The translations under genes and the position numbers were made by a program. Under the pieces are notes generated by a model. It worked only from the letters and a program-made list of their open reading frames with translations. It searched no databases and was not told the origin of the DNA. Of a stretch of DNA of 28,381 nt, positions 1 to 28,381 are shown piece by piece. Within the stretch, counting starts at the first letter, position 1, and each line of letters opens with the position of its first letter. Source of the stretch: Erwinia amylovora (lineage in GTDB: Bacteria; Pseudomonadota; Gammaproteobacteria; Enterobacterales; Enterobacteriaceae); the NCBI RefSeq assembly GCF_017161565.1, contig NZ_CP066797.1, forward strand, positions 1 to 28,381. The letters run 5' to 3'.

Positions 1-966
1 ATGAGCCGTTATCAACGACAATCGATGCTGCCGGAAATCGGCGAAAGCGGGCAGCAACGCCTGGCTCAGGCGCGTGTGCTGGTCATCGGCGCGGGTGGCC
101 TGGGTTCAGCGCTGCTGCCGCTGCTGGCTGCTGCCGGCGCAGGCTATCTGCGTCTGTATGATGGCGACAGGGTTGAGGAGCATAACCTGCATCGTCAGAC
201 GCTGTACGGCATGCAGGATATCGGTGAGGAAAAAGTGTTCTGCGCCCGGCGCGCGCTGGCCACCCGCAATCCTGCATGCGTGGTGGATGCACGGCCCCAC
301 GCCCTGACGGCCAGCGCTACGGCGGCCGCTCTTGATGGCATCGACCTGGCGATCGATGCCGCCGACAATTTCGCCCTGACCTATCAGCTCTCGGATGCCT
401 GTCTGGCGCATCGTATCCCACTGGTCAGCGCTTCCGTTCTGGGACGCCGGGGTTACGTGGGCGGTTTCTGCGGCGGCGCACCCAGCTACCGCGCCCTCTT
501 TCCACAGCTACCGGGCTCTGCCGCGAACTGCAATACCGCCGGGGTGATGGGCCCGGCCGTCGCCACGCTGGGCGCGATGCAGGCGCAGATGGCGCTCAGT
601 ATCCTGCTGAACTTCTCACCTTCTCCGCTGGGTTGTCTGGTCAACTGCGATTTTGTGCAATGGCATTTCCGCCCGTTTCGTTTTGATTCGGCGGCCGAAC
701 CCGATCGTCCCCCGGTGCCGTTTATCGACCGCCATTTACTGACGGCTGAAGACTGTATTGTGGAATTACGCAGCGTGGATGAGGCCCCGGAAAGCATTGC
801 TGATGCCGTACAGCGGGTCCTGCCTCAACAGCTGTCAGACTGGCAGCCGCCCGCCGACCGCCGCATCGTGCTGGTTTGTGCCAGCGGTATCCGGGCAGCA
901 AAAGCGGCGATGGCGCTTGAACTGCGTGGGTTCAGCCATTTGGCGATGATTGCCGCTGGCCGCTGA
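1..966 (+). CDS. thiF: ThiF sulfur-carrier adenylyltransferase with rhodanese-like tail
   Basis: It adenylates the C-terminal glycine of ThiS so that sulfur can be loaded for thiazole synthesis. The E1-like fold is clear: nucleotide loop GAGGLGS at residues 31-37, DGDRVEEHNLHRQ at about 54-66, and NCNTAGVMGP carrying the conserved cysteine near 177. The protein has 321 residues, about 70 more than E. coli ThiF. The extra C-terminal part looks like a short rhodanese domain, with the active-loop-like CASGIRAAKAA near residues 293-303, ending soon after. Odd: the usual zinc cysteine pairs of ThiF/MoeB are not visible (SYRALFP where CxxC is expected, and no second CxxC). It is the last gene of thiOSGF if the sequence is circular; AGGAG lies 9 bases before the ATG across the window joint. 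Confidence 0.95.
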   Translation: MSRYQRQSMLPEIGESGQQRLAQARVLVIGAGGLGSALLPLLAAAGAGYLRLYDGDRVEEHNLHRQTLYGMQDIGEEKVFCARRALATRNPACVVDARPHALTASATAAALDGIDLAIDAADNFALTYQLSDACLAHRIPLVSASVLGRRGYVGGFCGGAPSYRALFPQLPGSAANCNTAGVMGPAVATLGAMQAQMALSILLNFSPSPLGCLVNCDFVQWHFRPFRFDSAAEPDRPPVPFIDRHLLTAEDCIVELRSVDEAPESIADAVQRVLPQQLSDWQPPADRRIVLVCASGIRAAKAAMALELRGFSHLAMIAAGR

Positions 967-1159
967 AAGCAGGAAAAACACGTCGGATGGCAGATGCGCG
1001 CAGATTCAGGATACCGGTACGTGGGATGTTGCAGTACGCTCAGACCGCACGACTACAACGGTGGATCACCACCAAACGAACCGAAAAATCGGTTCTGGAA
1101 AAACTCTAAAGCCGTGGCCAGTTTTTGTTGACCGCTTCATTAGCACAGAAATCAACTGG
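967..1159. other. thi-hipA convergent spacer with small hairpin
   Basis: This is the short gap between the converging thiF and hipA genes. A perfect 7-bp stem with an AAAA loop (GAACCGA at 1078-1084, TCGGTTC at 1089-1095) could end thi transcription, but no T-run follows, so this is a guess. An open frame over 950-1192 is not convincing as a gene. Confidence 0.35.
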
Positions 1160-2443
1160 CTAGGATTCAAAATCCCTGTGCAGTTTATTTAAGATATTGA
1201 AGATTCCTGTTCCTGATTTTTGAGGGATTTTCAGTCGCTCGAAAACATCTTTCCACCTGGAAAGAGCATCGAGGGTCTGCTCAATGTACTCATCAGCTTT
1301 GAGGTACTTGTAATCCTGGCATATCTCATTGATGCGCTTTCTCGTTGGTTTTCCGGGATTTTTACCTCCAAATCCTGTAGTGTGTTCACCCATGGCCCGT
1401 GAAAAAGTCAGGTCATATGCAGGAGCAAGTGTCCAAATGGACTCTCCCCCTGTGTGCTCTGGATCGTGACACAGAAAAGCAAAATTTTTAGTGTGATCAT
1501 CGTGGTTATGCGATAACGCGTTAAAAATCATTAAGCGAGCCATCTTTTCGACCTCCCTGGAGTTCCTGGTGAGGTGCTGAGTTAGCTTTAGAAGGCTTGC
1601 GTAGTCCATAGAGGGTTCACGGAAGCTTGCATACATGAGTGCTGCAACAGTTATCATGTGGATCTTCTTGTCCCCGCATCTGTCAAAGCGCCTGGTCGCA
1701 AAGAAGTTCTCAACACGACCGGTTGGGAGTGTGATGTTGAGGATACTGGATTCTGCCATATCTATTCCTGCATCTCTCGCCATCTCAGCATATGCAAACT
1801 CGATTCCACCAGTCTCGACAGGTTCGTTTAGATCCCTGAATTTTACGATCCAATGTGAATACCCTTCAGGGATTTTGTCAAATGCCGAAGTTGCATGCTT
1901 ACCATCTGGAGACAAGGCGACAATCGCTTTAGGGCGCGCTCCGCCAGGCGAGCCGCCTGCCAGTCGCAGCTTACTAAGCACGGTAGATGTCTCTCCTTCC
2001 TGGACGCCAACAGATTGTTCAAAAAGTTCTGCTAAGCTGACCGTGCCGGTTAGCGCCGATTTATCGGCTTTGGGCTGGTATTCAAAGGCGCCCATGCATC
2101 GATCTCCCATATAAGCCAAGCGATCCAGGGCAGTTACTGTGTAAGCCGTTCCATCCCCGAAGGTGCTGTTGAAAAATCTATCCATCAGTAACATTCCCCA
2201 CCCGTCGGGGAGAGAGTCTGCGAATGGACCGTGTAACCCCTCAAATAGTTTTGCGTCCTGAGCCAGCTGAGGTTTGTTATCAAATTTCATCGTCAGAGGA
2301 GACAGGTTGAACCCAGTAGCAATCCAGTGTTGGTCGTAGACGAAATAAATGCCTTTCCCTTCAGGCTTAAACAGCTCTCCTACCTTCACTCCACTTTTCA
2401 GAACTACGAGTGACTCTGTATGCTTTAGCCCTCTCATCTTCAT
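1160..2443 (-). CDS. hipA: HipA-family serine/threonine kinase toxin
   Basis: A HipA-type kinase toxin; E. coli HipA phosphorylates glutamyl-tRNA synthetase and causes dormancy, but the target of this one is unknown. It has 427 residues, close to the usual ~440. The N-terminal subdomain (residues 1-100) is followed by the Gly-rich phosphate/autophosphorylation loop GGSPGGARPKA near 162-172, then the catalytic segment HNHDDHTKNFAF with the catalytic Asp near 315, and APAYDLTFS with the metal-binding Asp near 344. All key residues are present, so it should be active. Its ATG overlaps the antitoxin stop by four bases (ATGA), meaning coupled translation. The segment looks less GC-rich than the thi genes, which suggests acquisition. 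Confidence 0.92.
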   Translation of the reverse strand: MKMRGLKHTESLVVLKSGVKVGELFKPEGKGIYFVYDQHWIATGFNLSPLTMKFDNKPQLAQDAKLFEGLHGPFADSLPDGWGMLLMDRFFNSTFGDGTAYTVTALDRLAYMGDRCMGAFEYQPKADKSALTGTVSLAELFEQSVGVQEGETSTVLSKLRLAGGSPGGARPKAIVALSPDGKHATSAFDKIPEGYSHWIVKFRDLNEPVETGGIEFAYAEMARDAGIDMAESSILNITLPTGRVENFFATRRFDRCGDKKIHMITVAALMYASFREPSMDYASLLKLTQHLTRNSREVEKMARLMIFNALSHNHDDHTKNFAFLCHDPEHTGGESIWTLAPAYDLTFSRAMGEHTTGFGGKNPGKPTRKRINEICQDYKYLKADEYIEQTLDALSRWKDVFERLKIPQKSGTGIFNILNKLHRDFES

Positions 2444-2736
2444 TGCATGCCCCGTTTGCGTTTCGTATTTTTGAGTTCTTCGTAATTGTTTGGATGTTCA
2501 GGCTTAAAAAGCTTCGCAACAGATGAGAGCTCATCCAGAGCTGTCGCCATAAGAATTAGCGCCTCTAGCGTAACCACTCCCGTCATTTCGAATCGTTTTA
2601 TTGTCGACTCAGAAACACCTGATTTTATTGCCAGCGTTTTACGCGAGAGATTCCTGGATAAACGAAGAGTTTTAGCATTTTCACCCACCTCTCTGGCCAA
2701 CTCTGCAGGTGAGTACAGTAAATGTATAAAAGACAT
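2440..2736 (-). CDS. hipB: HipB-like antitoxin (XRE helix-turn-helix)
   Basis: The DNA-binding antitoxin of the hipBA pair, 98 residues. An HTH_3/XRE domain covers roughly residues 15-75 (AKTLRLSRNLSRKTLAIKSG, then VSESTIKRFE). The frame is open upstream to an ATG at 2811, but I prefer the start at 2736: a TATAAT -10 element (2775-2770 on this strand) and two palindromes lie between the two starts, so the longer form would contain its own promoter. It ends overlapping the hipA start. By analogy it neutralises HipA and represses its own operon. Confidence 0.85.
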   Translation of the reverse strand: MSFIHLLYSPAELAREVGENAKTLRLSRNLSRKTLAIKSGVSESTIKRFEMTGVVTLEALILMATALDELSSVAKLFKPEHPNNYEELKNTKRKRGMQ

Positions 2737-2762
2737 AACCACTAATCTTAAAGAGTTCACAT

Positions 2763-2810
2763 ATAAACCATTATAGTTTATCTTAGCCATTAATTGGTCA
2801 CTTATGACCA
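2763..2810 (-). promoter_or_regulatory. hipBA promoter with two palindromic operators
   Basis: Two inverted repeats precede the antitoxin start: ATAAAC-N7-GTTTAT at 2763-2781 and TGGTCA-CTTA-TGACCA at 2795-2810. A perfect TATAAT on the minus strand (2775-2770) sits inside the spacer of the first palindrome, so a bound repressor would cover the -10 element. This is the layout expected of autoregulated toxin-antitoxin promoters. The two palindromes differ in sequence, so only one may be the HipB site. Confidence 0.6.
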
Positions 2811-2948
2811 TTTATTTATTCACGGGTGAGATGCTGTGCGGATGTTACGGTAAAAAGGAGACCGTGATACCGCCCCATACTGACATTGCATAAGCCGCAG
2901 ACGCTCAGTAAGGTGTGCGCCATTCACACTGATTTACCGGATACCACC

Positions 2949-3233
2949 ATGACGACTCACTCTTCAAAAGACCCGTTACATGGCGTTACGCTGGAAGCAT
3001 TACTCACTATGCTGGTTGCGCGTTTTGGCTGGCAGCAGCTGGCAGAGCGCATCAATATTAACTGCTTCAAGAGCGACCCCAGTATCAAGTCCAGCCTGAA
3101 ATTCCTGCGCCGTACGCCGTGGGCGCGCAAAGAGGTAGAAGATCTCTATATTGCCTCGCTGAAGGATAACCACAGTGCAAAACCGGAGATGCCAACAGAC
3201 AATCCCTGGAACAGCCGGCAGCGCAAAGATTGA
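2949..3233 (+). CDS. VF530/DUF2132 family small protein
   Basis: A 94-residue protein with the family block [16 protein letters not shown] near residues 8-23, then [15 protein letters not shown] and [20 protein letters not shown]. The family is small, conserved in proteobacteria and described from the VF530 structure as a probable DNA-binding protein; its biological role is not established. I chose the ATG at 2949 because the family begins just before the DPLHG block; an upstream TTG at 2886 would add 21 unrelated residues. It stands alone between hipBA (divergent) and the chemoreceptor gene. Confidence 0.8.
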
Positions 3234-3581
3234 CGTCCTGGCTGCACCATCCCTCTACAGGCCAACACGTCATCCCCCGCCGCTAAATATAACGATCGCC
3301 GTTTTCAGCGGCGTTCACCGTAAACAATAAAAATTATGGCCAGGCTTTCGCATTTGTCGGTATATAAAATACAGATAAAAAAATAACCGTGAAATCAGCA
3401 TGTTGATATGTAAATGCTCAAATAAAACAGAATATTTAAGCATCGATAACCGTCTGCATTAAAGGACGTATCTGATTTGCCGATATCATTCAGACACGAG
3501 GCTCGCTTCGTCATATTACAGGGTACGCCGGCGGGCAACCTGTGTTTAAAGCACCAGAATGTTAAGCTGTGAGAGCACCCC
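3234..3581. other. Spacer upstream of the chemoreceptor gene
   Basis: No gene was seen here. The stretch is AT-rich after 3300. It holds an inverted repeat CGCCG/CGGCG near 3297-3313 that may end the preceding gene, and the sigma-28 type promoter listed separately. Confidence 0.5.
3460..3486 (+). promoter_or_regulatory. Sigma-28 (FliA) class 3 flagellar promoter
   Basis: TAAA at 3460-3463, a 15-base spacer, then GCCGATAT at 3479-3486. The enterobacterial FliA consensus is TAAA-N15-GCCGATAA, so only the last base differs. It lies about 95 bases before the ATG of the methyl-accepting chemotaxis gene, the class of gene FliA normally transcribes. This puts the plasmid receptor under control of the host's chromosomal flagellar cascade. 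Confidence 0.8.
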
Positions 3582-5138
3582 ATGAACAGATGGACAGTTA
3601 AGGTAAAGTTATCAATGTCGATCGCAATGATAATCATATCTTTCTTGATACTGACTTCGTTTTTACTATCCCGTCTAACTGCCACTACGTCAGAATTACA
3701 GAATTTGTATGAAAGAGACTATCAGTCTGCCTCGATAATTGGTCAGGTCGATGGCCTGCTCACCCGTGTGGATATCAACATTCTCCGGATGATCGCCATC
3801 GGTGACCCGGCATCGATTGCCGGCTGGAAAAAACAAAACACCGAAAACTTTGACGAAGTTAACGCGCTGTTAAATAAGCTTAAACCCACAATTGATACCA
3901 CAATGACGTCGTCCTTTAACGGATTAATATCATCGTATGAGTTAATGCGTAAGGGGATGGAGCATCAGGTACAGGCCGTTGAGTCTGGCGACATAAAAAA
4001 AGCCAGCGAAATCAACAGAAATGAAGTAAAAGCGTATGCGGATAAAACATTTGGTGCATTATCCACTCTAAAAAAACATCAGGATGCAGTTGCGGAAAAT
4101 AAGGTAGTTGCTCAGAAACGTAAGGATTTCAGGACGCTCATCATTTCACTCCTCGCTGCCGGGGCTGTTACGCTGATATCGGTTGCACTGGGAACGCTGA
4201 TCCTGCGCAGTTTACTTCGGCAGCTGGGCGGAGAGCCTCTGGCAGCAGCACAGGAGGTCAGGCTGATGGCAGGAGGCGACCTTTCCCATCCCATCCTGGT
4301 GGAGCAGCACGATCGTGTCAGCCTGCTGGCCCAGCTGAAAGATATGCAGTCATCCCTTTCCGCGCTGGTGACTAACGTGCGCAGCAATGCAGAAAGCCTG
4401 GCAACCGCCAGTACCCAGATATCTCAGGGCAACCAGGATCTCAGCCAGCGAACGGAAGAACAAGCCAGCTCGCTGCAACAGACCTCTGCCACCATGGAAC
4501 AACTGGGTTCCACCGTCAGCAATAACGCTGAAAACGCACATCAGGCCAGCCAGCTGGCTTCCGGTGCCTCAACGCTGGCAGCGGAAGGGGAGCTAATGGT
4601 CGGGCGTGTTATCTCAACCATGAGAGTCATCAATGACAGCTCAAAGAAAATTTCCGAAATCATCAATGTGATCGATGGCATCGCCTTTCAGACGAATATT
4701 CTGGCGCTGAATGCGGCGGTGGAAGCCGCTCGTGCAGGTGAACAGGGACGTGGATTCGCGGTTGTTGCCGCCGAAGTGCGCAGCCTGGCACAACGCAGCG
4801 CCAATGCCGCCAAAGAAATCAGCACATTAATTACCAACAGCGTCGGGCAGGTCGAGCAGGGCTGTCTGTTGGTGGATGAAACAGGCGTAACCATGACGCG
4901 GATTATGGAGGCGATCAAACAAGTGAAATATATTGTGTCTGAAATCAGTGCTGCGAGCCTGGAACAAAGCTCAGGGGTAAAACAGGTGGGACAGGCCATC
5001 ACCCAGATCGACATGGTGACGCAGCAAAACGCTGCTTTGGTGGAAGAAAGCGCCGCTGCTACAGAAAACCTGAAAGAACAGGCTGAGCAACTTGTCCAGG
5101 CGGTGGCCGTCTTTCAGGTGACGGCCACCGCCGTTTAA
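3582..5138 (+). CDS. Methyl-accepting chemotaxis protein
   Basis: A transmembrane chemoreceptor of 518 residues. TM1 spans about residues 8-31, a four-helix-bundle ligand region about 32-180, and TM2 about 183-206 ([20 protein letters not shown]). HAMP follows (about 207-260), and then the long coiled-coil signalling domain with the conserved hairpin tip, from [12 protein letters not shown] through [16 protein letters not shown], near 358-395. It lacks the C-terminal NWETF-type pentapeptide, so it probably depends on other receptors for CheR/CheB adaptation. The ligand is unknown. Start ATG 3582 follows GAGAG. It is a single gene under a sigma-28 promoter, with no che genes on the plasmid, so it must plug into the chromosomal chemotaxis system. 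Confidence 0.95.
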
Positions 5139-5420
5139 CCTCATTTCAGGCAGGGAACGTAATCACCTTAACGCGTCAGCCACAGGACGATGGTCAGCGG
5201 GGTAAACTCAGAAAACGTTACCTCAGTGGGTTGCGCCGGAGCTGGTCATCCGTGCAGTGGTGATCTGGCAACCGCTCGGTATGCAGGAAGCGCTGTCAAG
5301 AATGCGGAACGTGGGTAACCTGAAATCAATGCCCCAAAGATATCTGGTCATGCGTGCGCAATTAACGTTAACGCCCCTCCAACCGACCGCGGAGGAGGGG
5401 GAAGCAAAGCCGTAAGTCGG
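5139..5420. other. Spacer between convergent mcp and sad
   Basis: No recognised gene. A frame around 5222-5380 (LPQWVAPELVIRAVVIW onward) stays open without a start and may be a gene remnant; I do not recognise it. A GC-rich hairpin (CCCCTCC / GGAGGAGGGG, about 5374-5400) lies just after the sad stop and is a plausible terminator for that gene, though without a clear U-run. Confidence 0.4.
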
Positions 5421-6806
5421 TTATCCTTCCATCCACACCGTCTGAGCATTGGTAAACTCACGCAGGCCAAAATGAGACAGCTCACGACCAAAGCCGCTTT
5501 TCTTCACGCCACCAATCGGAACACGCGGATCGGAGAAGCTCGGCGAGTTAATGAAAACACTACCGGTTTCGATACGTGACGCCAGTTTCTGCGCAACGGC
5601 AAGATCGCGGCTCCACAGGCTGCCGCCGAGGCCGAACTCCGAGTCATTAGCCATCGCCACCGCATGTCCGGCATCATCGGCCATAATCAGCGAAGCCACC
5701 GGACCAAACAGTTCTTGTACAAAACTGGTCATACCCGGCTTTACGTCACTGAGTACCGTCGGCGCATAGTAGTTTCCCTCGCCCGGCAGAACGTGGCCGC
5801 CAAGCAGCAAGGTGGCCCCCTCTTTTAGCGTGGCCTGCACCTGAGCATCCAGTTCGTCGCGCAGATCGTAACGCGCCATCGGGCCTATCCATGTTCCGGA
5901 TTCGCGTGGGTCGCCGATTTTCATCTCTCTGACTGCGCAGACAAATTTATCCCGGAACGTTTCGAATACCGCCGCTTCAACGATAATGCGCTTCGCGGAA
6001 ATACACAGCTGACCGTTATTCATAAAGCGGCCCGCGATGGCACCTTTTACCGCAGCATCAATATCCGCCTCCGCCAGCACGATAAAGGCATCAGAACCGC
6101 CCAGCTCCAGCACACATTTTTTTATCGCCGCACCGGAAAGGGCAGCGATCGCCGCACCGGCCCGCACACTGCCGGTCACGGTCACGGCGGCAATACGCCG
6201 GTCGTTAATCGCCTGCGCCACGCCGTCATTATCGGCGTTCACCACCGCAAAAAGCCCTTGCGGCACGCCGGCGCGGCTCAGGATTTGCTGCAGTAACAGC
6301 GCACATCCCATCACATTCGGTGCCGGTTTCAACAGGTAGCTGTTACCTGCCAGCAGAATGGGCACAGCGCCGCGCAACACTTGCCAGACAGGAAAATTCC
6401 ACGGCATCACCGAGAGAACGGGGCCCAGCGGCAGGTAATCGACAAAGGCTTTGTTACCCTCGACCAGCGTTGGTTCACGCTGCAGGAAAGCCGGCCCATG
6501 CTCAGCGTACCATTCGCACAGCCTGGCGCTTTTCTCGACTTCTGCCAGCCCCTGATCGACAGGCTTGCCCATCTCACTGGTCATCATTTCCGCCAGCTCA
6601 CGCGCCTGCTGACGCAGGGCGCCGGCCACGTTACGCAGCAGCCGGACGCGATCGCTCATTACGCTGTGACGCCAGTCTTGAAATGCACCATGGGTTAACG
6701 CCAGCGCGCGGTCAACCTCGTCGATGGTGGCAAAAGGATAACGGGCAAACACCTCGCCCGTGGCCGGATTGCGGGAAACCGCTACCGCCGAAGAAACGTT
6801 TTTCAT
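5421..6806 (-). CDS. sad: Succinate-semialdehyde dehydrogenase (Sad/YneI type)
   Basis: An NAD(P)-dependent aldehyde dehydrogenase closely resembling E. coli Sad (YneI), which oxidises succinic semialdehyde to succinate in GABA/putrescine breakdown. It has 461 residues against 462 in E. coli. Visible blocks are MPWNFPVWQVLRGAVP, VTVTGSVRAGAAI, LELGGSDAF with the general-base Glu near 234, and NNGQLCISAKR with the catalytic Cys near 268. The C-terminus is GGVKKSGFGRELSHFG. I chose the ATG at 6806 (or the adjacent one at 6809) because AAGGCGG stands a few bases upstream; the frame is open to 6905 but those 33 residues do not resemble the family. It is divergent from a PtrR-like LysR gene, the same pairing as on the E. 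coli chromosome. Confidence 0.93.
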   Translation of the reverse strand: MKNVSSAVAVSRNPATGEVFARYPFATIDEVDRALALTHGAFQDWRHSVMSDRVRLLRNVAGALRQQARELAEMMTSEMGKPVDQGLAEVEKSARLCEWYAEHGPAFLQREPTLVEGNKAFVDYLPLGPVLSVMPWNFPVWQVLRGAVPILLAGNSYLLKPAPNVMGCALLLQQILSRAGVPQGLFAVVNADNDGVAQAINDRRIAAVTVTGSVRAGAAIAALSGAAIKKCVLELGGSDAFIVLAEADIDAAVKGAIAGRFMNNGQLCISAKRIIVEAAVFETFRDKFVCAVREMKIGDPRESGTWIGPMARYDLRDELDAQVQATLKEGATLLLGGHVLPGEGNYYAPTVLSDVKPGMTSFVQELFGPVASLIMADDAGHAVAMANDSEFGLGGSLWSRDLAVAQKLASRIETGSVFINSPSFSDPRVPIGGVKKSGFGRELSHFGLREFTNAQTVWMEG

Positions 6807-6899
6807 CATTACCGCCTTATCAGAAAACCAAAATGGGTGAGAAAGCCAGCGCCTGTTTCGCCATGACTTAGCATAGCGTTCATCGTAATCTTGCGACTG

Positions 6900-6916
6900 A
6901 TTCATTTAAAATGAAT
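6900..6916. promoter_or_regulatory. Candidate LysR-type operator between sad and ptrR
   Basis: A perfect 8-bp inverted repeat with one central base (ATTCATTT-A-AAATGAAT) lies in the divergent intergenic region, 36 bases before the regulator's ATG. It contains TTCAT-N5-ATGAA, which fits the T-N11-A LysR-box pattern. The assignment is inferred from position and symmetry. Confidence 0.55.
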
Positions 6917-6951
6917 AATAATGAAAATTAATATCTTAAAATGAGAAAGAT

Positions 6952-7809
6952 ATGGAGCTGGCCCAGCTGGAGATATTTCGTGCAATTGCAGAAGAAGGGA
7001 GCGTTACAGCGGCAGCAGAAAAACTTCATCGTGTACCATCAAATATTTCCACCCGCCTGAAACAGCTGGAGAAAGAGCTCGGCTGCGAGCTGTTCCGGCG
7101 CGAAAAGTTACGTCTGTATATCACCGATAATGGCAGAACTTTTCTCGCTTACAGCCAGCGCATTCTGGCACTGTCAGAGGAAGCAAAACAGAGCGTTTCC
7201 GGTCAGCGTCCTGACGGCATCTTCACGCTGGGGGCGATTGAAAGCACCGCTGCCGTCAGGCTGCCACCGCTTATCGCGCGCTATCATCAGAGCTGGCCGC
7301 AGGTCGGGCTGGATCTGTCCACCGGCCCTTCGGGCGATATGGTTGACGGCGTGCTGGCCGGCAGGTACAGCGCGGCCTTTGTCGACGGCCCGCCCAAACA
7401 TCCCCGGCTTGAAGGGATACCGGTTTTCGCCGAGGAGCTGGTATTGATTACCGCGTTGAATCATCCACCGGTGTCCGCTGCCTCCGCCGTTTCCGGCTCG
7501 ACCATCTATACCTTTCGGGAAAACTGCTCTTACCGACGCCTGTTCGAAAACTGGTTCGCACGCACCCATGCGGTTCCTGGCAAAATTTTCGAGATGGAGT
7601 CGTATCACGGTATTCTCGCCTGCGTCAGTGCCGGTGCCGGACTGGCACTGATACCGGCCAGCATGCTGGAAAGTATGCCCGGGCGGGACAGTGTTAAAGC
7701 CTGGCCTCTCAGCGAAGCAATGGGGCAGATTGCCATATGGCTGGTATGGCACAAGGGCACACGCTCTGCCAATTTACAGGCGATGAAAACGCTGCTGACT
7801 GAAGATTGA
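6952..7809 (+). CDS. ptrR: LysR-type regulator, PtrR (YneJ)-like
   Basis: A LysR-family transcription factor of 285 residues. The N-terminal winged helix-turn-helix (residues 1-60) includes AEEGSVTAAAEKLHRVPSNI and STRLKQLEKELGCELFRR. The effector domain contains LGAIESTAAVRLPPLI, LSTGPSGDMVDGVL and EMESYHGILACVSAGAGLAL. These blocks match my memory of E. coli YneJ/PtrR, which lies next to and controls sad. Conserved divergent pairing here argues that it senses a putrescine/GABA-related signal and regulates the plasmid sad copy. A short AGAAAGA before the ATG may be the ribosome site. Confidence 0.9.
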   Translation: MELAQLEIFRAIAEEGSVTAAAEKLHRVPSNISTRLKQLEKELGCELFRREKLRLYITDNGRTFLAYSQRILALSEEAKQSVSGQRPDGIFTLGAIESTAAVRLPPLIARYHQSWPQVGLDLSTGPSGDMVDGVLAGRYSAAFVDGPPKHPRLEGIPVFAEELVLITALNHPPVSAASAVSGSTIYTFRENCSYRRLFENWFARTHAVPGKIFEMESYHGILACVSAGAGLALIPASMLESMPGRDSVKAWPLSEAMGQIAIWLVWHKGTRSANLQAMKTLLTED

Positions 7810-8043
7810 GACGGGATCGTAGCGGGTTACCGGTTCAGCATAAACCATAATAAAAAGGAACTGTTTTCAGGCCAAAAGCACTTACCTCCGTTGAACGGCA
7901 GTATTAAGAAAAATATCTTTTTTCTGAAAGTGACTGTTGAAAAAGTGGTTACTGAGATATCAATCGGCCACTGGATATAAGTCCTCCTTAAAGGAATTCT
8001 TCAGGATATAAAATAAGAAAAAAGGACTGTCCTGATAATTACA
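7810..8043. other. Spacer before the omptin wreck
   Basis: AT-rich sequence without a gene; it probably held the promoter of the former omptin gene. AAAAAAGGAC at about 8018-8027 may be a leftover ribosome site ahead of the ATG at 8044. Confidence 0.3.
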
Positions 8044-8689
8044 ATGCGCGTCTTTTTCGGCACGGATCACGTTGCCGCGGCACATGCAGCTCCTGAATTT
8101 GCCACTGGTAGCATCAGCGTTGCCGACCCGCCAGGTATGCCGGGCGGAAAATCAAAAACGTCGCGATGATGAAAGCTGATTTCTCCCGGTGCGCTTAATG
8201 CCCGTGGTTGGACGTTACTGGTTTCATGATCAGGCCATATGCATGATTACGATTGGCAGAACAGTAACCGGTCAGACCGGACCGGTTACTGTTCGAATCC
8301 GGGCGCTGATGTCAATTATGCCAACGTATATGACCTGAACTTGAAAGGCTCAATATCGTAATAATGATTTCTCATTCAATACACTGCTTAAATCCGGTGA
8401 CTGAGTTCGGGAATACGATAACAACGAACACGGTATGCGTAGCCTGAAGTTCCGTGCAAAGACCTCTGATTCCGGTTATCACGGTACGTCCGTTGATGCC
8501 GGTTATTACGTGACCCTGGCTGCCAACGTGTTTGCCGAATTCAGCTACAACAAATATGAAGAAGGCAAAGGCGGTATACAGATTATCGATACCAGCAGCG
8601 CTGACTCAGCGTCACTGCGCCCTGATGCGGCGGGCATTTCCAACAGAAACCATACTGTTACTGTTAGTCTGCAATATCGTTTGGTTTGA
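8044..8689 (+). pseudogene. Decayed omptin outer-membrane protease (PlaA/OmpT family)
   Basis: Pieces of an omptin read across several frames. From the ATG at 8044 a short N-terminal segment with a damaged signal region reaches about 8168. Next, GWTLL and then HMHDYDWQNSNRSD (8239 onward), where the DYD pair corresponds to OmpT Asp83/Asp85, then DVNYANVYDLNLKG to a TAA at 8358. Then DFSFNTLLKSGD, an in-frame TGA where Trp is expected, and YDNNEHG, where OmpT has DNDEH: the catalytic Asp210 equivalent is Asn, the His is kept. The C-terminal barrel strands ([20 protein letters not shown] ... VSLQYRLV) are intact from 8435. About 60 residues are missing in the middle and more near the N-terminus. 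Only the 84-residue tail is open, so no active protease is made. Confidence 0.82.
8259..8294. repeat. Perfect 15-bp inverted repeat inside the omptin remnant
   Basis: GAACAGTAACCGGTC (8259-8273) and its exact reverse complement at 8280-8294 flank a 6-base loop. It follows the codons for the former active-site DYD motif, and the reading frame passes through it. It is long enough for a very stable hairpin. Whether it is ancestral coding sequence or arose by an inversion-type mutation is not clear. Confidence 0.75.
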
Positions 8690-9449
8690 AGCCGGCGGCA
8701 AAACGGATCAATACGCCTGCGTGAGATACAGTCCTGCCACAATAATCCTGTAGCAGGAAAGAGAATAATGCTTACCAGAGGTGCCGTAATACAAGCTGTA
8801 TGGCCGGGTATCGCCGAAAGCCCGCTGCCTGCCCAGGCAGCTCACGCTGTGGGAGAGAAAAACAATAAGTGTATGTTGTAACTAATTGAAGATAATGGCA
8901 TGTCTCATCCTTATTTAGCCTTTCCCGGCATGCAGCGAAAATCTCAAAAATATACTTCCGGCGGTTTTTAGCATGCCTGCAGATAAACCTGTTAATCATC
9001 TTTATCCGGGAAAAAACGTTTTCTCTGCACTGGCGGAAGCCGGTTGCTCATTTTTATTCCGTTATGACGGAATAAAACGTGACGGCGTAACCTGCACAAT
9101 GACAGATATCGTACCCGCGGATAAAGCGAGAAGCGCTCACCCCTCTAATACGCACAAAAATCAGCTTTGGCCGGGATATATAGTGGTTTACCTCACATAA
9201 ATCCGGTGTGATTTTTCAACTTAATACCTTATTCAATCTTTTTTTTTACTTTTTTGTTAAGATTTATCCCATAAGTCATAAATATGGCTCTCATTCGTGG
9301 TGTTCTTGACCATACTAAAATGTATGCCGGAAAACCTTTAACGAGACATTTTTTCGATTTAGTGTTTTTTCGCGATTCATTTGTCTGTAGACTGGTGCTC
9401 GTTGTAATAGTTATCAATTTTAAATCAACTCAAGGTTACGGATTCCGTT
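8690..9449. other. Long non-coding region upstream of hns
   Basis: 760 bases without a supported gene. A 75-codon frame at 8973-9200 has no clear ribosome site and no recognised motif, so I do not call it. From 9231 to 9300 the sequence is very AT-rich with a run of nine or more T, typical of an hns promoter region. The first half may hold further remnants from the decayed neighbourhood. Confidence 0.4.
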
Positions 9450-9854
9450 ATGAGCGAAACGCTGAAAGTATTAAATAACATTCGCACCCTTCGCGCCCAG
9501 GCGCGTGAAGTGTCTTTGTCTGAACTGGAAGAGATGCTCGAAAAACTGGAAGCAGTAGTGAACGAAAGACGTGATGCAGAAGCCGCTATCGCTTCTGAGA
9601 TTAAAGAGAAAGAAGAGAAACTGGCTAAATATCGTCAGATGTTACTGGAAGACGGTATCGATTTAAGCGAACTGACTTCAGCAGAAAACACATCGGGTAA
9701 GCCTCGTGCCAAACGTGCTCCTCGCCCTGCCAAATATGAATACACTGATGAAAATGGTGAACATAAATCATGGACCGGTCAGGGCCGAACTCCTGCAGTC
9801 ATTAAGCAGGCTCTGGATGCCGGCAAAAAGCTTGAAGATTTCTTGATCAAGTAA
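9450..9854 (+). CDS. hns: H-NS nucleoid-associated silencer
   Basis: A full-length H-NS of 134 residues. The N-terminal helices for dimerisation and oligomerisation (residues 1-65, [15 protein letters not shown] ... [12 protein letters not shown]) are followed by a basic linker ([13 protein letters not shown]) and the C-terminal DNA-binding domain [20 protein letters not shown], whose TGQGRTP loop enters AT-rich minor grooves. It probably silences AT-rich plasmid genes and limits the cost of plasmid carriage, and it may mix with chromosomal H-NS. It stands alone, with its own AT-rich leader and a hairpin terminator directly after it. Confidence 0.95.
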
Positions 9855-9862
9855 ATGGCAGC

Positions 9863-9886
9863 TGGCCACGTCGTCCAACGTGGCCA
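9863..9886 (+). terminator. hns terminator hairpin
   Basis: A perfect 9-bp stem, TGGCCACGT / ACGTGGCCA, with a 6-base loop, starting 9 bases after the hns stop and followed by T-rich sequence (TATGTTATTTCATT). Confidence 0.7.
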
Positions 9887-10568
9887 TATGTTATTTCATT
9901 ATCCTCTTTACCCCGACACTGTATGCCAGAAAGCAAGTTCCATCTAAACCTGTGTTTATCCACACATCCGGTTTTTTCTAAGAATTTTCCAAAACAGAAA
10001 AAATTAATTCGTTGATTATCAGATGTATTTATCGCATTCATTTTTTATTTTTATCGCCAGAAAGTCGAATTCGACCCTGTTACACAGCCGCACTCTTTCC
10101 ATCCTGGAGAAAATATAAAGGTTAAGATCTGTCTGATCACCCCATCCCCCTGTGCAATAACCCGAAGCCAGTCGCCCCTTCGTCATGACTTTTGCACGAT
10201 GAGGGAGAAGAAACAGACAGCACTTCATGCCTGAAAAAAGGGATAAACAATCGTTTTTCAACTTCAACCTAATGATGAAAACACCGACATCTTATGCAGT
10301 AAATGCAAATAGCCAGATGAATTTCCTGGTTCACCTTACCCCTGTCAGGCTTGATATTTATCGTCAGTACTCTAAAACTTTCTGACAATAAAGGATTTCT
10401 GTAACGCGCACGAATTTTCGCCCGACGGTACCTAATCCAGCCCCGTCTCTTTATCGCTGCCCGCTCGCCCAGTCGAAGTCGTCCTGCGCAAACGTCACGC
10501 GCAGCTTTTCTCCGTTATCACAGCGGAACTTAACGCCGTCTGAACATCAACAGCTGCGCCCGCTCCTG
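9887..10568. other. Non-coding region with an unrecognised minus-strand fragment
   Basis: No gene is supported. A start-less minus-strand frame, about 10541-10452, encodes SDGVKFRCDNGEKLRVTF and a few more residues before a TAA; it looks like the C-terminal scrap of a real protein that I cannot identify. A 37-codon frame at 10272-10385 (plus) has no ribosome site and is not called. The segment lies against the lipase-effector wreck and may be part of the same lost island. Confidence 0.35.
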
Positions 10569-11383
10569 TTGAAGGGGTCTGACACGGTCTTTACCAGGAA
10601 GACGTTCCCAAAACAGGCATATCAGCCATCCCGACCGGTAGCGAGCTGGCACAGCACGAGCAGACGGTCCAAAAATGCTGCGCCGGAACCTCAGCATAAA
10701 CAGGCCAGACAGAAAGAAAAACGAGAAATAACGCTGACGCCTGGCGTCTTTTTTGACGGCACCGGCAAGTGGTCTGAACCCGAATAATGCGGACACCGGT
10801 GATGTGAAGCTTACCCTGCGCCCTGGTGTGGCAGAGAAAGTCTTCCATATCACCGCTGAAATGAATGCCGGTTCAACTCTGCGTTGAATAGCGTTAACCC
10901 CACATGGCCGGGACTGGCACTGCCCGCCGTACACTCCAACATCGGTGGCGGTTACCTGCCTGTGGTGAAGGAAAATTTGTTCCTGACTCGACCGGAAACC
11001 AATAACGCACCACTGCATCAGGCAAGTACTCAAATCTGTGGCTATCATCAGGCCGTGAAACAGATGGCCGTAGTGGACTCATATCCCTGTATTTCCGCCG
11101 TTCTGCGGGGTTTCGGCGGAAAACGGGCTTATGGAGACAGGGGGCCTGCGAATCGCTATGGTGAGCTACAGAAGCGTAGTTTCGCAGCAATAACACCGGG
11201 TGGTCGATAGTGAAAAATGACTGGTCAAAAGTGGCTTTGCGGATAATGCCCGGGGCAGCACAGCAGGCTGGGGTAATGTTCGACTAATTACCCAATGCCG
11301 ATCAAAATATGGTACTTCCTGATGATCGTGCCTCACTTTGTGAAAAGGCCATCTCTGTGGGAAAAACCATTTATTGTTTCTGA
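10569..11383 (+). pseudogene. Decayed Tle1/DUF2235-type phospholipase effector
   Basis: Remnant of a DUF2235 protein, the family of type VI secretion lipase effectors (Tle1). The N-terminal signature ITLTPGVFFDGTG is at about 10730-10770. After a large internal deletion comes a scrap (about 10800-10865, VKLTLRPGVAEKVFHITAE). Then in another frame LNSVNPTWPGLALPAVHSNI plus GGGYLPVVKENLFLTRPETN (10884 onward), containing the family's HSxxGGGYLP block. After a further shift near 11190, WSIVKNDWSKVALRIM, an in-frame TAA, and LPNADQNMVLPDDRASLCEK continue to a stop at 11383. The usual GxSxG nucleophile region is gone. Several frames and at least one stop mean no function. Confidence 0.78.
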
Positions 11384-11550
11384 TATTGACCCCGGTGTTA
11401 TCTGGTTGCAATGGTTTCGCTATATTACCTAACCCTCCTCAGGAGACTGGATATTATCCACCGGCTGAAGAGCAAACCATCGGCAGTAAAACGTTAACCA
11501 ATAGTCAACAAAAAGGAAAAATAACCGTTATACGCAAGGCCCCTGATTAA
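11340..11550 (+). pseudogene. Frameshifted small lipoprotein next to the effector wreck
   Basis: A GTG at 11340 opens VKRPSLWEK. One base out of frame the reading continues HLLFLILTPVLSGCNGFAIL, then PNPPQETGYYPPAEEQ to a TAA at 11548. This is a classical lipoprotein signal peptide with lipobox LSGC. Removing one A of the A-run near 11362-11366 would join the parts into a protein of about 69 residues. The start overlaps the end of the effector remnant. Immunity proteins for Tle lipases are often periplasmic lipoproteins, so this may be the former immunity gene; that role is inferred from position only. Confidence 0.6.
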
Positions 11551-11634
11551 CATTCTGAGCAGCCTGAACAGGCTCTGGCTGAATAGTCTATTTTTTAGCT
11601 CTCGCGTTAACTTCACTCATCACGCGCTTACAGG

Positions 11635-12564
11635 CTATTTTATCGCCGATAATCTTATACCAGCCGCAAGCTTTCTGACATCCGTCAGCGGAACCTTCTC
11701 TGTACGATCGTAAGTGATCAGACAGTCCCGATATTGCTCCATAATGGCTATGCAACGGCGAGCCCATGCACCTTCCAGCTCTGAGCCGGCCGCAGCACGT
11801 GGTCGGCGCGGGAATTTGGGGCGCAGTGGTTTACTGGCTTCCGGCGTGGATTCATCGACATAAGAGAACCTGATCGACACAACGGTACGGCCTTTTTTGA
11901 CGGGGTGCCATATCACTGAGATATCGGTATTGGCATTAATTCGCGCGAGTGTAGGTTCCAGTAATTTCTGCCTGAAATCACGATAATCCTCATATTTTCC
12001 CTGTAATCCTGCTTTCTCCCGCATCCAGTCAAGTGCCAGTGTCACCTCAATTGCTTTACTGCCTTTACGTCCATAGAGATTTTTAGCTTTGATCAACCAG
12101 CCATACAGTCGCACGGAGAACGGCGTATCGAGCTTGGCAATATTGGTGAAATTGAGCTTGGTAAAAGACTCTTTTAACTCATAAAGATAGGGTGCAACGT
12201 CCTGTCCAAAGCGCAGTATAACGGCGCTCTGCTCATCACTGCTGACGTACTCAAGACGAGAAAACCACGACAGTTGCACGGTACGTGTCTTGCCACTCTT
12301 ACGATCGGGTTGGTAGATGGTTACCGGTTTTTTCATGAGGCTTTCGGCAGCTTCACGCAGCTGGCGGTGGCAACTGGTAGGATTCAAACCGTATATTCGC
12401 TGATAATCATGAGGAAAAAGGCGGTAGAGCGCGTCCGGCTGCGGTTTCCTGCTGTCTATCTGTGCCAGAGCAAGGTTCAGCAAACGCATTTCATCCAGCG
12501 TCACGCTGTAAGCCCCCTCGAGGAGGTCATTACCTTGCACTACTGTCAGTTTGTTCAGCTCCAT
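11635..12564 (-). CDS. repA: Replication initiator, Rep_3 family
   Basis: A plasmid replication initiator of 309 residues with two winged-helix domains typical of Rep_3 proteins. The N-terminal block includes LLEGAYSVTLDEMRLLNLAL (residues 14-33); KLDTPFSVRLYGWLIKAKNL is near 144-163, and the C-terminal winged helix covers about 165-235. It should bind the iterons immediately upstream (12593-13560) and recruit DnaA/DnaB. The start at 12564 matches the family N-terminus (MELNKLTVVQGNDL). An iteron-like box 29 bases before the ATG suggests autorepression. It is transcribed away from the origin. Confidence 0.93.
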   Translation of the reverse strand: MELNKLTVVQGNDLLEGAYSVTLDEMRLLNLALAQIDSRKPQPDALYRLFPHDYQRIYGLNPTSCHRQLREAAESLMKKPVTIYQPDRKSGKTRTVQLSWFSRLEYVSSDEQSAVILRFGQDVAPYLYELKESFTKLNFTNIAKLDTPFSVRLYGWLIKAKNLYGRKGSKAIEVTLALDWMREKAGLQGKYEDYRDFRQKLLEPTLARINANTDISVIWHPVKKGRTVVSIRFSYVDESTPEASKPLRPKFPRRPRAAAGSELEGAWARRCIAIMEQYRDCLITYDRTEKVPLTDVRKLAAGIRLSAIK

Positions 12565-12592
12565 GCAGCAGGATCCGGATGTGGAATGTTCT

Positions 12593-12611
12593 GAAAATTA
12601 TTCCACACAAA
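12593..12611. promoter_or_regulatory. Iteron-like box in the repA promoter
   Basis: GAAAATTATTCCACACAA, 29 bases upstream of the repA ATG, follows the iteron pattern (AAAATT-N2-TCCACA) seen in the origin. It is a likely site where RepA represses its own gene. Confidence 0.5.
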
Positions 12612-13418
12612 AAGCAGGCAGGTAAAGCAAAAATTACCTAAAAACAACCTTGTAATATCAAAAGCTTAATTACGCCAAAACAGCCAGGTCACCTAAAAAA
12701 CCTCCGCATGGGTCCAGCCACCCTCATGAACATGTGAGGCGACTGATGTTCCTGCTATCAGGAATTTCTCCCACTGACGACAGGGGCACTAGCGTTCTCA
12801 ACGTAATAAGTTACATTTTTTTGTTAATTAACTTCATTCTTATTTCATATAAATCAACAACATACATGACGATGATTACAGGAAATCACTCCACATAAGA
12901 AAACTGCTATTTTCCATATTTCACCCGGCCAGACTGGTTCAGCGCTCCCCACAGAACCGTATTTATCCAGAATACCTCCCTCCTGCCACAGAAAATTCCT
13001 CCACATTTCACTGTCAGATCCAAGATCTTTTGGCGCACGGCATCATATCTCTCCACATACGTTCGGGGAAGTGACCAGATCACAAAACAGAGTTAAAAAA
13101 GAGATTTTTTCCTCATGTAACATGGAGATGTAACGCCTGGCAGTACATAAAATTATTCCACCTAAGAGGAACAGGTAATGATGGCATCAGAAAATTCTTC
13201 CACATTAAGAGTAACGTGCATATTTAACTTAACTGCCCAATATGATGGTTTTGTGTACGAAAAGTCTGTAATCAATTTCGTTAATCAAGTAAGTATAATG
13301 ACAGGCCAAAAATGATGTTTTGAAGGAACAGGAAATTTCTCCACATATTCAAAATTACAGGAAAACGTTACGCTGAAAGAAGGGGGGTGCTGAACTTCAG
13401 GATGGCCTGTAAAGAGAG

Positions 13419-13427
13419 TTATCCACA
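13419..13427 (+). promoter_or_regulatory. DnaA box 1
   Basis: Exact TTATCCACA, directly followed by GGGG. Confidence 0.85.
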
Positions 13428-13466
13428 GGGGAACCCTGAATAGGGGGATTCTCATAAATTTGAAAG

Positions 13467-13475
13467 TTATCCACA
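13467..13475 (+). promoter_or_regulatory. DnaA box 2
   Basis: Exact TTATCCACA, 48 bases after box 1 and 8 bases before the 34-bp direct repeat. Confidence 0.85.
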
Positions 13476-13482
13476 GAAAAAA

Positions 13483-13560
13483 ACTCCACGTGTAGCAGGA
13501 AATCTCTCCACATATAACATAAAATTACTCCACGTGTAGCAGGAAATCTCTCCACATATA
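13483..13560. repeat. 34-bp direct repeat carrying iterons
   Basis: Positions 13483-13516 and 13527-13560 are identical over 34 bases (starting ACTCCACGTGTAGC), with 10 bases between them. Each copy holds the best iteron match (AGGAAATCTCTCCACATA) and a second half-match (ACTCCACGTG). This looks like a recent tandem gain of two iterons next to the DnaA boxes. Confidence 0.85.
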
Positions 13561-13917
13561 GTCATGTAAGCTAATGATTATTAATAATAAATCAGCCCCT
13601 AAAAGTAAAAGATCTAAACTATAAAAAAAGAACAAACACTATTGCCATATTTGGCCGATCAACATCACAAAAGAGGAATGATCAGCATCACATATCGGGA
13701 ATATTAATTTCACAAACCGGGTCAATGGTGTTAGCTTGGCTCATCCTCAAATAACCAGTGTTCGAAAAAATCGGTAGACCCTGTAAAAACAGGCTGTTTT
13801 AAAACGGCGGTGTTAATATTCATCGATGTTGATCTGAATTTTTTGTGTTGCCAGAAACGGGTTTAGTTACTGCGTCCAGAGCAGGCGCTAACTGTCGGTG
13901 TTGGCCGAGTTTCATTT

Positions 13918-14521
13918 TCATTCCAGTAGATCCAGGATCTCGTTAGTCATAACCTCAATTTCTCCTTTTCGCTTCCATCCGTGGTATCAAACACTGCACC
14001 CCGTCCAGCATAGTGCGTATATGAGCCTGTCGCTGCACTGCAGCGGTTTTTAACGCTGGGACACCTGTTTCCTCGATCGAAGCTTGCAGAACCTCCAGCG
14101 TGCGCGTGGAGGCCACTTTTAGGCGATCACAAAACGTGCAATGACGGGCTGTAAATTTTTTCTTGCCTCCACAACCGCCAGGATAGTCGCATATGCAGCA
14201 AAGTCGAGCAGTGAAGGTGTTACCGGAATTCATACCAGATCGCTCACCATGACGGCTGCGGAGGTAATGGCAACGGCACCATCAGTGACCACATCATCAT
14301 GATTTTTCAGATATTTACGCACGCTATAAACTTCTTTTTTCCGATGATGTCTCTGCAAGGTCGAATAGACATTTTGACTCGTTATACCAGTTACTGATGC
14401 TGCCCTGAGGATCAGTATCGACCATCGCAACCTTGTGCCCTTTACGTGCGAGGCTGGTAGCGATGTTGATGAATGTTGTGGTTTTCCCTGCCCCACCTTT
14501 CCCCTTCAGAAAAGAGATCAT
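13918..14521 (-). pseudogene. Decayed ParA partition ATPase
   Basis: A Walker-type ParA. The first 65 residues are open (MISFLKGKGGAGKTTTFINI, VDTDPQGSISNW). A frameshift near 14330 leads to YSVRKYLKNHDD and ITSAAVMVSDLV. Another leads to IPVTPSLLDFAAYATILAVV with a stop, and a third to EVLQASIEETGVPALKTAAV and HIRTMLDGVQ. The C-terminus EIEVMTNEILDLLE ends at 13918. At least three shifts, so no product is expected. It aligns along its length with the intact ParF at 23691-24311 but is clearly diverged, so it is an older, different parA rather than a recent copy. Its place next to the origin suggests it was the ancestral partition gene. Confidence 0.88.
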
Positions 14522-14557
14522 TTTTGTTGCCGTAATTACCCCTGGAGTGATTAAACG

Positions 14558-14581
14558 GTCATCCCGGGATTACGGGATGAC
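14558..14581. promoter_or_regulatory. Inverted repeat upstream of the dead parA
   Basis: GTCATCCCG / CGGGATGAC, a perfect 9-bp stem with a 6-base loop, 37 bases before the former parA start. It may be the old operator or partition site; no partner gene remains. Confidence 0.45.
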
Positions 14582-14686
14582 AAGATACCGTCATCAGTAT
14601 CAGTAAATAATTTCACCGGAATTAATGATTAGTATCTCTTGATTTTTTCAGGCGTATTTCAGAAGCCGGATGTCTTTCCTTTCGTG

Positions 14687-14920
14687 AGATCTATTCTTGT
14701 TCTGTCCCATTCTGTGTTAAGATTAACTGTATTTAAATGCAGCCTGTTTGATAATTCTGTAATTCTGTAATTCTGTAATTCTGTAATTCTGTAATTCTGT
14801 AATAGATCTATTCTTGTTCTGTCCCATTCTGTGTTAAGATTAACTGTATTTAAATGCAGCCTGTTTGATAATTCTGTAATTCTGTAATTCTGTAATTCTG
14901 TAATTCTGTAATTCTGTAAT
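14687..14920. repeat. 117-bp tandem duplication, each with six 8-bp repeats
   Basis: Bases 14687-14803 and 14804-14920 are identical over 117 bases. Each copy starts AGATCTATTCTTG, continues through about 66 unique bases, and ends in six units of AATTCTGT (ATTACAGA on the other strand) at 14753-14800 and 14870-14917 plus AAT. The 8-bp array is the short sequence repeat known for strain typing on pEA29. Because 8 is not a multiple of 3 the translated repeat makes an apparent peptide pattern, but nothing supports a gene. Confidence 0.97.
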
Positions 14921-15293
14921 CGCACTGAGGTTTTTAGGGATATCCGCTGGCATATATTTGTTGCGTTATGGCTAAGTAAGCGAAAATCATCACTGTCAGA
15001 ATTCTGCTATGAGCAATCCGACGGAAAATGTTAATAAATTCTGGAGGGATTAGGGGGGAAAGGGATCTGCGAAGCCGTGAATACGTCGTTCTTCCTGTTA
15101 AGGATAGTGGCAAGGTTAAATCAGTTTTTTTTAGCTTTACAGGGAAAAATCCGAGTATTTGCCCATAAAGGAGAAGTGAAAATTCAGTGACGAAACAAGA
15201 TATCTTTTATCATAACGACTATCAAAAACGGGACCCTGCAGATCAGGCCGTTTCCGCAGCGCCAGCCGGAATAAGGCGGGCGCGAGCAGAGCA
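14921..15293. other. Non-coding region downstream of msrA
   Basis: No gene or clear terminator seen. A frame overlapping the end of msrA (15137-15445, minus) is a shadow. Confidence 0.4.
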
Positions 15294-15830
15294 TTATTCT
15301 GAGACGGCATAGGCCGCAAAGCGCTTACGCAGCTTTTGCAACTTGGGCGGAATGACTGCCAGACAGTAACGGTTTTCCTGCCCTTCTCCAGCCCAGTAAT
15401 CCTGGTGACAGTCCTCCGCCGGATACCAGGCAGCACCGGCTTCAATGGATGTCACTATCGGATCGCTGTACTCACTCCGGGCCCGTGCAATTGCCGCTAT
15501 GGCTTCTTCCGCCTGTTGTGCGCTGGTCGGGAATATGGCAGAGCGATACTGTGTGCCGATATCATTTCCCTGGCGATTGAGCTGTGTTGGGTCGTGGGTG
15601 GCAAAACTGATATCCAGCAGATCGCCAAAGCTAACCTTTTCCGGATCAAAACCAATGCGGATGGCTTCGGCATGCCCTGTGTCACCATTACACACCTGTT
15701 TGTAGGTTGGGTTTTCGGTGTGGCCACCAATATAGCCACTCTCAACCGACTCCACGCCATTAATCTGTTTAAATACGGCTTCAGTACACCAGAAGCAGCC
15801 TCCGGCAATCATCGCGTATTCTGTCGCCAT
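15294..15830 (-). CDS. msrA: Peptide-methionine (S)-S-oxide reductase MsrA
   Basis: It repairs oxidised methionine in proteins using thioredoxin. There are 178 residues, typical for the short form. The catalytic motif GCFWC is at residues 11-15 with the nucleophilic Cys at 12. It is followed by GYIGGHTENPTYKQVCNGDT and GHAEAI, FATHDPTQLNRQGNDIGTQY, the EDCHQDYW block, and a C-terminal Cys (ENRYCLAVIPPKLQKL) that may resolve the disulfide. Start 15830 has AGGAG seven bases upstream. It is a single gene; its presence on a plant-pathogen plasmid fits defence against the plant oxidative burst. Confidence 0.96.
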   Translation of the reverse strand: MATEYAMIAGGCFWCTEAVFKQINGVESVESGYIGGHTENPTYKQVCNGDTGHAEAIRIGFDPEKVSFGDLLDISFATHDPTQLNRQGNDIGTQYRSAIFPTSAQQAEEAIAAIARARSEYSDPIVTSIEAGAAWYPAEDCHQDYWAGEGQENRYCLAVIPPKLQKLRKRFAAYAVSE

Positions 15831-16393
15831 TTCTTACTCCTTCAGCGGGAAAGTGAGTTTATTCGTTGTTGAACTAAGATCAACCTTAGCTATTTGCCAC
15901 GCCAGGTCAATGCGTTTTTAGTCGGTTACACCCGCCGCGCATTTCTCGTTAGTGCATCCGGTGGCTGTCCCCCTGATGACGCGCAAGATCCATCCTGTTT
16001 TGCGAAAAATTGTGTTCCTGAAAGAGATATCCCCGGATCGCCTTTCCTTGGTTTGTTTCGTCATTGACGATACATGTGGGTTACTGACATGCGAGGTGAT
16101 AAGAAAATGGATTAATAATATAACATGCTGATTATTAGTTATTTTTTATCAGAAAAAAGCTTTTTTTAACAATTCACTGAACATACTGCTGGCAGACACG
16201 ATATTTCACTATCATCCTGGTGAACGCGAACGGCATAATGCCCGCTACGGGGTACAGATTATTTTGCCTGTTTGTTTCCTGTACTGCTCAGTAGCGTCGA
16301 AGACAGCGGGCCGGATGCGATTTCTCATGGACTGAGCGTGAGGAGGTGACAGAGCTGTCCCGCGCCAGATTGCGGCAGTCTCAGGGGCCGACA
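15831..16393. other. Non-coding region between msrA and the ParDE wreck
   Basis: No gene seen over 563 bases. Around 16090-16160 it is AT-rich with a partial inverted repeat (TTAATAAT ... ATTATTAG), which might be a promoter or terminator element. Confidence 0.35.
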
Positions 16394-16682
16394 TTATGAC
16401 CCGCCGTTTTCTCTCTGTTGCCTGATGGCCAGGGGAGCCACTGCATCATCTTCCATTCGGTACAGCGTCACATCCCCCTTGCTCCCGAAGCTGACCGGCC
16501 ATTCCCGGTATGACGGAGGCAGTTCTTCTTCTGGCCGGTCGGAGTCAGGCTGATGAGCGAGGATTTTAACGCTGCCGCGGTGTCCCTGACGGCATTGCGG
16601 GCCGCACCGGTATCTCTGGTAGACAAGCGATACGGGGCTGCACATCTGCCAGCGCCTGCGGTGTCCGGATTAGTTGTGGCAT
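16394..16682 (-). pseudogene. Frameshifted RelE/ParE-family toxin
   Basis: From the ATG at 16682 the frame reads MPQLIRTPQALADVQPRIAC, a ParE-like start. It then loses frame, and the family C-terminus is read one frame away: GSVKILAHQPDSDRPEEELP and SYREWPVSFGSKGDVTLYRM to a stop at 16394. The middle segment (about 16600-16650) is damaged by at least one shift. The start overlaps the antitoxin end (ATG 10 bases before the antitoxin stop), the normal TA layout. Not functional as read. Confidence 0.75.
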
Positions 16683-16963
16683 TCCGGCGGCTCCACGTGC
16701 CGGACCTCTGTGCGCTGAGCCAGCCAGGTGTGCGCTTCTTCCGTCGTAGGGTGAAGACCCGTGCGTTGATATTCCTGTCAGGCAAGGATGGCATCCTGGT
16801 GACAGGCCACCCGTTTATCCTCGCGTTCAACGTACCGGGCGATAGCTGCCCGCACGATCCAGTGCGCCGAACGCTGGCGGGCTTCTGCCAGATGCGGAAC
16901 ACGGTCTTTCAGAACGTCACCGAGTTTAACGGATAATTTTCGTGGGAATCCGTCACCAAAAAT
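16670..16963 (-). pseudogene. Ribbon-helix-helix antitoxin with nonsense codon
   Basis: One continuous frame of 97 codons reads KLSVKLGDVLKDRVPHLAEA, RQRSAHWIVRAAIARYVERE, then DKRVACHQDAILA, an in-frame TGA where Trp is expected, and QEYQRTGLHPTTEEAHTWLA to the TAA at 16670. This matches the CopG/ParD-type antitoxin pattern and precedes the ParE-like toxin. No good start codon is visible (only ATT at 16963), a second sign of decay. The N-terminal DNA-binding half could still be made if some start is used. Confidence 0.72.
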
Positions 16964-17391
16964 GTATTCGTGGTGGTGTTGCTAAGGTCAGAACACTTCA
17001 GGTCCAAATGAATACCCGCTTCACACCTTCCGCGTTATTCCGGCCCGGCGTGAGAGAAGCTGCGATATGGCGATATCTGGCTGCCTTGTCTAAAGAAAAT
17101 ACATTTAATAAATTTAAAACCGGAGATATTTTCAAAATAGGGATGACAAGGCATGGCGTTCACGCCAGCCAACCATGCACCGGAGTTGGTCAGGAAGAGG
17201 ATTCCATGCAGATCGTAACAGAGAGAAGGCCAGCGTCCCGGACTTCAAATTTTGAAGCAAAAAAGCTCACCCGGCATGGCCTTCACATTGTTAATGTCGC
17301 TACCGTCCGGGCATACTGCCGGGTCAGGTTCGTTAACCATCGTTTTGAATCAAACCCGAACGGTGCGTCAAAAGTTACGGAGAAAAGCCAT
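16964..17391. other. Non-coding region
   Basis: No gene is supported. A plus-strand frame (16942-17406) has no family resemblance and runs into the nuclease gene on the other strand. Two near-identical 14-mers (GGCATGGCGTTCAC near 17151, GGCATGGCCTTCAC near 17273) are noted without explanation. Confidence 0.4.
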
Positions 17392-18390
17392 TCACCGCCG
17401 CGATAAGGCTCTGCCAGCCCGGGCGACGCGATCCTTTTCAATCTGTGCCATGTCGTCTTCGGAAAGGCCGGTTAATTCCATCACGATATTGCGGTCGAAA
17501 CCTTGCTGTAGCATGGTTTGGGCGATCCTCAGCGCGGCTTTATGCTCGCCGTTATGCTCACCTTCAGTTAGCGCTTCAGCTCGTGCTTCGGCCCGCCCCT
17601 TCTCGATGCCCTTCTGTTCAAGCTGTTGTGCAATGGTCATCAGTTTGTCCTCGTATTGCGGCACCTTCTGTGCCAGTTTGCGTACAAAGGTTTCGGCGTC
17701 AGAGGTTTCGCCTGCCTGCAGCAGATAGTTTATCAATGAAACCAGCTGCTGTCCCGTTATGTGCTCGGTTACCAGCAGGGTGGTCAGGTTGTCCAGCATA
17801 TCGGCCAGATCGCGACGGTGAATGTGCTTCTGCAACAGCGTCAGCGCCGCCATGCTGCGGTGGCCCATGATTTCATCATCAGGGATAATCGTCACGTCAA
17901 CCAGCGGAAAATCACCGCCGTAGAGCTTTTCCGCCAGCGCCGGGTCGTCAAACTCATCCAGCCAGCAGGTGGAGTAGGGGTAAGGGCTGCGCCTGCCGGT
18001 ATAGAACAGCACCGGGATAACCAGCGGCAGCTTTTGATGCCCGGCATCGAGATGGCGCTGCATCGCCGCCACCGCGTAGCGGATAAGCCGGAAGGCCATA
18101 TGTTTATCCGGCGTCGACTGGTGTTCAATCAGAACGTGAATGTAGGCATCGCCGGTGGTGCTTTGCAGGCTGTACAGCACGTCGCTGAAGTACGGGCGCA
18201 GGCTCTCTTCAACAAAGCTGCCTGACTCCAGTTTCAGCGTGTTGAGATCGCAGACGGTCTGCAGATGCGGCGGCAGGTGCAGCCGCATAAAATCCCGCGC
18301 GGTATCGGGATGGGTCAGAAACTGTTTAAATGCCAGGTCGTGCGGCGTTGAGGTGGCATTTTTCCCGCCCTTTGATTTCCTTTCAGGCAT
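17392..18390 (-). CDS. Rpn-family recombination-promoting nuclease
   Basis: A protein of the Rpn/YhgA-like group (PD-(D/E)XK fold, once annotated as putative transposase). These nick or cut DNA and promote RecA-independent recombination; some act in phage defence. It has 332 residues. The N-terminal block HDLAFKQFLTHPDTARDFMR (17-36) is followed by the catalytic region YFSDVLYSL ... YIHVLIEHQSTPDKHMAFRL near 67-103, with the Asp and the Glu-x-Gln of the PD-D/ExK site, and VIPVLFYTGRRSPYP. The C-terminus is a charged Ala/Glu-rich helix (about 260-290). It is a single gene, divergent from betT. Known rpn genes often vary in the C-terminal part, and internal small products are described. Confidence 0.88.
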   Translation of the reverse strand: MPERKSKGGKNATSTPHDLAFKQFLTHPDTARDFMRLHLPPHLQTVCDLNTLKLESGSFVEESLRPYFSDVLYSLQSTTGDAYIHVLIEHQSTPDKHMAFRLIRYAVAAMQRHLDAGHQKLPLVIPVLFYTGRRSPYPYSTCWLDEFDDPALAEKLYGGDFPLVDVTIIPDDEIMGHRSMAALTLLQKHIHRRDLADMLDNLTTLLVTEHITGQQLVSLINYLLQAGETSDAETFVRKLAQKVPQYEDKLMTIAQQLEQKGIEKGRAEARAEALTEGEHNGEHKAALRIAQTMLQQGFDRNIVMELTGLSEDDMAQIEKDRVARAGRALSRR

Positions 18391-18801
18391 GTCCTTCTCC
18401 GGTGATGGTCATTTTTTCTGCAAAATTATAGCGGACCGCTGCGCGGAATATCTGCTGTTCTGGCTGGAAATATCTTGTCCTTCTGTCGCGATCAGGCATA
18501 TGGCGACAGCAGGCGTTATCGGATAAATATTACGCGACAAACAACAGCCTCCCTTTTTTTAATTGAATGCGCAATCAATAAAAACTATCATTTATCTTCT
18601 TGCTTACGGAACGACGGCTTTCAGGAGGACGTTTGAATAAAAAATAAAAAAAAGAAATCAACAGACTACACTACTGACATCCTGATGGTTCTCCCAGTGT
18701 AATTAGCGGATATGCGGCGGATTTTACCCAGTATGCGCTAATGCGCGCTTCGCAGAGCGGACTTCAGTTTTTTCTTCTTGATCATTTTTTCGGATGACAT
18801 C
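18391..18801. promoter_or_regulatory. rpn-betT divergent region
   Basis: About 410 bases without a gene, containing the promoters of the divergent rpn and betT genes. It is AT-rich between 18550 and 18670. The palindrome at 18562-18579 is listed separately. No strong ribosome site stands before betT. Confidence 0.45.
18562..18579. promoter_or_regulatory. Near-perfect 18-bp palindrome, candidate betT operator
   Basis: ATTGAATGCGCAATCAAT is symmetric at 16 of 18 positions around TGCGCA. It resembles, from memory, the TTGAA...CAAT shape of the BetI operator that controls choline genes in E. coli. There is no betI on the plasmid, so a chromosomal regulator would act in trans. This is inferred. 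Confidence 0.4.
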
Positions 18802-20832
18802 ATGCCAGCGACTGAAATACCAGAAAAGCCACAGAAAGATCGTATTAACCCCGTGGTTTTCTATACCTCAGCAGTACTTATTCTGCTATTTTCCCTGACG
18901 ACTATCCTGTTTACCGAATTTTCCGATCGCTGGATTAACCGTACCCTTAACTGGGTTTCAAACACGTTTGGCTGGTATTATCTGCTGGCTGCCACATTGT
19001 ACATTGTATTCGTTATTTTCATGGCCTGTTCACGCTTTGGCTCGATCAAGCTCGGGCCGGAACAGTCGAAGCCCGAATTCAGTCTCATGAGCTGGGCTGC
19101 GATGCTGTTCGCTGCGGGGATTGGTATCGACCTGATGTTCTTCTCAGTGGCCGAGCCGGTAACCCAGTATATGATGCCGCCGGAAGGTCAGGGGCAGACG
19201 CTGGAAGCGGCCCGCCAGGCAATGGTGTGGACCCTTTTCCACTACGGGCTGACCGGATGGTCGATGTACGCTCTGATGGGCATCGCGCTGGGCTACTTCA
19301 GCTATCGTTATGGCCTGCCGCTGACTATTCGTTCGGCGCTGTATCCGATTTTCGGTAAACGTGTTAACGGTCCAATTGGGCATACGGTGGATATTGCCGC
19401 GGTGCTGGGTACCATCTTTGGCATTGCCACCACTCTCGGTATCGGCGTAGTGCAACTTAACTACGGGCTTAAGGTGCTGTTTGACGTGCCTGAAGGCCTG
19501 ACGGCGCAAGCCGGGCTGATCGTGCTTTCGGTGATTATGGCCACGATATCAGTCACTTCCGGGGTCAATAAAGGTATCCGCTTACTGTCAGAGCTGAATG
19601 TTCTGCTGGCCTTTGGACTGATCCTGTTTGTGCTGTTTGTTGGTGACACCAGCTTCCTGCTCAACGCACTGGTGCTTAACGTGGGTGACTATATCAACCG
19701 TTTTATGGGCATGACGCTGGACAGCTTTGCTTTCGATCGCCCAGCAGAATGGATGAACAACTGGACGCTGTTCTTCTGGGCCTGGTGGGTAGCCTGGTCA
19801 CCGTTTGTCGGTTTGTTTCTGGCGCGTATCTCGCGCGGACGTACCATTCGCCAGTTTGTACTGGGTACGCTGACCATTCCGTTTATCTTCACCCTGTTGT
19901 GGTTGTCGATCTTCGGTAACAGCGCGCTGAACGAAATCATCCACGGTAATCTGGCGCTGGCTCAGGAAACGCTGGCGCACCCGGAGCGCGGTTTCTACAG
20001 TCTGCTGGCGCAATATCCCGGCTTCACGTTCAGTGCTTCGGTTGCCACCATCACCGGTCTGCTGTTCTATGTCACATCCGCCGATTCAGGTTCGCTGGTG
20101 CTGGGCAACTTTACTTCACGTCTTGCCGACATCAATAATGATGCGCCAAACTGGCTGCGTATTTTCTGGTCGGTGACCATTGGCGTACTGACGATGGGGA
20201 TGCTGATGGTGAACGGCGTAACGGCGCTGCAGAAAACCACGGTGATCATGGGGCTGCCCTTCAGCTTTGTCATCTTCTTCGTCATGGCCGGTTTGTATAA
20301 ATCGCTGCGGGTAGAAGATCATCGCCGCGCCAGTGCGACGGTCAATACGCCGCCTGTAACGGTGGACCGCCTGAACTGGAAGCAGCGTATTTCACGCGTG
20401 ATGAACTACCCGGGTACCACTCACACCCGTAAAATGCTGGATAACGTGTGTCGTCCGGCTATGGAAGAAGTGGGGCGCGAACTGGAGCACCGTGGTGCGA
20501 AAGTGCAGGTTAATGAACTGCCTGCCGTGGACGACGAACGTCTGAACCATCTTGAGCTGTTGGTCGATTTAGCCGATGAGCAGAGCTTCCTCTACCAGAT
20601 ATGGCCACAGCGCTATTCTGTGCCGGCGTTTACCTACCGCGCACGCAGCGGTAAGTCTGACTACTTCCGCCTGGAAACTTTCCTGCTGGAAGGTACGCAG
20701 GGCAACGATTTGATGGACTACACGAAGGAGCAGATCATCAATGACATTCTCGACCAGTATGAACGCCATCTGACCTTCCTGCATATCCACCGGGAAGCGC
20801 CGGGTAATTCTATGCCTTTCCCCGAGGTATAA
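18802..20832 (+). CDS. betT: High-affinity choline transporter BetT
   Basis: A BCCT-family proton-driven choline uptake protein of the inner membrane, 676 residues, matching E. coli BetT nearly end to end. About 12 transmembrane helices fill residues 12-510. The BCCT signature NWTLFFWAWWVAWSPFVGLF is near 317-336. SMYALMGIALGYFSYR and TITGLLFYVTSADSGSLVLG are also conserved. A hydrophilic C-terminal domain (about 520-676) corresponds to the osmosensing regulatory tail. I chose the ATG at 18802 because the family N-terminus (short, then DRINPVVFYTSA) fits; a TTG at 18778 is also open. No betIBA genes lie nearby, so imported choline must be oxidised to glycine betaine by chromosomal enzymes. 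Confidence 0.96.
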   Translation: MPATEIPEKPQKDRINPVVFYTSAVLILLFSLTTILFTEFSDRWINRTLNWVSNTFGWYYLLAATLYIVFVIFMACSRFGSIKLGPEQSKPEFSLMSWAAMLFAAGIGIDLMFFSVAEPVTQYMMPPEGQGQTLEAARQAMVWTLFHYGLTGWSMYALMGIALGYFSYRYGLPLTIRSALYPIFGKRVNGPIGHTVDIAAVLGTIFGIATTLGIGVVQLNYGLKVLFDVPEGLTAQAGLIVLSVIMATISVTSGVNKGIRLLSELNVLLAFGLILFVLFVGDTSFLLNALVLNVGDYINRFMGMTLDSFAFDRPAEWMNNWTLFFWAWWVAWSPFVGLFLARISRGRTIRQFVLGTLTIPFIFTLLWLSIFGNSALNEIIHGNLALAQETLAHPERGFYSLLAQYPGFTFSASVATITGLLFYVTSADSGSLVLGNFTSRLADINNDAPNWLRIFWSVTIGVLTMGMLMVNGVTALQKTTVIMGLPFSFVIFFVMAGLYKSLRVEDHRRASATVNTPPVTVDRLNWKQRISRVMNYPGTTHTRKMLDNVCRPAMEEVGRELEHRGAKVQVNELPAVDDERLNHLELLVDLADEQSFLYQIWPQRYSVPAFTYRARSGKSDYFRLETFLLEGTQGNDLMDYTKEQIINDILDQYERHLTFLHIHREAPGNSMPFPEV

Positions 20833-20837
20833 CATTC

Positions 20838-20859
20838 TTCTCGCCCTTCGGGGCGAGAA
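20838..20859 (+). terminator. betT-proximal hairpin with TTCG loop
   Basis: A perfect 9-bp stem TTCTCGCCC / GGGCGAGAA closed by a TTCG tetraloop, 5 bases after the betT stop. There is no T-run behind it, so it may protect the mRNA end rather than terminate alone. Confidence 0.6.
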
Positions 20860-20959
20860 ACGACTCTTCCAGCTTGAATTGGTCGTTAAAGAGATGACGC
20901 ATTGAAAAAGTGCGTGTCCCTGTGGTTGGTAAACATTACGGCAAGCGATCGGACAGAAT

Positions 20960-20981
20960 AACGGTTGTGTCGACAACCGTT
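20960..20981. terminator. Second hairpin between betT and methyltransferase
   Basis: AACGGTTGT / ACAACCGTT, 9 bp with a 4-base loop, followed by CATCATTTTATCC; the T-rich tail suits termination of betT transcription. Confidence 0.55.
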
Positions 20982-20990
20982 CATCATTTT

Positions 20991-21031
20991 ATCCCCTTCC
21001 CATTAACCTGATTCAGGTAACGGGAAGGGAT
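20991..21031. terminator. Third, imperfect long hairpin
   Basis: ATCCCCTTCCCATTAACCTG pairs with CAGGTAACGGGAAGGGAT with small mismatches. It lies between the converging betT and methyltransferase genes and could stop transcription from either side. Confidence 0.45.
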
Positions 21032-21121
21032 CGCACAGGATAAAGAGATGTTTTATTTAAAATAAACCCGACCCACTCCACTGCCGTTTGCCTGAGACAG
21101 GCAAGGCAGACATTTGAGACT

Positions 21122-21781
21122 CTATTTTTTTCCTGTCGCTGTAAATACGGCAACAACACCATGCTGTTGGATTTTAACTTGATCAAAATAGTGTTCTAAC
21201 ACGCTTTTTAAATCATCCAGAGAATCAAATTTATTGCTGAAAATACCTTTCTTATTATAAACATTCATTAAATATCGGCCAAAGGCATTGTGTTCAACCC
21301 CGCTTCCTAAGATAGTTGCTCCATGGAGCGTTCCCTCTTCAGTTAAGGCTTGTGATGCATTTTCTATCGCTGATGCTTTTTCCTTTATATTCCCCTGTAA
21401 ACAATGCAGTAAATAATACATTGAAACGCTGTCATATTTATTCTTTTCGCTTTCGGGTAATGGCGTAAATATGTTGTGCTGTAACACATGTTTTATTCTG
21501 TGAGCACCAATTCGTTTTTTTGCGGCAGCAAGGCTATTTGGGTTGAGATCCAGGAGGGTTATCGCGTCAGAGCTTTGTTTGGCCTTTGCCAGATAGTAAC
21601 CGGTGCCAACGCCAATATCTAAATGGCGTTTTGCCATATTCTGCTTAAAGTGAGGAAGAAGTATATTATCAGTATTGCAACGCCACGCGTAGTTGTTGGA
21701 TATGTTAAGTACCCATGTGTCGTATAGTTTGAGTACGAGAGGGCTGTATATGCTTGCTCCTTTCTCACTTTTGATGTCCAT
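21122..21781 (-). CDS. Class I SAM-dependent methyltransferase
   Basis: A 219-residue Rossmann-fold methyltransferase. Motif I HLDIGVGTGYYL is at about 54-65, with the acidic motif II segment ITLLDLNPNSL near 74-84. The C-terminal half has MYYLLHCLQGN and a closing strand. The substrate is unknown; the form resembles small-molecule methyltransferases found next to biosynthetic genes rather than DNA methylases (no DPPY or FxGxG pattern). The start at 21781 is supported by AGGAAG upstream. Its neighbours are unrelated, and its AT-rich codon use contrasts with betT, which suggests separate acquisition. Confidence 0.85.
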   Translation of the reverse strand: MDIKSEKGASIYSPLVLKLYDTWVLNISNNYAWRCNTDNILLPHFKQNMAKRHLDIGVGTGYYLAKAKQSSDAITLLDLNPNSLAAAKKRIGAHRIKHVLQHNIFTPLPESEKNKYDSVSMYYLLHCLQGNIKEKASAIENASQALTEEGTLHGATILGSGVEHNAFGRYLMNVYNKKGIFSNKFDSLDDLKSVLEHYFDQVKIQQHGVVAVFTATGKK

Positions 21782-22110
21782 TGGTATTCTTCCTGTAATT
21801 AATTGAATATATCATTCTACTTTAAACGATAATCATGAGCAGATAAAGTTCTGTTTCACCTGATTATTTTGTGATTTTATCTTAATGTATCCTTTCGGGA
21901 TGGCTGTCCCTGATAGCGTACCTGATTATTATGCGCACCGCTATTTAGTTACAACATCCTGCTTTTGTTGCAACATTCCAGTTTGCAACCATTGGAGGCA
22001 GGCACAGTAAACGGCTATTGTCACTCTTTTGCATACCGGCAGATACACGGCAATCTGTTCTGAAATGTATTTACCCGTCGCTGTCAGTGATGAAAAGGGA
22101 CTTTGTCGCT
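21782..22110. other. AT-rich spacer
   Basis: No gene. GTTGCAA at 21967-21973 and TTGCAAC at 21983-21989 form a 7-bp inverted repeat, and TACAACATCC / TGCAACATTCC form a short direct repeat just before it. These may be recombination or transposon-end traces. Confidence 0.35.
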
Positions 22111-22695
22111 TTAGCTCATCAGGCTGGCAGCTCTCACTCTGAGAATGGTCTGCCGTGTTGTCTTGAACTCACGCGCCACTGCGCTGACGCTCATCCCTGT
22201 ACTCAGACGAGCCAGAACAGATTGCTTTTGATCATCATTCAGGGTAGGAGGCCGGCCGAAGCGTTTTCCTGACGCTTTAGCACGAGCGATGCCGGAATGC
22301 GTGCGCTCAAGCAGCAGATCGCGCTCAAATTCCGCCACAGCGGAAATCACCTGCATGGTCATTTTTCCGGCAGGGCTGGTGAGATCCACACCGCCAAGTG
22401 CCAGACAGTGAACCCGAATGTCTGAATCAGCCAGCAGTTCAACTGTTTTCCTGATATCTATCGCATTGCGTCCCAGGCGGTCGAGTTTGGTGACAATCAG
22501 CACATCGCCCTCTTCCATGCGATCAAGCAGCTTGATAAAACCGGGACGCTCACTGGCGGCAACCGAACCGCTGATGTGTTCCTCAATCAGACGCTGAGCT
22601 TTAACGGAAAAACCGGCCGCTTCAATCTCACGGCGCTGATTATCCGTATTCTGTTCCAGCGTGGATACACGACAATAGGCGAAGACTCGTGACAT
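22111..22695 (-). CDS. Serine recombinase (resolvase/invertase family)
   Basis: A small serine recombinase of 194 residues. The catalytic block is [10 protein letters not shown] with Ser11, followed by [14 protein letters not shown] near 68-81 with the conserved arginine residues, and the E-helix [20 protein letters not shown]. The C-terminal helix-turn-helix ([14 protein letters not shown] ... [19 protein letters not shown], about 143-187) reads DNA sites. With no transposase beside it, the most likely role is resolving plasmid dimers or a leftover transposon resolvase. The crossover site would be expected upstream (22696-22790), where I see no certain repeats. Confidence 0.92.
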
Positions 22696-22788
22696 GGTGA
22701 CATTTTCTGTACGGAATAGGGGTATGAATTATAATGCATGTCCGAAATGAAATACACTGACTTTCAGACACGCCACCACAGCGATGTA

Positions 22789-22986
22789 CTAAACCGACCA
22801 TTTTCGTACATAAATATCTGGCGATACATCGATCGCTGGTAATTTATTTATGCCCCTATCGTCCCTGACCACTTCCAGAACGCTGGCACCGCCAAATTCC
22901 TTCACCACCTTCTGCGGCACGTTATTTCCTTTCCACAGGATTACCGGGGCATAAATATCCGCCTTATGGCTATTTTTGTTAAACAT
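22789..22986 (-). CDS. Small hypothetical protein
   Basis: A 65-residue open frame (MFNKNSHKADIYAPVILWKG ... PAIDVSPDIYVRKWSV). Codon composition looks protein-like, but there is no visible ribosome site and no family I recognise. It lies upstream of the resolvase in the same direction and abuts an area of gene wreckage, so it may be a truncated C-terminal piece. Confidence 0.35.
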   Translation of the reverse strand: MFNKNSHKADIYAPVILWKGNNVPQKVVKEFGGASVLEVVRDDRGINKLPAIDVSPDIYVRKWSV

Positions 22987-23133
22987 CGGTTGAAGAGCTG
23001 GAGACCCTTGTGGCCATCACAGGCCATCGACAAGAAGTTGACGACTGAAATCCGCAAAAACCCGACGGGTAAATACAAGTGGGTGCATGAGGTCGCGGCC
23101 AGAGGGAAGCGTACGGCATCTTCAGAGCTGTGA
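22978..23133 (+). other. Start-less coding remnant
   Basis: A plus-strand frame without a start reads KSWRPLWPSQAIDKKLTTEI and RKNPTGKYKWVHEVAARGKR and ends at TGA 23131-23133. The composition looks like a real protein C-terminus; I cannot name the family. Confidence 0.3.
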
Positions 23134-23226
23134 GGTTTCGTCCAGACGGCCCCGCTTCGCTCGTTATCCCCGGTACCTTTCTGTTCGGTGCAAGCCACAG
23201 ATCCATGGCAAAAACCGGAGACGCCG

Positions 23227-23544
23227 CTAATGCAGCATCTGGCATTCATCCTTGTGCGCTTCGACGCAGGAACGCAGCACGGCATGAATGCGTGTCTGGT
23301 AACGACCGGTATGCGCTGAAGAATGCCAGCACGTCGGCATCAATACGCGATGTGACCTGCTGCTAAGGTTCGGGAAGCCTGTCTGATGTCGCCCGGATGG
23401 TATCAGCCAGGGGGGGGGCGTCGCCGTAGTCTGTCCGGTCATCAGGCATTGCTTTCAGAGCAGCCAGTCGTGTTTTCTGCTCGTCGGTCACGACGGGCGG
23501 CTGGTGCAGATCAACAGTTTGCCTGACGGTTTTTTTTCGCTCAT
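23227..23544 (-). pseudogene. Decayed BrnA-type antitoxin
   Basis: Recognisable as BrnA: KKTVRQTVDLHQPPVVTDEQ, KTRLAALKAMPDDRTDYGDAPP, then an in-frame TAG, QQVTSRIDADVLAFF, a frameshift, and HTGRYQTRIHAVLRSCVEAH to the stop at 23227. The likely start ATG (23544) is itself out of frame with the body, through a run of eight A immediately behind it (nine would restore MSEKKKTVRQ). Thus three lesions. The partner toxin brnT, normally just upstream, is absent; the parF centromere lies there instead. Confidence 0.75.
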
Positions 23545-23620
23545 GCTCATTCACACAAAAACTCAAATGAGTATGTGAGTATAATCTCATTTGAGTTTTT
23601 GTGTGTATTCATCTTTACTC
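23545..23620. promoter_or_regulatory. parH-like centromere: tetramer boxes on an 8-bp phase
   Basis: Four-base boxes start every 8 bases: 23545 GCTC, 23553 ACAC, 23561 ACTC, 23569 GAGT, 23577 GAGT, 23585 TCTC, 23593 GAGT, 23601 GTGT, then (one gap) 23617 ACTC. Spacers are four bases and AT-rich. In the ParFG system of plasmid TP228, ParG binds degenerate ACTC tetramers with AT-rich spacers. A perfect 20-bp inverted repeat (23552-23571 and 23586-23605) is embedded. Confidence 0.8.
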
Positions 23621-23646
23621 ACCCCGAACAATATGCAATCATATAT

Positions 23647-23690
23647 ACACATAAGAGTAAATGAGTATATACTCAATTGAGGTTTTGAGC
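23647..23690. promoter_or_regulatory. parFG operator: second phased box cluster
   Basis: Boxes at 23647 ACAC, 23655 GAGT, 23663 GAGT, 23671 ACTC, 23679 GAGG and 23687 GAGC keep an exact 8-bp period and end at the parF ATG. The perfect palindrome TGAGTATATACTCA covers 23662-23675. ParG bound here should repress parFG. Confidence 0.75.
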
Positions 23691-24311
23691 ATGAAAGTGA
23701 TTTCTTTTCTAAATCCCAAGGGCGGTTCAGGTAAAACAACTGCTGTTATTAACGTTAGTGCTGCAATGGCGCGCGCAGGGTACAACATTGCGGTTGTTGA
23801 TACCGATCCACAGATGAGCCTGACCAACTGGAGCAAAACGGGTAACGCAGCATTTGACGTTTTCACCGCAGCTTCGGAAAAGGATGTTTACGGGATCAGG
23901 AAGGATTTAGCAGAATATGATTTCACTATAGTTGACGGTGCTGGCTCTCTGTCAGTGATCACATCAGCAGCAGTTATGGTCAGCGATCTTGTGATTATTC
24001 CTGTAACACCAAGTCCGTTAGATTTCTCGGCCGCAGGGAGTGTTGTAACGGTTCTTGAGGCTCAGGCATATAGCCGAAAAGTCGAGGCGAGATTCCTTAT
24101 CACCCGTAAGATTGAACAAGCCACCATGCTCAAAGTCTTGAAGGAAAGTATCAAAGACACAGGCGTTAACCCTTTTCGAACAGCAATTACCCAGCGTCAG
24201 ATATATGTGAAATCCATACTGGACGGGGAAAGTGTGTTTGAGTCAAATGATGGTGCAGCTAAGGGTGAGATAGAAATGCTTACTAAAGAGATAGTTAGTC
24301 ATATTGAGTAA
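23691..24311 (+). CDS. parF: ParF Walker-type partition ATPase
   Basis: Segregation ATPase of 206 residues, the same length as TP228 ParF and nearly identical in my memory of it. The deviant Walker A NPKGGSGKTTAVINV is at residues 8-22, the switch region VVDTDPQMSLTNWS near 36-49, and Walker B-type FTIVDGAGS near 80-88. It polymerises or forms nucleoid waves with ATP and moves the plasmid through ParG bound at the centromere. I chose the ATG at 23691 because the family starts MKVISF; the frame is open to 23661 but those codons overlap the operator boxes. It is followed by parG after a 107-base gap that is itself full of ParG-type boxes. Confidence 0.95.
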   Translation: MKVISFLNPKGGSGKTTAVINVSAAMARAGYNIAVVDTDPQMSLTNWSKTGNAAFDVFTAASEKDVYGIRKDLAEYDFTIVDGAGSLSVITSAAVMVSDLVIIPVTPSPLDFSAAGSVVTVLEAQAYSRKVEARFLITRKIEQATMLKVLKESIKDTGVNPFRTAITQRQIYVKSILDGESVFESNDGAAKGEIEMLTKEIVSHIE

Positions 24312-24397
24312 TGACTCATATACTCTTATACACATAAGCTCATACGCTCATAAGTGTATATACACAAAAGCTCATATACTCATTGCATCACCAGTGT
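24306..24397. promoter_or_regulatory. Third phased ACTC box array between parF and parG
   Basis: Boxes start exactly every 8 bases: 24306 GAGT (inside the last parF codons), 24314 ACTC, 24322 ACTC, 24330 ACAC, 24338 GCTC, 24346 GCTC, 24354 GTGT, 24362 ACAC, 24370 GCTC, 24378 ACTC, (24386 CATC), 24394 GTGT. Unlike the upstream array most boxes point the same way. It lies just upstream of parG, so it could be a second centromere, a separate parG operator, or both. Confidence 0.75.
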
Positions 24398-24418
24398 AAT
24401 TATTTTGGGAGTGATATT

Positions 24419-24649
24419 ATGGCACTTGAAAAAAACCATACCAGCAGTAAAAAAATGACCTTCGGGGAACATCGAGATCTGGACAAAGTTGTCGATAGTC
24501 CGCTTCCTTCTGGAAAAAGTAAGCGTGTAAACGTCAACTTTAACGAAGAAAAACACACTCGCTTTAAAGCGGCTTGTGTAAAAAATGGTACATCCATCAC
24601 TGATGTAATTAACCAACTTGTTGATAACTGGCTTACAGAGCATGAATAA
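24419..24649 (+). CDS. parG: ParG centromere-binding protein (ribbon-helix-helix)
   Basis: A 76-residue protein, the same length as TP228 ParG. The mobile basic N-terminal tail (1-32, including KKMTFGEHRDLDKVV) is followed by the ribbon-helix-helix fold: strand KRVNVNFNEEKHTRFKAACV and helices to TSITDVINQLVDNWLTEHE. The strand residues contact ACTC-type boxes as a dimer of dimers; the tail stimulates ParF. I chose the ATG at 24419 because GGGAG stands upstream and the family begins MALEK; an earlier in-frame start at 24383 would read through the box array. Confidence 0.94.
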   Translation: MALEKNHTSSKKMTFGEHRDLDKVVDSPLPSGKSKRVNVNFNEEKHTRFKAACVKNGTSITDVINQLVDNWLTEHE

Positions 24650-24784
24650 TTATTATGTCGTCATTGATATTTTATACAGACGAAACACACGCTGTAGCCG
24701 TGTCACCATCCCGCATAATAGTACTATTCACTTTTAGAGATCTTCCGGCATACTGATTATATCCCCTGAGGAGAACACCCTGCC

Positions 24785-24966
24785 TACAGCCCGACCACCA
24801 AACACCAGATCATCGCCGTTCTGAAGTCCGTCGAAGCTGGCAGAACGGTGGAGGATGTCTGCCGTGAAGCAGGCATTTCAGCTACCACGCTCGCGATCAC
24901 AAAAGAGTGCACCGGATATACTGCCTGCTGAAGCCGAATTTTCGCCGTTCACGTTGCCATACGTGA
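24785..24966 (+). mobile_element. IS3-family remnant (orfA and orfB scraps)
   Basis: YSPTTKHQIIAVLKSVEAGR and TVEDVCREAGISATT (24785-24890) are the start of an IS3-family OrfA (IS407-like). Directly behind it HKRVHRIYCLLKPNFRRSRC (24898-24957) is from the OrfB of the same group, ending in TGA at 24964. Everything between these parts of a normal IS is deleted. Not mobile. Confidence 0.75.
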
Positions 24967-24987
24967 CTCATCTCATGAATGAAAAGG

Positions 24988-25125
24988 TTAGGCTGGCCCA
25001 CTTGTGACCATGGAGGAGAGGCCAACATCCATAACGCTGGCCGCTTCAGCCTCAGTGTAACTTTGATCAACAACCAGCTGCGCGGATTCGCGTTTCAGCT
25101 CTGAGCTGAAATTTCTTCTTTTCAT
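24988..25125 (-). mobile_element. IS3-family OrfA fragment, second element
   Basis: A 45-residue frame, [20 protein letters not shown] onward to MDVGLSSM, matches the N-terminus of another IS3-family OrfA. The following 50 or so bases (to about 25190) with GAGGTGA-GCATA-TCACCTC (25146-25164) look like the outer end of that element. Confidence 0.72.
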
Positions 25126-25167
25126 TGGGGTGCCTGCGATGTTCTGAGGTGAGCATATCACCTCTGT

Positions 25168-25275
25168 TCAGGTGGCTACATTCAGTGTGCCACTACAAGC
25201 AACGGAATAGCCACGCTCCGTAATTTGACGGACAGCTTCTTCCTTAAATTCAGGTGTAAATCGTGGTGTACCCAT
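25168..25275 (-). mobile_element. IS3-family OrfA fragment, third element (IS1222-like)
   Basis: MGTPRFTPEFKEEAVRQITE followed by RGYSVA is the N-terminus of an IS1222/IS51-type OrfA, with an intact ribosome site (GAGGAGG) before the ATG at 25275. Homology stops near 25198, where the end of the second element begins, so that element seems to have inserted into this one. Confidence 0.75.
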
Positions 25276-25312
25276 ACGTTCCTCCTCTGCTCAAACAATA
25301 GGGCAAGATCGT

Positions 25313-25733
25313 CTACCGGGGCGGGGGCAGTCCATACTTATTGGGAATGATAGTGATGTAATCACTGACAAACTCAATCAGCTTACTGTCACTCGTTATC
25401 AACGGCACCTTGTTATGCTTCGCCTGAGCCACTATGAGACGATCAAAAGGGTCTTTGTGTCGTTTCTCAGGTAAGTCAGCTACAATCAGCGTATGCTCGC
25501 TTTTAACGGGTATTTCGAGCAAGCCTGCGTTAAACAAGCCGTTCCTGAACTCTTCAGGGCCTACATCAAAATCAGGCTTATTCAAACCGCTTTTAATGAC
25601 CACTTCCCATATGCTGGCAGCGCTGAAGCAGAGGGTCAGATCAGCGTCTTCCAGTAGTGCTACAACGTTCTCAGCAAGTCTTTCTGGCTCATAGGCCATG
25701 AACAAGAGAATGTTGGTGTCTACAGCAAATCAT
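25313..25733 (-). pseudogene. VapC-like PIN toxin with frameshifted N-terminus
   Basis: The body is a PIN-domain ribonuclease: MAYEPERLAENVVALLEDAD, AASIWEVVIKSG with the conserved Glu, and KDPFDRLIVAQAKHNKVPLI with later acidic residues. The N-terminal AVDTNILLF, which carries the first catalytic Asp, is present in the DNA just upstream. But the only start coupled to the antitoxin (ATG at 25733, overlapping its TAA) reads out of frame and stops after 14 codons, and a TGA blocks the correct frame. A TTG at 25705 would give 130 residues without that Asp. Likely inactive. Confidence 0.75.
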
Positions 25734-25978
25734 TAAGAGTATTTTCCTTCAAACATATCCTGTATTTCATTGCTGTTCAGGTTGTCAAAATCAGCCGGAA
25801 CACTACCTTTTCCTTTCAGGAAGCCTAACTTGCGCTTAGGTTTCTCTTCCTTGTAGGCAATTACTTTCACTAAGGCATGGCCGTTGCGAGCTATCAATAC
25901 TGTCTCCCCCGTCCGGGCTACCTCTTGAACTATCCTGGACAGGTTAGTTTTGGCATCGTAGATGTTAACCTTTTCCAT
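25733..25978 (-). CDS. Phd/YefM-type antitoxin (VapB role)
   Basis: An antitoxin of 81 residues. The Phd/YefM DNA-binding fold covers residues 1-50 (MEKVNIYDAKTNLSRIVQEV, GETVLIARNGHALVKVIAYK), and the C-terminal toxin-binding tail (GSVPADFDNLNSNEIQDMFE) is intact. The start at 25978 has AGGTG upstream; the frame is open three codons further. It overlaps the toxin start by TAATG. With the toxin frameshifted it may persist as an orphan antitoxin able to protect against related toxins. Confidence 0.85.
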   Translation of the reverse strand: MEKVNIYDAKTNLSRIVQEVARTGETVLIARNGHALVKVIAYKEEKPKRKLGFLKGKGSVPADFDNLNSNEIQDMFEGKYS

Positions 25979-25987
25979 AAAGCACAC

Positions 25988-26175
25988 CTCTTATTGAACA
26001 CATATTAATCACACGCGCACTTGTTGGTCAGGTAAAGTTGGTTAGATCAAGGTTATATCTTACTCAGGATGAGCCTGTGCCGAATTCCGTGTAAATGCCT
26101 TTTCTCAGAAGTGACCGCCCAGGCGATCACCTTCAATACGGCGGCAGTTACACAGAATTATTTACAGGGTCCGAC
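25988..26175. other. Spacer between antitoxin and thi promoter
   Basis: No gene seen; it should hold the promoter of the leftward antitoxin gene near 26000. Confidence 0.35.
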
Positions 26176-26205
26176 TTGACGGCAGACCACCGGGTAAAAT
26201 ACAAC
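26176..26205 (+). promoter_or_regulatory. Probable thi operon promoter
   Basis: TTGACG at 26176-26181, an 18-base spacer, then TACAAC at 26200-26205. This would start transcription at about 26211, right at the 5' end of the riboswitch. The -10 element is weak. Confidence 0.5.
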
Positions 26206-26210
26206 TAGTT

Positions 26211-26322
26211 CCTGTCAGGGGAGTCTCGCCAGAGAGACTGAGAGGCTGAGAGGCTGATAGCGATTTTCGCGGCTTAGCGACCCTTAGAACCTGACCCAGC
26301 TGATACTGGCGTAGGAAGACTC
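26211..26322 (+). promoter_or_regulatory. TPP riboswitch (THI element)
   Basis: Contains the hallmarks of the thiamine pyrophosphate aptamer: GGGG at 26218-26221 in the 5' arm, CTGAGAGG at 26238-26245, ACCCTTAGAACCTGACC at 26280-26296, and CTGATACTGGCGTAGGAAG at 26300-26318. AGTCTC/GAGACT pair in the P2/P3 region, and GCGATTTTCGC forms an extra stem. CTGAGAGG occurs twice in tandem (26238-26253), followed by CTGAT. It precedes thiO by 155 bases and should shut the operon off when TPP is plentiful. Confidence 0.9.
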
Positions 26323-26477
26323 GTATCTTGATAACCGCTGAAGATACCTGCCGCGAGGGCATGCCCGACACCGCCCCGCCTTTTTCCCCTTTCCTGTATC
26401 ACGGGTCTCCGCATGTTTTGAGAGGCTTACGTGACAACATCCACAGCTTTTATCCGGTCGCCGGGAAACCACACATC

Positions 26478-27410
26478 ATGAGCCGCTGGTCAGTGATTGG
26501 CGATGGCGTTACCGGGCTTTGTGTCGCCACCTTACTCGCCGAACGGGGTGAATCACTGGAAGTGATCACCGATGAGCACCGTCAGCCGGCATCACACTGG
26601 GCAGGCGGCATGCTCGCGCCCTGGTGTGAAGGAGAAAGCGCGCCGCCAGAGGTGGTTGAACTTGGCCAACGCTCGGCACCGTGGTGGTGCGCTCACGTTG
26701 ACGGCGTGGAACATCGTGGCACCCTGGTGGTGGCTCCGCCGCGCGATGCCCCCGAACTGACGCGCTTCGCCCGCATGACGCATGCCCATCAGTGGGTAGA
26801 GCCTGGTACGCTGGAACCGGACCTGGCAGGACGCTTTGCCCGTGGCCTGTTCTTTGCCGGAGAAGCTCACCTCGATCCACGCAGCGCCATGCAGCAACTG
26901 CGCAAGAAATTACGGCGAGCTGGCGTCAACTTTCACGGCGGGCAGCCGGCCGGCCGGGCGATTGACTGTCGCGGCATCCACGCGGCGGCCCAGATGCCCG
27001 GCCTGCGGGCCGTACGCGGCGAAATGCTGATCCTGCACAGCGATGACCTGCGCTTCTCACGCCCTGTCCGCCTGCTTCATCCCCGCTTCCCTTGCTACCT
27101 GGTGCCGCGTGCGGAAGGGCATTTTATGCTCGGCGCCACCATGGTGGAGAGCCATGACAGCAGCCCAATCAGCGCCCGCGCCATGATGGAACTGCTGAGC
27201 GCGGCATACGGCATCCACCCGGCTCTGGCAGAGGCGCGGATAGTTGAGAGCGGTACCGGGCTGCGTCCGGCCTTGCCTGACAATATCCCTGATATTCGCC
27301 ATCGCAACGGCACCTGGTATCTCAACGGCATGTACCGCCACGGATTTCTTCTCGCGCCGGTCATGGCGGAAAAACTGATGCAACAACTGACGCAGGAAAA
27401 CCTGATTTGA
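26478..27410 (+). CDS. thiO: Glycine oxidase ThiO
   Basis: An FAD enzyme of 310 residues that oxidises glycine to the iminoglycine (dehydroglycine) used by ThiG for the thiazole ring. The N-terminal dinucleotide-binding site is SVIGDGVTGLCVATLLAERG, with the acidic residue soon after. HWAGGMLAPWCEGES, VRGEMLILHSDD, YLVPRAEGHFMLGATMVES, GLRPALPDN and the C-terminal NGMYRHGFLLAPVMAE follow as in DAO-type oxidases. The start ATG at 26478 gives the family N-terminus; a frame extension to 26328 would overlap the leader RNA. It substitutes for the anaerobic tyrosine lyase ThiH of E. coli, so thiazole synthesis here needs oxygen. Confidence 0.95.
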   Translation: MSRWSVIGDGVTGLCVATLLAERGESLEVITDEHRQPASHWAGGMLAPWCEGESAPPEVVELGQRSAPWWCAHVDGVEHRGTLVVAPPRDAPELTRFARMTHAHQWVEPGTLEPDLAGRFARGLFFAGEAHLDPRSAMQQLRKKLRRAGVNFHGGQPAGRAIDCRGIHAAAQMPGLRAVRGEMLILHSDDLRFSRPVRLLHPRFPCYLVPRAEGHFMLGATMVESHDSSPISARAMMELLSAAYGIHPALAEARIVESGTGLRPALPDNIPDIRHRNGTWYLNGMYRHGFLLAPVMAEKLMQQLTQENLI

Positions 27411-27604
27411 AAATTCAACTCAACGGCAGTTCGATCGATACCCACGCCCGTACCCTGGCGGAATTACTGCATGAACGGCAGATTGATGCAGGCTGTATTG
27501 CCAGCGCCGTCAACGGCCAGTTTGTGCCGCGATCGCAATACGATTCACAACCGCTTACCGAAGGTTGTGCACTGGAAGTGCTGGCACCAATGCAGGGGGG
27601 CTGA
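27407..27604 (+). CDS. thiS: Sulfur carrier protein ThiS
   Basis: A ubiquitin-like sulfur carrier of 65 residues (MKIQLNGSSIDTHARTLAEL ... LEVLAPMQGG). The C-terminal Gly-Gly is exposed at the end, as required for adenylation by ThiF and thiocarboxylate formation. It starts with TTG, overlapping the thiO stop by four bases (TTGA), so translation is coupled. Confidence 0.96.
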   Translation: MKIQLNGSSIDTHARTLAELLHERQIDAGCIASAVNGQFVPRSQYDSQPLTEGCALEVLAPMQGG

Positions 27605-27607
27605 ACG

Positions 27608-28366
27608 ATGTTTTACGACTTTGTGCCGCAATCCCGTTTTTTACTCGGCACCGCCGGTTACCCCTCACCGCAGATCCTGCAACAGGCCATAGAGGCTTCG
27701 GGCAGTGAAATTATTACCGTCAGCCTGCGCCGCGAAGGCAGTCAGGGCGGGGCATTTCGCGCGCTGTTGACGCAGCTGAACAAGCGGGTTTTACCCAATA
27801 CGGCGGGCTGTCACACGGTTAAGGAGGCGGTGACCACGGCTTATATGGCGCGCGAGCTGTTTAATACCCGCTGGATAAAACTGGAGGTGATCGGTCATGC
27901 CGACACGCTGCAACCTGATCCATTTGCCCTGGTGGAAGCGGCACGCATTCTCTGCGCCGACGGGTTTCAGGTCTTCCCTTACACCACCGAAGACCTGATC
28001 CTCGGCGAAAAGCTGCTTGAGGCGGGCTGTAAACTGCTGATGCCGTGGGGCGCGCCGATTGGCTCCGGGCAGGGGCTGCGCAATATTGAGGGGCTGCGTT
28101 CCATGCGTTCATGGTTTAAAGATATTCCGCTGATTATTGACGCGGGGATCGGTGCGCCAAGTCAGGCCGCACAGGCGATGGAGATGGGTTTTGATGGCAT
28201 CCTGCTGAATACCGCCGTGGCCAGGGCACAGGACCCGTTAGGCATGGCGCAGGCGTTTGCCTCAGCCATTCGCGCGGGTTATGACGCACGCAGCGCGGGG
28301 TTGATTGAGCGGCGGGATATGGCGACAGCCTCAACGCCGATCTTTGGTATGGCGCAGTTTAGCTAA
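27608..28366 (+). CDS. thiG: Thiazole synthase ThiG
   Basis: A TIM-barrel enzyme of 252 residues that condenses deoxyxylulose phosphate, dehydroglycine and ThiS thiocarboxylate to thiazole phosphate. Blocks seen: [56 protein letters not shown] with the catalytic Lys, [17 protein letters not shown] and [18 protein letters not shown]. It begins 3 bases after the thiS stop and runs to 15 bases before the window end, where the thiF ribosome site follows. Confidence 0.96.
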
Positions 28367-28381
28367 CAGGAGTCGAAAACC
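28367..28381 (+). promoter_or_regulatory. thiG-thiF junction with thiF ribosome site
   Basis: After the thiG stop comes CAGGAGTCGAAAACC. AGGAG at 28368-28372 is 9 bases from the ATG at base 1 if the ends are joined. This supports a circular molecule cut at the thiF start. Confidence 0.8.

Follow-up and report, generated by a model that had tools for sequence, protein, structure and literature searches.

The gap between parF and parG in the Erwinia amylovora plasmid pEA29 holds a third array of short ACTC-type boxes, and a phased array in this gap is a real, conserved feature of TP228-type partition loci that has apparently been overlooked. Our best reading is that this intergenic array (array 3) is a conserved ParG operator core that was expanded to centromere length in pEA29. 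In full, and going by sequence, we give a probability of about 0.6 to the proposal that array 3 adds to the locus a third set of ParG-binding sites, located inside the operon, which in its short form would act as an operator and which, as expanded in pEA29, would also serve as a centromere while damping parG. ParG binding, centromere function and repression at array 3 are what we infer here, and the centromere of this plasmid seems to reach into the plasmid's own control genes. The literature searched, with the primary TP228 and pEA29 sequence papers outside its scope, contains no description of any intergenic ParG array and no binding or expression data for one.

The window, that is, the whole stretch of DNA analysed (28,381 nt, NZ_CP066797.1), is pEA29 itself and forms the second contig in a two-contig genome; its positions 23500-24700 are matched at 99% or more by 24 plasmids of Erwinia amylovora on record, 27-28 kb in length, several of which are named pEA29. 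The parF gene (23691-24311, plus strand) encodes a ParA-type ATPase of 206 aa that covers residues 1-203 of the TP228 ParF structure 4dzz (E 2.7e-115) and is 90% identical to the ParF of locus L007, as is expected of the small Walker-type ParA ATPase in a TP228-type locus. The parG gene (24419-24649, plus strand) encodes a 76-aa ribbon-helix-helix centromere-binding protein of the ParG family (PF09274 at 171.6 bits, cut-off 21.4), which aligns along its full length with 1p94, the structure of TP228 ParG (E 1e-35), and is 76% identical to the ParG of L007. The gap between the two genes is 107 bp. Judged by ParF, ParG and the upstream arrays, the pEA29 partition locus is classed as TP228-type parFGH (type Ib): both proteins are homologous to their TP228 counterparts over their full length, and ACTC-type boxes with 4-bp AT-rich spacers stand upstream of parF. 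A recombinase-parFG module shared by pEA29 and IncX1 plasmids was considered and rejected: a recombinase gene precedes parF in each, but the encoded proteins are only 26% identical.

In TP228, ParG dimers coat the centromere parH, and ParG also acts as a repressor from an operator upstream of parFG, according to the sections consulted of two papers (PMC7308502, PMC5016525). Boxes in pEA29 were defined as ACTC/GAGT, ACAC/GTGT and GCTC/GAGC on either strand, and the consensus letters R-C-W-C follow from this chosen definition. Array 1 (23545-23620, no strand assigned) lies 5' of parF in the position of TP228 parH, which it resembles as a centromere array; 8 of its 10 in-phase slots, in a chain from 23545 to 23617, are boxes, and the misses are TCTC at 23585 and TCAT at 23609. 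Array 2 (23647-23690, likewise without strand) lies directly 5' of parF and may be an operator by analogy with TP228 OF. It fills five of six slots in a chain from 23647 to 23687, and its one miss, GAGG at 23679, appears to be the parF ribosome site. With 30 bp from the last box of the first to the first box of the second, these two arrays are mutually out of phase, and together they provide the degenerate ACTC-type boxes with AT-rich spacers that mark the upstream region of a TP228-type locus. Array 1 also holds an imperfect inverted repeat (23549-23608, 80% identity over 60 bp to the opposite strand).

Array 3 (24306-24397, no strand assigned) fills 11 of 12 slots in a chain from 24306 to 24394, 10 of them contiguous, with a single miss at 24386 (CATC). 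It opens with a GAGT that spans the last parF codon and the stop codon (GAG, TAA); eight boxes read in the ACTC direction and three are reversed, and the three box types are mixed. No other unbroken run in the locus is as long, the best in the 260 bp 5' of parF being five boxes. The initial annotation of this DNA had described three arrays in strict 8-bp phase, the third beginning inside the last parF codons and made up of about 11 boxes mostly in one orientation; the observation is confirmed, including the strict phase and the start within the parF stop codon.

None of 2000 dinucleotide shuffles scored as high as the observed sequence in any of the three regions; because the box set came from the initial annotation, this test covers phase and density rather than blind box discovery. 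When equal tetramers were counted blind, 28 pairs were found at step 8 versus 1-9 at every other step from 4 to 15. Steps of 6, 7, 9, 10 and 11 bp in the same three regions gave chains of at most two boxes, and across the whole window, at steps 5-12 and among chains scoring above 8, arrays 1-3 were the only chains of more than three boxes.

For comparison, parFG loci were gathered from named genomes, viral contigs and plasmids. The plasmid records contributed 29 regions, drawn from searches with 690, 770, 785 and at least 5000 matching records and picked for diversity, so that the counts below describe the sample and not the records at large. Loci with both genes and a ParF of at least 220 bits to that of pEA29 were included, giving 53 loci in 22 clusters at 85% ParG identity. 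The Asn type, defined by the ParG strand motif R-(V, I or L)-N, whose Asn is residue 38 of 1p94 by count, accounts for 46 of these loci and 16 of the clusters. Left out by hand were L003 (parG frame broken) and L046 (parG start unclear), together with L005 (broken parF) and L094 (poor parF match), both also below 220 bits for ParF. L012 and L013 have a ParG with a ParF near 105 bits, below the inclusion line, and L014, L048-L077 and L082-L092 have no ParG by profile. A class-wide genome survey for ParG matched 2 of 369 genomes, one of them the source genome itself, and was too small to be used. Shuffle tests and box shares were computed on one representative per cluster.

A phased array occupies the parF-parG gap in the representatives of all 16 Asn-type clusters, each unmatched by 1000 shuffles, and all 16 also carry ACTC, ACAC or GCTC boxes on the 8-bp step upstream. 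In 12 of these 16 clusters, a GAGT overlaps the stop codon of parF. Of the 46 Asn-type loci, 32 have at least three boxes in unbroken succession in the gap, 43 have at least two, and three (L040, L041 and L043) have no run longer than one box. The ParG of L007 is letter-for-letter that of 1p94, and its 51-bp gap contains three contiguous in-phase boxes, GAGTAATT ACACATTT ACTCATAT, as against 107 bp and 10 boxes in pEA29. The placement of array 3 had initially not been associated with TP228; it is in fact not foreign to TP228, because the slot is occupied in a locus with TP228's own ParG and, among the loci collected, is conserved in every Asn-type representative with varying length. The passages on TP228 in the two papers cited above describe ParG sites only upstream of parF (PMC7308502, PMC5016525), so that this model system of plasmid segregation may have had a ParG site at its parF-parG junction overlooked. 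It is important to note that L013, an Aeromonas locus with a distant ParG, has the Asn and GAGT boxes at step 8 upstream, while its parF and parG overlap with no array between them; the intergenic array is therefore not essential in all ParG systems. As for pMET1, the consulted part of its paper states that the repeats 5' of parF have no relation to the TP228 ones. Locus L010, which has the gene lengths and gap of pMET1 (205 aa, 79 aa, 54 bp), carries ACTC-class boxes on the 8-bp step in all three places: before parF, between the genes and beyond parG.

The box type in the gap goes with the type upstream. Over the 16 representatives, the ACAC share of the gap boxes correlates with that of the upstream boxes (Pearson coefficient 0.81, reached in 10 of 10,000 permutations; Spearman coefficient 0.62, reached in 21 of 2000), a correlation that is weaker than these figures look, since the loci are related and the independent cases fewer. 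The six remaining clusters have Gln at the position of ParG residue 38 and fall in two places on the ParF tree. Neither their upstream regions nor their gaps hold an ACTC-class array larger than a pair of boxes (the gap of L080, the upstream regions of L011 and L045; p 0.01 to 0.04). Other tetramers, such as GACA, GATT and their kin, recur on the 8-bp step in five of the six upstream regions, with none clear in L045; these tetramer sets were chosen after the loci had been viewed, and their p-values are only a guide. Asn or Gln at this residue is thus a possible recognition code, suggested by the sequences of the 16 clusters with ACTC-class arrays and the six without. One Gln-type locus, L044, has an unexplained chain past parG, at a distance of about 90-138 bp, in which 7 of 7 slots at step 8 are GAGC; its upstream array is of another type.

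A separate parG promoter-operator, which would unbalance ParG over ParF, had been suggested for array 3. In pEA29, the promoter-like sequence TAGTCA-N17-TATACT under array 3 (24296-24324, plus strand) matches the consensus at 9 of 12 positions and is not above chance, and the gap stretch yields five promoter-like matches against 2.8 +/- 1.7 expected. The same is true of TATACA-N18-TATACT, which overlaps array 2 (23644-23673, 9 of 12, not above chance), and the scan before parF in pEA29 gives z -0.2, so that the parF promoter is missed as well. A promoter must exist before parF, yet the mean z in the 150 bp before it is only 1.09, versus 0.92 in 44 distinct gap sequences, and the scan therefore has little power. 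The TP228-type gap, in turn, contains TTGAGT-N17-TATAAT with z 2.9 to 3.1 in L003, L004, L007 and L008, and six further short-gap loci (L034, L035, L036, L040, L043 and L044) reach z 2.0 to 2.5. The suggestion of a separate parG promoter has better support in TP228-type plasmids, at z of about 3, than in pEA29, where it is weak; as the scan also misses the parF promoter of pEA29, the evidence there is weak too.

These results bear on an operator-only explanation, under which ParG at array 3 would solely autoregulate parG, through its own promoter or as a roadblock, and extra repeats would alter repression and not partition. We consider it unlikely. It would account for a slot that is conserved while its length varies, and for the TP228-type promoter, in which box 1 lies inside the first hexamer and the second hexamer begins 1 bp past box 3. 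It also has parallels elsewhere: the arrays of pSM19035 overlap the promoters of both of its par genes, in the portion of PMC9499535 consulted, and roles in transcription regulation have been proposed for sites such as the repABC parS between repA and repB, in that of PMC9040568. However, promoter z stays below 1.5 in all 14 loci with a gap of at least 90 bp, pEA29 included (in this low-power scan), 10-13 contiguous sites would be more than an operator needs, and arrays located after parG (13 contiguous boxes in L047, 8 in L039) would control neither parF nor parG. With z below 1.5 in the pEA29 gap and a scan of low power, we lean towards a roadblock plus an added centromere rather than a promoter-operator in pEA29.

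It had also been suggested that array 3 is a spacer, or in a related form an RNA element, that tunes parG translation. The array does sit in the untranslated gap 5' of parG, but the RNA fold is no better than expected by chance (z = -0.67; 52 of 200 shuffled sequences folded at least as stably), and parG has its own ribosome-site-like GGGAG (24407-24411, plus strand, 7 nt 5' of its ATG). An 8-bp phase with boxes on either strand would moreover fit DNA binding and not RNA. We regard this explanation as very improbable, and tuning through RNA structure in particular is rejected, as the fold gives it no support.

Array 3 varies in length among pEA29 isolates by whole units. The 8-bp unit GCTCATAC (24338-24345, plus strand) is present in no copy in NC_005706, one copy in the window and two copies in ATCC BAA-2158 (NC_018978), and the intergenic gaps of 99, 107 and 115 bp differ by exactly this unit per step. 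NC_005706 is presumably the pEA29 of strain Ea88; the record gives only Washington, USA. One more change occurs within the array: 24370 is G in the window and A in both of the other plasmids, and the box is kept. Among the matches listed, 21 records at 100% over the whole query have array 3 unchanged, and the pEA29 of TS3128 (99.9% match) has the same array. The TS3128 plasmid (L015, NZ_CP056035.1) also shows an in-frame 96-bp tandem duplication within parF that lengthens the annotated ATPase and is possibly an assembly error.

Gaps of 90 bp or more are found in six of the 16 Asn-type clusters: pEA29 (99, 107 and 115 bp), L026 and L025 (128 and 117 bp, with up to 13 contiguous boxes), L024 (221 bp), a Proteus/Providencia/Moellerella group (90-116 bp, ACAC boxes), L096 and L047 (104 bp) and L099 (94 bp). 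On the ParF tree, the long-gap label needs six changes, four of which are forced by well-supported branches; as one gain with two losses could account for three of the tree changes, we state without a number that long gap arrays arose several times. Several gaps within clusters differ by multiples of 8 (99/107/115 in pEA29, 108/116 in L009/L037, 92/108 in L102/L009 and 29/37 in L038/L039); the differences in other sets, such as 49/52, 90/91/92, 27/29 and 117/128, are not multiples of 8.

Such variation is also what would be seen if a short conserved operator core had simply grown by slippage and the added units had no function. This neutral explanation agrees with the whole-unit indels among pEA29 isolates, the runs of near-identical units in the gaps of L024, L025 and L026, and the repeated evolution of the long state, and we nevertheless hold it to be quite unlikely: the pEA29 units have diverged, yet 11 of 12 slots remain boxes in both orientations, and the box type of the gap tracks that of the upstream arrays. 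Plain slippage plus decay would probably not have kept both orientations and three box types in array 3.

Under the reading that we prefer, of an operator core expanded to centromere length, ParG dimers would coat array 3 at one per 8 bp. The short form of about three boxes, as in the TP228 type, would most likely be an operator, with ParG at the parF-parG junction reducing parG transcription. It would do so either by occluding an internal promoter, in loci that have one (TP228 type), or by acting as a roadblock against read-through. In pEA29 and several other lineages, gains of 8-bp units would then have produced an array longer than the four contiguous repeats that activate the ParA of pSM19035. 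For that plasmid, full ParA activation needs at least four contiguous 7-bp repeats, according to the part of the source consulted (PMC9499535). Array 3 is past this size, and it is therefore most likely an additional, possibly the main, centromere, while it may still damp parG output. By this analogy, an array of three boxes would fit the role of operator and one of ten that of centromere; the threshold itself derives from another system with 7-bp repeats. As the longest unbroken run in the locus, array 3 also makes the second centromere and the unbroken ParG filament of the initial annotation plausible. The pEA29 isolates with 0, 1 or 2 copies of the unit and the relatives with 1-13 contiguous boxes are natural length variants for the question of how many sites a centromere needs.

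Phased boxes are also found after parG. A chain unmatched by 300 shuffles lies in the 120 bp after parG in seven of the 16 Asn-type representatives (L034, L101, L038, L096, L099, L100 and L010); the longest contiguous runs there are 5 in L034, 8 in L039 and 13 in L047, and pEA29 has no phased chain in this stretch. As a tentative possibility, we suggest that the TP228-type centromere is not one fixed site, and that the long segrosome-nucleating run shifts among three slots (before parF, between the genes and after parG) as whole 8-bp units are gained and lost. Its place would be inside the operon in pEA29 and in certain Pantoea and Enterobacter loci, so that ParG occupancy of the centromere would directly throttle the supply of ParG, and one DNA element would be kinetochore and rheostat together. 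L047 has 13 of 13 in-phase boxes directly 3' of parG, and its longest upstream run is three. A trade-off between upstream and intergenic run lengths was also considered; it is suggested by the raw runs in L026 (3, 13) and L099 (3, 6) but not in others such as L024 (6, 11), and no general claim is made.

Other partition systems resemble that of pEA29 in part. The ParB of repABC plasmids belongs to a different family from ParG. Like pEA29, these plasmids have a site of centromere type placed between their ParA gene and their ParB gene, and they differ from it in that this parS is a 16-bp palindrome, as given in the part of PMC9040568 consulted. The delta-omega system of pSM19035 likewise has a ribbon-helix-helix ParB on contiguous short repeats; however, in the consulted parts of the sources, these are 7-bp WATCACW repeats (PMC9499535) and its par genes are not in a single operon (PMC5016525), whereas pEA29 has step 8 and parF and parG side by side. 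At the pEA29 locus, a search for repeats of this 7-bp kind gave ACTC-class chains of at most two boxes and one pair of equal tetramers at step 7, compared with 28 at step 8. Plasmids of the pEP36/pEJ30/pJE01 type, from Erwinia pyrifoliae and Japanese Erwinia, have kin of ParF and ParG and 8-bp arrays upstream, but differ from pEA29 in a Gln in the ParG strand, in GATT/AATC boxes in runs of 19-22, in overlapping parF and parG (L011 and, by annotation, L105 and L106) and in having no intergenic array.

A second, broken parF and the start of a parG are located in pEA29 at about 13920-14521 (minus strand) and 14752-14920, adjoining the 8-bp ATTACAGA repeats that are used for strain typing. In the same place, pEP36/pEJ30/pJE01-type plasmids have annotated parA and parG with GATT boxes at step 8 in runs of 19 (L011), 22 (L105) and 22 (L106), and GATTACAG units (1 in L011, 3 in L105 and 2 in L106) stand where pEA29 has the ATTACAGA repeats. 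Nearly all ATTACAGA units in pEA29 have lost the GATT box, and the typing repeat seems to be what is left of a centromere that was displaced; a link between the pEA29 typing repeats and a partial parA has already been suggested, in the portion consulted of PMC4551865. The typing-repeat block is present twice in the window, as a 117-bp duplication. Finally, the parG product WP_017694173 (1501-1731 in both L093 and L104) is given by the resistance prediction of the plasmid database as AAC(3)-IVb at 100% identity; this protein groups with ParG, and the label therefore looks like a mislabelled reference entry.
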